From positions 124,001-188,000 of the forward strand of contig JAIOZL010000002.1 in NCBI GenBank assembly GCA_021740645.1: DNA of 64,000 nt, written 5' to 3'. A program made the translations under genes and the position numbers. Positions 1 to 64,000 of the stretch are shown here, one piece after another; position 1 is the first letter of the stretch, and every line of letters begins with the position of its first letter. The notes under the pieces were generated by a model. The model did no database searches. It worked only from the letters and a program-made list of their open reading frames with translations, and had not been told where the DNA came from. Source of the DNA: Bacteroidales bacterium (GTDB taxonomy: Bacteria; Bacteroidota; Bacteroidia; Bacteroidales; JAADJA01).

Positions 1-1179
1 GTAAGGTTTGTCAGGCTTCATCTCAATCTGGGCATCACCCGCTTTTCCGGTGAGTTGTTCCCAAATAGTCACAGCCTGGTGAACGCCGGTTCCTCCGGTA
101 GGATGACCCCATCCAATTAGGCCACCGGTCGTATTTATCGGAATTAGACCATCACGGGCAGTATTCCTGTCAGCCACAAATTGTGCACCTTTTCCTGGTT
201 CAGCAAATCCAAGTGCTTCGGTTGTGAGGATACCAGCAATAGAAAAACAATCGTGTACTTCAGCCGTACCCAGTTGTTTGATGGTGATTCCTGCCATATC
301 CATGGCCTGCTTAGCTGCTTTTTTGATTGCTGTTAGTTCGGTTTTATCTGGTGGGTCGTTGGTTATATTACGTTCAACCTGGGCAAAACCAACAATTTCT
401 ATCGCCTGGTCTTTAGGAATTCCACAACGCTTTAATCCTTCTTCAGAAAGAATAGCAACCGCAGAAGCTCCATCAGAAACTTTGGAACAATCCAACACAT
501 TTAAACTATCAACAAAAGCTTTTCCATTGGGAGTCATTTTATCGTATAAAGCTCCGAGGTCAGGAACCTTGTTTTCATACTCCTGTGCTGTAGGGCAAAG
601 CCGTGCATTTTCAATCGCATTTACAAACCATTGTTTCATTCCTTTCCGGGCGTACTCCATACCATATTTTTCATAATAAGCTTTTGCCCGGTCGCTAAAC
701 TGTCCGGGGAAAAAATAGGCATGACCGTTTTTACGATTTTTAAACCAACCTGCTCCGGCCAGTACATCAGCTCCATAAATCGCTTTCATGGTATTTTGTA
801 CTTCTACCCCAACTGTAAGCACAACTTCGGCAGTTTCAGCCAGGACTGACTTCATTGCAGCCATCATGGATAATGCTCCTGAAGCGCAGGCTCCTTCTGT
901 TCGTATGCTGGGTTTGTATTGCAGCCCCTCATCGATATATGGAATAAATCCGGCGAGGTGTCCTTGCTTGTTAAAACGCGAGGCCATGAAATTACCAATG
1001 GCACCCTCATCCACATTTTTTGCTCCACCAATTTGTTTTAGTGTTCCCTGTCCGGCTTCCCTGATATATTGTTCAAGTTCGGGGCGGGGCTTTTTAGGAT
1101 TAAATTCACTACGGCCTGTTCCTAATGAAACAGTATTGTAACCAGCTGCTATATATACTTTTCGTCTTAGTTTACTCAT
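1..1179 (-). CDS. Thiolase / acetyl-CoA C-acyltransferase (3' end cut by window edge)
   Basis: A continuous reading frame of 393 codons with no stop runs from an ATG at 1179 to the window edge, so the C-terminus is missing. The product is of the SCP2-type thiolase family, which joins or cleaves acyl-CoA units through a cysteine thioester. Visible marks are the nucleophile region EGACASGA near residue 98, an HDCFSIAG segment, and GWGHPTGGTG near the visible end, the glycine-rich loop of thiolases. It is last of three minus-strand genes (crotonase, hydroxyacyl-CoA dehydrogenase, thiolase; gaps 51 and 30 nt), so it probably cleaves or forms acetoacetyl-CoA or another 3-ketoacyl-CoA. Direction (beta-oxidation or butyrate-type synthesis) cannot be told from sequence. 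The plus-strand ORFs across this stretch are antisense shadows. Confidence 0.9.
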   Translation of the reverse strand, partial: MSKLRRKVYIAAGYNTVSLGTGRSEFNPKKPRPELEQYIREAGQGTLKQIGGAKNVDEGAIGNFMASRFNKQGHLAGFIPYIDEGLQYKPSIRTEGACASGALSMMAAMKSVLAETAEVVLTVGVEVQNTMKAIYGADVLAGAGWFKNRKNGHAYFFPGQFSDRAKAYYEKYGMEYARKGMKQWFVNAIENARLCPTAQEYENKVPDLGALYDKMTPNGKAFVDSLNVLDCSKVSDGASAVAILSEEGLKRCGIPKDQAIEIVGFAQVERNITNDPPDKTELTAIKKAAKQAMDMAGITIKQLGTAEVHDCFSIAGILTTEALGFAEPGKGAQFVADRNTARDGLIPINTTGGLIGWGHPTGGTGVHQAVTIWEQLTGKAGDAQIEMKPDKPY

Positions 1180-1209
1180 TTCTTTAAATTTAACAATTTA
1201 ACGTCCACA

Positions 1210-2550
1210 TTAGTTTTGCATGTAATTATTAATGGGGCCATAGGAATGGAAAAACCCGGTTAACATCACGGTATTCACATCCTCAGCATTATTGGCCACC
1301 TTACTTGAAACCAGGAAGTTTCCTATTTCATTTGATCGTTTATTATAGGCTTTTGCCAATTTTGCTCCAGGTGTATCCATACTGGCTAATTCATTAAAAT
1401 AGGTTTGCAGCATGCTCTCTTTTCCTCCCCGGCTGAAATTAACAATTTTCCAGGGTTTCCATGATGCGGGTAATGTTCCCAGTTTTTCATCACATGTTTT
1501 ACTAAAGGAATCAATCTCCACATAATCCTTAATACCAGGACTGAAAACGGCTACGGGTTTTCCGCGTTCATATTTGAGGAAACCGTCTTTTTGGGATCCG
1601 TCAGAATTTTGTCCGCCTTTGACACCCATCTCAAACAATTTATCTAAAAGATCGCTGTGTAAATCTTCTTCAGGCAAATGAGGGTTCATCACCTGCATAA
1701 TAAACCTAACCACGTCGATGCCAACATAATCAATTAGTTGGAAAATACCCATCGGCCTTACAAGGAAGTCTTGTGATACTTTATTTATAGTATAAACAGC
1801 TTCCACAAAAGACAATTCTTTCGAAAGTTTTTCTACTTCTTTTATGCCATGCAATGCATCCCGCATAAAATGACCGTTACCTATAAAACCTGCATAGTCG
1901 TTGGAAGGAACAACAATTTTCTTTAGGCTTTTAGCATAAGCATTGGCAAAGTCAATCATTTCCGAGCTGTTTGTTTTTGTAGTGATCAGCTCAACCAAAC
2001 GTTGAACAGCTGGAGGATTATAAAAATGGAAACCAAGAATATTTCCGTTTAATCCGGCTTTTTCGTCCAGGATATGAATGGGGATGGATGAAGTATTGGT
2101 AAAGAACCAGGCATTAGGATTCTTCTCATGGATTTGAGAGAAGATCTTTGTTTTTAAATCGAGGTTTTCTATAATAGCCTCAAATACCAGGTTTGAGTCA
2201 TAGGCCGATTCGATGGTGGTTACCGGCCTTACGATGTTCATCACATCAAATACATACTCATTAATTACATCCTCATTTTCGATAAGGTCAGCACGATCAG
2301 CATACATTTGGCGGAGCAATACGGTTTTTTTCTCGGCCATTTTTGCTACCTGGGCTTTCAGGTATTTCATTAATCCTGCAAGGCCAGCATGTGATACGTC
2401 GATGGCATTCAGGCAAAAAGTTTTTCCCTTGTTTTCAGGTTTCAGGCTGAGGTCGGCCATTTCAACAGCTGTAAGTAGCAGGATACCGCTACCCATTTTT
2501 CCGGCTGCACCTAAAACCGATACATTTTGTAATCTTTCGTCGTAATTCAT
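1210..2550 (-). CDS. 3-hydroxyacyl-CoA dehydrogenase
   Basis: The 446-residue protein opens with a Rossmann-type NAD loop GAAGKMGSGI (about residues 14-23) and carries the family signature around FHFYNPPAVQRLVEL (about residues 174-188), where the His belongs to the catalytic His/Glu pair. It oxidises 3-hydroxyacyl-CoA to 3-ketoacyl-CoA with NAD or the reverse, in the cytoplasm. It is longer than the usual stand-alone short-chain enzyme (about 280-310 residues); the extra length lies in the C-terminal half, which still holds the helical 3HCDH domain. It lies between the crotonase and thiolase genes on the same strand, so the three make a hydration-oxidation-thiolysis series. Confidence 0.88.
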   Translation of the reverse strand: MNYDERLQNVSVLGAAGKMGSGILLLTAVEMADLSLKPENKGKTFCLNAIDVSHAGLAGLMKYLKAQVAKMAEKKTVLLRQMYADRADLIENEDVINEYVFDVMNIVRPVTTIESAYDSNLVFEAIIENLDLKTKIFSQIHEKNPNAWFFTNTSSIPIHILDEKAGLNGNILGFHFYNPPAVQRLVELITTKTNSSEMIDFANAYAKSLKKIVVPSNDYAGFIGNGHFMRDALHGIKEVEKLSKELSFVEAVYTINKVSQDFLVRPMGIFQLIDYVGIDVVRFIMQVMNPHLPEEDLHSDLLDKLFEMGVKGGQNSDGSQKDGFLKYERGKPVAVFSPGIKDYVEIDSFSKTCDEKLGTLPASWKPWKIVNFSRGGKESMLQTYFNELASMDTPGAKLAKAYNKRSNEIGNFLVSSKVANNAEDVNTVMLTGFFHSYGPINNYMQN

Positions 2551-2601
2551 ATTATTTGTTACTATTTTGAAAATATTATTAAAAAAATTGAAATTTTCTC
2601 A

Positions 2602-3375
2602 TTACCATTCCGGTTTCCGCTTCTCTAAAAATGCCTTCATCCCCTTTTCTCCTTCACTGCCTTTTCCAAAAAGGGTCCCGAATTGTTCGGCTTCCAATTC
2701 GCTTCCTTTGTCAAAGTCCATTAAAAAGCCTTTTCGTGTAACAGCCTTTACTTTTTTTATTGCTAATGGCCCTTTAGCAGCAATGGTTTTTGAAATCTTC
2801 ATCACCTCTTCCATCAATACTTCTGGTTCAAATACTTTTTGTACCAGGCCTATTCTCAGGGCTTCATCAGCACCTATCATCTCTGCTGACATTAGGAGGT
2901 AGAGGGCATCACCCATTCCAACCAAACGGGATAAGCGTTGCGTAGCAGCATAACCTGGTATTAATCCCAGGTTTACTTCGGGTTGGCCAAATTTGGCTTT
3001 GGTGCTGGCAATTCTGAAATCGCAGCCCATAGCCAGCTCGAGTCCGCCGCCAAGGGCAAAACCATTAATAGCCGCTATTACAGGTATTTCCATTTTTTCG
3101 AGGCTTCGGAAGGTGTTTTGCCCGGTACGTGAAAACGCAGATCCTTCTTCCGGGTTTTTGTTTACCATTTCAGCAATGTCAGCACCGGCTACAAATGCCT
3201 TTCCTGATCCGGTGATCACCATCACTTTAATTTCCGGTTTAGAAGAAACCTCCTTAATGGCTGCATCCATTTCCATAAAAAACCGAGTATTCAATGCGTT
3301 CATGGCTTCAGGCCGGTTTATGGTTACTATGGCAATTCCGTCCTGAAGGCCAATATTTAATATTTGATAATCCAT
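2602..3375 (-). CDS. Enoyl-CoA hydratase (crotonase family)
   Basis: The 257-residue length is typical of crotonases. The oxyanion-hole segments are visible: AFVAGADIAEM (about residues 61-71) and NGFALGGGLELAMGCD (about 104-119). Both acidic residues of true hydratases appear to be kept, the Glu of GGGLELAMGCD and the Glu of FGQPEVNLGLIPG, so hydratase activity on crotonyl-CoA-like substrates is likely rather than another crotonase reaction. It is the first gene of the three-gene acyl-CoA operon running to the left edge. The exact chain length cannot be told from sequence. Confidence 0.9.
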   Translation of the reverse strand: MDYQILNIGLQDGIAIVTINRPEAMNALNTRFFMEMDAAIKEVSSKPEIKVMVITGSGKAFVAGADIAEMVNKNPEEGSAFSRTGQNTFRSLEKMEIPVIAAINGFALGGGLELAMGCDFRIASTKAKFGQPEVNLGLIPGYAATQRLSRLVGMGDALYLLMSAEMIGADEALRIGLVQKVFEPEVLMEEVMKISKTIAAKGPLAIKKVKAVTRKGFLMDFDKGSELEAEQFGTLFGKGSEGEKGMKAFLEKRKPEW

Positions 3376-3766
3376 GTTATTTTTGATTTTTATAATTGAA
3401 AATTATGGCTTCCAAATATAGGTATAAATGCTAGAATGATGAAATGCTTTGATGAATAAATGCATAAATAATTATTGATAAGGAGAGACATTAAAAGAAA
3501 CTTAAAAGTTACCATTTATGGTTATAAAGTATATTTACGAAATCGTATGTTAAATTTTGTTTTGCCTTGAAATTGATGTAAAACCATTACTTCAAAAATT
3601 TGAATTGTGCATGCCATCCTATTTTTGTGGCGGAAAGTATCCTTTTTGGATTTTACAATACATTGATAACAACTACTTCATAATATCAGTACTAAATAAA
3701 AAACGCCTTGATGATATCAGGGCGTTTTCTGAAGAAGACTATTTATCTGGCAATAAAATCAAATTC
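3376..3766. other. Gene-poor stretch of about 390 nt
   Basis: AT-rich sequence upstream of the crotonase operon, which should hold its minus-strand promoter. A plus-strand reading frame (3557-3841) crosses it but runs through the strong hairpin at 3700-3728 and overlaps the small minus-strand gene, and its sequence resembles no family I know. I see no tRNA or conserved RNA. Apart from the hairpin, listed separately, nothing definite can be assigned. Confidence 0.5.
3700..3728 (-). terminator. Rho-independent terminator of the small membrane protein gene
   Basis: AAAACGCC at 3700-3707 pairs with GGCGTTTT at 3721-3728, and the interior TGAT/ATCA can extend the stem. Read on the minus strand the stem is followed by a run of six T, so it fits the small minus-strand gene ending at 3767. 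The plus-strand side has only a short T run, so weak bidirectional use is possible. Confidence 0.75.
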
Positions 3767-3952
3767 CTATTGAGGGATCAACGTCAGTTTAACCACATTT
3801 TCGGCTGCAAAAAGCAGTACCACAAACATAATTACAAGTAATAATAAGATGATGTGAGGGTCAATTTTTATTAAGCGAATGCTTTTTAAATTACTTAACA
3901 TATTTTTTACTGTCGTCATCTCCTGCGATTTTAATTGATTAATTATACACAA
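3767..3952 (-). CDS. Small single-span membrane protein, unknown function
   Basis: A 61-residue ORF (or 50 residues from the ATG at 3919) with one clear membrane segment, IILLLLVIMFVVLLFAA, preceded by a basic stretch (KSIRLIKIDP) and followed by a short tail. I do not recognise the family. Support comes from its setting: a strong terminator lies 39 nt past its stop in the right direction, and a large hairpin lies just upstream of its start. An AGGAG motif sits directly against the ATG at 3919, too close for that start but usable for the ATG at 3901, so the start is uncertain. The competing plus-strand ORF 3557-3841 is less convincing. Confidence 0.5.
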   Translation of the reverse strand: MCIINQLKSQEMTTVKNMLSNLKSIRLIKIDPHIILLLLVIMFVVLLFAAENVVKLTLIPQ

Positions 3953-3972
3953 GATGGGAAGGTTATAAAATT

Positions 3973-4026
3973 GGTTGCGTTCTTTAATATAATTTTTTTC
4001 GAAATTATGAACGCAACCCTTTTTTG
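3973..4026 (+). terminator. Strong hairpin with 3' T-run, plus-strand terminator-like
   Basis: GGTTGCGTTC (3973-3982) pairs perfectly with GAACGCAACC (4009-4018); AT-rich arms inside can extend the fold. On the plus strand the stem is followed by C and six T. No well-supported plus-strand gene lies directly upstream, so it may end a non-coding RNA or an unrecognised transcript, or act in the 5' region of the minus-strand small gene, whose start is about 21 nt away. Confidence 0.6.
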
Positions 4027-4110
4027 AATGCAGTCATCTACTGAATATCTTGTTAAACAATTTTTTTATAAATTAGAGGTTTTACTGTACCAACATTTCC
4101 GGTAAAACTA

Positions 4111-4674
4111 ATGAAGCAAGATAACCTTGATGAAATTGTAAAAGGCTGTGTTTCTGGGAAGAGAAAATTCCAGGAACGGCTGTTTAATCTTTTTTCAGAT
4201 GAAATGTTCGGTGTTTGCCGATACTATTCGAAGGATTATACTGAGGCCGAGGATACATTGCATGAAGGTTTTATGAAAGTTTTTCAGAAAATTTCCCAAT
4301 TTAAAGGAAAAGGTTCTTTGGCAGGCTGGATTAGAAGAATAATGATTAATACAGCGCTTGAAAAGTTCAGAAGGCAACATCAAATGTATGCTGTTGGAGA
4401 TGATTTTTATTTTGAAGGTGATATTGACCCCCGCAGTGTAATTGATGATCTATCAGCGCAGGATTTGCTTAAATTGATTGGTGAGTTATCGCCGCAATAT
4501 AGGATGGTATTTAATCTTTATGCCATTGAAGGCTATTCACATCATGAAATTGCTGAAATGCTTAGTATTTCGGAAGGAACTTCGAAATCAAATTTAGCAC
4601 GGGCACGATATGTTTTACAGAAAAAAATAAAAAAGCTATTTTATTCTTCTTCCGGAATGAGTGATATAAAATGA
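4111..4674 (+). CDS. ECF-family RNA polymerase sigma factor
   Basis: The 187-residue protein has the two-domain ECF layout. Sigma2 lies around SKDYTEAEDTLHEGFMKVFQ and FKGKGSLAGWIRRI (about residues 40-80), and sigma4 carries a helix-turn-helix around GYSHHEIAEMLSISEGTSKS (about 148-167). It would direct core polymerase to a small regulon. Its stop overlaps the start of the next gene by four bases (ATGA), so the two are translationally coupled; the partner is probably the regulator of this sigma factor. The target promoters cannot be read from the window. Confidence 0.92.
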   Translation: MKQDNLDEIVKGCVSGKRKFQERLFNLFSDEMFGVCRYYSKDYTEAEDTLHEGFMKVFQKISQFKGKGSLAGWIRRIMINTALEKFRRQHQMYAVGDDFYFEGDIDPRSVIDDLSAQDLLKLIGELSPQYRMVFNLYAIEGYSHHEIAEMLSISEGTSKSNLARARYVLQKKIKKLFYSSSGMSDIK

Positions 4675-6095
4675 TTAGTGACAAACGACATATTGATAAA
4701 CTTTTTAAAGACGGGTTAGCCCAATACCGTGAGAAACCCTCTATACATGCATGGGATCGCCTGGATAAGAGTTTAGGGTCAGTAAATCAGAAAAAAGCAT
4801 TTTTCTATTTCAGGTGGGCAGCAGCTGTTGTTTTGCTGTTCCTTGCTTTTGGTGCTGGCTACTATTTTGCTAACCTTAATTCAATAGAAACTCTTGTTCA
4901 GAAAGAAGATCCGAATACTACGGATGTAAATGATAATAAATACGTTAATGAGTTTAAAAAGAATCAATCAACATTTCTTCCAGAAAATCAACAAATAATT
5001 ACCTCAGCGTTACCTGATAAAGATGAATCTTATATCAGTGATAATGCATCTTCTGCAAAAAGTAAATCCGGAAATCAGGATTTATTTGAAAATACTGCGA
5101 AATTATTTGCGAATCAATCGCTGATTCAAAACCTCGAAGAATCAGACAGAGCTATAGAACAATCATTAATAAGAATGAATCAATTAGTTTTTAAACAAAA
5201 TGAATTATTCAACTTCACTCCAGCCGGTTTAAGTAAAACTATTTCCATTCGTCAAACTAACCACCTGCCATTTATTCCCAAACCTGATGCTGAGTTTGAG
5301 AGGATTGTTTACGAAAATGATTTCTTTGGAAAAACAAAAAATCAGCCTGGTTCAAAGTGGTCTTTAGGGGCGACGTTTGCTCCAACCTATTCTTATAGGG
5401 ATATTAGTACAAATTATTCATCAGGTGGGGCTGCCCAGATTAGTGAAGAAGAGAATTTTAATAGAAATGAAGAATCATTATTATCATATTCGGGAGGTAT
5501 TAATGTAGATTATAAAGTTAGCCCGAAACTATATTTGCAATCTGGGTTATACCTGTCACAAATAGGGCAGGTTAATAATGATGCATTAAAATTTGAACAA
5601 AGCAGTGACCAATATCTGCTTTATGCCATTAATACATCCACCGGACCAATAAATATTGTTTTTGAGAAAGTTCCTGATGATGTTCGTAAAATTGATCCGC
5701 CAAAAGATACCCTTGAAAACATTGATATAGCAAATGTGAAAATTATTCAGCAATTTGGATTATTTGAAATTCCAGTGATGCTGAAATATAAATTATTAAA
5801 TAAGAAGCTTTCTGTTAATCTTTCAGGTGGACTTAGTCCTGCCTACTTACTTAGAGATAATACTTACCTTGAATACAATAGTGAGAAATACGACATTGGA
5901 AATTCTTCCAACCTGAACTCATTTATTGTCAATTCATCGTTGGGATTGGGGCTTGAATATCTTTTTACAAAGAAGTTCTCCTTTAGTTTTGAACCCACCT
6001 TTAAATATGCCTTAAACCCGATTAACAAGAATAGTCAATTTGATTACCATCCTTATTATTTTTCCTGGTTCACAGGCATTAAGTATTCGTTTTAA
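4671..6095 (+). CDS. Sigma-factor-linked membrane protein with C-terminal beta-barrel domain
   Basis: A 474-residue protein with three parts. About 40 N-terminal residues (DKLFKDGLAQYREKPSIHAW) resemble the cytoplasmic end of Bacteroidota anti-sigma-like proteins. One membrane span follows (AAAVVLLFLAFGAGYYFANL, about residues 49-70), then a low-complexity linker rich in N, S, Q, and a C-terminal half made of alternating strands typical of the PorT/outer-membrane beta-barrel domain, ending in Phe. The ATGA overlap with the ECF sigma gene supports a regulatory partnership. The joining of an inner-membrane anchor to a barrel-like domain is odd, since the two would sit in different membranes; the barrel-like part may be periplasmic in fact. 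Confidence 0.7.
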   Translation: MISDKRHIDKLFKDGLAQYREKPSIHAWDRLDKSLGSVNQKKAFFYFRWAAAVVLLFLAFGAGYYFANLNSIETLVQKEDPNTTDVNDNKYVNEFKKNQSTFLPENQQIITSALPDKDESYISDNASSAKSKSGNQDLFENTAKLFANQSLIQNLEESDRAIEQSLIRMNQLVFKQNELFNFTPAGLSKTISIRQTNHLPFIPKPDAEFERIVYENDFFGKTKNQPGSKWSLGATFAPTYSYRDISTNYSSGGAAQISEEENFNRNEESLLSYSGGINVDYKVSPKLYLQSGLYLSQIGQVNNDALKFEQSSDQYLLYAINTSTGPINIVFEKVPDDVRKIDPPKDTLENIDIANVKIIQQFGLFEIPVMLKYKLLNKKLSVNLSGGLSPAYLLRDNTYLEYNSEKYDIGNSSNLNSFIVNSSLGLGLEYLFTKKFSFSFEPTFKYALNPINKNSQFDYHPYYFSWFTGIKYSF

Positions 6096-6124
6096 AATTT
6101 ACCGGACTGGTATAAAAAGAAAAA

Positions 6125-6153
6125 TGGTTTAAGCTTTTAAGTTGCTTAAACCA
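6125..6153 (-). terminator. Hairpin between convergent genes
   Basis: TGGTTTAAGC (6125-6134) pairs with GCTTAAACCA (6144-6153) around a nine-base loop. On the minus strand the stem is followed by TTTTTCTTTTT, so it mainly suits the minus-strand beta-barrel gene ending at 6218; on the plus strand it may also help end the sigma operon. Confidence 0.65.
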
Positions 6154-6217
6154 TTAATTCAAGGGAAAAATATATTGAGTGAAAGATCGTGCTTATTTCA
6201 TTTTTATTTTTTCTTGA

Positions 6218-6985
6218 TTATCTTCTGCGTCTCATTGGAAGTCTGCCAGGCATCCGGCCTTTTGTACTTCCTCCGCGTCCAAATGCTGATTGCTTTTTAA
6301 AACTGTCAATATAATAAGTGATTCCGAAACTAATATGAGTATAATAATCGAAGTTACCGTTTTTACTAAAGTCATCCAGTTTATCATTTTGAGCCTGACG
6401 CAGTGCCAGGTCAGCGGTTGCTCCAATCTTATCTGTTATTTTGTAGAAAGCCCCTGCACCAAAGAAATACACAAATTCTGGAGTTCCGGTATTATGTACT
6501 TCAGTTTGAGTTGTCTCTTCCTGCACACTCCATTTTGTTACATTGAATAAAAACTGGCCGGCACCGGCATATACATCTAATCCAACCGGGGCATAATTAT
6601 CTGCAAAAATTAAATTGACAAGATTAACCCTAAGATGGAAATTATACTCTATGATACTTGCTTCAAATGAAGTTTTTGCCGTATTTTCACCTTTTAATCC
6701 GCCATAGAGTAGCTGACCAGACATTGCAAATTTGTTGCTGAAATGCTTTGTAAGTATTCCACCTAAAGCAGGCCCACTTTCTTTTGTCAATTTATCAACG
6801 ATTTCAGTATCATAAATACTGAGATCTCCGAAAAATGAAGTTAATCCTGCATTACCATTAATTGACCAGTCGTCCCAAAAGCCTGGTTTACCTTTGCCTC
6901 CCCATGCCTGAGAGTAAGCAAATTCAGAGAACGTTGTTCCTGCAATTATGCTTATTAGTACTAAAATTTTTATTGATCTTTTCAC
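6218..6985 (-). CDS. Exported outer-membrane beta-barrel protein
   Basis: A 255-residue protein with an N-terminal signal peptide (MKRSIKILVLISIIAGTTFS, likely cut near FAYSQA) and alternating strands with aromatic ends, as in porin-like OmpA/OmpW-type barrels of Bacteroidota. There is no enzymatic motif. The C-terminus is unusual, ending in PMRRRR rather than in an aromatic residue; the neighbouring gene is a paralogue of equal length with a similar basic tail. Function is unknown. Expression probably ends at the hairpin 6125-6153. Confidence 0.7.
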   Translation of the reverse strand: MKRSIKILVLISIIAGTTFSEFAYSQAWGGKGKPGFWDDWSINGNAGLTSFFGDLSIYDTEIVDKLTKESGPALGGILTKHFSNKFAMSGQLLYGGLKGENTAKTSFEASIIEYNFHLRVNLVNLIFADNYAPVGLDVYAGAGQFLFNVTKWSVQEETTQTEVHNTGTPEFVYFFGAGAFYKITDKIGATADLALRQAQNDKLDDFSKNGNFDYYTHISFGITYYIDSFKKQSAFGRGGSTKGRMPGRLPMRRRR

Positions 6986-7030
6986 GATTTAAAATTTTAA
7001 AAATTACCTTATCTCAATTTACTTTTTTAT

Positions 7031-7798
7031 TTATCTCCTCCTGATTAAAGGTGATTTCATTCCCATTCTTTTATAATACCTTGTATCACGGGGAGAGTTG
7101 TTTAATTTATATGATAGTCCTATTGATAAATAGGAGTAATAGTCATTATCTTTACTGTTAGATGTACTCCCGTCAATCCTGTCATTGTCCATCCGGCGTC
7201 CTGAAAATTCGGTGTATACATCAAATGCATTATTAATAATATAGTATGCGCCGCCTCCAAATAAATAAACCAATTCCGGGCTTTTAGAAGCAGCAGTTAT
7301 ATCGGGTGTATTGAGGTCGTTAAATTTTAGTTTTGTGTCATAGCTAAACTGGCCCAACCCAAATATAAAATAGGGTGAAAATCGTGCACTGTTTTCCGGG
7401 ATGAATAAGTTAACAAGGTTAATTGTCATGTTTCCAGAATACTCAACGATATTTGAGACAAACTGTGATTTGGAATTTGATCCTGAAAGTTGACCAAACA
7501 AAATCTGCCCTGACAAACCAATAATAGGAGTAAATTGCCTGGATATACTAAAACAGGTTCCATAGGCTCCCTCCTTCGACATTTTCTCATTAAACTGCTC
7601 ATCATATAAACTCACGTCTCCAAAAAATGATGTGCGGCCAACATTGGCACTTATCGACCAGTTTTTTATCAATTTGGAAAAAAATGTGGGAGGTTTATTA
7701 TATTGCCCAAATGCATTTCCATTGATCAGTATGATCAAACTGATAAGAAGCAGGTTCCATGCTATCAAATAAATAATATTTCGTTTGTCATGCTTCAT
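7031..7798 (-). CDS. Exported outer-membrane beta-barrel protein, paralogue of the next gene
   Basis: A 255-residue exported protein with a hydrophobic N-terminus (AWNLLLISLIILINGNAFGQ, signal peptide or anchor). It shares with the gene at 6218-6985 the same length, the segments TSFFGD.S.YDE/T, a central NLVNL, a GGGAYY/GAGAFY strand near the end and a basic C-terminus (IRRR). The pair comes from a tandem duplication with 45 nt between them and probably forms one operon. No ligand or partner is visible. Confidence 0.7.
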   Translation of the reverse strand: MKHDKRNIIYLIAWNLLLISLIILINGNAFGQYNKPPTFFSKLIKNWSISANVGRTSFFGDVSLYDEQFNEKMSKEGAYGTCFSISRQFTPIIGLSGQILFGQLSGSNSKSQFVSNIVEYSGNMTINLVNLFIPENSARFSPYFIFGLGQFSYDTKLKFNDLNTPDITAASKSPELVYLFGGGAYYIINNAFDVYTEFSGRRMDNDRIDGSTSNSKDNDYYSYLSIGLSYKLNNSPRDTRYYKRMGMKSPLIRRR

Positions 7799-8070
7799 TT
7801 AGAAGTTTGTAAATTTGCCTTATACAATAATAAGGATACTGCCTTATTCAAGGTTTATACCAAACTTTCTAATCGACTATAATTCAGTGTGTTATTGGGA
7901 TGGCTCAATCCAGCTACTTTATTATTAAAGATGTCTGTTTTGCTGCAAATTTTTTAAAAATCTGTAAATGAGCACTTTAAAAAAAGACAAATTGTTAATA
8001 ACGTGGTTAATATCTCCGCTTTCGTAGAAATATTTAAGATTTCATGAAATTAGTAATGAAAGATTTATAA

Positions 8071-8718
8071 CTAACATCCTCCTTCAGAAGCGGATTTCTT
8101 TTTTCTTTTTAGCGGAGTAATTTTTTGGGTGTCATTATCCGTGGTAAAGGCTTCGGACTTATCCGGATTACTTGCCTCCTCAATTAGAGTTGCAAAATCC
8201 ATAAAGGGTTCTTCAACAAAGTATTCCGGGACATCTGGCAAGTTATAAAAGTCAATATTTTCATTGGAGATATAAGAGTAGCCCCCTAATAAAATTTTAA
8301 TATTGCTAAATCCAAGTTGTTTCAGTATCATCCATGCGCCATTAGCCTGAAGCTGATTCTCTGCATATAGCACAAGTATAACTGAATCTTCCTCCAATTG
8401 GTTAAAGAACTCAAAACTTTCTTTCTCCAGAATATCCGAAACCGGAATATTTATTGCGTTACCAAGAAAACCTTTGTTAAAATCATATGGATTTCTTAAG
8501 TCAATAAACTGGTAACTTGAGTCACCATATGCCATGATTTCCATGGCTTCATCGGGTAGCATTTCATTTTCTATGTTATATATTTCTTCCAGCATTTCAT
8601 TTGTCGAAAGCTGGTATTCAAAATCTGGTTTTCTCAGACTAATTAGTCCTATAATAATGATAAAAACAAAGATTATCGATACAATAATCAGCCTCCTTGT
8701 TCTTTTTAATTCTTTCAT
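8071..8718 (-). CDS. Membrane-anchored rhodanese-fold protein, no catalytic Cys, C-terminal SEGGC
   Basis: 215 residues: an N-terminal anchor (LIIVSIIFVFIIIIGLISL, about residues 10-28), then one rhodanese-fold domain (QFIDLRNPYDFNKGFLGNAI; IKILLGGYSYI) facing the periplasm. The active-site loop reads LYAENQLQA, so the catalytic Cys of sulfurtransferases is absent. The only Cys in the whole protein is its last residue, at the end of a tail rich in acidic then basic residues, KRKKKSASEGGC. The gene before it in the operon encodes a protein with the same arrangement and nearly the same tail. It is the last of seven tightly spaced minus-strand genes starting with the Psr-type molybdoenzyme. A role as a sulfur-carrying arm is inferred, not known. 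Confidence 0.8.
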   Translation of the reverse strand: MKELKRTRRLIIVSIIFVFIIIIGLISLRKPDFEYQLSTNEMLEEIYNIENEMLPDEAMEIMAYGDSSYQFIDLRNPYDFNKGFLGNAINIPVSDILEKESFEFFNQLEEDSVILVLYAENQLQANGAWMILKQLGFSNIKILLGGYSYISNENIDFYNLPDVPEYFVEEPFMDFATLIEEASNPDKSEAFTTDNDTQKITPLKRKKKSASEGGC

Positions 8719-8781
8719 ATTATTAGAATTTATTATCGTTCAGTATCAAAATTAAAAATCTGATTTAAATAGTAATAAATA

Positions 8782-9399
8782 TTAGCAACCTCCTTCCGAG
8801 ACTGTTTTCTTTTTTCTTTTTATTAATGGAACTTCGTCATTCTTCGTCTCTTTTGGTGTGGCTTCCAATGATCCCCCACCAAAATGGTATTTAGCTGCAA
8901 GCCTGAATGCGTAAATATCGAATTCTTCAGAGGGAGCAGTTTCCGGAGGAGGAGTAGCTTGCATAATATCTGCAAACCATTTATTTAATCCGCCTGACAA
9001 AACATAAAGGTTCTTATAGCCCAGTCTTGCGCACAAAACCCATGCTTGATCTGCATAAACATCGCCATTCGAAAAAAATACGATATCCATTTCATCCTGA
9101 TTAAGATAATCTTTCCATTCGGGTAAAAGAATTTCATCAAGCGGAATACACAAGGCATTAGGCAGAGAATATGACTGGTATTGATCAGCTGGGCGCACAT
9201 CGATAAGCATGATAGACGGATCTTCATTTATTAGCCTTTCTGCGACATGGTCAACGCTTAAATACCTCGCTTGATCATTTATTTCTTTAAAAAGCATTTC
9301 TGGTTTTATCTCGTCGGTCCGTTTTGATTCAGGAAGCAAAACCAATCCCCCTGCGATGGCAATTAGTACTATCCCCAGGATAATATATGTCTTTGTCAT
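8782..9399 (-). CDS. Membrane-anchored rhodanese-fold protein, no catalytic Cys, C-terminal SEGGC
   Basis: 205 residues with an N-terminal span (YIILGIVLIAIAGGLVLLP), a rhodanese-fold domain (IMLIDVRPADQYQSYSLPNA; LYVLSGGLNKWF) and a low-complexity tail ending KRKKKTVSEGGC. The catalytic loop reads FFSNGDVYAD with no Cys. Two other Cys exist (NALCIPLD and WVLCARLG), but neither is at the active-site position. It lies 63 nt upstream of its paralogue and 11 nt after a YeeE/YedE gene. The shared tail, which ends in a free Cys in both proteins, is probably functional; its partner may be the molybdoenzyme or the transporter halves. Confidence 0.8.
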   Translation of the reverse strand: MTKTYIILGIVLIAIAGGLVLLPESKRTDEIKPEMLFKEINDQARYLSVDHVAERLINEDPSIMLIDVRPADQYQSYSLPNALCIPLDEILLPEWKDYLNQDEMDIVFFSNGDVYADQAWVLCARLGYKNLYVLSGGLNKWFADIMQATPPPETAPSEEFDIYAFRLAAKYHFGGGSLEATPKETKNDEVPLIKRKKKTVSEGGC

Positions 9400-9410
9400 T
9401 GATTATTATT

Positions 9411-10001
9411 TTAGTAGTTAACCTCTTTTACTCTTCGCCTGATTAATGTCGCTATAAAAAACACAAAAACAGCCATTATTGTGAAGAGGAATACAAATAA
9501 GTAAGGTGAAATCCCAAGCGTTTCAGATATTGTAACTGTTCCTAAATCACCACTGTTTAACATTCCTTCAAGTGCCGGAAAAGCTTCGCTAAAAATAAAT
9601 ATTCCAATCATAAGGCCAAGAGTGAATACAATTGCATCAATTTTTCCGATACCTACTGCCACTATACTTGTTCCGGGGCAATACCCACCGGTTATAAAGC
9701 CTAGGCCCATAAATACTCCACCTATTATGGCTGAGGTAACAAAAGTGGGATGTATATAAACCATCGACATGTTAATCCATCCTAAATAGTCGAAATAGAG
9801 CAAACCAATTGCGGCTGTAACAGTGGCTGTAAAAAATACCCGCAACACGGTAAAATCATAGCCATAAAATAAACCCACAATTTTTCTGGAGGAAGAAAAC
9901 CCTGATCCTTCCATTACTATCCCGAAAGCCATTCCCAATAATACTGCAATTACATTATTCCATTGTGCTGGTATTATTTCCATTGGAATTAAAGGTCCCA
10001 T
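9411..10001 (-). CDS. YeeE/YedE family sulfur transporter, C-terminal-type half
   Basis: A 196-residue polytopic membrane protein with the YeeE/YedE signature GGYCPGTSIVAVG (Cys near residue 99), the segment that in thiosulfate transporters of this family (TsuA) carries one of the pore Cys residues. Full-length family members have two related halves; here the second half is a separate gene, 18 nt after the gene for the half carrying CTSG. Together they probably make a heteromeric transporter for thiosulfate or another sulfur species across the cytoplasmic membrane. It stands between the Psr-type enzyme and the SEGGC rhodaneses. Confidence 0.85.
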   Translation of the reverse strand: MGPLIPMEIIPAQWNNVIAVLLGMAFGIVMEGSGFSSSRKIVGLFYGYDFTVLRVFFTATVTAAIGLLYFDYLGWINMSMVYIHPTFVTSAIIGGVFMGLGFITGGYCPGTSIVAVGIGKIDAIVFTLGLMIGIFIFSEAFPALEGMLNSGDLGTVTISETLGISPYLFVFLFTIMAVFVFFIATLIRRRVKEVNY

Positions 10002-10019
10002 AATTTTTATTCTTTAAGT

Positions 10020-10550
10020 TTAAATCCAGAGTTTTCTAAAAAAATAAGCGAATAAATAAGCTGTACCAAAGATGGCAAGCATGGTAATAAATCCTCCAAG
10101 GGATAATACAGCAGCTCCACTAAGTGCGGCCCCGCTTGTACAACCTCTTGCAATTTGAGAGCCTACACCAAACAAAAGCCCACCCAGGCCTGCAAATACT
10201 AATCTTGTCCTTAAAGATATTTTTGGACTATGTTCTGTTTTGAACTTTAAGCGGCCGGCTAACCCTCCCATTAAAAAGGCTCCTGCCAGTACGCCAATTA
10301 CTTCAAAAACTAACCAATTATTCATCGGATGTTCATCATCACTAATAAATTTGCTATAATAAGCCGATTCTTCTGCATGCTGAGGAGCTACCTTGTCTAC
10401 TGCAGCAACTACCGTACTTTTTGCTGCTCCACTTGCACCAAGTCCCCTTCCGGTGATATAAAAGGTAGCTAGGAGAATTAACCCAAGCATTACTCCTCCA
10501 AAATATGGATTAAAGTAAAGTGCGCTCCTGTCTGTATCGTTTGTTTTCAT
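10020..10550 (-). CDS. YeeE/YedE family sulfur transporter, half with CTSG motif
   Basis: A 176-residue membrane protein with about four spans and the family signature ARGCTSGAALSGAA (Cys near residue 137), matching the other Cys-bearing half of YeeE/YedE transporters. The insert between spans one and two (about residues 40-75) is hydrophilic. It follows the NrfD-like gene by 24 nt and precedes the second half by 18 nt, so the two subunits should be made together. The substrate is inferred from family and context to be thiosulfate or sulfane sulfur. Confidence 0.85.
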   Translation of the reverse strand: MKTNDTDRSALYFNPYFGGVMLGLILLATFYITGRGLGASGAAKSTVVAAVDKVAPQHAEESAYYSKFISDDEHPMNNWLVFEVIGVLAGAFLMGGLAGRLKFKTEHSPKISLRTRLVFAGLGGLLFGVGSQIARGCTSGAALSGAAVLSLGGFITMLAIFGTAYLFAYFFRKLWI

Positions 10551-10574
10551 TTTATATATATATTTTCAATTATA

Positions 10575-11516
10575 TTAGTATAGGTAACGAGTAATCTGGC
10601 CTGCTTCAACCATAATAAAACGAAATACAAGCCCGCCAATCAATATGAGTGCAGCAGGAATAGCTACCGGAATTTTGTACCCAACCAGTTCCAGAATTTC
10701 AAGGGCAGCTGGAAAAAGCAGTCCCAGGATTATTACAAATACCCAAAAAGAAACAGTGAATTGCCCACCAAGAAATAAGCTGGCAGCCTCTAGCTGAACA
10801 CTTGGTCCAGCCAGAAATCCCATGATCATATGGGTAATTAAAAATAATTCTATGGCAATTAATAGTAAATCTATTTTGCTTAAGATGTTTCGTTCATAGT
10901 GGCTTTTTGACATCCACATTATAGCTGCCGTTCCTGTAGACATGCCGGAAACAAGAAACAATGGCCCCAGGATAGAGTTATTCCATAGAGGCCGTGCATT
11001 AAAGGCTGACAAAAGTATCCCTGTGTAAATACCAAGGATTACAGCAAAAATCATCATGAACCACGCTAACAATTTTCGATTATTATTCACCCAATTTTCC
11101 AAAACATCCATTATTTTAAATTTCCAATTCCATTCAGGAATGGCATCTTTTATATAGGCTGCTACCCAAATGATGGAAAGTGGAGTAATAAACATTAAAG
11201 TCCAGGCACCCCATGACATGGGTGAGGTCATTCTGATGGTAGTATATAATTGCCAAAAATATAATTGATGTTTCAAGTCAAAAAATAATGCGATCAATCC
11301 CAGGATTAATGCACCAGGAACCAGAAAAGTTGCCCACTTCACTGTTGTTTCCATTTCTTTTTCTTTGTTCAGAACAGTAAAAAGTCCTGCAAAAAATAAT
11401 ATTCCTGCAGCTAATCCACCCAGAAAAAGATAAACCGGGATATGCCAGTGCCAGATATGTAAAAAAGGGTCAATGTTTGGAATATCCCTGCCGCTTGCAA
11501 ATAATTCTTCTCTCAT
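10575..11516 (-). CDS. psrC: NrfD/PsrC-like integral membrane subunit
   Basis: A 313-residue protein with eight to nine hydrophobic spans of the NrfD/PsrC family. It anchors the molybdoenzyme and Fe-S subunit and exchanges electrons with menaquinone. It begins PFLHIWHWHIPVYLFLGGLAAG (about residues 18-39), typical of the first span. No heme-binding pattern is expected in this family. It lies 14 nt after the Fe-S subunit gene in the order A-B-C seen for polysulfide and thiosulfate reductases. The start MREELFASGRD is the first ATG of the frame. Confidence 0.88.
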   Translation of the reverse strand: MREELFASGRDIPNIDPFLHIWHWHIPVYLFLGGLAAGILFFAGLFTVLNKEKEMETTVKWATFLVPGALILGLIALFFDLKHQLYFWQLYTTIRMTSPMSWGAWTLMFITPLSIIWVAAYIKDAIPEWNWKFKIMDVLENWVNNNRKLLAWFMMIFAVILGIYTGILLSAFNARPLWNNSILGPLFLVSGMSTGTAAIMWMSKSHYERNILSKIDLLLIAIELFLITHMIMGFLAGPSVQLEAASLFLGGQFTVSFWVFVIILGLLFPAALEILELVGYKIPVAIPAALILIGGLVFRFIMVEAGQITRYLY

Positions 11517-11530
11517 TGCTTATGGTTTAT

Positions 11531-12064
11531 TTAAGTAAGAAAATAAATTTGTGGTTTAGTTCCTGCTTCGGGTGCTAAAACTTTAAACTTTCTGTTTTTA
11601 AGAGCTAATGATACATCACTATTCGGGTCGTCTAAATCCCCGAAATAAAGGCATTTGGTAGGACACACAGAAACACATGCAGGTTGTTGGCCTTTTTCAA
11701 CCCGGTGAATGCAAAAAGTACATTTGTCAACATATCCTTCAGGATGGGAATACCTTGCATCATAGGGGCAGGATTGTATACATGCTCCACAACCAATACA
11801 TTCATTGTGAGTCACCAATACGATCCCGCCTTCAACGATATGACTGGCTCCTGTAGGACAGCATCTTACACAGGGAGAATTATCGCAATGATTGCATCGC
11901 TCTGATCGCAATTCAATTTCTACATTAGGGTAAGTGCCATCCACCGTTTCAGTGATCCAGTCGCGGCAATAACCAATTGGCACATTGTTTTCGGTTTGAC
12001 AAGCTACCACACAATCGCTGCAACCGACACATTTCAGGGTATCTACTGCCATCGCATATCTCAT
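11531..12064 (-). CDS. psrB: 4Fe-4S electron-transfer subunit (PsrB/PhsB type)
   Basis: A 177-residue ferredoxin-like subunit with four cluster motifs: CVGCSDCVVAC (residues 12-22), CNHCDNSPCVRCC, CIGCGACIQSC and a last set starting CTFC. It passes electrons between the molybdopterin subunit and the membrane subunit. There is no export signal of its own, so it should travel folded with the Tat-signalled catalytic subunit. Its ATG overlaps the stop of the catalytic gene (ATGA), which supports translation at matched amounts. Confidence 0.93.
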   Translation of the reverse strand: MRYAMAVDTLKCVGCSDCVVACQTENNVPIGYCRDWITETVDGTYPNVEIELRSERCNHCDNSPCVRCCPTGASHIVEGGIVLVTHNECIGCGACIQSCPYDARYSHPEGYVDKCTFCIHRVEKGQQPACVSVCPTKCLYFGDLDDPNSDVSLALKNRKFKVLAPEAGTKPQIYFLT

Positions 12065-14307
12065 AATTCAACCTCCTTTCCTGGATCTTCTGTTAAAAAT
12101 GTTACAAAATTACCTCTCATTCCGGTCCCACCCATTATCGGGTCTACCATTACATTTGTGATCATTTCTGTGTCGCTTGCTCCTTTGCCATATGCCCTGC
12201 TAAGTTTTCGATTTGTATGTCCAAAGCCATGAACCATATATACCGAATCCCACCTGATTCTTTCCGTAACTCTCACTTTTATTGGGAAAGAGGAAACTAC
12301 ATCATCCTGGTTTTTTAGCCAAACATATTGCCCTGTTTCCAAATCCCAGAGTTTTGCTACTTTTGGATTTACCCACAGGTCATTTTCTTTTTTCAAATCA
12401 GTTAAATTAGGATTATTTGCTGTTCGGCTAAAGGTATGCATAGGTGCTCTTCCATATATTAACCTGTAAAATCCATACTCTGGCTCTGGATGTGGAGTGT
12501 ATACCGGCATCGGATCAAATCCTAAACCGGCTAACTCTGCAGAGTATAATTCAATCTTACCTGAACTGGTATTAAACTTATAATCCTCTCCGTTTTTTAA
12601 ATATGGTGAACCTGTTTCTCTTTCATATTCTTTGTAGCCTATTTTCTGCATTTCCTCTAAAGAAGTACCCACTTTCTGCAGCTGCCAGTCGAGTACTTCA
12701 GAAAAATCATTGTAATTAAAATACTCTTGAAGATTCATCCTGTCACCAAGTTGCTTGGCCATCCACCATGCGGGTTTTGTATTATACTTTGGTTCTACCG
12801 CGGGCATTCTTAAAGCAATATTTGGTTTTCTGTTTGTCGCTGACCGGATTCCATCATACCGTTCAAGATAGGTACATTCAGGAAGGACAACGTCTGCATA
12901 ACCGGTGATATCCATGGGCATTGTATCAACAACCGCTAAAAATTCAATAGAATTTAATGCTTTACGAACCAATTCTTTGTTAGGAATAGTTTTAATAAGA
13001 TTTGTTCCTGCAATTAACCATGCTTTTACTTCATGCCCTTCCGCCTCTTCTGGGATTGAAGCTTTGATGATCTCGGTGGTAATACCCATTCCGGCGAGCG
13101 GATATTTTTCTCCCAGGGTTTCCCAGGACCATTTTGGTTTTGGGAAAGGGGGGTGTGGGTATTTGGGTAGTCCAAGTTTTTCTTTAAAATAAAATCCTCC
13201 TCGCTTACCCCATGATCCAAGTAAAGCATTTAAAATAGCCATTGCCCTTGCCCTCTGTGTGTCATCTCCATACCAGGTTACATGTCTTCCGGGATGCACT
13301 ATAACTGAAGGAGAGGCATCCGCCATGGCTCTTGCAGTTTCTCTAATAACATTTGGTTTTATGGTGGTAATTCCATATGCCCATTCTGGCGTCATGTTTT
13401 CTACATGTTCCTTTAGCTGTTCAAAACCAATAGTATATTGATTTACATAGTCCCTGTCGTAAAGGTCATCATAAATCAAAACATGAACCCACGCCATAAG
13501 TAGTGCAATATCAGTGGCAGGTTTTATTGGTAACCAATATTTTGATTTGCTGGCTGCTGTAGAAAGCCTTGGGTCAACAGTGATGATGGTTGCTCCCTTA
13601 TCAATTGCATCCGACATTTCCTGCACCTGACTGTTGTGCATATTTTCACCAATATGTGAACCTATCAAAACCAGACATTTGGTGTCACGGATATCAGTAG
13701 GCTCAGGTGAGCCAACCCAACTTCCAAAGGTAGTTGAAAATCCAACTTCACGAGGGCCTCTGCATTGGGCATAGGCAGGTTCTCCAATGGTATCGGAACC
13801 ATAAGCTTTAAATAAGTGTTCAAAATGAGAACCTGGGGAACCATGCTTTAAAAGTGCAAAACTTTCCGGCCCGTATTTCGATTTAATTTCTTCCATTTTA
13901 CTGGCAATCAAATCAAGAGCTTCTTCCCAGCTGGCCTCTTTAAAAGTTTGTTTTCCCCCTTCATTTACTCTGATCAGTGGAGTTTTCAGCCTGTCTTCAT
14001 CGTTATACATTCCAATTCCACCTGTTCCGCGAGGACATAGCCTGCCATTGCAGTGAGGGTCATCTTCATTGCCAATTATTTTTACTATTTCGTTGTCGTC
14101 ATTCACATAGGTCCAACCGGCGCATTTCCAAAAACAAACCTCACAATAGGTCGGAAATCGACGTAGGTTTTGGTTTTTAGGTGCTCCTTTTGGCCCATCT
14201 GATGCAAACAGAGAAGGCCCTTTGAGAAAACTTACAGAGGATGCTGCTAAGGCAGCTCCTCCAGCTCCCAGGGCAGATATTTTAATAAAATCCCGCCTGT
14301 TACTCAT
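12061..14307 (-). CDS. psrA: Molybdopterin oxidoreductase catalytic subunit, Psr/Phs (polysulfide/thiosulfate reductase) type
   Basis: A 748-residue member of the DMSO-reductase family. A Tat signal is visible (NRRDFIKISALGAGGAALAA), so the enzyme faces the periplasm. The N-terminal 4Fe-4S motif is C55-x2-C58-x3-C62-x28-C91, and the probable Mo ligand is Cys182 (YAQCRGPREVG). The length fits Psr/Phs enzymes and is shorter than most arsenate or tetrathionate reductases. The next genes encode the Fe-S subunit, the membrane subunit, two halves of a YeeE/YedE transporter and two rhodanese-fold proteins, so sulfur chemistry is likely. Polysulfide, thiosulfate and sulfur cannot be told apart from sequence, and the oxidative direction is possible. 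The divergent region upstream carries a candidate Crp/Fnr site. Confidence 0.85.
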   Translation of the reverse strand: MSNRRDFIKISALGAGGAALAASSVSFLKGPSLFASDGPKGAPKNQNLRRFPTYCEVCFWKCAGWTYVNDDNEIVKIIGNEDDPHCNGRLCPRGTGGIGMYNDEDRLKTPLIRVNEGGKQTFKEASWEEALDLIASKMEEIKSKYGPESFALLKHGSPGSHFEHLFKAYGSDTIGEPAYAQCRGPREVGFSTTFGSWVGSPEPTDIRDTKCLVLIGSHIGENMHNSQVQEMSDAIDKGATIITVDPRLSTAASKSKYWLPIKPATDIALLMAWVHVLIYDDLYDRDYVNQYTIGFEQLKEHVENMTPEWAYGITTIKPNVIRETARAMADASPSVIVHPGRHVTWYGDDTQRARAMAILNALLGSWGKRGGFYFKEKLGLPKYPHPPFPKPKWSWETLGEKYPLAGMGITTEIIKASIPEEAEGHEVKAWLIAGTNLIKTIPNKELVRKALNSIEFLAVVDTMPMDITGYADVVLPECTYLERYDGIRSATNRKPNIALRMPAVEPKYNTKPAWWMAKQLGDRMNLQEYFNYNDFSEVLDWQLQKVGTSLEEMQKIGYKEYERETGSPYLKNGEDYKFNTSSGKIELYSAELAGLGFDPMPVYTPHPEPEYGFYRLIYGRAPMHTFSRTANNPNLTDLKKENDLWVNPKVAKLWDLETGQYVWLKNQDDVVSSFPIKVRVTERIRWDSVYMVHGFGHTNRKLSRAYGKGASDTEMITNVMVDPIMGGTGMRGNFVTFLTEDPGKEVEL

Positions 14308-14364
14308 ATGTAATCGTCTTCATATATAAAAAAGCAAATTTATAACTCAGTTTGACTTGTTTAT

Positions 14365-14379
14365 TAAATAACAATAGCA
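14365..14379. promoter_or_regulatory. 15-nt motif shared by two divergent promoter regions (copy 1)
   Basis: TAAATAACAATAGCA occurs here, 58 nt upstream of the molybdoenzyme start, and again without mismatch at 18510-18524 between the Crp/Fnr gene and SQR. A 15-base identity in the two regulatory regions of one sulfur island suggests a common operator or promoter part. No known binding consensus was recognised in it. Confidence 0.4.
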
Positions 14380-14396
14380 ATTAATCAGTTAAATAT

Positions 14397-14410
14397 ATGT
14401 CATAGATCAT
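14397..14410. promoter_or_regulatory. Candidate Crp/Fnr-type operator in the psr/Rieske intergenic region
   Basis: The sequence ATGTCATAGATCAT read on the minus strand is ATGATCTATGACAT. It matches the perfect palindrome ATGATATATATCAT next to the Crp/Fnr gene at 11 of 14 positions. It lies about 90 nt before the molybdoenzyme start and 174 nt before the Rieske start. The match is imperfect and AT-rich, so chance is not excluded. Confidence 0.35.
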
Positions 14411-14583
14411 GTTTTTTAGCGGTATAGATATAGAAAAGGAGCAGGTAAAGTAAAAATGTAGAGCGTTGATAAAAAGTTTCGGACAAATATAGTTATTTTA
14501 TATATGTTTTAGGCTAGAATTTGCTATAAAATAAATTGCACAGGATTTGTATTTTTGGCAATTTAGAACTATAAAAAATTAAT

Positions 14584-14973
14584 GTGAAGATTTCAAGGAA
14601 AGACTTTATCATAAGGTTTTGGTGGATAACCTTTTTGCCTTATGTGTTACTTTTGATATTAATGGAAAAAAAGCACTCCTTCGTTTCTAGGAAAAAAGTA
14701 ATTACCATACAGGGTATTTTCAGTCAGGCCATCACTTTTAAAGAAGAAGTAATTTGTATTAAATCTGAAAAGGGGTTAAAAGTGTTTTCTTCAAAATGCA
14801 CTCATCTGGGATGTAAAATAGATAAAGTTCACAATGGAAAACTGGTTTGCCCTTGCCATGGTTCTGCATTTGATCTGAAGGGAAATGTATTAAACGGTCC
14901 TGCAGCAAAGAACTTAACAGAATTAACTTATACCATTGATCATGATTTAAATGAAATAATAATCAAATTATAA
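14584..14973 (+). CDS. Rieske 2Fe-2S protein
   Basis: 129 residues with an N-terminal membrane anchor (FWWITFLPYVLLLILM, about residues 12-27) and a Rieske domain with both ligand boxes: CTHLGC (72-77) and CPCHGS (89-94), including the disulfide Cys pair of high-potential Rieske proteins. It accepts electrons from quinol at a cytochrome b partner. The start is a GTG, because the ATG two bases before it is followed at once by a stop. The cytochrome b/multiheme gene begins two bases after its stop, so the two form one complex. Confidence 0.92.
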   Translation: MKISRKDFIIRFWWITFLPYVLLLILMEKKHSFVSRKKVITIQGIFSQAITFKEEVICIKSEKGLKVFSSKCTHLGCKIDKVHNGKLVCPCHGSAFDLKGNVLNGPAAKNLTELTYTIDHDLNEIIIKL

Positions 14974-14975
14974 AA

Positions 14976-17747
14976 TTGGAAAAAGTAAGAAAAATATGGG
15001 CTTTTATCCTTTTCGATACCTATGGAAACATAGCACTTGCCTCATTTCTTATCTGTATTATTTCTGGTTTTATCCTGGCTATTCCTTACGATGTTCAAAA
15101 TGCCTATGAATCTATAGCATTAATGCTCATTACAAATTTACCTGCGGTAATTTTCCGAAATATGCATTATTGGAGTGCCCAGTTTTTTCTTGTCTTTACT
15201 TTATTGCATACCTACGAACACTTGAAAATCAAATCAGCTGCAAATGTTAGTGGGGGAGTATGGGCCAAATTGGTTTTGTCTGTTTTAATAGTATTTTTTG
15301 TCATGCTTTCTGGATTTATTCTTAAAGCTGATGCGGATAGTTTGCAGGCAAAAAGGATACTTGAGAGCTTAATTTCAGATATTCCTGTTTTAGGGAAGTT
15401 ACTTGCCGGTTTATTTTATGGGAAATCCGATAGTTTACAAGTTTTATATGTGCACCATATAGCCACGGGCACCATTCTTCTGATCTTTATAATTATAGAA
15501 CATGCCAGGGTGATCTGGTCTAAACGAAATACCTTGCTACTAACTTTGGCTATTCTCACCTTATTAAGCTTTTTCGTTCATGCCCCATTACATGATAGTA
15601 TCAACCCAATATTGAAGGGACCCTGGTATTTTGTTGGTTTGCAGGAAATCATCCATTGGATGAGCAAACCAGGATGGATTTGGGTATTTATCTTCCTGTT
15701 TCTTATCTTCCTTTTCCTATTGAAATATGCAAATGAAAAAAGTACCCGGATAGCCCTAAAAACAATTTTAAGTTTGAGCCTGGTCTATTTAATTTTAACT
15801 GTTATTGGATTTTATTTCAGAGGGGAAAATTGGGGTTGGAAAAACCCATGGGAGTCCACCTTTTGGAAAGTTCAAATGATACCTGAATCGGGAATTAAAA
15901 TAATAGATTCACGTTTTGCAAATTTAACTTCAATGGATATTCCTGTGGTAAATGGAAAAAGAGAGGCTTGCATAAACTGTCATACCAATCTCACAGGTTT
16001 CTCTCCTTCACATAATCCTGAGGCAATAGGTTGTACCTCCTGTCATCTTGGTAATCCATTTACCCTCGATAAAAAAAAGGCACATAAGGGAATGGTATTA
16101 ATTCCGGGAAATCTTACTGATGCAAGCTTTACATGCGGAACTGCAGATTGTCACGCAGGAATTCCCGAGCGGATCAATAATTCATTAATGACTACCAATA
16201 GTGGCTTAGTCAGCGTGGATCGTTTTGTTTTTGGTGAAGCACATTCACCTGATATCCTGGCCCATATCGAAGATATTGGCTTTTCAGCAGCGGACAAGCA
16301 TCTGCGTGATTTATGTGCCAATTGCCACCTGGGAAATGAAAAAATGGAAACCGGGCCGATAGATCAATTATCAAGGGGAGGAGGCTGTAATGCCTGCCAC
16401 TTAAGTTATTCAGATGAAGGCATTAGGCAACATTTAGCCTACCAAACATCAGGAAAGAAAGAAAAACATTTACCGCAAATTCATCCTTCACTGGATATTC
16501 AAATTAATAATGACCATTGTTTTGGATGTCATAGCCGCTCAGGGAGGATTGCCACAAATTATGAGGGTTGGCACGAAACCCTATTAAATCAGGAGGATGT
16601 TGAAGGGGATTCCAATTACAGGGTTCTTCAGGATTTAAGGGTTTCTAAATTTATAAAAGCTGATGTGCACCATTTGGCCGGTCTTGATTGCATCGATTGT
16701 CACAACAGTTATGAAGTAATGGGAGATGGTAATTTATATGCCCATGAAGAGCAGGCTGTAAAAGTACGATGTGAAGATTGCCATTTTAACGCTGAACCAA
16801 ATACCCTTACCTACGCACAACTTGATGCCGAATCAAAAAAAATAGTTGACTTAAGAAAATTTGCATATGCTGATAGGAAAATGATGAGAGCCTCCGAATC
16901 AGGTTTTGCCTTAATCAATACATATCTCGAAAATGACAGTGCGTTCATGGTGGGGAAAAATACCGGAAAGATACATCCAATGAATCCTCCGGCAACAGTT
17001 TGTATGAAAGATCAAGTGCATGAAAGTCTCACCTGTAGTTCCTGCCATACGGCATGGGCGCCTCAATGTATTGGTTGTCATAATGAATTTGATAGGAACG
17101 CAGAAGGATTTGATTTGTTGGATAATAAATTTGTAAAAGGGGAGTGGGTAGAATATGTGGGAAGCTTTTTTGCCGAGCCCCCTACCTTGGGTGTTAGAGA
17201 AAATGAGATAAAAAGAGTTGAACCAGCAATCCCCGGTATGGTATTAACGATTGATCGTAAAAGTTATTCACCCGAAGACTCCACTATTTTCCACCGCCTT
17301 TATGCACCTTGTGCTCCACATACAACAAGCATAGTGGGAAGGAATTGCAAGTCCTGTCATAATAATCCTTTGGCACTTGGATATGGAAGAGGAGAGTTAA
17401 CATATGAAGTAAAGAATGAAAATGGGAAATGGAAATTCACTCCTCAATTTGCCCCCAATAAATACGATGGATTGCCGGAAGATGCATGGATTGGATTCCT
17501 GCGCGAATCATCCGATGACTCGAAGCCTGCCCAGCGGGCAGGCGGGTCATCGGATGAGTCTTTAAGCTCAACCCGAACTGATTTCAGGCCATTTAATCTT
17601 GAGGAACAAAAAAGAATACTCACCGTCGGGGCCTGTTTGACCTGTCATAATGATGATTCTGAAATAATTCGTAAAAGCCTTGATGAGGAATTTAAAACAT
17701 ATCTTGGCAAGCTGAGTGACAAATGTATTCTGCCCGATTTTAACTAA
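14976..17747 (+). CDS. Cytochrome b fused to multiheme cytochrome c
   Basis: 923 residues, TTG start. Residues 1-285 are a cytochrome b/b6-type membrane domain: heme-b His pairs H64/H78 and H161/H176 (spacings 14 and 15; the latter is b6-like) and a Qo-type segment GPWYF at 215-219 where PEWY is usual. After the last span a long extracytoplasmic part carries eleven CxxCH motifs (starting at 332, 353, 447, 471, 515, 572, 599, 687, 698, 791 and 887) and one CGTADCH (387-393), a CX4CH variant. With the Rieske protein it should oxidise menaquinol or receive electrons, and pass them along c hemes. Residues 845-861 are encoded by a palindromic repeat inserted in frame. Confidence 0.88.
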   Translation: MEKVRKIWAFILFDTYGNIALASFLICIISGFILAIPYDVQNAYESIALMLITNLPAVIFRNMHYWSAQFFLVFTLLHTYEHLKIKSAANVSGGVWAKLVLSVLIVFFVMLSGFILKADADSLQAKRILESLISDIPVLGKLLAGLFYGKSDSLQVLYVHHIATGTILLIFIIIEHARVIWSKRNTLLLTLAILTLLSFFVHAPLHDSINPILKGPWYFVGLQEIIHWMSKPGWIWVFIFLFLIFLFLLKYANEKSTRIALKTILSLSLVYLILTVIGFYFRGENWGWKNPWESTFWKVQMIPESGIKIIDSRFANLTSMDIPVVNGKREACINCHTNLTGFSPSHNPEAIGCTSCHLGNPFTLDKKKAHKGMVLIPGNLTDASFTCGTADCHAGIPERINNSLMTTNSGLVSVDRFVFGEAHSPDILAHIEDIGFSAADKHLRDLCANCHLGNEKMETGPIDQLSRGGGCNACHLSYSDEGIRQHLAYQTSGKKEKHLPQIHPSLDIQINNDHCFGCHSRSGRIATNYEGWHETLLNQEDVEGDSNYRVLQDLRVSKFIKADVHHLAGLDCIDCHNSYEVMGDGNLYAHEEQAVKVRCEDCHFNAEPNTLTYAQLDAESKKIVDLRKFAYADRKMMRASESGFALINTYLENDSAFMVGKNTGKIHPMNPPATVCMKDQVHESLTCSSCHTAWAPQCIGCHNEFDRNAEGFDLLDNKFVKGEWVEYVGSFFAEPPTLGVRENEIKRVEPAIPGMVLTIDRKSYSPEDSTIFHRLYAPCAPHTTSIVGRNCKSCHNNPLALGYGRGELTYEVKNENGKWKFTPQFAPNKYDGLPEDAWIGFLRESSDDSKPAQRAGGSSDESLSSTRTDFRPFNLEEQKRILTVGACLTCHNDDSEIIRKSLDEEFKTYLGKLSDKCILPDFN
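17508..17557. repeat. 50-nt nested palindrome (REP/MITE-like) inside the multiheme cytochrome gene
   Basis: TCATCCGATGAC (17508-17519) is the exact reverse complement of GTCATCGGATGA (17546-17557), and inside it GCCTGCCC (17525-17532) pairs exactly with GGGCAGGC (17536-17543) around a three-base loop. The GC-rich core is unlike the surrounding AT-rich gene. It is read in frame as a Ser/Asp/Gly-rich linker between the last two heme motifs. No second copy was seen in the window. Confidence 0.8.
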
Positions 17748-18439
17748 CCTGATTTACTGATTTTTTCCAGCAAGTCCTGGTTTAAAACCCCGATGACCTT
17801 TCCATCAATTTTAATAAGCCCGTCTTTGCGAAATTCCGATAATATGCGGATAACATTTTCGGTGGTCATATTGATTAATTCACCCATTTCTTTTCTGGAT
17901 ATAGGTAATGTAAATATGTTGTTGTGGTATATTTTTTTTGAGAACCAAAGTAAAATGTAGGCAATCCTTCCTCTTAGGTGTTTATCATCGATTTCAAAAG
18001 TAGATTGTATAACATTATTCGACGACCGGCTAATATGCTGAATCAATTCAAGCGCAAATCCTCCATTGTTCCTGATCACTGTTTTCATGCTCTCCAGCTG
18101 CAAGCTGCAAACCAACGATTCCTCAAGGGCAGTGATTGAGTACTGATACTTTGTGGATGAAAAAGTAGAGATCAAACTAACAAAATCCCGGGGCCTTGCA
18201 ATGCTGATTATCCTTTCACGTTGACTTGCACCAAATTTATAAAGTTTAACCAGTCCCTTCTTCAGGTAAAGAAATTCATTTATAGGAGTTCCTTCCTTAA
18301 TGATTGATTCCCCTTTTTCAAACAGGATTTCTTTTCTAAAGCCATTAAGGTATTCCAGCTCCTTATCCGTCATTTTTGTAAACAATAATGACTTCAAGGT
18401 ACATGATTTGCAACTACCTGTGGGTTGTATAATTTTCAT
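17744..18439 (-). CDS. Crp/Fnr family transcriptional regulator
   Basis: 231 residues: a cyclic-nucleotide-binding-type beta-roll (about residues 20-135), a dimer helix, and a C-terminal helix-turn-helix (SRKEMGELINMTTENVIRILSEF, of which GELINMTTENVIRILS is the core). The N-terminus has a Cys pair C10-K-S-C13, and Cys111 lies near the position of the fourth Fe-S ligand in FNR; with one ligand fewer than FNR, oxygen or redox sensing by a cluster is possible but not shown. Its stop overlaps the stop of the convergent cytochrome gene. It lies between the two halves of the sulfur island and has a perfect palindrome 5 nt before its start, so it probably controls itself and SQR. Confidence 0.9.
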   Translation of the reverse strand: MKIIQPTGSCKSCTLKSLLFTKMTDKELEYLNGFRKEILFEKGESIIKEGTPINEFLYLKKGLVKLYKFGASQRERIISIARPRDFVSLISTFSSTKYQYSITALEESLVCSLQLESMKTVIRNNGGFALELIQHISRSSNNVIQSTFEIDDKHLRGRIAYILLWFSKKIYHNNIFTLPISRKEMGELINMTTENVIRILSEFRKDGLIKIDGKVIGVLNQDLLEKISKSG

Positions 18440-18443
18440 TTAT

Positions 18444-18459
18444 TATGATATATATCATA
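18444..18459. promoter_or_regulatory. Perfect 16-nt palindrome, candidate Crp/Fnr operator
   Basis: TATGATATATATCATA is self-complementary over 16 bases and contains TGAT-N4-ATCA, the FNR half-site arrangement. It lies just before the Crp/Fnr start (18439) and 8 nt upstream of the CTTG element of the SQR promoter. This would allow activation of SQR and autoregulation. The sequence is all A/T in its centre, so chance must be considered. Confidence 0.55.
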
Positions 18460-18467
18460 TATAGAAA

Positions 18468-18499
18468 CTTGCATAAGTAAATATGTCAATATAAATTTG
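18468..18499 (+). promoter_or_regulatory. Bacteroidota-type promoter of the SQR operon
   Basis: CTTG at 18468-18471 is followed after 20 nt by TAAATTTG at 18492-18499, matching the Bacteroidota housekeeping pattern (TTG, about 17-23 nt, TAnnTTTG). Transcription would start near 18505, about 60 nt before the SQR ATG, with the Crp/Fnr palindrome centred near -53. Confidence 0.5.
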
Positions 18500-18509
18500 C
18501 ACTGTTAAA

Positions 18510-18524
18510 TAAATAACAATAGCA
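18510..18524. promoter_or_regulatory. 15-nt motif shared by two divergent promoter regions (copy 2)
   Basis: TAAATAACAATAGCA, identical to 14365-14379. Here it lies just downstream of the predicted SQR transcription start and 40 nt before the SQR ATG, where a bound protein could repress, or where it would be part of the leader RNA. Confidence 0.4.
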
Positions 18525-18563
18525 TTTGAAAGCTATACAAACATACTAAAAATATAGGCATAT

Positions 18564-19796
18564 ATGAAGAAGCTGTTGATTATTGGTGCTGGCACCGGTG
18601 GGACAATAATGGCTAATAAGCTGAGGAAAGACCTTCCCAGGGATAATTGGGATATTACAATCGTTGACCAGTATAAAACCCATTACTATCAGCCGGGATT
18701 TCTTTTTATACCTTTTGGTTATTATAAGGAAGCTGATGTTATTAAACCCAAGAATAATTTTATCCCGGTTGGTGTTAATTTGATATATAGCGAAGTAGAT
18801 AAGGTTGAAGGAGAAAACAATAAGGTATTTCTCAAAGATGGTGAGGTATTAAAGTATGATATTCTGATAATTGCTACCGGAACCCGGATCGCTCCGGAAG
18901 AAACCCCCGGATTAAAAGGAGAACTTTGGCACAAAAGCATTTTTGACTTTTATACCATAGAAGGTTCCAAAGCACTTGCCAGTTTCTTTAAAACTTGGGA
19001 GGGTGGCGAATTGGTGGTGAACATAGCGGATATGCCCATTAAATGTCCGGTTGCCCCGCTTGAATTTTCATTTTTTGCTGACGCATTTTTCCTTGAAAGA
19101 GGTATGCGTGATAAAGTAAATATCACCTACGTTACTCCACTTTCAGGAGCTTTTACTAAACCACGCGCATCTAAGATGCTTGGGAATCTGCTTGAAGAAA
19201 AGAACATTAAACTGGTTACGGATTTTTTCCTGGGTGAAGTGGATAATGAAAATAAAAAGATTATTGATTTTGGTGGTCAGGAAATCCCGTTTGATTGCCT
19301 CATAAGCATACCCATACATACCGGGGATGAAATGATAGAGCGAAGTGGCCTTGCCGATGACCTTGGTTTTGTCCCTGCAGATAAGAATACCTTACAATCC
19401 AATAAATTCGAAAATGTTTTTGTAATTGGCGATGCTGGAAATTTCCCTACTTCAAAAGCAGGTTCGGTAGTCCATTTTCAGGCCGATACCCTTCATGAAA
19501 ACCTATTGTGTTATATTGAAAACAGACCATTCACAAGTAGTTTCGACGGGCATTCAAATTGTTATATTGAAACTGGTCATGGTAAAGGCGCACTCATTGA
19601 TTTTAATTACGACACAGAACCATTGCCTGGTTCATTTCCATTTCCTGGTTTGGGCCCATTCGGTTTGTTAAAAGAATCCCGGATGAATCATTACGGAAAG
19701 CTTATGTTCCGATGGATTTACTGGCATGTATTATTAAAAGGCAAAGAAATGCCCATCGATAGTCAAATGACGATGGCGGGTAAAAAAATGGAATAA
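18564..19796 (+). CDS. sqr: Sulfide:quinone oxidoreductase-like FAD flavoprotein
   Basis: 410 residues with an N-terminal FAD loop GAGTGGTIMA (8-17), ATG at 104-106 in the second dinucleotide segment, and a C-terminal FAD contact VFVIGDAG (285-292). Of the three Cys of classical SQR, two have counterparts, C161 (MPIKCPVAPLE) and C333 (NSNCYIETG); the first is missing. Those two are the pair that carries sulfur in known SQRs, so sulfide oxidation to polysulfide with reduction of quinone is likely. It heads a five-gene plus-strand operon of sulfur-trafficking genes. Other members of the flavoprotein family that use different sulfur substrates are an alternative. Confidence 0.85.
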   Translation: MKKLLIIGAGTGGTIMANKLRKDLPRDNWDITIVDQYKTHYYQPGFLFIPFGYYKEADVIKPKNNFIPVGVNLIYSEVDKVEGENNKVFLKDGEVLKYDILIIATGTRIAPEETPGLKGELWHKSIFDFYTIEGSKALASFFKTWEGGELVVNIADMPIKCPVAPLEFSFFADAFFLERGMRDKVNITYVTPLSGAFTKPRASKMLGNLLEEKNIKLVTDFFLGEVDNENKKIIDFGGQEIPFDCLISIPIHTGDEMIERSGLADDLGFVPADKNTLQSNKFENVFVIGDAGNFPTSKAGSVVHFQADTLHENLLCYIENRPFTSSFDGHSNCYIETGHGKGALIDFNYDTEPLPGSFPFPGLGPFGLLKESRMNHYGKLMFRWIYWHVLLKGKEMPIDSQMTMAGKKME

Positions 19797-19815
19797 TCGA
19801 TCAAAGCGGTAAAAA

Positions 19816-20484
19816 ATGACAGAACAGAATATACAAAACCAAATTGATGATATTAACCGCAAGTTGGATATCATTTTAGAAGAGGTTTTTGCCCAGAAGC
19901 AAAACCGCGAATCGATGAACGACCTGATGGACGATCTTTCTATTGTTGGAAAAGATGTGTTTAAAAATACAGTGGTTGAGTTGGATAAAGCTGGGGTAGA
20001 ACTGGATGGCGATGCCCTTAAGGGCACTGTGATCAAGATTATCAGGAATATAGGGACAATAAATGAAGCCCTTGATGCCCTCGAAAGTTTCAACGATTTT
20101 ATTAAAGATGCTTCACCTATAGCCAGGCAGGTTGGATTGGATACCATTCAGAAAATGAATGAACTCGACCAAAAGGGTTATATTGAATTTTTCAGGGAGT
20201 TAACCAAAATCATGGACAATATTGTGACGCACTTCTCTGCTGATGACGTGAGAGATTTGGCGGATAATATTGTGATTATACTGGAAACAGTAAAAGGCAT
20301 GACCCAACCCGACGTATTGAAAGCCATGAACAATGGTGTAGAAGTTTTCAAACATTTAAATACAAAGGATATTCCTGAATATTCATTATGGAAGGCCATG
20401 AAAGAAATGAGATCACCGGAAATGAAAAAAGGCCTCGGATTCATGATCACATTCCTTAAGAATTTATCAAAACAAGATGTTTAA
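19816..20484 (+). CDS. DUF1641 family protein, helical, SQR-associated
   Basis: A 222-residue, mostly helical, soluble protein (IDDINRKLDIILEEVFAQKQ at the N-terminus suggests a coiled coil; then several helices to the C-terminus). No catalytic motif or Cys is visible. Proteins of the DUF1641 type are known to be encoded beside SQR-like flavoproteins. Here it follows SQR by 19 nt and precedes the DsrC/TusE-like gene. It may be a scaffold or membrane-docking partner; that is inference. Confidence 0.75.
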   Translation: MTEQNIQNQIDDINRKLDIILEEVFAQKQNRESMNDLMDDLSIVGKDVFKNTVVELDKAGVELDGDALKGTVIKIIRNIGTINEALDALESFNDFIKDASPIARQVGLDTIQKMNELDQKGYIEFFRELTKIMDNIVTHFSADDVRDLADNIVIILETVKGMTQPDVLKAMNNGVEVFKHLNTKDIPEYSLWKAMKEMRSPEMKKGLGFMITFLKNLSKQDV

Positions 20485-20552
20485 CAGCTAAATGGCAATA
20501 GCCTCTAGCAATATATTTATAACAAAACAAACAATTTTAAAACTATTAAATT

Positions 20553-20864
20553 ATGGCACAAAAAACATATGCAGGAGTATCTGTGGATGTAAACGAAGAA
20601 GGTTATTTCACTGATCCCTCACAATGGACAAAAGAAATTGCAAAAGATGTTGCAAAACAGGAAGGGGTAGAATTAACCGATAAGCATTTCGAAATGCTTG
20701 AATATTTGAGAAACAAACAAGCAGCCGGTGAGCAGCTAACCATTCGTGGAATTAATAAATCAGGAATAGTTGACGTAAAAACTTTTTACCAGATGTTTCC
20801 TGGGGCACCTTTAAAAAAATCCACGAAAATTGCGGGTATACCCAAACCAACCAGTTGTGTTTAA
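20553..20864 (+). CDS. DsrC/TusE-like sulfur carrier
   Basis: A 103-residue protein of the DsrC/TusE/DsvC family, shown by NEEGYF, GVELTDKHFEMLEYLR and the C-terminal arm KIAGIPKPTSCV. The penultimate Cys102, which carries sulfur in this family, is kept. The second Cys of true DsrC, 11 residues earlier, is replaced by Thr91, so this is the one-Cys, TusE-like form that can bind persulfide but cannot make the intramolecular trisulfide used by dissimilatory sulfite reductase. No dsrAB is in the window. It probably passes sulfane sulfur between SQR, the DsrE2-like protein and others. Confidence 0.9.
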   Translation: MAQKTYAGVSVDVNEEGYFTDPSQWTKEIAKDVAKQEGVELTDKHFEMLEYLRNKQAAGEQLTIRGINKSGIVDVKTFYQMFPGAPLKKSTKIAGIPKPTSCV

Positions 20865-20903
20865 GCAAACAATTCAGATTAATAAATTTAAAAATATTAA
20901 GTC

Positions 20904-21404
20904 ATGGCAGAAAATGATCATTCCATAAAAAAGGTTAGCATCATCTGTGCTAAAGGAACCATCGAAGATGTGTATGCATCTCTGGTAATGGGCAATGGCG
21001 CAGTAATGGAAGGAATTGAGGCAAACCTGTTTTTTACCTTTTTCGGATTAGAGGCAGTAATAAAAAATAGAATGGACAAACTACATACCGGTGTTGTAGG
21101 AAATCCGGCGATGAGGTTACCGGGTGGCGCCCGCATGCCTACCTGGCTGGGAATTATTCCGGGTATGGAAGCTATGGTATCGGGTATGATGAAAAAAGAA
21201 ATGGATAAACTGGATGTTCCCCCGGTAAGTGAATTTATCGAATTATTTGTTGCGGGTGGTGGAAACCTATGGGCTTGTAAACTTGCTGCTGATATGTTTA
21301 AAGTAAAACAAGAAGACCTGAGTGAACATGTAAAAGGAATCATCACTGTTGGTGAGTTTTACGAAAAAGCGGGCGGCCCTGATAGTCAGATTATATTCAC
21401 TTAG
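20904..21404 (+). CDS. DsrE2-like sulfur-trafficking protein
   Basis: 166 residues of the DsrE/DsrF/peroxiredoxin-like family. The N-terminal strand has IICAKGT (Cys15); a hydrophobic middle part (TWLGIIPGMEAMVSGMM, about residues 80-96) is typical of the membrane-associated DsrE2 form; and GNLWACKLAADMF near the end carries Cys125, the conserved sulfur-binding Cys. Such proteins hold persulfide and exchange it with rhodanese and DsrC/TusE partners. It follows the DsrC/TusE-like gene by 39 nt, a pairing also seen in known sulfur-oxidation clusters. Confidence 0.85.
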   Translation: MAENDHSIKKVSIICAKGTIEDVYASLVMGNGAVMEGIEANLFFTFFGLEAVIKNRMDKLHTGVVGNPAMRLPGGARMPTWLGIIPGMEAMVSGMMKKEMDKLDVPPVSEFIELFVAGGGNLWACKLAADMFKVKQEDLSEHVKGIITVGEFYEKAGGPDSQIIFT

Positions 21405-21443
21405 AATTTCGTTTCTTTATCACTTTTATAATCGATAACAAAT

Positions 21444-22343
21444 ATGAAAACATATTATCGTGTTTTACCATTTGTGGTAATAATAAACTTTTTATGCTTA
21501 TCCCTTTTTGCACAAGATAAAATACCACCCTATTTTAAGGTTGGGAGTACGGATGCCACATTAGCTAAAACAACTGATGCAGTAGTTGCCGCGCTCGAAA
21601 ATAATGGCTTTGAAGTAATCGGCTCCTATAATCCGGAAGGGAAAGATGGATTTAAAGTGATTGCCTATACAAATACAAAACTGCAAAATATTGTTCTTAA
21701 TGCTAAGGACAGAGGAATAATGGCAGGCATCTTAAAAATTGGCATCCGGGAAAAGGACGACCTAACCATTATTTCAATGTTAAACCCGACCTATCTTTTT
21801 TATGCTTATTTGGGAGATGATGCGGATAAATACCTCAAGGAATTAGAAGCCGTTTCAAAGGATGCAAAAAATGCCATGAAAAGTTTTGGTAGCGAATTGA
21901 CAGGCTTTGGAGGTGAAGAAAAACCAGATGATCTTAAGGATTATCACTACATGGCTTTTATGCCTTATTTTGACGACCCTGTTGAATTGAATAAATTCAG
22001 TTCCTTCGAAGAGGGCTTAAAAATCATTCGCAAAAACCTTGAAATGAAAAAGGGCAATACCCTTAAAGTTTATGAGTTGGTTAGGGAAGATAAAAAGATG
22101 GCGGTATTTGGGGTTGGCCTTTTAGACAAAGAAGAGGGGGAAGCACATTTTCTACCCATCATCGGGGAAGACAATATAGCAGCCATGCCATACGAAATTG
22201 TATTGATGGATAATGAAGCCAGCATGTTGCATGGGAAATATCGTTTTGCCCTACACTGGCCTGAATTATCGATGAGCCAGTTTATGAAAATTATGAGTAC
22301 CCCTGGTGATGTCGAAAAATTTCTTGAAGCACTGACCCAATAA
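21444..22343 (+). CDS. Exported DUF302-like protein
   Basis: 299 residues with a signal peptide (VVIINFLCLSLFAQD, cleavage likely after FAQ). Residues about 40-140 (DAVVAALENNGFEVIGSYN and following) look like a DUF302-type alpha/beta domain. The C-terminal part (about 160-299) is a second domain without a motif I recognise. It closes the SQR operon, 39 nt after the DsrE2-like gene, so a periplasmic role in sulfur or redox handling is possible. No Cys occurs in the mature part, so it is not itself a thiol carrier. Confidence 0.6.
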   Translation: MKTYYRVLPFVVIINFLCLSLFAQDKIPPYFKVGSTDATLAKTTDAVVAALENNGFEVIGSYNPEGKDGFKVIAYTNTKLQNIVLNAKDRGIMAGILKIGIREKDDLTIISMLNPTYLFYAYLGDDADKYLKELEAVSKDAKNAMKSFGSELTGFGGEEKPDDLKDYHYMAFMPYFDDPVELNKFSSFEEGLKIIRKNLEMKKGNTLKVYELVREDKKMAVFGVGLLDKEEGEAHFLPIIGEDNIAAMPYEIVLMDNEASMLHGKYRFALHWPELSMSQFMKIMSTPGDVEKFLEALTQ

Positions 22344-22411
22344 ATTGTATTGCTCAAGCTTACAGATTAATTACCCGTTGCACTTTCATCAAAGAGGATT
22401 GTAATATTCTA

Positions 22412-23611
22412 TCAAGGAGTGGCTTTTTGTTCAAATACATTAAGCCACTCTTTTGCATGTTTCATCATATTTGAAAAACTTTCGATGGGGTGAAGCAGAA
22501 AATATTTTGGCCGGGGCATAGCTTCGATCATTACAGGTAAGGCCGTAAAAGAAAGGCCCAGGGCTGCATAGATTTTATCAAATCCTTTTTTAAACAGAAA
22601 ATCACGGATCACAGGATTGCGGAGCTCTACCCCAAACGCAGAAAATGCAATAACGACAAACAGGGCCCGCAGGTTCATCTCAAGCCCTACCAAAAGTCCT
22701 TCCACATTAAAAAATGATTCATGATTATTGAAGCCGTTCCAGAAAATTGCTGCCAGAAAAGTCAGTAAGAAAAGCTGTCCCCAGAACACAGGTTTTTTAA
22801 GTCTCCTTAACGAGCGTTTGTAATGATAAATACAAAACATGGAATAGACCAGGATGAAGATCATGCCATAAACCAGCGGCACATAGTTAAGTAATACCAG
22901 GCCGGTAGGGATAAGGAGAACATGAACAAAAAACAATCCCACAAAAAACTTCTGCTGCGGATCAATGGCAAGCAGGTTATCTTTCGATACGATCTTGGGC
23001 CTGAAACCACGGGACTCAAATTTTTTGCCCAGGGTATTTTTACCAATCCGGTAACCCACCAAAGCAGATGTTATTCCAAAGAGGAGGTATACGGACGATA
23101 CAATTATTAACAGTAGCCAGGGATCGGGATTTTCAATACTGATTTGTTTGGCCAGGTATTTAAAAATATCCACATATAATTTCACTATGTTAAAACCATA
23201 TAAGATAAGCAGGCTCCCTACTTTATGGATCAGTGCACTTGAAACACTTAATGCTCCAGCTATGGAAAGTGATACCAGGTTATTTCCAAAAACCCGGATA
23301 AAAAACTCCACGATCAAAGCCTCTGACATTATCCCGATCATAGGCCCCAGGATGATGGCACTGGGCGACACCGATTTCATTAAAGCGGCAATTAGCCCGG
23401 CCCGCCAGATCAAACCTTTTTCGGGCCACATCTGGTAGAAGGCGATCATGAGAATGGTGCTGTTGGCTGCCAGGATAGTCCCGGCAAAAGGTAAGCGAAG
23501 GTTATGAAAAAAGCTGCCGATAATAATTTCAATGGAGGCCCATAAGCCTCCCAGGATGGCTGCCTTTAACCAAATAGGTTTTAAGTGGATATGAGGGGTT
23601 ACACCTGTCAT
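22412..23611 (-). CDS. Polytopic membrane protein resembling a fused ECF transporter S + T component
   Basis: 399 residues with about ten hydrophobic spans. The first 200 residues have the glycine-rich spans of vitamin/metal ECF S-components (GGLWASIEIIIGSFFHNL; AIILGPMIGIMSEALIVEF). The last 120 residues resemble EcfT/CbiQ (LRALFVVIAFSAFGVELRNP, then LGLSFTALPVMIEAM). No ABC ATPase is nearby. Its start shares one base with the stop of mobA, so it is translationally coupled to molybdenum-cofactor synthesis; transport of molybdate, tungstate or a related compound is a guess from that. The domain reading is by eye and only moderately sure. Confidence 0.5.
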   Translation of the reverse strand: MTGVTPHIHLKPIWLKAAILGGLWASIEIIIGSFFHNLRLPFAGTILAANSTILMIAFYQMWPEKGLIWRAGLIAALMKSVSPSAIILGPMIGIMSEALIVEFFIRVFGNNLVSLSIAGALSVSSALIHKVGSLLILYGFNIVKLYVDIFKYLAKQISIENPDPWLLLIIVSSVYLLFGITSALVGYRIGKNTLGKKFESRGFRPKIVSKDNLLAIDPQQKFFVGLFFVHVLLIPTGLVLLNYVPLVYGMIFILVYSMFCIYHYKRSLRRLKKPVFWGQLFLLTFLAAIFWNGFNNHESFFNVEGLLVGLEMNLRALFVVIAFSAFGVELRNPVIRDFLFKKGFDKIYAALGLSFTALPVMIEAMPRPKYFLLHPIESFSNMMKHAKEWLNVFEQKATP

Positions 23612-24204
23612 TATCCTTTGTGTTTTATCATGATATCCTCTGCTTTTATCAGGTCGTCCCTATGATTGATGTTGTTAAATAAATAATCAGAATAAAAGGA
23701 CAGCCTAGGATGAATTTCCAGATATTTAACGTTCAGGCTGAGAATGGCTTCCTGGATTTTATAAACCCCCTTTTGCATGGCTTCATATAAGCCTGATACA
23801 ACATTTTTATGATAATAGGTACAAAGGGGTTCTTTGTAATCTTTGAAAATTGGAATAACAACGTCATAATCCCTCGCTTCCGAGAGAATATATTTCACCA
23901 ATTCTTTTGAAACCATTGGCATATCGCAGGATAAAACAAAGTTGTGATTGGTAGTACTGGCTTTCAAACAAGAATACAGGCCCCCAATTGGCCCTACATC
24001 ATGCACGATATCATTTACCACCCGAAACCCATAATGATCGTAATTGTTGTTATTGGCCCCGATTACAATGGGATCGCATATTTCTTCTAGGGTATCCAGG
24101 GCATATTCTACCATGGCCCTGCCATTTATCTGACACAGGCCTTTTTCTTCACCCATTCTTTTGCTCTTACCACCTGATAATATAATTCCGGAAATGTTTT
24201 CCAT
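23611..24204 (-). CDS. mobA: Molybdenum cofactor guanylyltransferase MobA
   Basis: 197 residues with the nucleotidyltransferase signature GIILSGGKSKRMGEEKGL (6-23) and the metal-binding LSCDMPMV segment. MobA links GMP to molybdopterin to make the bis-MGD form of cofactor used by DMSO-reductase-family enzymes such as the molybdoenzyme of this window. Its presence some 10 kb away fits a local supply of cofactor. It is coupled to the downstream membrane protein by a one-base overlap. Confidence 0.9.
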   Translation of the reverse strand: MENISGIILSGGKSKRMGEEKGLCQINGRAMVEYALDTLEEICDPIVIGANNNNYDHYGFRVVNDIVHDVGPIGGLYSCLKASTTNHNFVLSCDMPMVSKELVKYILSEARDYDVVIPIFKDYKEPLCTYYHKNVVSGLYEAMQKGVYKIQEAILSLNVKYLEIHPRLSFYSDYLFNNINHRDDLIKAEDIMIKHKG

Positions 24205-24380
24205 CTATAAATAATTCGGGGCAAAAGTAGGAATAAGGAAATAGATTCAAATTATTTTAAGCATTTAATCATGCTGGTTATGAATTAAACAATGAAAGCA
24301 AACCAGAATTACTTAAATTTGTTTTACTATTGAATACAGCCTAAATGATGGGCCCTTTTTTTATCAATTACACGATTCAC

Positions 24381-25208
24381 ATGACATTCAAAGACTTATT
24401 AAATTATAAAATTCTTGAAACCGATAATCTTAGCCTGACTTTTTATCAGATCGTTGTTTTTGTTTTGATCCTGTTTTTCACCTGGCTGATCCTCAAAATC
24501 ATTAAAAGGATAATCAACCGCAGACTTATTAAAACAGGAAGGGATGTCGGATCACGTTATGCAGTCTTTCAACTTCTGAAGTATATAATCTGGGTTGTAA
24601 TTATTGGGGTCGCACTTGAAACAATAGGCATACGGTTTAATATTTTGATTGCCAGCTCAGCAGCCCTGCTCGTTGGACTTGGCCTGGGATTACAGCAAAT
24701 ATTTAATGATTATGTATCGGGAATCCTGATATTGTTTGAAGGCAATTTAAAAGTAAACGACGTGGTGCAAATGGAAGACAATATAATCGGGCAGGTAAAA
24801 GAAATAAAGCTCAGGACCTCAAAGATTGAAACCCGCGACGATTTTATTATTATTGTGCCCAACCACAAACTCGTTAGTGATAATATCATCAACTGGAGCC
24901 ATATAAAATATCAAACCCGTTTTAACATTAATGTAGGAGTAGCTTATGGTTCTGACACAAAGCTTGTGGAACAAGTACTTTTGAGCTGTGCTGATCATAA
25001 TCCCAATATTTCTACAGAACCTAAACCCTTCGTGCGCTTTATTGACTTCGGAAACTCCTCCCTTGATTTTCAGTTGTTTTTCTGGTCTGAAAAAACCTTT
25101 CGGGTAGAGAATATCAAAAGTGTTTTGCGGTTTAAGATTGATCAGGAATTCAGGAAAAATAATATCCGAATTCCATTTCCGCAGCGGGATGTGCATATTA
25201 AACAATAG
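24381..25208 (+). CDS. MscS-family mechanosensitive channel
   Basis: A 275-residue small-conductance channel with three N-terminal spans, the pore-lining helix (ASSAALLVGLGLGLQQIFND, about residues 92-111), the beta domain and the C-terminal domain ending RIPFPQRDVH. It opens on membrane tension to release solutes. An upstream ATG at 24345 gives 12 more residues (MMGPFFINYTIH); the ATG at 24381 fits the usual family N-terminus better. It stands alone on the plus strand, followed after about 180 nt by the large P-loop protein gene. Confidence 0.88.
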   Translation: MTFKDLLNYKILETDNLSLTFYQIVVFVLILFFTWLILKIIKRIINRRLIKTGRDVGSRYAVFQLLKYIIWVVIIGVALETIGIRFNILIASSAALLVGLGLGLQQIFNDYVSGILILFEGNLKVNDVVQMEDNIIGQVKEIKLRTSKIETRDDFIIIVPNHKLVSDNIINWSHIKYQTRFNINVGVAYGSDTKLVEQVLLSCADHNPNISTEPKPFVRFIDFGNSSLDFQLFFWSEKTFRVENIKSVLRFKIDQEFRKNNIRIPFPQRDVHIKQ

Positions 25209-25385
25209 ATATTTGTCATACGTTTAAGAAAGAACGGAAACATCATACACCCATTATATCAAATGTTTGCTTCAAAAATGTAAACCAAAAAGTATTATAC
25301 AATTGCTGCAGTAATTAGAAGAAATTGACTATTTTTAGATTATATTTTAAAATCTTTGGTTGGATAAGATTTGAATTTTTGCCTT

Positions 25386-28346
25386 ATGGAAAAAACAATA
25401 AACCATGAAATAAATAAGGAGTGGCCTGTATTACTTGGGAATATTTTTGATGAAACCATCGGAAATGCCTTATCCCTAGAAGTTAGCCATCTCATTGAGT
25501 TAAAAGATTCACTTTTTAAGCAAATCAAAGAATACCAAAATAAAACTTCGGGTTTTATTGATAGGAATAATATTCAGGGGCTTCTTTTTGAGTCATTTGA
25601 TGCATCAGTGAAAATAAACAATATGCTGGGTGAATATATTGAGCAAACCAATAAATTACCCATTAATCATGCAATTCAAGACTTTAATCTCAAAACATTT
25701 ACCCTTTTAAATATTGATTTGAGTGAAGAAGCAAAAGCCAACAAGCCTTCTTTCGTGGCCGCTCAGATTAACAATTTGTTCAAGCTTTTCGGAAAATCTT
25801 TTAAGGCCGGAGTTCAGAGCAATACAAATTCACTTGGGTGTTTTATTTATTTCCATATAGTTTATAACGTTTTAAAAGATCACCTGGAAAAACTGGAAGA
25901 TTTTGAAAAAAGGCGGATGAGCCTTCTTTTAAATATGTGGGAAAAATCGAACGTAATAAATTATAATACAAAAACTATTGATCCCGGGAATGATGAAATA
26001 TTAAAAGACAGGGAAAACTTTCAACTCAGCGCTGAATTTGAGGATTCATTAAAACTTATTGGAGAGTTTCAGAACGAGTCCGGTTCTTTTATTCAACTGT
26101 TTAAAGTGTCTTTCGTTAATGCTTTTGAAAAATTTGAAGAAAATTTGCAAATCCATAATAAAACCATCGCCAGCAACCCTAAAAAATATGAAGAGAGCAG
26201 TGTAGAAAGTACCGCTAATAAACTTGAGTGGGACTTAAGCTCTCTGTATAATAAATGGCAAAATACCGCCATCCTCTTAACGGATGGGTGGAGTTTGGAA
26301 CTGGAGATAAATTCCCTCAAATTCCATGTGCTGAAAGGCTATTATGGTTTCACTGGATTTATTGCAACTAAATTTGAAAGCAAGTTTGATGACTTTATAA
26401 ATAATTTGCTGAATGCCGCAGAGGAATTATTGGATATTTTTAAATCATCAGAAGAAACTACCCACGAAGAAACGATAAAAAAACTCGAAACAAATAAAAC
26501 AAACTTCAGGAGAAAAGTACTGTTAAGATTATTTCCTGCCATTAAATCGCTTTTATTGAATAGTGAAATCCCGAAAGAAATCGATGCCTTTGAAAAAGAC
26601 TCTGTGGCCTGTTTCGAAACACTTTCAAAGTCGAGATATATTATAAAAGAGCCAGTTTACGACCATCCTGTCGAAAAGTCTGAAATGAATAAAATTTCTC
26701 CGTTCGACCTGGTATCATATGATATGCAACCGCAATACATGGAAGTTTTCCCATCCTTAAAAAATGCATACGTCCGCCATTTGCATCAGTTGCATTTGAA
26801 ACTGGAAGAAATTCCTGAAGTGGTAGATTTTAGTATCGAATCGGCCATTGGCTATTTTAATGGTAAGAACGATATGGCAGAGGCACTGAAAGTAGGCAGA
26901 GATGGAATTAAACGAGCGATAAATAAAATAAACGACCTTCATACCCTTAGGACAGAATTTAATACCAAAGAACTAAATTTCCTCCGGGAGAAAATCAGGC
27001 TTTTAATCTCGGAAACATCAGCGATCAAAAACAACGATAATGCTTTACAAATCAAAATCAGAATAACAAAAGCCAAAGCAATAGAGCAATCCAAAGCTAT
27101 TCGCGATAAGCTCATCCGCAGGATAAAAAACTTTCTTCCAACAGTTCTTGTGAAAATCCGGTTCTTTTATCAATTTTTGGTGGATTCTTCCATTCGTATC
27201 AGGAAGCAGTTTGAAGGCGAGACCATAAAAGGCTTTATTGCCACTGAAGTATCGGATTACCTTGCTGAAACCGAAGAAGCCATCAATCGCCTTCCTTTTA
27301 TTTATCAGCAATTATTTAAACTCGAACCCCTTAAAACCTTCGACCTTTATATTGAGAATATAGAAGCAATTGATAAACTTAAAAATGCATATTCACGGTG
27401 GAAAGCAGGTAAATATGCCCCAACTGTTGTAGTGGGTGAAAAAGGTTCTGGTAAGTCCTCTTTTGTCAATAGGTTTTTGGCCACTAAAAACATTACTGAG
27501 CAGATTATTTATCATGATCTGGCAAAGCAATATTTGCCGCCTGAAGTGATTTTTAAGAATATATTTGAAGAGATTAAACAGGAGTCTGTGGCTGATGGAG
27601 AGAAAGAAGTTGTGCAAACCGGAAAAATAATAGTAATAGATGGGCTTGAAAAACTTTTTGATGCCAGGATTAACGGATTCAGTTATTTATTAAAAGCAGT
27701 TCAGTTAATGGCGAAAACAAATAAGTCTATTTTTTGGCTTGTTACCTGCCATACTTATTCTTATAATTTCCTTGAAAAGTCAGTGAATATTTCCGATTTC
27801 TTTGGGTATCATATAGAGCTTACTGATTTATCGGTAGATGAGCTAATAACAATTATTGAAAAGCGCCATAACATCAGTGGTTTCAGGTTGAGTTACCTGC
27901 CAGAGGCTCAAAAGAAATCGGTAATGTCCCTGATCAAACAAAGCGATAGGACTGATCAATCGGTGCTAAAGAGTATTTATTTCGAGCGACTCCAAAAAAT
28001 TGTACATGGAAATATCACACAAGCCTTTTTGTATTGGATGAGATCGGCTGCCGAAGTAACCGATGATATTATTTATATAAATATTCCCGGTGATGCCAAT
28101 TTGGGTTTCGTAAGATCCATATCTCAGGTAAAACTCCAGATACTGAGGAATATTCTTATCCATAATGGTGTTTCGGTGAATAAAAATGCAGAGATATTCA
28201 GGATACCCATAGAAAAAAGTGAAATCCAACTTGAACAGTTATACGATGATGGAATCGTTGTGAAAAAGGAAGAAATATACACGATAAACCCAATGATTTA
28301 TAAACAGGTGGTTGATCATATGTATAACCTTAACTTACTGCATTAA
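25386..28346 (+). CDS. Large P-loop ATPase with long helical N-terminus, paired with MscS channel
   Basis: 986 residues from the ATG at 25386 (a TTG five codons earlier is possible). About 660 N-terminal residues are helical and charged and match no family I know. The C-terminal third is an AAA/STAND-like nucleotide-binding domain: Walker A GEKGSGKS (684-691), Walker B IIVIDGLEKLFD (Asp near 752), a sensor-like FWLVTCHT, then helical and winged-helix-like segments. No membrane span is seen, so it should be cytoplasmic. The next gene, an MscS channel, begins one base after its stop; the two are probably made as a unit. Regulation of the channel by the ATPase is inference. Confidence 0.7.
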   Translation: MEKTINHEINKEWPVLLGNIFDETIGNALSLEVSHLIELKDSLFKQIKEYQNKTSGFIDRNNIQGLLFESFDASVKINNMLGEYIEQTNKLPINHAIQDFNLKTFTLLNIDLSEEAKANKPSFVAAQINNLFKLFGKSFKAGVQSNTNSLGCFIYFHIVYNVLKDHLEKLEDFEKRRMSLLLNMWEKSNVINYNTKTIDPGNDEILKDRENFQLSAEFEDSLKLIGEFQNESGSFIQLFKVSFVNAFEKFEENLQIHNKTIASNPKKYEESSVESTANKLEWDLSSLYNKWQNTAILLTDGWSLELEINSLKFHVLKGYYGFTGFIATKFESKFDDFINNLLNAAEELLDIFKSSEETTHEETIKKLETNKTNFRRKVLLRLFPAIKSLLLNSEIPKEIDAFEKDSVACFETLSKSRYIIKEPVYDHPVEKSEMNKISPFDLVSYDMQPQYMEVFPSLKNAYVRHLHQLHLKLEEIPEVVDFSIESAIGYFNGKNDMAEALKVGRDGIKRAINKINDLHTLRTEFNTKELNFLREKIRLLISETSAIKNNDNALQIKIRITKAKAIEQSKAIRDKLIRRIKNFLPTVLVKIRFFYQFLVDSSIRIRKQFEGETIKGFIATEVSDYLAETEEAINRLPFIYQQLFKLEPLKTFDLYIENIEAIDKLKNAYSRWKAGKYAPTVVVGEKGSGKSSFVNRFLATKNITEQIIYHDLAKQYLPPEVIFKNIFEEIKQESVADGEKEVVQTGKIIVIDGLEKLFDARINGFSYLLKAVQLMAKTNKSIFWLVTCHTYSYNFLEKSVNISDFFGYHIELTDLSVDELITIIEKRHNISGFRLSYLPEAQKKSVMSLIKQSDRTDQSVLKSIYFERLQKIVHGNITQAFLYWMRSAAEVTDDIIYINIPGDANLGFVRSISQVKLQILRNILIHNGVSVNKNAEIFRIPIEKSEIQLEQLYDDGIVVKKEEIYTINPMIYKQVVDHMYNLNLLH

Positions 28347-28347
28347 C

Positions 28348-29373
28348 ATGGCGAAAATGAAAAACATATATCCTTTTCCTCGAATCAAAACTTTGATCAA
28401 GATTAGTTTTCTGATCAGTTTTCTGTTATTCGGCCTTATTAATTTAGGGCAAACAGTGCAAAGCACCCCACCCTTACAGCAGATTTTGGATACCCTTGAG
28501 GCAACACCCAAGTCCAATGCAGAGCTGAATAAGGCTGATTCTGCAAAAAAGGAAGCTCAGAAGCCTCAGGTTCTAAAGCCTCCATCGGTAACAGATGTTG
28601 TTTCAGTTCCCAAGATTATCTGGACCATTATTTTTACAATTATTGGATATTTTGTCATCCGCTTACTAATTGGCCTATTGAACAGGTTTTCTATAAGATA
28701 TCCCAGGTATGAGTTTACCATAAAGCGGATCATCCCGATATTCCGAATTTTTGCCTGGGTATTTGTAATTTATGTTGTTGTCGTAGGGATTTTTAATCCT
28801 CCTGCTGCTACCATGCTTGCCTTTTTTGCTTCTGTGGGTGTGGCCGTTGGTTTTGCTGCCCAGGATCTTTTAAAAAATGTTTTTGGTGGGTTGGTTGTGA
28901 TGTTCGACAGGCCATTCCAGATAGGAGATAAAATTGAAGCCGGGAAATATTATGGAGAAGTAATTGAGATAGGAATACGCTCCACAAAAATTGTCACACC
29001 CGACGATTCTGCGGTAACTGTTCCAAACAGTGAGTTTATGATACAATACGTTTCCAATTCCAATTCAGGTGAAAACAATTGCCAGGTGGTTGCCGAAATG
29101 TATTTACCCATTGATATCGACACAGAAAGGGTCAGGCAAATTGCTACCGAAGCTGCACAAATTTCGAAATATATTTTTCTGAATAAACCAATTGTAGTAT
29201 TATTTTTTAATGAATTTCACGACCGGAGGCCAGTATTAAAAATGAGGCTTAAGGCTTACGTTTCAGCGCTTGACAAAGAGTTTGCCTTCAAGAGTGAAAT
29301 GACTGAAATTGTAATAAAATCCCTTTTGGAGGAGGGGATTATAAAAGCAGAATTCTATTTAGCTCAACCATAA
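28348..29373 (+). CDS. MscS-family channel with long N-terminal extension
   Basis: 341 residues. An N-terminal hydrophobic segment (IKISFLISFLLFGLINLGQ) resembles a signal peptide, followed by a Pro/Ala/Lys-rich periplasmic stretch and then the MscS core with pore helix (ASVGVAVGFAAQDLLKNVFGG) and the usual beta domain. The start is the ATG at 28348, one base after the stop of the P-loop gene; an upstream start at 28312 would overlap it. The tight coupling to a large ATPase is unusual for an MscS gene. Confidence 0.85.
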   Translation: MAKMKNIYPFPRIKTLIKISFLISFLLFGLINLGQTVQSTPPLQQILDTLEATPKSNAELNKADSAKKEAQKPQVLKPPSVTDVVSVPKIIWTIIFTIIGYFVIRLLIGLLNRFSIRYPRYEFTIKRIIPIFRIFAWVFVIYVVVVGIFNPPAATMLAFFASVGVAVGFAAQDLLKNVFGGLVVMFDRPFQIGDKIEAGKYYGEVIEIGIRSTKIVTPDDSAVTVPNSEFMIQYVSNSNSGENNCQVVAEMYLPIDIDTERVRQIATEAAQISKYIFLNKPIVVLFFNEFHDRRPVLKMRLKAYVSALDKEFAFKSEMTEIVIKSLLEEGIIKAEFYLAQP

Positions 29374-29558
29374 GCGCATATTTATTTCATTGGGCAATTG
29401 ATGATAAGATCAAAAAATAAAACTACGATCGAATCACGAGATTAAATTTCAAAATACATTGAAAAAATTAATACAGGTTGACATACATCATGAATGGGAA
29501 TGTATCCGTCATATTCACTTTTTATCACACGCTCGCTTCAGTAAATATGAATAGTTTT

Positions 29559-30239
29559 TTAGTGAGAATCCTTTTTAAAATGATTAATTTCTTCATCACG
29601 AAGTTCGCCGGAAAACTCATCCTTTTCAAAATCTTCATTATTAAGCCAATAATCAGATGTAATTAGCCGGAAGGTATTTTCTCCTGTTAGCTTTAATTCC
29701 CATATAATACCTTCGGCATCATTTAGTTCTTTATCTGAATCAAGCTGTTCGTTATATAATCTTTTCAACAAGCTCTTTTCTGAAAGCATATCACTGATGG
29801 TCCGCAAAACGATTTCTTTGGTTATCTCAATCTTACTTTTAAAAACAAGCTCAAAATCAATTACTGAGGCTAAAGTCCTGGGAAATTTGCCATTATAGGC
29901 ATCGTATAATAACTGGTTGATGTTAAACAATGGGAAATGCAGGGAAATGTCAGGATATTCCTCTGCAATTTTATCTTCCAGCATTTCATTTGACAGATTC
30001 TTAATTTGACCTTCCTTTAAAATGTTAGATAATTTATATTTCAGAACAACTTCAGCAGCTTCTTCCGGCTCATAATCTGATATTGCCATTGATAGCATAT
30101 CAAACAAGTCCGCATCAGGAAGATTTTTTGCATCAGGAAAATTAAAAAGTTCAAGTAAATTAATGTAATCTTGCTTGTTCCAGTATCCATCAATCTTATC
30201 AATGGATTTGATATTTTTAAGTCTGATAGTGAAATTCAT
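29559..30239 (-). CDS. Hypothetical cytoplasmic protein
   Basis: 226 residues from the ATG MNFTIRLKN at 30239 (12 further upstream codons are open but not needed). The sequence is acidic and helical, with no membrane span, signal peptide or recognised motif; a Trp-Asn-Lys-Gln segment near residue 20 and an acidic C-terminus are the only marks. I do not recognise the family. It is isolated between the MscS gene and the epimerase operon, on the strand of the latter, with about 157 nt between them. Confidence 0.6.
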   Translation of the reverse strand: MNFTIRLKNIKSIDKIDGYWNKQDYINLLELFNFPDAKNLPDADLFDMLSMAISDYEPEEAAEVVLKYKLSNILKEGQIKNLSNEMLEDKIAEEYPDISLHFPLFNINQLLYDAYNGKFPRTLASVIDFELVFKSKIEITKEIVLRTISDMLSEKSLLKRLYNEQLDSDKELNDAEGIIWELKLTGENTFRLITSDYWLNNEDFEKDEFSGELRDEEINHFKKDSH

Positions 30240-30395
30240 ATTCTTCTTTATTTTATACTTACATCCATATAACAAACAACTTTCTATTTTGTATTAGAAA
30301 TGTGTCAAAAAATCGGGTAATATTTTGACCAAATAAATCCAGGTCTGGTTTAGAAAAGAATTTAAGTGAATAATCCCGGCTATTTTAAATTCAAC

Positions 30396-31457
30396 CTATA
30401 GGGTTATGCCTAAACCTGGCTTTTCTGACGGGAATAGCATTCCCCTTTTTAGAATTACTGCTCCTTCGGATGGATCTCCGATCAAATCAAGATGACCATC
30501 CAGGTCGGCGTAAATTACATTTGGACGGCTTAGTGCAAAGGCAAGCCCTGCTGCAATTCCCAGGGCAGCTTCATCCATACACCCTACCATCACTTCCAGT
30601 CCGGCCGAACGAGCCACCGAATTAATATGCATTGCCTCATATATTCCACCAACTTTCATGATTTTAATATTGATCATATCGGCCTGGTCTCTTTTAGCTA
30701 TATTAAATACATCCCGGAGACTTTTCAGGCTTTCATCTGCCATTACGGGAATAGAAACCTTACTTGTAACCTGGGCCATTTTATCCAATTCATCATAAGG
30801 GGTAGGTTGTTCGAGCAATTCAATTCCAACTTTTTTGGTTTCATTAACAAACTTTATTGAATCCTCTACAGTATAGCCCTGGTTGGCATCAAACCTGATC
30901 TTCACAGATTTACCAATGGCTTCCCGGGTTTTGATTAAACGTTCGATATCTTCATCTACATTATTGCCACCTTTTAATTTTAAAACAGAAAAGCCATCTT
31001 TTACAAAACCTACGGCTTTTTCAACGGTTTCGCTCAAGGGTAAAATACCGATGGTAATGCTGGTTTTGATGCTTTTACGGTATCCTCCGAGTAACTTGTA
31101 AAGGGGGAGATCAGCTTTTTTTGCAAGGATATCGAACAAGGCACTGTCGAGCATGGCCAGCGTTGAGGGATATTTTTTAAGCTGATCTTTTAAATTTTCA
31201 GCGTAATAGGAAATCCGAAAGGGATCTGCATTTAATAATACAGGTTCCAAAAACTGACGGGTTATCCTCATTACATCTTCGTGTGTTTCTCCGGTAACTT
31301 CCTGAGCTGGCGCGGCACATCCGAATCCTGTGATGTTTGAATTTGTATTGATCTTTAAAAAAACATTGGTTGCTGAATCAAATGTGTCGTAGGCTATTGT
31401 ATAAGGTTCTTTGAGTTTCATGGTAACTGGCCAGAACTCAATACTGGTGATCTTCAT
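30396..31457 (-). CDS. Enolase-superfamily dipeptide epimerase / DgcA-like racemase
   Basis: 353 residues of the muconate-lactonising subgroup. The catalytic Lys of the KxK motif is K160/K162 (LKLKGG), metal ligands are D190, E216 and D241, and the second Lys is near 265-268 (NIKIMK). A DxD near the end (ADLDGHLDL) is typical of L-Ala-D/L-Glu epimerases, which act on peptidoglycan dipeptides. The closely related DgcA enzyme racemises N-acetyl-D-glutamate; the neighbouring DgcN-like gene makes that an alternative. It is the last of four tightly packed minus-strand genes (one nt after the previous stop). Confidence 0.82.
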   Translation of the reverse strand: MKITSIEFWPVTMKLKEPYTIAYDTFDSATNVFLKINTNSNITGFGCAAPAQEVTGETHEDVMRITRQFLEPVLLNADPFRISYYAENLKDQLKKYPSTLAMLDSALFDILAKKADLPLYKLLGGYRKSIKTSITIGILPLSETVEKAVGFVKDGFSVLKLKGGNNVDEDIERLIKTREAIGKSVKIRFDANQGYTVEDSIKFVNETKKVGIELLEQPTPYDELDKMAQVTSKVSIPVMADESLKSLRDVFNIAKRDQADMINIKIMKVGGIYEAMHINSVARSAGLEVMVGCMDEAALGIAAGLAFALSRPNVIYADLDGHLDLIGDPSEGAVILKRGMLFPSEKPGLGITL

Positions 31458-31458
31458 G

Positions 31459-33807
31459 TTAGTAATCTTTTTGAAATATTTCGTCCAGGGTAAGGGTTTT
31501 TAAATCCTCCACTAATACCACCAGGTGGGCAATCATAATTTCCCAGATTTTTTCACCTTTTTCGACAGTTGCTTTTGTAGGGTCACCCATCACGCCCGAT
31601 TCCGATATTTTCTTTGTATAGGCATACCATGGGATACCTCTCACGGATGAGAAATTTAGATACCTCGTTGAAAAATTGGGGATAGAGGGTTCCGCCAATT
31701 CCATTTTTACCAGGTTGGGCCTGGTGGCTAAACTAGTGCTGGTTTCAGTTTCTCCGGCATGCACGTCATTTTTTGTTTCAGTTATCTTTTCGATATCAAA
31801 GTCGGAAGTTTCCCCCGTATCCACGCAGGTAAAGATCCTTGCATCCTTATTAATTCTTTGGGCCGCATACCTTAAGGTAGGGCTATTGTCGCCATGGCCG
31901 TTAATAATGATAAGTTTTTTTATTCCATTTCTGGCCAGGCTCATCCCAATTTCATAGATAATATTCGCTAAAGCCTCATTGGAAACACTAATGGTTCCTT
32001 TAAAGTCATTGTGATGATAAGAAACGCCATATGGGATTAAGGGTAAAACCAGGGGCCTGGGCTCACTGCAGGCTTCCGCCACGCGGCGTGCAAGATAATC
32101 TGCGTCAAATGAGTCCACATCCAGAGGCAGATGAGGCCCGTGCTGTTCTATTGCACCTACCGGCAGAAGAGCAATATCAATGTGCTTTAATATTTCTTCG
32201 GCTTCTGGCCAGGTAAGCTCTGCCCATAAATATTTTGATTGCAGCTCCTTGATCCCTTCACTGGCAAAACTTTCCACTACATCAGGGTCATGCTCGAAAG
32301 GATAATAGGTTTCCATCACCGGGTCGGTAGAGATGTCAATTTCTTCCCATTTCCCATTTCTTTTTTGCACCACACCATCCGCATATGCATTGAATATGGT
32401 ATATATTTTTTTCCTCAGATCGGTCGGTATGGCATTGATTGGAGACCTTTCGTTATCAAATCTGAGTTTCAAAGTCTCTGGATTTCCATTTTTTAAGCCT
32501 TCTTTACTAAGCAATCCTTTCTGGCTAAGCATAAAATAAAGTTGCTTTGCATCTTCACCAATTTGTTTAATGTTTTTATGCATTAAGTCGTGAAGGCACT
32601 GATTTATCTGTTCGGGAGTATATCCACAACGTTCAGGGTCTTCGTCAACAGCTTTTAACATCCCTACAATTCGTCTGCATTTTTCACATTTACCACATGG
32701 ATAAATGCGGTCTTCTTTTTGGTGGCTTGCGTGACAGGATATCTGATGCTGTTGCAATTCAGGGTATCTTTTTGCAAGTATTTTCTCAATTAAAATCTCA
32801 CTAAGAGGCCGTAAAATGGAAAACTGGTTTATGGCCCATCCCTTTTTTAAATAGTACCTGCTTAGGACTTCATCGAAATATTTACTTTGGTCGAATAGTC
32901 CTGAATAATGTGTTATCCCTTTGTAATTCTTTTTTTGCGTTGAATCGTATTCATCCCCGATCAATAAACGGCTTAATCCTCTTTTTTTCATTAAAGGGAG
33001 CACTCCGAAAGAAAATACAGCAACAGTCCAAAGCCGGATAGGGTAATCATCTGCCCTGATTGTATTAAAGTCCTTGCGGATAAAAGAGAGGTTACGGAGC
33101 ATCCAGTTGAAAAGACGGTCGCTATTGGTCCACACTCTTGAAGTGTCAGGGACATTCTGTTTAAAATATCTGTAGGAATTTAATGCGGTAAACCAGTGCC
33201 TCCCCGATTCATTTACGAATATAGGATGGGCTTCCTTACCTATTTCATTAATCAAACCGTAGCTTAATAAGCTATCCTTCCCCCCGCTTGATAAAATACA
33301 ATGCTTAAGTTTATCTGTTTCCCAAAAGTGCCAATTCAGTTTTTTGGCCGGGCTCTGATTTATAAATTCAACTTTAGCCCGGGTATATTTTTTTTGCTTA
33401 ATTAGAGGAAGCTCTTTGTAGTTCCCGATTAAAAAAGGATTAGGGTGTAGCAGCTTGATGACATAAATTTCACGGGAAGTATTTTCCATCATATCCAGGA
33501 TAAATCGCTTATCCGTATTGTCAAACAAACCTTTAAATGTAATTTTTTTGCAAAATAACCCATAATTAAAAGCTACCTGTACACCCATCATGGAAGCCAG
33601 ATTTTGGCTACCACCGTCGCTGGGGTCGAAAACCTCCTCTTCAAATTTATATTCAAGGTCCAGTGTCGTCTCACCGTTTGAATTTATAACAGTGTATGGC
33701 ATTGATATTTTATCCGGCTTTATTTCAACCGGTCCTACAATCAGTTCATCAATAACCTCCAGAATTTCTAACGGATCTGAATTTCCTGCGACTTCTATCT
33801 TTTTCAT
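31459..33807 (-). CDS. Fusion of PP-loop ATPase-like domain and creatininase-family amidohydrolase
   Basis: 782 residues. The N-terminal half has a PP-loop SSGGKDSLLS (SGGKDS at 174-179) as in ATP-pyrophosphatases that adenylate a substrate, followed by a Cys set CGKCEKC (371-377) reminiscent of a zinc site. The C-terminal quarter from about 530 is a creatininase-family amide hydrolase, with GAIEQHGPHLPLD (551-563), NGHGDN and HAGETETS metal-site segments. The N-terminal half resembles the MurL type, which epimerises a terminal Glu with ATP, but I cannot confirm this. Joining these two families in one chain is unusual. It lies between a DgcN-like and an epimerase gene. Confidence 0.75.
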   Translation of the reverse strand: MKKIEVAGNSDPLEILEVIDELIVGPVEIKPDKISMPYTVINSNGETTLDLEYKFEEEVFDPSDGGSQNLASMMGVQVAFNYGLFCKKITFKGLFDNTDKRFILDMMENTSREIYVIKLLHPNPFLIGNYKELPLIKQKKYTRAKVEFINQSPAKKLNWHFWETDKLKHCILSSGGKDSLLSYGLINEIGKEAHPIFVNESGRHWFTALNSYRYFKQNVPDTSRVWTNSDRLFNWMLRNLSFIRKDFNTIRADDYPIRLWTVAVFSFGVLPLMKKRGLSRLLIGDEYDSTQKKNYKGITHYSGLFDQSKYFDEVLSRYYLKKGWAINQFSILRPLSEILIEKILAKRYPELQQHQISCHASHQKEDRIYPCGKCEKCRRIVGMLKAVDEDPERCGYTPEQINQCLHDLMHKNIKQIGEDAKQLYFMLSQKGLLSKEGLKNGNPETLKLRFDNERSPINAIPTDLRKKIYTIFNAYADGVVQKRNGKWEEIDISTDPVMETYYPFEHDPDVVESFASEGIKELQSKYLWAELTWPEAEEILKHIDIALLPVGAIEQHGPHLPLDVDSFDADYLARRVAEACSEPRPLVLPLIPYGVSYHHNDFKGTISVSNEALANIIYEIGMSLARNGIKKLIIINGHGDNSPTLRYAAQRINKDARIFTCVDTGETSDFDIEKITETKNDVHAGETETSTSLATRPNLVKMELAEPSIPNFSTRYLNFSSVRGIPWYAYTKKISESGVMGDPTKATVEKGEKIWEIMIAHLVVLVEDLKTLTLDEIFQKDY

Positions 33808-33815
33808 GTTGTTTT

Positions 33816-34889
33816 TTAGGTTTGTTTCAGATATGGTTTTAATGCCATAATAAGCCTTTCATTTCCATGTACCAATACATCGCTTGTGGGCAGGCCTGTT
33901 TCTTTTTCCAGCTTCTCACAAGCTTCATTAATTTGATCTGCAGCAAGATTTTCATGATTTACTGTTATGGCTACAACTTTTTTCCCGGATAGCAATTCTA
34001 TAGCCTGGATCTGTTGGTTGATCGGATGTATGGGGTATCCCGGAAATCCATCATATTCATATCTTGCGGGAGCATGTTGTAAGATAACAATATCAGGCCT
34101 TCCGGCAGACAAAAGCTCAAACCCGCCCGGGTAGGCCGGGTTCATTAAGCTTCCCTGCCCTTCCAGTACAATTACATCAGGCTTTTCATTTTGCCAGCAG
34201 GAATAGGTTGCGAACTCAATTTCACCTGAAACAAAATCATTCACCAGTGAATCCAAAACCAGGCTATATTTAGCTCCCTGCAACCAGGCTGTTTGTCCGG
34301 TTCCTATCAATTCTGCTTTAAATCCGGCTTCCCTGAATCCATGCACAACCCTCCAGCCAGTGGTTCTTTTTCCTACGGCTGAATCTGTTCCTAGAACGGC
34401 AATTTTCAGTGCTTTTACCTTTTCAATATTCCCGGTAAAAAAATGAAGGTCTTTGATAGAAGGGGGCTTTCTTATGTCGTGAATTTGAGCTTTTGACAGG
34501 GCTGCAGCTTTTAATATTTCCGGGTCATCAGAAAGATAATCATGCAAACCTGAATCCACGCTTAATCCCATTTTAATTGCTTTCATTATGTCGTTGCGGG
34601 CATTTTTATCCAGCCTTCCTCCATCCGGTGCCAGCCCGACTACCAATTGCGTTGGGGGGTGTTTCTGATTTAAACTGAGGGCTTCCATAATAGACCCAAC
34701 AATGGGTATCCCATTATTTTTGCCATCGAGGACCATTCCTGCATCCTGGCCTTTATACCTCGAATCGATGATGGATTGAATGGAATATCTTTCGGTAAAA
34801 CGCACTAAACCGTGGGCAGTTTTACCATTGGTAGTATTATAAGCTCCCTCACAATATACCGTTGCTATCCTTTTGTTTGATGAATTCAT
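33816..34889 (-). CDS. DUF1611 / DgcN-like P-loop protein
   Basis: 357 residues. The N-terminal domain (about 1-160) has Rossmann-like character, and the C-terminal domain carries a P-loop variant LGTDSAVGKRTTGW (171-185) and LEGQGSLMNP, both characteristic of DUF1611. Members named DgcN are reported as D-glutamate N-acetyltransferases that act with the enolase-family enzyme DgcA. Here the epimerase/DgcA-like gene is in the same operon, so D-Glu handling is a fair reading. The gaps to its neighbours are 8 and 2 nt. Confidence 0.78.
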   Translation of the reverse strand: MNSSNKRIATVYCEGAYNTTNGKTAHGLVRFTERYSIQSIIDSRYKGQDAGMVLDGKNNGIPIVGSIMEALSLNQKHPPTQLVVGLAPDGGRLDKNARNDIMKAIKMGLSVDSGLHDYLSDDPEILKAAALSKAQIHDIRKPPSIKDLHFFTGNIEKVKALKIAVLGTDSAVGKRTTGWRVVHGFREAGFKAELIGTGQTAWLQGAKYSLVLDSLVNDFVSGEIEFATYSCWQNEKPDVIVLEGQGSLMNPAYPGGFELLSAGRPDIVILQHAPARYEYDGFPGYPIHPINQQIQAIELLSGKKVVAITVNHENLAADQINEACEKLEKETGLPTSDVLVHGNERLIMALKPYLKQT

Positions 34890-34891
34890 GT

Positions 34892-35956
34892 TTATCTTCT
34901 TGCGGTTAATATGGCAACATACCTGTCGTTAATTAATTCATTGTCTTCATGTATCTGGAGTAAGGCTATCAGCCCTGATGTGGATGCCGGAAGAATTCTG
35001 TAACCTTCTTTTTGGTGAAGGAATGAACTCATTTCCCGCATCTTTTTATCACTTACATGATGCGCTTCTCCATTGGACTGCTGTATAGCATATAGTGCTT
35101 CATTTCCATCAAAGCTATGCCAGTTGATAAGGGGTTCGTTTATGGCTGTTTCTTTGATCAGTTTTGGATCAATGTCTTTGCAGTTATCAAGCCCGGCCTT
35201 GAAAGAAGTAATAATGGGATTTTTAAAAGCCGCTGATCCGGCAATAAATTTGGGTATCCTTGAAGTTTTTCCCCGCTTATAAAGGCTTACAAAACCACGA
35301 TAAACTCCAGCCAGTAAGGTTCCGTTTGAAACAGGAGCCGCTAAATATTTGGGGGCATCGCGCAACTGATCATAGATTTCATTGGCAATTTCAGCATATG
35401 CGGAGATTTGTAAAGGAGTATTTGCTCCTCCCGGATTCGCATCATACCATTCATTTTCAGCAGCATGTTTGCTCGATTCAACAACTGTATCTTCATATGA
35501 GCCGGGTAACCGTATGATCTCCGCATTAAAATTTTGCATTTCATTTATGCGCTCGGTATGATAGGTTTCGGGAATATATATCTTACATTTTAATCCGGCC
35601 AGAAAGGCTGCATAGGCCACTGCCACACCATAATTACCACAGGTAGCCAATGAAATTACATCATAACTTCTTCTGAATGCATCATGAACCTGTGCAAAAG
35701 CTATCCTGTCTTTTTGCGTTCCCGACGGATTTTCCCCCTCGTATTTAATATATAACTGCCGAATGTTCAGTTCCCTTTCAAGGTTACGTGCCCTATGAAG
35801 CGACGTATCGCCAATTTCCATGCTCATGATGTCTTCAAAAGATTCAATCCTGTCAACCATGGACAGGCTCTGATCCTTAACCATATCACTTAGGATTTTA
35901 ACCTCTTTGGTTACCCTGATTTCTGCAGTTTTTACACCATCAAGTAAATTTATCAT
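34892..35956 (-). CDS. PLP-dependent fold-type II enzyme (threonine synthase-like)
   Basis: 354 residues of the tryptophan-synthase-beta/threonine-synthase family. The PLP Lys is in PSGTQKDRIA (about residues 77-86) and the phosphate loop is SNGTLLAG (about 210-217). It lacks the long N-terminal domain of many threonine synthases. As first gene of the four-gene operon it probably works on an amino acid or its derivative in the same pathway; lyase, racemase and synthase reactions are all possible for the fold. The start codon is the ATG at 35956. Confidence 0.8.
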   Translation of the reverse strand: MINLLDGVKTAEIRVTKEVKILSDMVKDQSLSMVDRIESFEDIMSMEIGDTSLHRARNLERELNIRQLYIKYEGENPSGTQKDRIAFAQVHDAFRRSYDVISLATCGNYGVAVAYAAFLAGLKCKIYIPETYHTERINEMQNFNAEIIRLPGSYEDTVVESSKHAAENEWYDANPGGANTPLQISAYAEIANEIYDQLRDAPKYLAAPVSNGTLLAGVYRGFVSLYKRGKTSRIPKFIAGSAAFKNPIITSFKAGLDNCKDIDPKLIKETAINEPLINWHSFDGNEALYAIQQSNGEAHHVSDKKMREMSSFLHQKEGYRILPASTSGLIALLQIHEDNELINDRYVAILTARR

Positions 35957-36268
35957 TATTGTATTTGAAAATAAATGCTATTAATGAGTGCTGAAAATCT
36001 CTGAAGCAATCATCAAAATTATTTTTTCAACTAAAAGTTTCGAATCTTAAATAATACACATTAAGATAGAAAGCTTTTTTTAAATTCTTAAAAATTTCCT
36101 GAATTATTGCTCTCAAAACGTAAAGGTATAACTAATTGCCATAGCGTAAATCCAATCATATGAAAATATTTTTGTACCTTGAAAAAAATATATTTTTCAA
36201 AAAACAGATTTACATAAAATACTGTTCTAATTTTAGCGTTCTTTGCGCGCATTTTTAACGTATCCCAA
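35957..36268. other. Divergent intergenic region, 312 nt
   Basis: AT-rich region between the PLP enzyme (minus) and the SxxK hydrolase (plus), so it must hold both promoters. TATTTTTG at 36167-36174 fits a plus-strand TAnnTTTG element, but no TTG is found at the right distance upstream. No hairpin, RNA gene or open frame worth calling was seen. Confidence 0.5.
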
Positions 36269-37186
36269 ATGGAAAATAAAATGTTAATTATCCTACTTGT
36301 TTTTGTTTCAATGGGTTTTTTACCAACTACTCAGGAAATAGAAAAGATCATTCCTAAATATGATCAATTACCTCTTACCATAGAGGATGTAAAACCCTTA
36401 CGTGAGCTAGTTGATAAGCCTTTTGAGCAAAAGTTTCTTGCCGAGTTAAATAAAAACAAAAAGTGGAAGCGGCTGATTGAACAGAAAAAAATGGCAGTAG
36501 GACTTGTTGATTTGCGTGATCCGGCAAAAGCTAAATATGCCAGGGTTAATGGCAATGTAATGATGTATGCTGCCAGCCTTCCTAAAATTGCAGTGTTGTT
36601 GGCAGCTGAAGATGCCATGGAGAAAGGGGAAATGGAAGAGACAGACGAAATCAAAAGTGATTTACGATTGATGATCTCTAAATCAGATAATGCTGCTGCT
36701 ACGCGAATGATTGACAGACTGGGGTACGAAAAGATTGAAAACGTTTTAACTGATCCAAGATATGATTTATATGACGAAGATTATGGAGGAGGTTTGTGGG
36801 TCGGTAAACGTTATGCAAAATTAGGTGAGCGCTACCCCGATCCTATAAAAGGATTAAGTCATGCTGCCACTGTTTCGCAGGTGTGCCGGTATTATTATAT
36901 GCTTGCCTACGGAAAGCTGGTAAGCTATGAACGATCAAAAGTCATGCTTGAGATGATGGTTAGTCCTGACTTGCATCATAAATTTGTGAATACTCTGGAT
37001 AAGGTTGAGCCCAAAGCTAAATTGTTTCGTAAGTCAGGAACATGGAAAAACTTTCATACAGATTCTGTCCTGGTTTGGGGGCCTGAAGGAAAAAGATATA
37101 TTCTTGTCGCATTAATAGAAGATCCGGAGGGAGAAATGATATGCAGGCAATTGGTTACTACAGCTGAAACTGTTCTTAAAAATTAG
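36269..37186 (+). CDS. Exported beta-lactamase-like SxxK serine hydrolase
   Basis: 305 residues with a short hydrophobic N-terminus (IILLVFVSMGFL, likely signal peptide). It has the three boxes of the penicillin-recognising fold: S103-L-P-K106, S139-D-N141 and K255-S-G257. The Glu of class A lactamases is not obvious, so a D,D-peptidase or other serine hydrolase is as likely as beta-lactamase. It lies next to the peptidoglycan-flavoured amino-acid operon (divergent) and 237 nt before the HEAT transporter. A second SxxK protein is encoded at 40271-41527. Confidence 0.8.
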   Translation: MENKMLIILLVFVSMGFLPTTQEIEKIIPKYDQLPLTIEDVKPLRELVDKPFEQKFLAELNKNKKWKRLIEQKKMAVGLVDLRDPAKAKYARVNGNVMMYAASLPKIAVLLAAEDAMEKGEMEETDEIKSDLRLMISKSDNAAATRMIDRLGYEKIENVLTDPRYDLYDEDYGGGLWVGKRYAKLGERYPDPIKGLSHAATVSQVCRYYYMLAYGKLVSYERSKVMLEMMVSPDLHHKFVNTLDKVEPKAKLFRKSGTWKNFHTDSVLVWGPEGKRYILVALIEDPEGEMICRQLVTTAETVLKN

Positions 37187-37423
37187 AGTTTTTCTCATAA
37201 AACGAAGTTATTTATCTTTACATAAAATTGTAATATGATTATCCCTAATCATACCGTTAAACATTTTCTTGAACTAACAATCGATTTGTTTATTTCTAAC
37301 CCTAAAAGGAGCAAATTGATTTTAAACACTCCCTTAAAACATGGGGCAATTAGGGAAAATCAAATTGCTGCATCTGGAATAAAGACAGATATTCGAAATT
37401 GTAATATTTGAGCCATTTTACCC

Positions 37424-40270
37424 ATGGAGGAATTGAAAAAAAGTATTGAAGGCATACTGAGAAAGCTCTTTGATATTCGCCCTGGTGAATATCGAAAAGC
37501 CATTCTAATGCAGCTTAACATATTCCTCATTATATCCACCTTACTGATTGTTAAACCTGCAGTAAACGGATTATTTCTGGCTAAGTTAGGTGTGGAAAAC
37601 CTTCCAAATGCTTTTGTCCTGGTCGCTGTATTTGCCGGGCTGGTTTCATTTATTTATTCCAGATTATTAAGCAGGATAGCTTTAAATTCAATTATTACCC
37701 GTACCATGATGTGGTCAGTAATAAGTCTGATTATTTTTGGCTTATTGCTTCGGTTCAATGTCCTTGAAGGCTGGGTGCTTTATATATTTTATATTTGGGT
37801 AGCCATTTTTGCGGTTCTTTCCGCTTCCCAATTCTGGATTTTGGCCAATATTGTGTTTAATCCAAGGGAAGCCAAACGACTATTCGGGTTTATTGGTGCA
37901 GGTGCTATAGCAGGAGGCATATTTGGGGGATATTTAACTTCATTAATTGCGGATTGGATTACGAGTGAAAACTTACTTTTTGTGGCGGCATTTTTACTTG
38001 TATTTTGCATTCCCATTACCCAAACAATATGGAAGAAAGAAGTTCTGAAATCACAAACACAATTTCAAAGGAAAAAACGTTTTAAAGGATTTGAGGGCAA
38101 TCCGATAGCTTTAATAAAAAAATCAAAACACCTGACATATTTAGCGACAATTATTGGTATTGGGGTCATAGTTGCTAAACTAGTCGATTATCAATTTAGT
38201 GCTATTGCTTCTGCAAATATTTCTAACCCTGATGAACTTACTGCTTTTTTCGGATTTTGGTTTTCAAGCTTTAATGTCATTTCATTATTAATCCAACTTT
38301 TTTTCACCCGAAAACTGGTGGGGGTATTTGGCGTTGGAACATCGCTTTTTATTCTTCCTTTTGGAATCGTTTTGGGGGCATTTCTTGTTCTGATCTTTCC
38401 GGAACTTTGGGCGGTGATAATTTTAAAACTGGTGGATGGCAGCCTGAAACAATCTGTAAATAAGTCAGCCACAGAGTTAATGGTACTGCCAATCCCACTT
38501 GAAATTAAAAACCAAACTAAAAGTTTTATTGATGTTTTTGTAGATAGCGCTGCAACGGGTATTAGCGGGTTAATTCTGATTTTTTTGGTTACAGGATTTG
38601 ATTTATCTACCCGATTAATAAGTATCATGATCATCGCACTTTTTTTCGTGTGGATATATTTTTCCCGAAAAATCCGACAAGAGTATATTCACTCTTTTAA
38701 AATAAAAATTGAGCAAAATAAAGAAAAGGGCGAGGCCAAAGATCCTTTTGATTTTTCAAAAGAATCTGTTTTAAATGGATTGAGAAATGTATTGCAAAAA
38801 GGAAATGAAATGCAGGTTTTGTTCATCTTGCGTAAAATTAAAGAAGTGCCCGATGAAAGGCTTTTTGAGGATGTAATTAAATTGCTGGAACATCCTTCTT
38901 CTTTAATTCGTGCCGAGGTATTGCAATGCATATATTTTTTCAGAAACAGGAGGGTCGTTGAAAAAGTTTTACCCCTGATTAAAGATCCTGATCAGCAGGT
39001 AAAGACCGCTGCCTTTGAATACCTGATAGAACACGCACCTGAAAACCAGGTTGATTTATTTACAAAATATCTTCAGGATAAAGATTATCGGGTCAGGGGT
39101 GCCGCGTTGGTAAGTCTTGCAACAGAAACACGCGATAATGCAGAACTCAGGAGTAAATTCAGCCTGGAAGACAAGGTGAAGAAAAAGGTAAGCAGCCTAG
39201 CCGGATTGAAAGACCCTGAGGAAATTAAATTCAGAAAAATAGTAATATTAAAAGCGATTGCTTTATCCAATATCCCTGAACATTATCCTGTAATAAAGCA
39301 ATACATGAAAGACGATGATCCCGATATAGTTAAACAAGCGATTTCATCAGCCGGGAATACAATGAGCCAGGATTTTATCGATCCGATTGCCACATTTTTA
39401 AATATTGAGGCTTACCGCCCGCTGGCAAAGACTGCTTTTTTGAATTATGGCCCGGGAATCATTGAAAGTTTTAATGAAATTGTCAGAAAAGACATTTGGG
39501 GTATGGAGTTATTGCATCATATTCCATCCATTGCCGGGCAATTTGGGGTTCAACAATCTGTAGAATTTTTATTCTTTTTATTGGATCATAGTGATATCGG
39601 ATTAAGAATGGAATCGTTGAAGGCACTTAATGCCCTTAAAATAAGCCATCCGAACTTAAGGTTTCATAATAAAGACGTAATTAAGCGGGTTCTCGAAGAA
39701 GCACACCTTTATCTCGAAACCTTAACGGCACTTTATTCTCAAACTTCTGTCACTTCTGAACTTGTAAAGGAGATTGAGCGCGAAAAACAAAACAAGATCC
39801 TGGATGCGCGGAAAAGTCTTATCTCACTACTCGAAAAACGGCTGGATGGTAACCTCGAAAGAATATTCAGGTTATTGGGGCTCAAATATCCATTTGAAGA
39901 CATATTAAATATTTACCAGGGTATACAAAGTAAAAAGCCAGATATGCGTGTAAACGCGATAGAGTTTCTGGATAATCTTCTGGAAACAAATTTGAAAAAG
40001 ATATTGGTTCCGATTGTTGAAACTGCCTTGCTTGATGCAATCTCAGAAGATGCCCTTAAAAATCTTAACCTCAAAATACCGGATGAATTTCAGTGTCTGA
40101 CAATGTTACTTTCCGGAAAAGATACCAGGATAAACCTTGCTGTATTTTATTTGATTACTCAACTTAAAGATAAAAAGTATATTCCTCTGGTTACAGGTTT
40201 TACGCAAAGTGATAATCCCAAAATTAAAACGTTTGCAAAACAAGCTTTAAACGAGATATTACTGGATTAA
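37424..40270 (+). CDS. Nucleotide-translocase/MFS-like transporter with C-terminal HEAT repeats
   Basis: 948 residues. The first 420 or so form about twelve spans (IFLIISTLLIVKPAVNGLFLAKL; GFIGAGAIAGGIFGGYL) resembling the ATP/ADP translocase (Npt/TLC) branch of MFS proteins. From about residue 450 the rest is a series of helical HEAT-type repeats (LIKDPDQQVKTAAFEYLIEH, YLQDKDYRVRGAALVSLATE), which would lie in the cytoplasm. The substrate is not known; nucleotide exchange is described for parasites, not for free-living Bacteroidota. The gene ends at 40270, exactly next to the stop of the convergent SxxK gene. Confidence 0.78.
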   Translation: MEELKKSIEGILRKLFDIRPGEYRKAILMQLNIFLIISTLLIVKPAVNGLFLAKLGVENLPNAFVLVAVFAGLVSFIYSRLLSRIALNSIITRTMMWSVISLIIFGLLLRFNVLEGWVLYIFYIWVAIFAVLSASQFWILANIVFNPREAKRLFGFIGAGAIAGGIFGGYLTSLIADWITSENLLFVAAFLLVFCIPITQTIWKKEVLKSQTQFQRKKRFKGFEGNPIALIKKSKHLTYLATIIGIGVIVAKLVDYQFSAIASANISNPDELTAFFGFWFSSFNVISLLIQLFFTRKLVGVFGVGTSLFILPFGIVLGAFLVLIFPELWAVIILKLVDGSLKQSVNKSATELMVLPIPLEIKNQTKSFIDVFVDSAATGISGLILIFLVTGFDLSTRLISIMIIALFFVWIYFSRKIRQEYIHSFKIKIEQNKEKGEAKDPFDFSKESVLNGLRNVLQKGNEMQVLFILRKIKEVPDERLFEDVIKLLEHPSSLIRAEVLQCIYFFRNRRVVEKVLPLIKDPDQQVKTAAFEYLIEHAPENQVDLFTKYLQDKDYRVRGAALVSLATETRDNAELRSKFSLEDKVKKKVSSLAGLKDPEEIKFRKIVILKAIALSNIPEHYPVIKQYMKDDDPDIVKQAISSAGNTMSQDFIDPIATFLNIEAYRPLAKTAFLNYGPGIIESFNEIVRKDIWGMELLHHIPSIAGQFGVQQSVEFLFFLLDHSDIGLRMESLKALNALKISHPNLRFHNKDVIKRVLEEAHLYLETLTALYSQTSVTSELVKEIEREKQNKILDARKSLISLLEKRLDGNLERIFRLLGLKYPFEDILNIYQGIQSKKPDMRVNAIEFLDNLLETNLKKILVPIVETALLDAISEDALKNLNLKIPDEFQCLTMLLSGKDTRINLAVFYLITQLKDKKYIPLVTGFTQSDNPKIKTFAKQALNEILLD

Positions 40271-41527
40271 TTATTTCGATCTTATGATTTTATCAATCTG
40301 AGAAGCCAGGGCAAAATGATCATTTGCCGAGTTCTTTTTTAGTACATTCGACATCATTGTAACCATATAGGTGGTTCCATCCGGATGTTCAATAATTGCC
40401 ACAGAATTCATGTAATTATCAACATTACCCATGTATTTTCCACATTTAAAATCCTCTTCAGGTTTGCACCTGTACAAACTTCCTGATTTAAAGTAAACAG
40501 CTGCACTTACAAGGGCAGTGGCGGCAGCATAACGGATTCGGCGGTCGGTAGAATACATTAACCTTTTTATTTCAAGGCTGGAGGCAGAATCTACAATCAT
40601 TCCTCTTTCCATAGCCACAAGATATTTCATTAGACCAAATGGACTGGCCGTGGTGCCTCCTGCACCCGGAACAATACTTTTTGCATCTCTGGTAAACATG
40701 CTGCCTAAACTAAATTCCTCCTTTGTTAAACCCATTGTCCGTAAAGGGTCTTCAACGACCCGAACCGCAATTTTTGTTAATTCTGACTTAGAAGTTTTAC
40801 TGAAAAAGTCAGCTTCCTCCTGGGTGGATGGGGGATAATTTGCCCCAAAAACATGAATAAGCATAGCCTCTTTCCATACAATACTGGCAGCAGCATTATT
40901 ACTGGCTGATATCATGTGGTCGGCCCATTCGTAAAGTGAACAAGTATCGCTTTCCTTTACAACTGCTTTATAGAACTTTTGAGTTTCGGGGATATAAAAA
41001 GGAACAGTATGTTCATCATAATTGGCCCATTTACCTGCTCGCACCATTCTGTTTCTCATAAGGTGTTGCCTTAGTTCGAATGAGTCAGGGTAAATTTTAT
41101 TGAGCTCATTAAACAATCCTGCAATAACGGCCAGCTTAGCAACACTTCCCGGCATATAAGCTTTTTTTTCATTTCGTTGAGCATATCGTATAGGTTTCCC
41201 CGGGGTAATGTCCAATACACATAACGAATAACTTTCATACATATAGGGAAAAAGCGCATTGATTGACTTTTGAAGCGCCCGATCAGGGGAAGGGAATTTT
41301 TGAAGGCTATCGCCTTTGGCATTGGTTAAGTTTAAATGAATATCGCGGATCGACTTTTGCGCACCAGATACAGGTTTATCAGCTTTTAAGGCGCCCATCA
41401 TAATCAATTGCAATCGCACAAGCCGACGGATACCTGTTATGTAATATCCATCATAAGGATAAGCATATGTTTCTGTTTGAAGGGCAATCAATAAAATGAT
41501 CAATATTGTTAGTTTGAACGTTCTCAT
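40271..41527 (-). CDS. Exported SxxK serine hydrolase (beta-lactamase superfamily)
   Basis: 418 residues with a signal peptide (LTILIILLIALQTETYAYP). Catalytic boxes are S128-V-A-K131, S209-N-N211 and KSG (FKSGSLYRC, near residue 355). An additional N-terminal region (about 25-95) precedes the catalytic domain. It differs from the hydrolase at 36269 in length and in the second box, so the two are only distantly related. It is last of a tight three-gene run: MscS, exported dikinase (gap 12 nt), this gene (gap 6 nt). Confidence 0.8.
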   Translation of the reverse strand: MRTFKLTILIILLIALQTETYAYPYDGYYITGIRRLVRLQLIMMGALKADKPVSGAQKSIRDIHLNLTNAKGDSLQKFPSPDRALQKSINALFPYMYESYSLCVLDITPGKPIRYAQRNEKKAYMPGSVAKLAVIAGLFNELNKIYPDSFELRQHLMRNRMVRAGKWANYDEHTVPFYIPETQKFYKAVVKESDTCSLYEWADHMISASNNAAASIVWKEAMLIHVFGANYPPSTQEEADFFSKTSKSELTKIAVRVVEDPLRTMGLTKEEFSLGSMFTRDAKSIVPGAGGTTASPFGLMKYLVAMERGMIVDSASSLEIKRLMYSTDRRIRYAAATALVSAAVYFKSGSLYRCKPEEDFKCGKYMGNVDNYMNSVAIIEHPDGTTYMVTMMSNVLKKNSANDHFALASQIDKIIRSK

Positions 41528-41533
41528 AATTTG

Positions 41534-44446
41534 TTATAGGGTCGTGTTTAAATTAATAAGTTTATCTGTAGGTATTTCAGGTGAGATGGATTTTAAATAT
41601 TCCGTTTTTAGTGCATTTTTGTTTTCGACAAATGGCCTGATCTGGAAAAGCCAAATGGCATTGTCTTTAAAACCAAGTTCCACATCATAAGGCCCCGATG
41701 ATTTAGATTTTGAACTTTCTGGCATTTGCTTTATGACTTTTGTTGCGAAATCCCTTACTTGCAAAAGGTTTTTATTGCTTAGAATTTCTTTTTCGAAAGG
41801 TGCAGCTAATTTTTCAGTTCCGCCTTTAACGGGGAGACGGTTGTAAAAGGCTTCCCGTGATGGGGAGATCAAAACGTTCTCGCCATTGGATTTTAAAAGA
41901 TATGATTCTGCTGCCTGACCTTCCACCGCACCACCGGCACCCCGGCTGAAAGCAATTGTCAGGTCATCTTCCTGGTTATTAATTATACCTTTGGTAATTA
42001 AAACTCCCGAGTATTCCACATCTACGCTTGGAATGATAAGTATGGAAGGATACACATTTTCAGGATTGAGTAAATAGCGTTGCCGCCATTTATAACTTCT
42101 CTCAGAGTATGGGGAGGCCCATACATCTTTAATACCCTGTATGATTTTTTCCTTTTCCACTACATTAAATAAAGTCAGGTTTAGCCCGGCACCGGTAAAG
42201 TCCTGAAGGTCCTCCATGTTGGTATCGCTGCGCAAAAAAACAGGCACTTCACCAATATTTTTGCCTAAAATGTTACTAAAGGATTTTTGAAGGTCCAGGA
42301 GAAATTCCTGCTTTAAAGGCATTGTTTTAATCTCATTTCTTAAAGTTTCCAGTTCAGCAAGCATAAATTTTTCAATCTCTTTTTCGGGTATATTTTTTAC
42401 GCCCATTTGGTTGGCCCTATCAAAAATGGAATTCAGGTATTCCCAATAACTCGTGTTTTTACCAGGGATTTTTTGCTCCATATGCTGTCGGAAAATACCG
42501 AAAGGAATAACAAAACCTTCCACTACCTGGGTGGGAAACATTAGTTTAAGTTGGCCGAGGTTGGCTGCTTTTGGACCACACAAAATACCTGAATGGCTTG
42601 CATTTACATCTCTAAGGTTTACTATTGTACTTTGCTTAAGATTCATTCTATCTACGGGTACAGTTATTTTTTCTTCGTTTCGTTTTTTTGTTTCAAATAG
42701 CTTTTTTTCTTCCGGGTTCATCTTGTCCGCTCTTTTCATGATCACGGTGCCTTTATTTGAAACGGCATAAAACATTTTTTCTCCACTGAACTCTTTTAGT
42801 TGCTCCAGGTTTTGAGCAGAAATAACAGCATTGGGTATTCCCAGGTTCCGGGCAAGTAATTGTACATGAGAAACCATATTTCCTTCCGTAACGGTTGCGA
42901 TGCCTGCAATGGGTTTTAAATCGGCAGGGGGATGGTTAAAAACATAAATTTTATCCCCGGATATTTCTGTTTTTTCTGTTACTTCATTCAATACAACAAG
43001 CTCACCCAGCGCATATCCCGGGTTGATTCCTCTTATTTGGCTTTGCCCTGAAATATCCAATACCTTGTTTGACAATTCGGCTTCCCTGGCAATGCAATCG
43101 CCTAGCTCACTTACCGAATTTCCAAGATACAAAAGAATGGATGACCTTATCCGATCATCGTTAAATCCATAAGCCATTGGTTCAAAACCTCCAAAAAGAT
43201 CTAGGACATCTTTATAAACTCCCCTCGACATACCTGCACTCCATTCAACCAATCGTCTTGAGTTATCCATGATTTCACTTAAATCTCCAAGAGTTATGGA
43301 AGGATTGTCAGGGATTGCAAGATGAGGCTGAATCTTTTCCCATTCCCACATTTCAAGGTATCCACAACCAGTGGAGGCCAATCCCAAATAATAGTTTTTT
43401 TCTATTATGTCGTGAAGGTTAACAATGTTCCAGCTTTTAATTTCTCGAAAAAGAATTTCTTCCAGTTTAATTGAAATATCAATTAAGGCAAGCCGACCTG
43501 CACTTTCTTTTACATTGGTTATCTGCTGCCGGACAAGGAATAGCAGTTTAGATATTTCTATAACTTTTTCCTTCCCTGATTTATTTTTATACTGGTTAAG
43601 GAAGCTTTGAATTGATTTTCCGGGTTCAGTACTGGAGGGTATTTTTTTAAGGTATTTATCAAATGATTTGAAGTCTGCAGGTTGATAAACAATCTCCATG
43701 GCACGAACAAGCTCATCTATTTTTACAAGTTGAGTTGAAGAGAGATTTTTTTTGTTGTCCTCCTTATATTTTTTTACAGCAGTAATATCTGATGATTCGG
43801 GCTGGCCATGTATTTTTACCCGAATATTTAAAAAGGAAGGAACGCTATCAGAAATTTCTTTGGATAATGAACGCACTAACTGTGTTTTACTGTCATCGCC
43901 CTGGTGAGGAATGTCTTTTGCTGCCTGCCTGATAAGATAAAAATTTTGTGTTAAAGGATTATCATCTGATAATAGCCATTTGAAAAATTCAACACCCCAG
44001 GTTTCTTCATCCTCAGCCTGAAAAGCGCCCCGGTAGTATTGTGCTTTACGTAATATCCAACCATTATCGGACCGAATCAAATATTTTTCGAGCTGATATT
44101 GTTTGAGTCTTGAATGGTAGTTGTTCTTGTCCCAAAAATCATTATAATCGGTTGTTGTAAGTATTTGGCCAAGGTACACCTGGTTATTTTTTGCTAAAGA
44201 AATAACTTCATCCTTATAACGTGCCCGCTGAGATCCGGGTTCCGGGCAACGTTCCTGTGGTGGCCTGGTGGTGCCATCTTTACAAAACCAGCGGATATCT
44301 TTATAGGGCCCCTTTGGATCAGCCTTAAACTGATTTAGTAAATCCCGGACTTGGGTATTATCCAATTTTTGTGCGGATATTCCAAATGGTATCAGCAGAC
44401 ACAGTAAAATATAGAGTAAATATCTCATGCTTATTATTTTAATCAT
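41534..44446 (-). CDS. Exported PEP-utiliser/glucan-water-dikinase-like protein
   Basis: 970 residues (964 if the ATG at 44428 is used). It starts with a signal peptide (RYLLYILLCLLIPFGISAQ). A large helical N-terminal region (to about 480) is followed by a phospho-His swivel domain with SHVQLLARN (His near 527) and then a C-terminal ATP-grasp domain of the PPDK type (GPKAANLGQL; FLRSDTNMEDLQ; the ATP-binding Arg and Glu are kept). This order, His domain before nucleotide domain, is that of alpha-glucan/phosphoglucan water dikinases, not of PEP synthase. ATP is not expected in the periplasm, so the location is odd. The operon includes an upstream MscS and a downstream SxxK hydrolase. Confidence 0.75.
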   Translation of the reverse strand: MIKIISMRYLLYILLCLLIPFGISAQKLDNTQVRDLLNQFKADPKGPYKDIRWFCKDGTTRPPQERCPEPGSQRARYKDEVISLAKNNQVYLGQILTTTDYNDFWDKNNYHSRLKQYQLEKYLIRSDNGWILRKAQYYRGAFQAEDEETWGVEFFKWLLSDDNPLTQNFYLIRQAAKDIPHQGDDSKTQLVRSLSKEISDSVPSFLNIRVKIHGQPESSDITAVKKYKEDNKKNLSSTQLVKIDELVRAMEIVYQPADFKSFDKYLKKIPSSTEPGKSIQSFLNQYKNKSGKEKVIEISKLLFLVRQQITNVKESAGRLALIDISIKLEEILFREIKSWNIVNLHDIIEKNYYLGLASTGCGYLEMWEWEKIQPHLAIPDNPSITLGDLSEIMDNSRRLVEWSAGMSRGVYKDVLDLFGGFEPMAYGFNDDRIRSSILLYLGNSVSELGDCIAREAELSNKVLDISGQSQIRGINPGYALGELVVLNEVTEKTEISGDKIYVFNHPPADLKPIAGIATVTEGNMVSHVQLLARNLGIPNAVISAQNLEQLKEFSGEKMFYAVSNKGTVIMKRADKMNPEEKKLFETKKRNEEKITVPVDRMNLKQSTIVNLRDVNASHSGILCGPKAANLGQLKLMFPTQVVEGFVIPFGIFRQHMEQKIPGKNTSYWEYLNSIFDRANQMGVKNIPEKEIEKFMLAELETLRNEIKTMPLKQEFLLDLQKSFSNILGKNIGEVPVFLRSDTNMEDLQDFTGAGLNLTLFNVVEKEKIIQGIKDVWASPYSERSYKWRQRYLLNPENVYPSILIIPSVDVEYSGVLITKGIINNQEDDLTIAFSRGAGGAVEGQAAESYLLKSNGENVLISPSREAFYNRLPVKGGTEKLAAPFEKEILSNKNLLQVRDFATKVIKQMPESSKSKSSGPYDVELGFKDNAIWLFQIRPFVENKNALKTEYLKSISPEIPTDKLINLNTTL

Positions 44447-44458
44447 ATGATGGACGGG

Positions 44459-45361
44459 TTAAATTTCCTTAACAGCGACTTTTATTTCCGATCCTTCAAC
44501 AAGCTGAAAGGTAGCCGAAGCGAATTTTATTCCACTATTAACGGATTCAACGGCGGATAAAATCTTCGAAAACAGCTTATCTTTAGTAATCCTTCTCCTT
44601 TTATAGTTTACCACATAACGAATGGTATATTCTACCCAATTATCATTGGCAATTAGAGTGACCATGGGTTCAGTACTGGCGTCTTCAATCATAAACTTAC
44701 TCACTATATGTTTCCATGTCAGGGCTGCTTCAGAGGATTCTTTATGTGTAATTTCTTTGGTAACCTTTAAAAATAGCTCCCTTGCCTTTTCATAATCTGA
44801 TCCAAACTGAACCGGGATTTTAATTTCATCCCAAAGGAATGGAAAATCACCTGAATAATTAAAGACAGGCTCTTTGAATACAAAACTGTTGGCAATACGA
44901 ACAATCCTGCCATTATAAAGATCCCCATCTACCCATTGCCCTGTTTCCATTAAAGTGGTGCGCAAGACGTTTACATCAATAACATCTCCTTTAATACCAC
45001 CTAATTGTACCCTGTCGCCTGTTTTGTAAAAGCCAGCAAAAAGAATAGCCAACCAACCCGCAACACTTGCTATAACTTCCTGAAGTGCAAAGGCAATACC
45101 TGCTCCTGCCACTCCCAGTGCTACGGTTAGCCCCCCAAGTTTATCACTGAAAATCACAGTTATCATCAGGATCATTATAAAATACCCTGTAAAGTCAAGC
45201 AGCTTCCTTGTTCTGTATCGATTATCTGAACTTTTAATAGGTCCTGCAATTTTAAATTTCAAAACCTTCATAACCGACCATATAATGACGATGCTAAGAA
45301 TAACTGCTACCAGTTTTCCAACCGTAGAATTAAATAACCAGGTGTTTACAAAGTCATCCAT
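44459..45361 (-). CDS. MscS-family mechanosensitive channel
   Basis: 300 residues with about three spans and the pore segment (ALGVAGAGIAFALQEVIASVAG), followed by the beta domain (LGGIKGDVIDVNVLRTTL). It heads the run MscS, dikinase, SxxK hydrolase with a 12-nt gap to the dikinase. The C-terminal domain (YEKARELFLKVTKEI onward) is of the typical length. It may release solutes from the cytoplasm for the exported enzymes; that is speculation. Confidence 0.87.
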   Translation of the reverse strand: MDDFVNTWLFNSTVGKLVAVILSIVIIWSVMKVLKFKIAGPIKSSDNRYRTRKLLDFTGYFIMILMITVIFSDKLGGLTVALGVAGAGIAFALQEVIASVAGWLAILFAGFYKTGDRVQLGGIKGDVIDVNVLRTTLMETGQWVDGDLYNGRIVRIANSFVFKEPVFNYSGDFPFLWDEIKIPVQFGSDYEKARELFLKVTKEITHKESSEAALTWKHIVSKFMIEDASTEPMVTLIANDNWVEYTIRYVVNYKRRRITKDKLFSKILSAVESVNSGIKFASATFQLVEGSEIKVAVKEI

Positions 45362-45597
45362 AGTGGAGTTTATTTTGAAGTAGCGTAAAAATCAAAGTTA
45401 CAAATATTTTATGGGTATTTCAGATTTTAATTAAAGCCAATCATATAATCTGTTTCAATTTATTCGGAGGAAATATTATCATTATCATTGTAGTCCCAAG
45501 CTTTTATTTTACCTTTATCTTTAAGATTAAAATGGCTTATTCTAACAAATGAAGAGAAATTATATTCCTTCAAAGAACATAAATAAGGCATCAAAAT

Positions 45598-47007
45598 ATG
45601 TTACAAATGATAAAGACCGAAGATTTTTCCATTCAGTTTCTGGGGGCAGCGGGAACCGTAACAGGTTCTAAATACCTACTTTCTTATCAAGGTTATAATC
45701 TATTAATTGATTGTGGATTATTTCAGGGATTAAAACACCTCCGTGAGCTTAACTGGAAGGAGTTGCCCTTTCCGGCTTCGGAGATAAATGCTGTATTGTT
45801 AACCCATGGTCACCTCGACCATGTCGGGTTTTTGCCAAGGTTGGTCCACCAGGGATTTAAGGGCTCAATACATTGCACTTCTCCTACAGAAGATTTGGTG
45901 GAGATCATTTTATCAGACAGCGCCAAAATCCAGGAGGAAGATGCCGAACATGCTAACCGTTCCGGATTTTCAAGGCATAAACCTGCCTTGCCACTGTATA
46001 CCCTAAAAGATGTGGAAAAAACCTTGCCTTTATTAAAGCCCGAACCTATAGACCAACATATAATTCTGACAGATGACATCCGGTTTATATTCAGACGAAA
46101 TGCACATATTCCGGGAGCCTCTTTTATTGAAATTGAATTAGGTGATGAAACACTGGTTTTTTCCGGTGACCTTGGTCGGCCCAATGATCCTATGCTTCTC
46201 CCTCCTGAAAAACCTGAAAGGGCAGATTATCTAATTGTTGAATCGACTTATGGTGATCGATTACATCCAAATGAATCCACAGAAGATGTTCTCTTAAAAA
46301 TCATTCATCAAAGTCTGCAAAATCATGGCCCACTGATCGTTCCAAGTTTTACGGTAGACCGTGCCCAGGACTTTATGTATGTGATCTGGAAACTGAAACA
46401 GGAAAACAAAATACCGGATATCCCGGTATATCTTGATAGCCCGATGGGTGTGGATGTCAGTAAATTGTTTTTAAAATATCCTGACTGGCTTCAATTAAGC
46501 AGCGATGTTTTTACGGAAGTTTTTAAAAGCACCCGTATGGTCCATTCGGTAGAGGAAACACGTCAATTGGCCCGGAATAAACACCCACGTATCATTATTG
46601 CTGGTAGCGGAATGATGAATGGTGGGCGTATTCTTCACTATCTCGAAGCGCACTTAGAAAATCCTAATGCCACTATTATCATACCCGGCTACCAGGCACA
46701 GGGAACCCGTGGGCGTATGATCAGCGAAGGAGTTAACGAAGTGAAGATGCATGGGCATTACTTTAAAGTGAAAGCCAACATTGCCCATATCCACACGATG
46801 TCGTCGCATGCCGACCAGGGCGAAATTTTAGATTGGATGGCAGGGATTAAGAATAAACCTAAAAAGGTATTTATTGTGCATGGCGAACCTCATGCATCCC
46901 AGGCTTTGCGGGTCAAAATTAATCATCAGTTTGGCTGGGATAGTTATGCTCCACAACTCCTTGAAAAGATTAATTTAACACCATCTAAAAATCGTATATT
47001 GATTTAA
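45598..47007 (+). CDS. Beta-CASP metallo-beta-lactamase-fold RNase
   Basis: 469 residues. The metal-site motif LTHGHLDHVGFL (HxHxDH) lies at about residues 62-73, followed by the HIPGASFIEIE segment, and the beta-CASP part carries ESTYGDRLH, AGSGMMNGGRILH, HTMSSHADQ and VHGEPHASQ. This is the CPSF73/YSH1-like set that cuts and trims RNA. The N-terminus LGAAGTVTGSKYLL is typical of the family. An in-frame ATG at 45607 could be the start. No linked RNA-processing gene is in the window. Confidence 0.92.
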   Translation: MLQMIKTEDFSIQFLGAAGTVTGSKYLLSYQGYNLLIDCGLFQGLKHLRELNWKELPFPASEINAVLLTHGHLDHVGFLPRLVHQGFKGSIHCTSPTEDLVEIILSDSAKIQEEDAEHANRSGFSRHKPALPLYTLKDVEKTLPLLKPEPIDQHIILTDDIRFIFRRNAHIPGASFIEIELGDETLVFSGDLGRPNDPMLLPPEKPERADYLIVESTYGDRLHPNESTEDVLLKIIHQSLQNHGPLIVPSFTVDRAQDFMYVIWKLKQENKIPDIPVYLDSPMGVDVSKLFLKYPDWLQLSSDVFTEVFKSTRMVHSVEETRQLARNKHPRIIIAGSGMMNGGRILHYLEAHLENPNATIIIPGYQAQGTRGRMISEGVNEVKMHGHYFKVKANIAHIHTMSSHADQGEILDWMAGIKNKPKKVFIVHGEPHASQALRVKINHQFGWDSYAPQLLEKINLTPSKNRILI

Positions 47008-47054
47008 ATTAATAATGACAAATAATATATAAAATAATCTAAAAATAAATTTTT

Positions 47055-47879
47055 ATGGAAAAGCTAATTAGGATACTTACTATTGTTTTAATGACGGTTT
47101 CATTTTTCTTTTCCGGATTTCCACAGAAATATTTAAAAAAGATTCAGGATAGGGGAGAGTTACGGATTGGAATGACCCTTAAACAACCCCCCTTTTCGAT
47201 GAAAGATGCCAAAGGAAACAACATTGGCTTTGAAGTTGAGATAGTTGAAATGCTTGCTAAAAGTATGGAAGTTGAATTAAAAATTATTGAAATTCCATTT
47301 GCAGATCTTTTAACAGCCCTTGAGGAGGGTAAAGTAGACATGGTTATGTCAGGGATGACCATTACAGTAAAACGTAACTTGAAAGCAGTTTTTGTTGGGC
47401 CCTATATGGTTTCAGGAAAATCAATTTTAACCCGCTCTGCTGCCTTCTCAGATACTGATGAGCCAGCAGATTTAAATAAAAGTGATTTAAAAATTGTCGC
47501 TCTCAGGGGATCTACAAGTGAGTTATTTGTAAAGAAAGAGATTCCGGATGCTACACTATTATTAGGTAAGGATTATGATGAATGCATAAAAATGCTGGAT
47601 GACCGTAAAGCCCAGATCATGGTTGCCGATTATCCTATTTGTGCCTATACTGCCCAAATTTTTCCGGAAAAAGGATTAATTACAATTGATAAACCACTAA
47701 CCATTGAACCTATTGGTGTAGCGCTTCCAAGTGATGCTGCACATTTCATTAACCTGGTAGAAAATTATTTGAATAAACTTGCCATGACGGGTGCACTGGA
47801 TGAAATGAATGAATATTGGTTCGAGTCAGGCGAATGGATCAACAAGGTTCTGCCCTTTAAGGGAATAAATATTTATTAG
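47055..47879 (+). CDS. Extracellular solute-binding protein, family 3
   Basis: 274 residues with a signal peptide (RILTIVLMTVSFFFSGFPQ) and a type-II periplasmic binding fold: LRIGMTLKQPPFSMKD at the start, GFEVEIVEMLAK, DMVMSGMTITVKR, a hinge near GSTSELFVKKE, and DYPICAYTAQ. Such proteins bind amino acids for ABC importers, but no permease or ATPase gene is nearby, so it may act as a sensor or with a distant importer. It is convergent with an MscS gene. Confidence 0.85.
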   Translation: MEKLIRILTIVLMTVSFFFSGFPQKYLKKIQDRGELRIGMTLKQPPFSMKDAKGNNIGFEVEIVEMLAKSMEVELKIIEIPFADLLTALEEGKVDMVMSGMTITVKRNLKAVFVGPYMVSGKSILTRSAAFSDTDEPADLNKSDLKIVALRGSTSELFVKKEIPDATLLLGKDYDECIKMLDDRKAQIMVADYPICAYTAQIFPEKGLITIDKPLTIEPIGVALPSDAAHFINLVENYLNKLAMTGALDEMNEYWFESGEWINKVLPFKGINIY

Positions 47880-47882
47880 CCC

Positions 47883-48764
47883 TTATTTATCGATCTTGAC
47901 TTTCAGTGGATTATTTTCATTATACATTTTATGCTCAACAATTCTTGCCGGCATATTAAAACCATTATCTAATAAGAGATCTTTAATTTCACGCATAACT
48001 TTACTTTTAAGCGGCTCCCCTAAAGAGGATTGATCCTCTTTCACTGTTTTAAAAATATTGATCCAAAACATCACTTTTATAGAAATGGAGCTTTCACCTA
48101 ATTCTTCAATTATTGCATTGGGTGCAGGGCTTTTAAGTATTTGTTTTTCTTTTGAGAGATGATTAATAATTAGGATTCTTGCCTTTTCTATATCGTCGAA
48201 TGTGTCAAGGCCCAAAAGAAAATCAAGCCGGAGCAATCCATCTTTGGTATAATTTGTAAAGACGTTGGTGATCATCATGGAGTTGGGGATATAAATATCC
48301 CGTCCATCTGCGGTTTTTATAAGTGTTGTTCGCAAATCTAGTCCCTTAACCGGACCTTGAATTCCTCCTACTTCAATGATATCACCTAAACTGAAAGGCC
48401 GGTTTATGGCCAGTAAAATCCCTGCTAAAAAATTTTCGGCAATATCTTTAAAGGCAAATCCGATAATGATGGCAGAAATACCGGCACCGGCAATCAGGCT
48501 GCTGGCAACACCACCAAGTCCTAAATTATATAAGGCAATCGTAAACCCGATAATATAAAATGCCCATTTAAGAAACTCGCTGAGGAAGGAGGAAATGATG
48601 CTATCCTTCCATTTTTTTTGTATTCTATGTTTAAATATCCTGTAAACAAGCTTTCCTGCAATAATAAAAATGATAAGAACTACTAAACTTACTAAAATAT
48701 CCGGAAACTTATCAATAAAGGGGGTCCAGAAATTGTCAAATGATTTAATTATTTTGTCGTACAT
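47883..48764 (-). CDS. MscS-family mechanosensitive channel
   Basis: 293 residues with the MscS layout: N-terminal spans (ILVSLVVLIIFIIAGKLV), pore helix (AGAGISAIIIGFAFKDIAENF), beta domain (GGIQGPVKGLDLRTTLIKT) and C-terminal domain. It lies 40 nt after corA, and another MscS gene lies before corA, so the three probably form one operon concerned with ions and turgor. Confidence 0.9.
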   Translation of the reverse strand: MYDKIIKSFDNFWTPFIDKFPDILVSLVVLIIFIIAGKLVYRIFKHRIQKKWKDSIISSFLSEFLKWAFYIIGFTIALYNLGLGGVASSLIAGAGISAIIIGFAFKDIAENFLAGILLAINRPFSLGDIIEVGGIQGPVKGLDLRTTLIKTADGRDIYIPNSMMITNVFTNYTKDGLLRLDFLLGLDTFDDIEKARILIINHLSKEKQILKSPAPNAIIEELGESSISIKVMFWINIFKTVKEDQSSLGEPLKSKVMREIKDLLLDNGFNMPARIVEHKMYNENNPLKVKIDK

Positions 48765-48804
48765 AAGTTAAAATCATAATTTTAAATTAAAAATTCTACC
48801 ATTA

Positions 48805-49929
48805 TTAAAACCACCTTTTGCGTCGCATATAAATGTACATACCCACGCCTAGTATAAACATGATGCTCAATAAAACAGGATATCCCCATTTCATTTCCAG
48901 TTCGGGCATATTCTGAAAATTCATTCCATATATTCCCGCCAGGAAGGTGAGAGGTATAAAGATTGTTGCAATGATGGTAAGGGTTTGCATCACCTTATTC
49001 ATCTGGTTACTTATCTGGGTCATATAAAATTCCATCAGGGAAGTTAGCATCTCTCTTTGACTATCCAGATGGTCTACAATATTTTTAATATGGTCGTAAA
49101 TATCATTGAAGTAATTGAAATAATCTTCGTTAATAAAGTCTGTTTCTCCGGTAGTAATTTCCCTAAGGCTGTCCCGCACCGGGAAGATGATTTTCCTTAA
49201 AGCTGAAATGATCTTTTTTTCTTCAATAATTTTGGAAACTACATGCTCATTAGGTTTTTCAAAAATTTCGAGTTCCAGGTCGGCAATATGTTTATTCACT
49301 ATTTCGATGGTTAGCAGATATTGGTCAATAATTGCATCCAAAAGTAAAAATAGCAGGTAATCTGGGCCCCTTCCACGCGCTTTTCCTTTACTGGTTTTTA
49401 TCCGTTCTCTTATGTTTTCAAACGGATCACCAGGATATTCCTGAAAGGTTAACAATATGTCATCATTAACAATGAAGCTAATTTGTTCAACCCTGAATGA
49501 ACCCTCATCAGCAATGGGCTTGATCATTTTTAGGGTAAAAAACAAATAGTTGTCATACTCTTCCATTTTGGGTTGATGGCCTACATGCACAATGTCTTCA
49601 AGGCTTAGATTATGAATATTAAAAGCACTTCCAGCCTCAACAATCAAATCAGTATCGTGTAGTGAGTCAAAATTGATCCAGTTTACGCTACCGGCTTTCA
49701 GCTGTTTACGAATTTCATCCAGGTTTGTCGATTCACTTACATGATGATTGGTTTCATCATATTGAATAAGTGAAATATTTGGCTTGCCTTCTTTAGCCTC
49801 TCCTGTATAAAAAATGGATCCGGGAGGTAAGCCAACTTTTTCAGTGATCTTCGGCTGGTTGAGTCTCAATATCTTTTTTAAAGACAAGGGTGCGATAGGG
49901 GAACGGAATTTCGATACCTTCATGATCAA
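48805..49929 (-). CDS. corA: CorA-family Mg2+/Co2+ transporter
   Basis: 374 residues ending with the two CorA membrane helices and the selectivity-loop signature YGMNF in FLAGIYGMNFQNMPELEMKW (about residues 333-352). It forms a pentameric channel for Mg2+ or other divalent cations. The frame from the ATG at 49929 overlaps the end of the upstream MscS gene by 89 nt, and the first 30 residues are not typical of the family, where proteins begin close to GLPPGSIFYTG. A TTG near 49869 or another start inside the overlap is a possible alternative. Gene order MscS-CorA-MscS. Confidence 0.88.
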   Translation of the reverse strand: MIMKVSKFRSPIAPLSLKKILRLNQPKITEKVGLPPGSIFYTGEAKEGKPNISLIQYDETNHHVSESTNLDEIRKQLKAGSVNWINFDSLHDTDLIVEAGSAFNIHNLSLEDIVHVGHQPKMEEYDNYLFFTLKMIKPIADEGSFRVEQISFIVNDDILLTFQEYPGDPFENIRERIKTSKGKARGRGPDYLLFLLLDAIIDQYLLTIEIVNKHIADLELEIFEKPNEHVVSKIIEEKKIISALRKIIFPVRDSLREITTGETDFINEDYFNYFNDIYDHIKNIVDHLDSQREMLTSLMEFYMTQISNQMNKVMQTLTIIATIFIPLTFLAGIYGMNFQNMPELEMKWGYPVLLSIMFILGVGMYIYMRRKRWF

Positions 49930-50701
49930 ATCGTTTTTTTACAGAATATAATAAATCACATTGCAAAGCAAATGCTGTATCATTGTTTGGGCACCAAACA
50001 TAGGCCCTGAGATTGATTGAAAAATCGCCATGTCCAACCATCCTTACAAGTACAGGAGGTACTTTTTTGGCTTTCTCTTCTTTCGTCCGGTTATCGATAA
50101 AGTAAGGATGCTTCCTCGCCTCTTCCTGGATAATAAGGATGGCTTTATCAACATCTGAATCATAACTTATTCCAAATTCAACAAACTTACGAATCGACTC
50201 GTCTGCAATGCTACTGTTAATTAAAACATCATCACTAATCTGATTGTTCGGTACTACGATCCGCCTGTTTTCATAATCTTTGATTATGGTATGTCGAAGG
50301 GTAATTTCCTCTACGACTCCTTTTTGTGAGTTCGATGCTTCCAGGGTATCACCCACCCTAAAAGGTTTAAAAATTAAAATAAAAATTCCACTTATAATAT
50401 TCGAGAAAGCTTTTTGTGATGCAAAACCCAGAATTGCTGCAAAAATACCGGCGCCGGCAAATAAGGCGGTTCCAATTGATTTCAGGAAGGGAATTTTATA
50501 AAAAATAAATATAATAGCAATGGAGAATACGATGAACGGAATCGCATTTTTAAGAAAAGAAAAGTTGGTTGGATCAGTCTTTATTACTTTCGAATACTTT
50601 TTTACAGAGAGATTGACCAGTTTCCTCAAAATTATTGAAATAATAAGGGCTAATAAAATAGTGCCTGCAATTAATATAGTATAGTATACATCTTGTCGCA
50701 T
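49841..50701 (-). CDS. MscS-family mechanosensitive channel
   Basis: 286 residues from MRQDVYYTILIAGT. A longer frame to 50767 is open, but it would cross the Hsp20 terminator hairpin at 50756-50780, so the ATG at 50701 is better. The pore helix (LFAGAGIFAAILGFASQKAF), beta domain (KGVVEEITLRHTIIKDYE) and the end GIEIPFPYRT are typical. It overlaps corA by 89 nt in a different frame, with coupled translation likely. Confidence 0.87.
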   Translation of the reverse strand: MRQDVYYTILIAGTILLALIISIILRKLVNLSVKKYSKVIKTDPTNFSFLKNAIPFIVFSIAIIFIFYKIPFLKSIGTALFAGAGIFAAILGFASQKAFSNIISGIFILIFKPFRVGDTLEASNSQKGVVEEITLRHTIIKDYENRRIVVPNNQISDDVLINSSIADESIRKFVEFGISYDSDVDKAILIIQEEARKHPYFIDNRTKEEKAKKVPPVLVRMVGHGDFSINLRAYVWCPNNDTAFALQCDLLYSVKKRFDHEGIEIPFPYRTLVFKKDIETQPAEDH

Positions 50702-50755
50702 AGTAATTATTTTGAACAGGTATAAAGGTAATATTAATTTCGAAGAGTATAAAAA

Positions 50756-50780
50756 ACAAGCCACCAAATTGGTGGCTTGT
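50756..50780 (-). terminator. Terminator of the Hsp20 gene
   Basis: ACAAGCCACC (50756-50765) pairs with GGTGGCTTGT (50771-50780) around a five-base loop. On the minus strand the stem is followed by TTTTTT, so it ends the hsp20 transcript coming from 51257-50808. It lies inside the open frame upstream of the MscS start at 50701 and argues for that start. Confidence 0.85.
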
Positions 50781-50807
50781 TGTCAACTTAATGGGGTTAA
50801 TATCCTG

Positions 50808-51257
50808 TTAAGATATTTTTATAACCCTTGCCGGTTTAGGCTTAGGCTCTTCCCGCTTGGGTACCTGAATTTTCAGGATACCTTCTTCGTACTTGGCTGA
50901 AACCTTGTCCCCATCTACCAAATGCTCAGGTAGATTAAAACTGCGTTTGAACGATTGATAGCTAAATTCACGCCGGGCATAATTATAGTTTTCCTCATCA
51001 TTAGATTGCTCTTTCTCAGATGAAATAGTCAATTGATTATTTTCAAGATTGATTTGAAAATCTTTTTTTGTGAGTCCGGGTGCAGCCACATCTATCAGGA
51101 AATCATCTTCAGTTTCCCTCACGTTTACAGCTGGCAAGGTTGTGTTGGTAGATGAGAAATTCAAATTTGACCAATCCATCCAATCACGTGATAAAAAATT
51201 ATCAATCAAGGATGGTAAAGCTGGCCAGTAGCTGTCAGTTTTTTTTACAATTGTCAT
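50808..51257 (-). CDS. Hsp20/alpha-crystallin small heat-shock protein
   Basis: 149 residues with an alpha-crystallin domain from about residue 45 (VNVRETEDDFLIDVAAPGLTK) to the GVLKIQVPK-like strand here read as GILKIQVPKRE, followed by a short Lys/Pro tail. It holds unfolded proteins without ATP. A GGAGGA sequence lies just upstream of the ATG (minus-strand bases 51266-51271), a rare Shine-Dalgarno-like site in this window. It is a single gene with its own terminator. Confidence 0.93.
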   Translation of the reverse strand: MTIVKKTDSYWPALPSLIDNFLSRDWMDWSNLNFSSTNTTLPAVNVRETEDDFLIDVAAPGLTKKDFQINLENNQLTISSEKEQSNDEENYNYARREFSYQSFKRSFNLPEHLVDGDKVSAKYEEGILKIQVPKREEPKPKPARVIKIS

Positions 51258-51549
51258 GGCTAAATCCTCCTTAATTTTTAAAGTTTAACTTGTATTTACT
51301 ATTCACATTTTTAAAACGTCTTTTCAAATATCAATTTCTGTTCCACACGCATAATATATTTTAGGATTGGCTTTCTTAGATGTTGATTCAGTGGAATTTA
51401 GAACTGTTTCAGTAGCAACTGACTGCTTGAAATTATGTCAGATTTCCTTTGAAAAAATGACAGATTTTCATCATTAAAACCACTTTTTATTAAGTAGGAA
51501 ATAAATTTTAATTTCACCAAAGGAATAATGATTTTCGTAAAATTTAATT

Positions 51550-54500
51550 TCAATATTCCCCCCAACTTTTGATGGTGATTTCTTCCGGATCAATTCGGGT
51601 AAATGCAAAAATAAAAGCCGAAGCCAGCCTGGCATTGGTGATCAGAGGAATATTAAAATCAATGGCAGAACGCCGGATGGTATAATCATTGGCCAATTCT
51701 CCCTGGGTAAGGTTTTTTGGAATATTGATGACCAGGTCGAACTGTTTATTACGAATGTAGTCAAGCACATTGGGCTTGATGCCCTCGTCGGGCCAGTGTA
51801 AAAGCGTTGTCGGTATGCCATTGGCTATGAGGAAATCATACGAACCCTTAGTCGCAAAAAGATTTATACCCTCTTCGGTAAGCCGTTTAGCGCTGTTCAG
51901 CAGTTCAAGTTTATCCCGCATGGGCCCTGAACTAATCATGATGTTCCGCTTAGGAATCCGATAGCCTACTGAGAGCATGGCCTTGAGTACTGCATCATAA
52001 TAGTCATCCCCAATACAACCTACTTCTCCTGTTGAAGCCATATCTACACCCAGAACCGGATCCGCTTTGGATAATCGGCTGAAAGAAAATTGAGAGGCTT
52101 TGATCCCTATGTGATCAATCTCAAAAATACTTTTTGATGGCTTTTCATAAGGAACATCCAACATGATCTCTGTCGCCAACTCTATGAAGTTTGATTTCAG
52201 CACCTTTGATACAAATGGGAAACTGCGGGATGCTCTGAGATTACATTCAATCACCTTGATATCATTATCCCTGGCCAGGAATTGAATATTAAATGGCCCT
52301 GAAATTTTTAGTTCACCTGCAATTTTTCGGGCAGCCCGCTTGATCCTTCGAACCGTTTCAAAATAGATCTTTTGGGGTGGAAACACCATGGTTGCATCAC
52401 CCGAATGAACACCCGCAAACTCTATATGTTCGCACATGGCATAAGCCATGATCTCTCCCTTGTCGGCAACGGCATCAATTTCAATTTCTTTGGCCTGCTC
52501 AATGAATTCAGTCACGACTACAGGGTGTTTTTTTGAAACTTTTGCTGCAAGTGCAAGGTAATGTTCCAGTTCTTCTCTGTTGGATACAACATTCATAGCA
52601 GCACCGGAAAGCACATAAGATGGCCTGATAAGAACAGGGAATCCAACGATATCGACAAACTTATAGATTTCTTCCAGGCTTGAGGCCTCGCGCCATTCCG
52701 GCTGATCAATCAGAAGCCGGTCGAGCATCAGAGAAAAGCGATTCCTGTTTTCTGCCTGATCTATAGAAGAAGGCTGAGTCCCCAGGATCTTCACCCCTGC
52801 ACCATCTAACCGGATAGCCAGGTTATTGGGTATCTGGCCACCTGTAGATAGAATGGTCCCTTTGGGCTGCTCCAGGTCAATGATGTCGAGTACCCTTTCA
52901 AAGCTCAGTTCGTCAAAATAAAGACGATCTGCTACGTCATAATCTGTCGAGACAGTTTCGGGGTTATAATTGATCATGACGGATCTGAAGTTATGTTTAT
53001 TGATAGCGTTAACTGCATTTACACCGCACCAGTCAAATTCAACTGAGCTACCAATTCGATATGCTCCTGATCCCAGCACCACAACAGATTTCCCATCCCC
53101 TTCAAAGACAATATCATGTTTTTTCCCACCGTAAGTGAGGTAGAGATAATTTGTAACCGCCGGATATTCGGCAGCAAGGGTGTCGATTTGCTTCACTGCT
53201 GGTAAAATGCCCCTGGTTTTGCGATAATTCCTTACCTCATAACTTATATTATCCATTTCGTTAACTGATGGATTTAAAATAAGACGTGTTAACTGAAAAT
53301 CGGAAAAGCCTTTCTTTTTAGCTTCCAGCAATAATTCATCCGATAAGTCTTCCAGTTTTTGATAAGTACTTAACGTAGCACTCAAGTCAAAAATTTGTTT
53401 CAACTTTTGCAAAAACCATCTGTCGATGCGTGTTAACTCATGGATCTTATCGATGGGGAAACCGGCTTCAAAAGCTTTCTCTATTACGAAAATTCGCATT
53501 TCAGTTGGATTGGCCAATTCTTTTTCAATGTCCGTTACAACAATATCCCTGTTGCCTACAAATCCATGCGCACCCTGTCCTATCATTCGTAACCCCTTTT
53601 GTATAGCTTCTTCAAAGGTTGTCCCGATGGCCATCACTTCCCCCACTGACTTCATAGATGATCCTATGAAATGACTCACACCACTGAATTTGGAAAGGTC
53701 CCACCGTGGGATCTTACAAACCACATAGTCCAATGCAGGTTCAAAGAATGCCGAAGTGGTTTGGGTAATGGTGTTTTTTAATTCGTGTAAGCCATAACCA
53801 AGGCTGAGCTTTGCTGCAATAAATGCCAAAGGATAACCTGTGGCTTTGGAAGCTAGAGCCGATGAACGTGAAAGCCTTGCATTGACCTCAATGACACGAT
53901 AATCTTCTGAATCGGGATCAAATGCATACTGCACATTGCATTCGCCGATAATTCCAATATGCCTGACGATTTGTATGGAAAGTGCCCTGAGTTTGTGATA
54001 TTCACGATTGGTTAGCGTTTGCGAAGGGGCCACAACTATGCTTTCACCTGTATGAATACCTAATGGGTCAAAATTCTCCATATTACAGACCGTGATGCAA
54101 TTATCGTGACGATCGCGCACCACTTCGTATTCTATTTCCTTCCAACCTTTGAGAGATTCCTCAACCAATACCTGAGGGCTGTATGCAAAAGCATTCGTAG
54201 CAAGTTTAAGGAGTTCTTCTTTGTTATTGGCAAATCCGCTACCCATTCCACCCAGGGCATAGGCCGCCCTGACAATTACAGGGAATCCAAGATTTTCAGC
54301 GGCCTGCAAAGCATTGTCGATACTATTGGCCGCAATACTTCTTGCGGATTGAACCCCAATTTGATTTAGTTTTTCAACAAAAATGTCTCGGTCTTCAGTG
54401 TCAATGATAGATTGGACAGGGGTCCCCAAAACCTTTATTTGATATTTTTCAAGGAATTTATTTTTGTAAAGTTCAACGCCGCAATTCAAAGCTGTTTGTC

Positions 54501-54771
54501 CGCCAAACGCCAGCAGAATCCCATCGGGTTTTTCTTTTAGGATTACCTTCTCCACAAAAAAAGGGGTTACAGGCAGGAAGTAAATCTCGTCGGCCACACC
54601 CTCAGAAGTTTGGACCGTGGCTATGTTTGGATTGATCAGGACAGTGTGGATACCCTCTTCACGCAGAGCTTTTAATGCTTGTGATCCGGAATAATCAAAC
54701 TCGCCTGCTTCCCCGATCTTCAGGGCACCTGAACCGAGAATTAATACTTTTTTGATCATTGGTTCTTGCAT
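51550..54771 (-). CDS. carB: Carbamoyl-phosphate synthase large subunit
   Basis: 1073 residues from the ATG at 54771; the ATG at 54759 gives a classic four-base ATGA overlap with carA and fits the family N-terminus IKKVLILGSGALKIG better. Two tandem ATP-grasp halves are visible (starting ILGSGALKIGEAGEFDYSG and, near residue 562, VLGSGAYRIGSSVEFDW), followed by the C-terminal MGS-like allosteric domain (KGSYDFLIANGIPTTLLHW). It makes carbamoyl phosphate from bicarbonate, ammonia and two ATP for pyrimidine and arginine synthesis. The ammonia comes from CarA. Confidence 0.97.
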   Translation of the reverse strand: MQEPMIKKVLILGSGALKIGEAGEFDYSGSQALKALREEGIHTVLINPNIATVQTSEGVADEIYFLPVTPFFVEKVILKEKPDGILLAFGGQTALNCGVELYKNKFLEKYQIKVLGTPVQSIIDTEDRDIFVEKLNQIGVQSARSIAANSIDNALQAAENLGFPVIVRAAYALGGMGSGFANNKEELLKLATNAFAYSPQVLVEESLKGWKEIEYEVVRDRHDNCITVCNMENFDPLGIHTGESIVVAPSQTLTNREYHKLRALSIQIVRHIGIIGECNVQYAFDPDSEDYRVIEVNARLSRSSALASKATGYPLAFIAAKLSLGYGLHELKNTITQTTSAFFEPALDYVVCKIPRWDLSKFSGVSHFIGSSMKSVGEVMAIGTTFEEAIQKGLRMIGQGAHGFVGNRDIVVTDIEKELANPTEMRIFVIEKAFEAGFPIDKIHELTRIDRWFLQKLKQIFDLSATLSTYQKLEDLSDELLLEAKKKGFSDFQLTRLILNPSVNEMDNISYEVRNYRKTRGILPAVKQIDTLAAEYPAVTNYLYLTYGGKKHDIVFEGDGKSVVVLGSGAYRIGSSVEFDWCGVNAVNAINKHNFRSVMINYNPETVSTDYDVADRLYFDELSFERVLDIIDLEQPKGTILSTGGQIPNNLAIRLDGAGVKILGTQPSSIDQAENRNRFSLMLDRLLIDQPEWREASSLEEIYKFVDIVGFPVLIRPSYVLSGAAMNVVSNREELEHYLALAAKVSKKHPVVVTEFIEQAKEIEIDAVADKGEIMAYAMCEHIEFAGVHSGDATMVFPPQKIYFETVRRIKRAARKIAGELKISGPFNIQFLARDNDIKVIECNLRASRSFPFVSKVLKSNFIELATEIMLDVPYEKPSKSIFEIDHIGIKASQFSFSRLSKADPVLGVDMASTGEVGCIGDDYYDAVLKAMLSVGYRIPKRNIMISSGPMRDKLELLNSAKRLTEEGINLFATKGSYDFLIANGIPTTLLHWPDEGIKPNVLDYIRNKQFDLVINIPKNLTQGELANDYTIRRSAIDFNIPLITNARLASAFIFAFTRIDPEEITIKSWGEY

Positions 54772-55829
54772 TTCTTAATCAGGTTGATAAAGTCATCAAA
54801 TAAAAACTCCGTATCTGTGGGGCCTCCGCTCGCCTCAGGATGAAATTGCGTTGAAAAGAAGGGTTTGGTTTTATGTTTGATCCCTTCGCATGTCCCATCA
54901 TTCACATTTATAAATAATGGTTCCCACTCCGAACTTAATGTTAGTTCATCCACGGCAAACCCATGATTCTGTGAAGTAATATAGCATCGGTTTTCCCCGA
55001 CTCTTTGCACTGGTTGGTTGTGGCTTCGATGGCCATATTTTAATTTATAAGTTCTGGCTCCGGAAGCAAGGGCCATCAATTGGCTACCCAGGCAAATTCC
55101 AAAAATGGGTTTTTTATCAGCTATGGCCATTTTTAAGGTTGCTATTGTGGGTACACACATCTCGGGGTCACCCGGACCATTGGTAATAAATAATCCATCA
55201 TAATCAGCCTTAGCCAATTCAAAGTTATAAGGAACACGGATGACGGTTGCACCCCTTTCTAAGAGGCAGCGAATAATATTATTCTTAACCCCGCAATCCA
55301 ACAGTAATATTTTGATTTTCCCTGATCCATAAACCTGTTTTTTATTGGGTGATACCTGTCCTACTAAATTGTCCTTGTTTGGATCATACCAATCAATATC
55401 CTCATTTTCAAAAATGATTTTACCGAGCATGGTACCACTTTCGCGTAAAACCTGGGTCAACTCCCTTGTATCGATTCCGGAAATACCGGGAATGCCCTGT
55501 GATTTGAGCCAGTCACCAAGGCTTTGCTGAGCGTTCCAATGCGAATAAGCTTCTGAATAATCAGAGATCACAAAGCCCTGAACTGCAATCCGTCCTGATT
55601 CATAATGTTTATGCAGATCCAGTTCAGTTTCTTCACCCGGAACTCCATAATTTCCAACCAAAGGATATGTTGAAACCAGAATCTGGCCTTTATAAGAAGG
55701 GTCGGTAAGACTCTCAGGATAACCAGTCATGGCCGTATTAAAAACAACTTCGCCCGCCATGCTTTTTTCGCTTCCAAAGGAGATTCCCGGAAACTCCATG
55801 CCATTTTCAAGGATCAACCTTGCTTTCAT
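54756..55829 (-). CDS. carA: Carbamoyl-phosphate synthase small (glutaminase) subunit
   Basis: 357 residues from MKARLILENG (11 additional upstream codons are open to 55862). The N-terminal CarA domain is followed by a class-I glutamine amidotransferase with FITNGPGDPE, the nucleophile Cys in GICLGSQLMALASGA, and the His/Glu pair in STQFHPEASGG. Note that the nucleophile strand reads CLGSQ, as in normal enzymes CLGHQ; Ser replaces His next to the nucleophile. Its stop overlaps the carB start region. Confidence 0.95.
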   Translation of the reverse strand: MKARLILENGMEFPGISFGSEKSMAGEVVFNTAMTGYPESLTDPSYKGQILVSTYPLVGNYGVPGEETELDLHKHYESGRIAVQGFVISDYSEAYSHWNAQQSLGDWLKSQGIPGISGIDTRELTQVLRESGTMLGKIIFENEDIDWYDPNKDNLVGQVSPNKKQVYGSGKIKILLLDCGVKNNIIRCLLERGATVIRVPYNFELAKADYDGLFITNGPGDPEMCVPTIATLKMAIADKKPIFGICLGSQLMALASGARTYKLKYGHRSHNQPVQRVGENRCYITSQNHGFAVDELTLSSEWEPLFINVNDGTCEGIKHKTKPFFSTQFHPEASGGPTDTEFLFDDFINLIKKCKNQ

Positions 55830-56022
55830 AATTAGAATTTCAATTTTAAATAATGTAAACAACAGGCAATATGTTCTGTGTCCGGGGAAGCAAAGTTAAT
55901 GCTTGAAGGAAGGTGATCAAGAAAAAGCTTTCAAAACTTATTAAGGATTATAAACTGAAATTAATAATTTACTTTTTCTGGCAGATTATGGTTTTTGGGG
56001 ATTTATTACAAACGTATATCCT

Positions 56023-56565
56023 TTAATGATATGATTTTAATGATTTTACAATAAAAACAACAGCTTCTGATACTTTTGATGTATTAGCAAGAAATTGTTT
56101 TACAGGTTCAATTCCCCATTTTTTAAGTACTTCACTTACCAGGCTCTCCCTGACGACCCAAACCATTGGAATATTTACTTCTTCTAAAAGTAAAGTGATC
56201 ATCCCTGCCCATGCTTTCCCTTGCAATTCAAAGGGCCCTATTTCATCCATTACCAGCAGGTCAATATCCCTTATATTTTTTGGATTCAGGGCTTCTTCTC
56301 CAAAAGATTGCCCCAAAGGGTTAATGAAGAAACTGCGAATATTTTCCCAGCCTTCATTTGGGGTTCGTTGACAATAAACTATCCGGGCGCCATTTGACTG
56401 ATTTACCAGCTCAAAACGGTCCCGCTGATTATTTTTCCAATAGCCTTCAGCTACTATTCCTCCAATTCGGATTTTTTCCTTCTTTAATTCTAAAATGACT
56501 TCCTTAAGGAAAGTTGTTTTACCGCTGCCTTGTTCTCCGGTGACAATATAAATTAATGGTTTCAT
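56023..56565 (-). CDS. THEP1-like P-loop NTPase
   Basis: 180 residues with Walker A GEQGSGKT (11-18) at the N-terminus and Walker B DLLVMDEIGPFEL (about 102-114), the arrangement of THEP1-type nucleoside-triphosphatases, in which the DEIGxxEL segment is characteristic. The cellular role of this family is unclear. It is the last gene after the deoxyhypusine-synthase-like gene with an 8-nt gap, so a link to polyamine or cofactor metabolism is possible. A MobB-like GTPase is an alternative reading but the Walker B fits THEP1 better. Confidence 0.75.
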   Translation of the reverse strand: MKPLIYIVTGEQGSGKTTFLKEVILELKKEKIRIGGIVAEGYWKNNQRDRFELVNQSNGARIVYCQRTPNEGWENIRSFFINPLGQSFGEEALNPKNIRDIDLLVMDEIGPFELQGKAWAGMITLLLEEVNIPMVWVVRESLVSEVLKKWGIEPVKQFLANTSKVSEAVVFIVKSLKSYH

Positions 56566-56573
56566 TGAATAAC

Positions 56574-57551
56574 CTACCAGCCCAGCAAGTAAGCAAATAT
56601 CAATGGGGCCACGATGGTAGCATCCGATTCGATGATAAACTTGGGGGTATCAATACCAAGTTTGCCCCAGGTAATTTTTTCATTGGGAACAGCCCCTGAG
56701 TATGACCCATAACTAGTGGTGGAATCAGATATCTGACAGAAATAACTCCAGAATGGGGTATCGGTTCTTTCCATATCCTGGTAGAGCATGGGTACAACAC
56801 AAATTGGAAAATCTCCGGCAATTCCGCCACCAATCTGGAAAAATCCAATACCTTCCATCCCTGCATTTGCAGTATACCAATCGGCAAGAAAGGCCATGTA
56901 TTCAATTCCTGATTTCATAGTAGATGCCTTAAGTTCACCTTTCAAAACATAAGAAGCGAAGATATTTCCCATCGTTGAATCTTCCCAGCCAGGAACAATG
57001 ATAGGGAGGTTCTTTTTTGCAGCAGCCAGCATCCAGCTGTTATTTGGATCTATTTCATAATATTGTTCCAAAACTCCGGAAAGCAACATTTTATACATAA
57101 ACTCATGGGGGAAATAGCGTTCACCTTTGATTTCTGCATCCTTCCAGATTTTAAAGATATGGGATTGCAATCGTCGGAAAGCTTCCTCCTCGGGGATACA
57201 GGTATCAGTTACCCGGTTAAGGCCTTTTTCGAGTAAAGCCCATTCTTGTTTTGGTGTCAGGTCACGGTATTCAGGAACCCTTTTGTAGTATGAATGAGCC
57301 ACCAGGTTCATGATGTCTTCTTCGAGGTTGGCGCCTGTACAAGATATTATTTGGACTTTATTCTTCCGGATGATCTCTGAAAGGGAAATCCCCAATTCTG
57401 CAGTGCTCATTGCCCCGGCGAGAGTGATCATCATTTTTTTACCATCAGCCAGATGCTTTTCATACGCTTTCGCGGCATCTACAAGTGCAGCGGCATTAAA
57501 ATGCTTGTAATTTTTAATGATAAATGTGCTTACTGGTCCTTTATTTGTCAT
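56574..57551 (-). CDS. Deoxyhypusine-synthase-like polyamine enzyme
   Basis: 325 residues of the deoxyhypusine synthase family, with MITLAGAMSTAELG near residue 40, IISCTGANLEED (NAD contacts) and the active-site Lys in EKITWGKLG, where the true enzymes have SWGK. Bacteria do not make hypusine; bacterial relatives are known to form homospermidine or a bis-guanidino analogue by aminobutyl transfer. The gene overlaps the end of the agmatinase gene by 11 nt, after arginine decarboxylase, so putrescine or agmatine is the likely substrate. Confidence 0.85.
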   Translation of the reverse strand: MTNKGPVSTFIIKNYKHFNAAALVDAAKAYEKHLADGKKMMITLAGAMSTAELGISLSEIIRKNKVQIISCTGANLEEDIMNLVAHSYYKRVPEYRDLTPKQEWALLEKGLNRVTDTCIPEEEAFRRLQSHIFKIWKDAEIKGERYFPHEFMYKMLLSGVLEQYYEIDPNNSWMLAAAKKNLPIIVPGWEDSTMGNIFASYVLKGELKASTMKSGIEYMAFLADWYTANAGMEGIGFFQIGGGIAGDFPICVVPMLYQDMERTDTPFWSYFCQISDSTTSYGSYSGAVPNEKITWGKLGIDTPKFIIESDATIVAPLIFAYLLGW

Positions 57552-58395
57552 GAATACAGAATTTATAGCTTAACATTTTATAATAAAGTTTGGCTGCCAG
57601 GAATTCGGGAGCCTTGTTGCCAGGAATTGGGGCAAGTTCAACAATATCAAATCCGACCACCTCTTTCTTTTCAAAAACCTTTTTAAGATAGGCAGTGATT
57701 GTATTCCAGTTAAGTCCGCCTGGTTCGGGTGTGCCGGTTGCAGGCATGATAGAAGGATCCAGGACATCCAGGTCGACTGTAATATAAACCTGATCGCCCA
57801 TCTTATCAATTGACTCTTCCATCCATTTATTATGGTGAAGAATTTGATGCGAAAAGTAGCACTTATCCCGGTTAAGGAAAGGCAGTTCTCCACTATCCAT
57901 ACTTCTTATCCCAACCTGAATGAGGTTGGTATGAAGTGAAGCGTCATATACTGCACATGCATGATTATAAGGGGTTCCAAGATATTCAGGCCGGAGATCG
58001 GTATGGGCGTCGAGCTGAAGGACCGTCAGGCCGGCATATTTTTCATAAAAAGCTTTAATTATTCCAATACTGATGGAATGTTCTCCGCCAAAAAAAGTAA
58101 GGAATTTATTCAGCCCGAGGAGTTTTTGAGTGTTTGAATATACTTCCTGAAATACCTTTTCGGGGGATGAACTTTCATTTATCCGGGGTAAAATATGTAC
58201 ACCTTTTTTATATACTTCCGAATTTGTTTCTATATCATATAGTTCCATATTTTCGGCAGCATCCAAAAAAGCTTCAAACCCTTTATCAGCCCCTTTGCCC
58301 CAGGTGCTGGTCCCGTCATACGGAATCGACTGCAAAAGCACGGCAGCATTGTCAAAATGTGCATATTTATCCTCTACACCTGCAAAATTATTCAT
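57541..58395 (-). CDS. speB: Agmatinase / ureohydrolase family
   Basis: 284 residues of the arginase/agmatinase family. The Mn2+ site is seen as GGEHSIS, LDAHTDLR and TVDLDVLDP. Agmatinase makes putrescine and urea from agmatine. Arginine decarboxylase, the source of agmatine, is encoded 2 nt upstream, which favours agmatinase over arginase. The next gene, the deoxyhypusine-synthase-like enzyme, begins inside its end. Confidence 0.92.
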   Translation of the reverse strand: MNNFAGVEDKYAHFDNAAVLLQSIPYDGTSTWGKGADKGFEAFLDAAENMELYDIETNSEVYKKGVHILPRINESSSPEKVFQEVYSNTQKLLGLNKFLTFFGGEHSISIGIIKAFYEKYAGLTVLQLDAHTDLRPEYLGTPYNHACAVYDASLHTNLIQVGIRSMDSGELPFLNRDKCYFSHQILHHNKWMEESIDKMGDQVYITVDLDVLDPSIMPATGTPEPGGLNWNTITAYLKKVFEKKEVVGFDIVELAPIPGNKAPEFLAAKLYYKMLSYKFCIHDK

Positions 58396-58397
58396 GC

Positions 58398-59807
58398 TTA
58401 TTCGTTGTATCCTAAAATGTTCATCATATCATCAACGGTTTGTTCGTTACGATAGACATAATCAATAAAGTTACCTGTTTCGTCCCTGTCGATAATAACG
58501 TGTTTGGGGGATGGGATCAAACAATGTTTAATCCCTCCATATCCGCTTATCGAATCCTGGTAGGCTCCAGTGTGGAAAAAACCAAGATACAGTGGTTCTT
58601 TTTCTTTGTTAGCGTATTTTGGTAATAAAATTTGCTGGTTAAAATCCTCCGAATTGTAATAATCAGAATGATCGCAACTAATACCACCAATGTTGACCCG
58701 GGTATATTCGTTTTCCCATTTATTTACGGGTAATAAAATAAATTTTTCGTGCAACGACCAGGCATCCGGAATGGTATTCATCAGGCTGTTATCTACAATG
58801 TACCATAGCTCTTTATCATTTTGTTGTTTTTGCTCCAAAACTTTAAAAATAATGGCACCACTTTCTCCGACGGTATATTTCCCAAATTCAGTATAAATGT
58901 CAGGAACTTCCAGGTTTTCATTTACGCATGCTTCTTTTATATTGGCCACGATTTCTTTTATCATATACTCGTAGTCATATTCAAACCCGAGATGATTTCG
59001 TACCGGAAAACCACCTCCCAGATTTAAAGAATCAAGGGTGGGGCAGAGTTTCTTGAGTTCAACAAATAACTTTAGAGCCTTTTGAAATTCACCCCAGTAA
59101 TACAAGCTGTCTTTAATTCCTGAATCCACAAAAAAATGCAACATCTTGAAGTTGAAATTTGGGTTTCCTTTTATTTTATGCTTGTAAAATTCAATCATTT
59201 CAGTATGACGGATACCCAGCCGGGAGGTATAATAGGAAGACTGGGATTCTTCGTCAATGGCCATCCGCAATCCGATATTCACTTTTGTTCCTTGCGCAAT
59301 CTTCTCAAGACGGTTAAGCTCAGAAGTACTATCCAATACAGTGATTGAATTACTAAAACCAGCTTTGTGTAAACCCAGTATCTTGTGAATATATTCTTCT
59401 GTTTTATAGCCGTTATGCACCAGGGCAGTTGATTTTGCCAGCTCCCCTTTTTGATGTAATTTATAAATTAAGTCAATATCAAAAGACGAAGACGTTTCAA
59501 GATTTACGTTATGCTTTAAAGCAGCACTTATTACATGGTGAAAGTGACAGCATTTCGTGCAATAACAAAAGTGGTATTTACCTGAATAGTTATTGGCTTT
59601 AATTGCCCTGTTAAACAAATTTCTCGATCTTTTAATCTGCTCACCAATCTTTGGTAAATAAATCAGCCGGAAAGGGGTTCCATACTTTTCAATAAGGTAC
59701 TTTAATGATACTCCATGAAAAGTGAGGTATTTATCCCGCAGATCAAAACCTTCCTGAGGAAAGTAATATGTCTGCTCAATCAGGTCGAAATAAGTATTCT
59801 TCATCAT
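58398..59807 (-). CDS. speA: Arginine decarboxylase (PLP, alanine-racemase fold)
   Basis: 469 residues of the fold-type III decarboxylases. The PLP Lys lies in FCYCTKCCHFHHV (about residues 79-91), and a substrate loop YTEFGKYTVGESGAI follows. The length is shorter than the 630-660 residues of classical SpeA, as seen in a short Bacteroidota form; diaminopimelate or carboxynorspermidine decarboxylase is the alternative, but the agmatinase next to it supports arginine. It is the first gene of the polyamine run. Confidence 0.85.
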   Translation of the reverse strand: MMKNTYFDLIEQTYYFPQEGFDLRDKYLTFHGVSLKYLIEKYGTPFRLIYLPKIGEQIKRSRNLFNRAIKANNYSGKYHFCYCTKCCHFHHVISAALKHNVNLETSSSFDIDLIYKLHQKGELAKSTALVHNGYKTEEYIHKILGLHKAGFSNSITVLDSTSELNRLEKIAQGTKVNIGLRMAIDEESQSSYYTSRLGIRHTEMIEFYKHKIKGNPNFNFKMLHFFVDSGIKDSLYYWGEFQKALKLFVELKKLCPTLDSLNLGGGFPVRNHLGFEYDYEYMIKEIVANIKEACVNENLEVPDIYTEFGKYTVGESGAIIFKVLEQKQQNDKELWYIVDNSLMNTIPDAWSLHEKFILLPVNKWENEYTRVNIGGISCDHSDYYNSEDFNQQILLPKYANKEKEPLYLGFFHTGAYQDSISGYGGIKHCLIPSPKHVIIDRDETGNFIDYVYRNEQTVDDMMNILGYNE

Positions 59808-59904
59808 AGGCTAAACCATAAAAAAAGCAGTTAAGTTTAGTAAAAGTACAAAATAAGCCTTTTTTTTAATTTGTTCGTCACAAGTTATCTGATTTATGGC
59901 ATTC

Positions 59905-61134
59905 TTATTTGTGGTAATAGAAAAGACAGGAATCGCCATAACTTAAAAATCGATAGTTGTTTTCCAGTGCGCAGTCATATATTCGGCGCCAATTATCTGC
60001 CGTAAAGGTTGAAATAAGAAGCAATAAAGTGCTTTTCGGCATATGGAAATTTGTAATTAAAATATCCGGAAGTTTTGGGATATATCCAGGAAGGATCATG
60101 AGTTGTGTTTCTCCAGTGATGGATTGCATTTTATTTTGCTTCATCTGAGCTAAAACAGCAGAAAGGGCCTCATTCGCAGTGATTCCGATATTATATTTTT
60201 CCTCATAAGGATCCCACTGATGTATTTTGATTTCAGGATCAAATTTAGAATTGATAATAGACTTTACCCCATGCCAGTATAAACTTTCCAATGTTCTAAC
60301 TGTAGTCGTTCCTACAGCAATAAGCTTCTCTTTGTTTTCGGCAAGATCAATAATTGTATCTAATCCAATCACGATTTGCTCTGAATGCATTTGGTGCTCA
60401 TTAATATTTGGCGAGGTGACAGGTTTAAATGTACCGGCTCCTACATGGAGAGTTACCTTCTGCCTCTTTATCCCTTTTGCCTCTAATGATTTAAAGACAT
60501 CAGGTGTAAAATGCAATCCCGCTGTCGGAGCGGCCACTGAGCCTTCGTTTTGAGCATAAATTGTCTGATACCTGTTCTTGTCAGATTCGGATACAGGCCG
60601 GTTCATATAGGGAGGAAGGGGCGTTTCCCCGTTTTGTTGCAGAATTTCAGAAAAACTTAAAGTAGGTGGTTCCCAGGTAAATTTAATTAGGGAATAATCC
60701 TCAACTTTTTGTTTTCTTTCCGCAAAAAGATTGTATACAAATCCGTGGCGCTTAAATACAAGTTTTAGCTTTTCGTCTTTCCACTTTTTTGAGTTTCCCA
60801 CCAAACATTTCCACACAATCCCGGAAGTTTGTTCAAAAGCCTGTTGGATTTCCCTTGTTGGCTCCATAGGTTCGAGACAAAATATTTCAATTGCAGCTCC
60901 GCTTGATTTTTTGAAAAGGAGCCTTGCCTGTACCACCCGGGTTTCATTATACACCATTAAACTATTCTGAGGCAAATGGTGAGCAATGTTTTTAAAAAAA
61001 TCGTGTGAAATTTGTTGATCATGGTATATCAGTAGCCTGGAATCATCCCGGTTTTCCAGTGGGAATTGAGCTATTCTTTCCTTTGGGAGAACATAGTCGA
61101 ATTCATTAATATCTACATGAGGCACCTTATGCAT
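59905..61134 (-). CDS. queA: tRNA preQ1(34) S-adenosylmethionine ribosyltransferase-isomerase
   Basis: 409 residues, somewhat longer than the E. coli enzyme (about 356). Family marks are FDYVLPKERIAQFPLENRDDSR near the N-terminus (of which LPKERIAQFPLENRD is diagnostic), SVAAPTAGLHFT and HVGAGTFKPV. It moves the ribosyl part of SAM onto preQ1 in tRNA, making epoxyqueuosine. No other queuosine gene is nearby. The additional length lies in the middle region (about residues 85-135). Confidence 0.95.
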   Translation of the reverse strand: MHKVPHVDINEFDYVLPKERIAQFPLENRDDSRLLIYHDQQISHDFFKNIAHHLPQNSLMVYNETRVVQARLLFKKSSGAAIEIFCLEPMEPTREIQQAFEQTSGIVWKCLVGNSKKWKDEKLKLVFKRHGFVYNLFAERKQKVEDYSLIKFTWEPPTLSFSEILQQNGETPLPPYMNRPVSESDKNRYQTIYAQNEGSVAAPTAGLHFTPDVFKSLEAKGIKRQKVTLHVGAGTFKPVTSPNINEHQMHSEQIVIGLDTIIDLAENKEKLIAVGTTTVRTLESLYWHGVKSIINSKFDPEIKIHQWDPYEEKYNIGITANEALSAVLAQMKQNKMQSITGETQLMILPGYIPKLPDILITNFHMPKSTLLLLISTFTADNWRRIYDCALENNYRFLSYGDSCLFYYHK

Positions 61135-61209
61135 ACGAATAAATGGAGGATATAAATAATGGAGGGCAAAAATAAGGAAAATCAGAAAGAAGAAGGATAA
61201 ATGAAATGT

Positions 61210-61464
61210 TTAGAGGTTTTTTAGCTCATCAATACTAATCTCCTTTTCATAAATTTTAAACAGGGATTTTTCGTCAACTACTTTAATGCTTTCAATAATA
61301 TTTAAAGATGAGTTATACCAAACCTCAACATACAGCTTTTCGAAAGAAAAAAGTTTAATAATAAAATTAGTCTTTTTTCGGGTAAATATTTCTTTTCCAT
61401 CGTGGAACAACTTATAAACCTGTTCGTTTTTTGGAAGTTTGCAAAACTCATTGAGGGTACACAT
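61210..61464 (-). CDS. Small hypothetical protein
   Basis: 84 residues with no signal peptide or membrane span; strand-rich by pattern (KIFTRKKTNFIIKLFSFEKLYVEVWYNS) and ending in a charged helix. I know no family. It is followed after 75 nt by queA on the same strand and preceded by the hairpin 61485-61514, which separates it from the sulfurtransferase gene. Cys2 and Cys8 are close to the N-terminus (MCTLNEFC). Confidence 0.6.
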   Translation of the reverse strand: MCTLNEFCKLPKNEQVYKLFHDGKEIFTRKKTNFIIKLFSFEKLYVEVWYNSSLNIIESIKVVDEKSLFKIYEKEISIDELKNL

Positions 61465-61484
61465 AAATACAAGAGTTTAAACTA

Positions 61485-61514
61485 GGGTATTCCGGATAGT
61501 TTACCGGAATACCC
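61485..61514 (-). terminator. Hairpin after the sulfurtransferase gene
   Basis: GGGTATTCCGG (61485-61495) pairs perfectly with CCGGAATACCC (61504-61514) around an eight-base loop, 10 nt past the sulfurtransferase stop. The T-run on the minus strand is short and broken (TAGTTTAAAC), so termination may be partial. Confidence 0.65.
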
Positions 61515-61523
61515 TTAACCACA

Positions 61524-62378
61524 TTATTTTTCAAAATCATATTTAGTTTCCCATTCGGTGTAGGCCCCATCATAAACTTTGACGTTGTTATATCCTAAAA
61601 TTTCTTTAAAGGCAACATAAAGTACAGCACCTCTTACACTGGTACGGCAGTAAAATATTAATTCATCCGCAGGAGTTAACCCAAGTTTAGAAGCAATGTC
61701 TTCGAGGTCAGCTTTTGATTTGAATGAATTGTTTGATTTAAGCACATCTTCATGATTTAAATTAATGGCTCCGGGAATATGGCCTTTACTTACTGGCTTT
61801 TCTGAGGTTCCGTTATATTCTGCTGGTAAACGGGCATCAAGCAATTTAACTTTCCCATCAGTTAAATGAGCTTTTACATATGCCATATCAGCTATAACTG
61901 AATTATTTACTGACGGTTTAAAGGTTGCTTTTGTTATTTTCCCTGGCATACGGGTTAATGGAACACGAACTTTTTTCCATTCATCCATATCCTTATGAAG
62001 AATTTTTACATCTTTTGCACCTAAGTATTTCAATATCCAATAAACTCGCGTGGAATACTTTTGAGAACCATCGTCATATACAACAATTGTACTGTTCTCG
62101 GTGATACCGTTGTTCCCAAATATATTTGCCAGATCTTGAGAAGTTTTTATTATTCCTTCAATATTTCCTTCTTTATAGAGGCTGGAATGAGGAATATTTA
62201 CTGCATCTTTAACGTGAGAAACCTTGTAGGAGCTTTCTTTGCTTGCATCAATTACAACAAGCTTATCGCTTGATTTGGTTAAATCCATAAACTGCTTTGC
62301 AGAGATTATGTCTCCCTGCGCAAAGGAGCTAACATAGATCAAGCTAATGATTATTGATAAGAAAATTTTAATATTCAT
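61524..62378 (-). CDS. Exported two-domain sulfurtransferase (rhodanese)
   Basis: 284 residues with a signal peptide (IKIFLSIIISLIYVSSFAQGD) and two rhodanese domains. The first (about 25-135; VIDASKESSYKVSHVKDAVN) has Asp in the loop VVYDDGSQKYS where the Cys would be, so it is structural. The second carries the active loop FYCRTSVRGA with a canonical CxxxxR. It would move sulfane sulfur from thiosulfate or mercaptopyruvate in the periplasm. Neighbours are an OprP-like porin gene 19 nt upstream and a further rhodanese. Confidence 0.9.
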   Translation of the reverse strand: MNIKIFLSIIISLIYVSSFAQGDIISAKQFMDLTKSSDKLVVIDASKESSYKVSHVKDAVNIPHSSLYKEGNIEGIIKTSQDLANIFGNNGITENSTIVVYDDGSQKYSTRVYWILKYLGAKDVKILHKDMDEWKKVRVPLTRMPGKITKATFKPSVNNSVIADMAYVKAHLTDGKVKLLDARLPAEYNGTSEKPVSKGHIPGAINLNHEDVLKSNNSFKSKADLEDIASKLGLTPADELIFYCRTSVRGAVLYVAFKEILGYNNVKVYDGAYTEWETKYDFEK

Positions 62379-62397
62379 AATGATAAAATTTTATTAG

Positions 62398-63510
62398 TTA
62401 GAATTTTGCTTGTAACTGAATGGAGAATGCATCGTTCTTAAATTCATCGCTGGATGTTTCTTCAGCATTATAAAGATAATTTATCTGCAAACGGGTCCAT
62501 TCATTAATAAAATAGTTGATACCAAAAGTAAATGTACTTTGGCCAAAATCTCTGGCATGATATAAATAGGTATAATCCAGTCCGTCGGGATTATAGGTTT
62601 CATATTTGACTACAGGCTGTAATTGCCATGGAGTCATATACATTGCCTGAACAAAATATCCATCCCGGTTCCAGGTATCTCCTACATCTGCAAGGGTCGA
62701 TTTTCCACCACAACCTCCTCCAGTTGCAGGTTCAGTTCCTTCGTCCTGCCCGGCAATATATTCCCCCTGGATGAGGAAGTCTTTGTATTCGATTTCAATG
62801 TCACCACCGTAACGTGTACGTTTGTTTTGTACTTTTCCATTGATCTTGATATCCTGTTTACCAATGCGGTAACTCCCTCCTATGCGCAACCATTCCCATG
62901 GAGAAATTACGATCCGGGCTGCGATATCTTTAAATTTATTATCATCCCATTCGTTCATTCCTGACCCGTTTAAAAAAGCAAAACGGTATGAAATAAGGTC
63001 TTTTTTACCAAAAAGAGAATCTGTACTTCCGAGTAACATAATACCCATATCCCTGAAAGGCCCTGCAAGTACATTGACTGCTGTTGACCTTCTGATCGTA
63101 TGTAATGCTTGACAGGGAGTATTTAATTCAAGCCCAACGGGTGATTTGAATTGACCCATCGAAAATTTCAGATATTTTTTAAACGGTGCATACGTTACAA
63201 AAGCATCAAGTAAATATGCACTCCCGTCATGCAGAAGGGGGCTAAATTCGGCCATCACATAATAACTCACATCATAGGGGATTGATCCGGTAACTCCTAA
63301 CCTTGCTCTTTTGAAATAAAAGCTATTGGATTTGGTTTTTGTATTACCAAAATCATCTTCCTCGTAAAAATAGTAGTCGTAGGTTGGCTGTATATATCCT
63401 ATTACATTTACGCCATCTTCTGATTCAGCTTCCATACATCCTTGTGAAAATGTGAATTTCGCGAAGAATACAGAAACCAGAACAGCAGTAAAAATTATTT
63501 TTGTTTTCAT
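62398..63510 (-). CDS. OprP/OprO-like outer-membrane porin
   Basis: 370 residues with a signal peptide (IIFTAVLVSVFFAKFTFSQG) and the porin O/P pattern: FYFKRARLGVTGSIPYDVSY, LLDAFVTYAPFKKYLKFSMGQFK (of which FKKYLKFSMGQFK is characteristic), then about sixteen strands to a C-terminal Phe. Members form channels for phosphate or other anions. Gene order, between rhodanese genes, suggests uptake of sulfur oxyanions such as thiosulfate, which is inference. The gene lies 19 nt before the two-domain sulfurtransferase. Confidence 0.85.
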   Translation of the reverse strand: MKTKIIFTAVLVSVFFAKFTFSQGCMEAESEDGVNVIGYIQPTYDYYFYEEDDFGNTKTKSNSFYFKRARLGVTGSIPYDVSYYVMAEFSPLLHDGSAYLLDAFVTYAPFKKYLKFSMGQFKSPVGLELNTPCQALHTIRRSTAVNVLAGPFRDMGIMLLGSTDSLFGKKDLISYRFAFLNGSGMNEWDDNKFKDIAARIVISPWEWLRIGGSYRIGKQDIKINGKVQNKRTRYGGDIEIEYKDFLIQGEYIAGQDEGTEPATGGGCGGKSTLADVGDTWNRDGYFVQAMYMTPWQLQPVVKYETYNPDGLDYTYLYHARDFGQSTFTFGINYFINEWTRLQINYLYNAEETSSDEFKNDAFSIQLQAKF

Positions 63511-63526
63511 CCAAGATTTATTTAGG

Positions 63527-63556
63527 AAAAGGCAGGAAATCTCTTTCCTGCCTTTT
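63527..63556 (-). terminator. Hairpin between rhodanese and porin genes
   Basis: AAAAGGCAGGAAA (63527-63539) pairs perfectly with TTTCCTGCCTTTT (63544-63556) around a four-base loop. It lies 26 nt past the stop of the right-edge rhodanese and 17 nt before the porin start. It may end or attenuate the transcript, so that the porin is made at a different level. Confidence 0.75.
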
Positions 63557-63581
63557 GCATGTTTAACACTCTTATGTTATA

Positions 63582-64000
63582 TTACTTAGCAGTAACTTCG
63601 TATTCGTAGCCTTTGGCTTGATGCCATGCTGGTTTCCCGGCATTATCAAGTGCAGTATGCTGTAGCCCGTTTACTCCAAAAGATATACTCTTTGCATTGT
63701 ATCCAAGGACCTGTAACCATGCAGTGGTATAGGAGGAAGTTTGTCCGGTATAGCAATAAACCTCGAATTCATCAGAAGTCGGGAATGCTTTAATTACATC
63801 GCCGTCAATTGAAATCGGCATAATTTGATAAGCACCTGCAAAGTGTCCTAAGGCTAAATAATCAGCTTCTGACCAGAAATTGTAAATGTTGTAAGAAGGT
63901 GCATCTGCAAGAATGGTGGCAGATGAAATAGACCAGTCCATAGCCAGCATTTCAGTTACTCTTTCTGCCAGAATTGTTGCTCCGTCAGTACTGTTTGATT
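63582..64000 (-). CDS. Rhodanese-like protein (5' end cut by window edge)
   Basis: The open frame continues through the right edge; at least 138 residues are present, so the internal Met at 63950 should not be taken as the start. It holds a rhodanese domain (YNIYNFWSEADYLALGHFAG) with the active loop VYCYTGQTSSYTTAW, where the Cys is kept, and a tail ending GYEYEVTAK. It probably transfers sulfane sulfur. Export cannot be judged, since the N-terminus is missing. The porin and two-domain sulfurtransferase genes follow on the same strand. Confidence 0.85.
   Translation of the reverse strand, partial: SNSTDGATILAERVTEMLAMDWSISSATILADAPSYNIYNFWSEADYLALGHFAGAYQIMPISIDGDVIKAFPTSDEFEVYCYTGQTSSYTTAWLQVLGYNAKSISFGVNGLQHTALDNAGKPAWHQAKGYEYEVTAK

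Follow-up and report, generated by a model that had tools for sequence, protein, structure and literature searches.

DsrC and TusE carry sulfur on a cysteine of a flexible C-terminal arm. Sud, the polysulfide-sulfur transferase of Wolinella succinogenes, is a periplasmic rhodanese-fold protein that works with PsrABC; we know of no cysteine tail or membrane anchor in it. For SoxY, it is established that the sulfur-binding residue is the cysteine of the C-terminal GGCGG sequence (PMC6067878). PMC11582611 contains the proposal that SoxY passes its sulfur to SoxT, a YeeE-type transporter; in Hyphomicrobium, the sulfur of SoxY is thought to enter the cytoplasm via SoxT and to be received there by rhodanese, DsrE and sHdr proteins. 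The same paper treats the hand-over of sulfane sulfur from extracytoplasmic enzymes to YeeE-type importers as an open question, and describes PmpB and PmpA as matching the two halves of PF04143; we know of no Cys-tailed rhodanese described alongside them. In the literature searched, with most subscription journals outside its coverage, no description of Cys-tailed rhodaneses was found.

The window analysed here is a stretch of 64,000 nucleotides from a Bacteroidales bacterium (assembly GCA_021740645.1, contig JAIOZL010000002.1, positions 124,001-188,000), and coordinates are positions in this window. On its minus strand, genes for PsrA, PsrB, PsrC/NrfD, a YeeE C-terminal half, a YeeE N-terminal half and two rhodanese-fold proteins, Rhd2 and Rhd1, follow each other in this order. 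By coordinate, the features are:

8071..8718, minus strand: Rhd1, 215 amino acids; membrane anchor at the N-terminus, rhodanese fold lacking the catalytic Cys, C-terminal Cys
8074..8109, minus strand: Rhd1 tail codons, KRKKKSASEGGC; the last Gly-Cys is invariant in the 42-row Rhd1 alignment
8782..9399, minus strand: Rhd2, 205 amino acids; N-terminal membrane anchor, rhodanese fold, flexible tail with final Cys
8785..8820, minus strand: Rhd2 tail codons, KRKKKTVSEGGC; Gly204 and Cys205 are invariant in the 51-row Rhd2 alignment
9411..10001, minus strand: YeeE/YedE N-terminal half (PmpB-like), PF04143 profile positions 8-154; fused in other classes to an Rhd2-type rhodanese
10020..10550, minus strand: YeeE/YedE C-terminal half (PmpA-like), PF04143 profile positions 177-309
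10575..11516, minus strand: PsrC/NrfD-type membrane subunit, PF03916, 160 bits
11531..12064, minus strand: PsrB-type 4Fe-4S subunit
12061..14307, minus strand: PsrA/PhsA-type molybdopterin catalytic subunit with a Tat-type N-terminus, matching 2vpw with E 8e-194

The neighbouring genes thus encode the three subunits of a PsrABC-type enzyme, with NrfD and 4Fe-4S subunits beside a catalytic subunit whose best solved relative is 2vpw, from Thermus thermophilus. The NCBIfam PhsA model scores 480 bits on PsrA, under its cut-off of 694. The two short proteins that follow match the two halves of PF04143, in the way described for PmpB and PmpA (PMC11582611).

Rhd1 and Rhd2 belong to the rhodanese superfamily, scoring 46.5 and 55.1 bits, respectively, with the Pfam Rhodanese model (cut-off 22.2). 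No other domain was found in either protein, the Pfam scan giving Rhodanese only and the NCBIfam scan rhodanese-type matches only; the SoxY domain PF13501 was absent in the Pfam scan, and the DsrC fold in both scans. A PF13501 search of 12 genomes gave no match, its control likewise matching nowhere. In the GlpE alignment, the position of the catalytic Cys is taken by Ala in Rhd1 (YAENQLQA) and by Ser in Rhd2 (FSNGDVYA), so that both lack the active-site loop Cys of an active rhodanese. Rhd1 ends in ITPLKRKKKSASEGGC, its last residue being its sole Cys; Rhd2 ends in VPLIKRKKKTVSEGGC and has three Cys residues, two of them in the core. The C-terminal pattern KRKKKxxSEGGC is common to both. Sequence, Pfam match and GlpE alignment all agree with an earlier note on this DNA, which had described two N-anchored rhodaneses without a loop Cys, ending in SEGGC, with one Cys in the product of 8071-8718.

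The AlphaFold2 model of Rhd2 (mean pLDDT 87) consists of an anchor helix, the rhodanese domain and a helix of residues 157-174, followed by a tail of about 30 residues (176-205) with low pLDDT. The Rhd1 model is similar (pLDDT 86), with low confidence at its C-terminal end. The best PDB matches are rhodanese-fold proteins, with Z up to 15.3, and the Rhd2 profile matches Sud (1qxn) with an E-value of 4.5e-4. From the models, the tails are probably disordered, and an arm of around 30 residues should, by contour, be long enough for reaching a neighbouring active site. The charge is positive before the anchor and slightly negative after it; this modest positive-inside signal fits an N-terminus inside and a rhodanese domain that would be periplasmic.

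We consider it fairly probable that Rhd1 and Rhd2 are extracytoplasmic sulfur carriers, in which a SoxY-like Cys arm, with the sulfur presumed to ride on its Cys, is mounted on a rhodanese scaffold. Each protein would be tethered by its N-terminal helix on what would be the periplasmic side of the inner membrane, and the rhodanese pocket, devoid of the catalytic Cys, would probably act in binding or docking. The terminal Cys of the Gly-flanked, usually Lys/Arg-rich flexible arm would provide the reactive thiol. This arm would reach the active site of its partner enzyme, which would be PsrA in this genome and an octaheme cytochrome elsewhere, accept or donate sulfane sulfur there, and offer it to the YeeE/PmpAB importer, a Cys-containing transporter, in genomes that encode one. 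The presumed partners of the arm are PsrA and YeeE, and the flow of sulfur may be oxidative or reductive. Such an action would resemble that of the SoxY GGCGG arm and the role of Sud for the Wolinella Psr, and would be identical to neither.

The likeness to SoxY would lie in an extracytoplasmic location, a Gly-flanked reactive Cys on a flexible C-terminal arm (here GGC, on a low-pLDDT tail) and a YeeE-type transporter nearby. Lipoprotein relatives of Rhd1 and Rhd2, described below, have a GGCGG identical to the end of SoxY, while the Rhd1/Rhd2 family itself mostly has GGC. In contrast to SoxY, Rhd1 and Rhd2 have a rhodanese fold and a membrane tether, and the genes of their family accompany those for PsrABC or for an octaheme cytochrome. 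They differ from Sud by lacking its Cys in the rhodanese loop. DsrC and TusE, the analogues named in the earlier note, have another fold, a cytoplasmic location and DsrAB or tRNA thiolation as partners. SoxY is a closer analogue than DsrC/TusE: relatives of Rhd1 and Rhd2 end exactly in GGCGG.

To collect homologous loci, the YeeE C-terminal half alone was used as query, making the search blind to the tail; it gave 43 loci from public genomes. Contigs end early in two, and all of the 41 with enough flank contain a rhodanese with Cys at the end or one residue before it. The earlier note had held that its proposal would be refuted if most homologues in the operon lacked the terminal Cys; the outcome was the opposite. 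Among 124 aligned homologues (counted by eye, some loci being redundant), the terminal Cys is kept in 119 and the pocket Cys is missing in 118; along with the low-pLDDT tail, these counts give good support to a thiol placed on a flexible tail and no longer in the pocket. Not every sequence shows this swap, as the remaining six retain the pocket Cys. Invariant columns comprise core residues, Gly204 and Cys205 in Rhd2 (51 sequences), and Asp73, Arg75, Gly136, Gly214 and Cys215 in Rhd1, although the 42 Rhd1 rows were picked for possessing the tail Cys. When 395 genomes from the phylum were scanned with a profile, 95 had a match at 1e-10; among the best-scoring matches, 31 of 31 proteins, read from 29 loci, end in GGC or EGC, and weaker matches may differ. 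Homologous loci are present in Maribacter (L038), Winogradskyella (L068) and Jejuia (L041), marine flavobacteria that can be cultured. Outside Bacteroidota in the wide sense, the family was found in a Chloroflexota genome (L076), while L067 and L070 are titled as other phyla and are perhaps misbinned.

A genome-wide pattern search for GGC followed by a stop, each true-stop site being read within its ORF, gave three ORFs of at least 100 amino acids: Rhd1, Rhd2 and a further rhodanese on contig C59. Cys is the last residue in none of 192 other ORFs of at least 200 amino acids in the related loci. Given these two results and the 119 of 124 homologues, the GGC ends of Rhd1 and Rhd2 are not due to chance. 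We regard it as highly improbable that the tail is a C-terminal sorting or lipid-attachment signal. It would resemble some processing signals in being short, terminal and basic, but an anchor or a lipobox is already present at the N-terminus of these proteins, and the genome has just one other GGC-ended protein of at least 100 amino acids, which is also a rhodanese.

Some variation surrounds the conserved end. The lysine-rich stretch varies among homologues, with tails such as GGDEGC and SSGGGC, and in five loci a second paralogue has no terminal Cys. In three of them (L054, L059 and L067), the first rhodanese ends in GGCS, and the second, located after the YeeE halves, has a GGH end and is entirely free of Cys; in the other two (L063 and L070), the second paralogue has no tail in the frame read. 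In L180, the rhodanese after the YeeE halves (6665-7360) ends in LRFQC, keeping the Cys and having lost the Gly-Gly, and a protein with three rhodanese stretches lies upstream in place of Psr. In one relative (L010, 2555-2995), a third, short Rhd1-like ORF with the end TAGGC follows Rhd1.

Where both paralogues are present (44 loci), their last ten residues share a mean identity of 83% when compared within the same locus and 48% when compared across loci, their cores being only 24% identical. In 23 cases, the tails of a locus match each other better than they match the nearest other locus, and in 18 the two matches are equally good. Similar tails on divergent cores are expected when both arms enter one partner site, and we read the match as a sign of selection exerted by such a common site, to which gene conversion may have contributed in part. 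At identical tail residues, codons agree in 202 of 354 cases (expected, 167.5 ± 8.7); gene conversion as the full cause was rejected, this DNA-level similarity being insufficient by itself. In a tree of the roughly 100-residue domain, Rhd2 groups with the YeeE fusions (UFBoot 89), Rhd1, Rhd2 and the fusions together reach a UFBoot of only 62, and the lipoprotein group has no resolved placement, so that the tail may have arisen once or several times. The matching tails could also be those of a docking peptide, with the Gly-Gly-X end and basic stretch seating the protein on its enzyme and the Cys being unreactive; GGH in place of GGC in one clade (L054, L059, L067) would agree with this. We find it decidedly unlikely, since it is the Cys that is invariant and the basic stretch that varies, and the Cys persists even in the altered FQC end of L180.

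The carrier reading gains a tie to the importer from gene fusions. The N-terminal half of YeeE runs on into a GGC-ended rhodanese in L053, L060, L069, L071-L074, L076 and L077, in genomes of the Ignavibacteria/Kapabacteria type and in many of the genomes scanned across the phylum. Several of these fusions lie behind genes for an octaheme cytochrome and a cytochrome b, rather than with psrABC. In most loci, psrABC is in the same operon as the Cys-tailed rhodaneses; of 16 wider regions read, nine are of the psr type and five of the octaheme type. In genome G393 (99% complete), psrABC is followed directly by rhd2 and rhd1, both with GGC ends, and the genome gave no match to the YeeE C-terminal half, the only part used as query. 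The Cys-tailed rhodanese module thus accompanies two unrelated redox enzymes, and the occurrence of the tail without the YeeE C-terminal half and without Psr favours a general carrier over one fixed pair. A ferry of persulfide between Psr and YeeE, as suggested by the earlier note, is plausible, not obligatory: the tie to YeeE is strengthened by fusions in whole clades, whereas G393 and the many fusions beside an octaheme cytochrome in place of Psr speak against a compulsory Psr-to-YeeE route.

A structural disulfide, with the terminal Cys linking Rhd1 to Rhd2 as a heterodimer or to a partner in the Psr/YeeE complex and no sulfur transferred, would agree with the usual co-occurrence of two paralogues with matching tails. 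It is unlikely, as the fusions and several loci have one GGC-ended rhodanese only, and the GGCGG with which the lipoprotein relatives terminate is a motif found in an established sulfur carrier. Alternatively, the terminal Cys could have a Dsb- or SoxS-like thiol-redox role instead of carrying sulfur, reducing or resolving persulfides that have formed on YeeE, PsrA or the octaheme cytochrome; in Hyphomicrobium, the neighbour of SoxT1A is a gene for a DsbA-like protein that has a pair of Cys at its C-terminus (PMC11582611). With often one Cys, no conserved CxxC and a rhodanese instead of a thioredoxin fold, we hold this to be quite unlikely.

The third GGC-ended rhodanese of the genome, on contig C59, adjoins a cytochrome b and an octaheme cytochrome, the latter scoring 569 bits with the TIGR04315 model for the tetrathionate reductase family (cut-off 375). 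It is a lipoprotein that retains the pocket Cys (YCKKGNRG; L108, 4561-5127). Its relatives in the same order are lipoproteins too, the majority with a GGCGG end, and several of these relatives retain the pocket Cys as well. The GGCGG rhodaneses adjoin genes for full-length YeeE, another rhodanese, and DsrE-like and HdrA-like proteins, a gene set closely parallel to the Hyphomicrobium route of SoxY, SoxT, rhodanese, DsrE and sHdr proteins. In L209-L212 and L215, the clusters comprise full-length YeeE, GGCGG lipoprotein rhodaneses, a two-domain rhodanese, and DsrE-like and HdrA-like proteins.

For a general, hitherto unrecognised carrier class, with a SoxY-type Cys arm on membrane-held rhodanese-fold proteins serving interchangeable redox enzymes (PsrABC, octaheme cytochromes) and loading YeeE, we see the chances as evenly balanced. 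Such carriers, their reactive thiol having moved from the pocket to the arm, would make up a Sox-independent relay of sulfane sulfur in Bacteroidota in the wide sense, extending to one or more Chloroflexota genomes. The family also adds a second protein scaffold bearing the GGC(GG) arm of SoxY. It is widespread and apparently provides a novel means by which sulfur passes between a sulfur-redox enzyme and an importer. With a presumed carrier that is fused to an importer half in some genomes, and a near-invariant terminal Cys, the hand-over question becomes addressable by a single-residue change.

Divergent from the psr operon, positions 14584-17747 of the window encode a Rieske protein and then a single protein in which cytochrome b and an ExtM-like multiheme cytochrome are joined, a pair kept beside the psr operon in many loci. 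Positions 18564-19796 encode a type III SQR, scoring 643 bits with the NCBIfam selenoprotein-subtype model (cut-off 525), and 20904-21404 a DsrE2-like sulfur carrier, with a score under the model cut-off.
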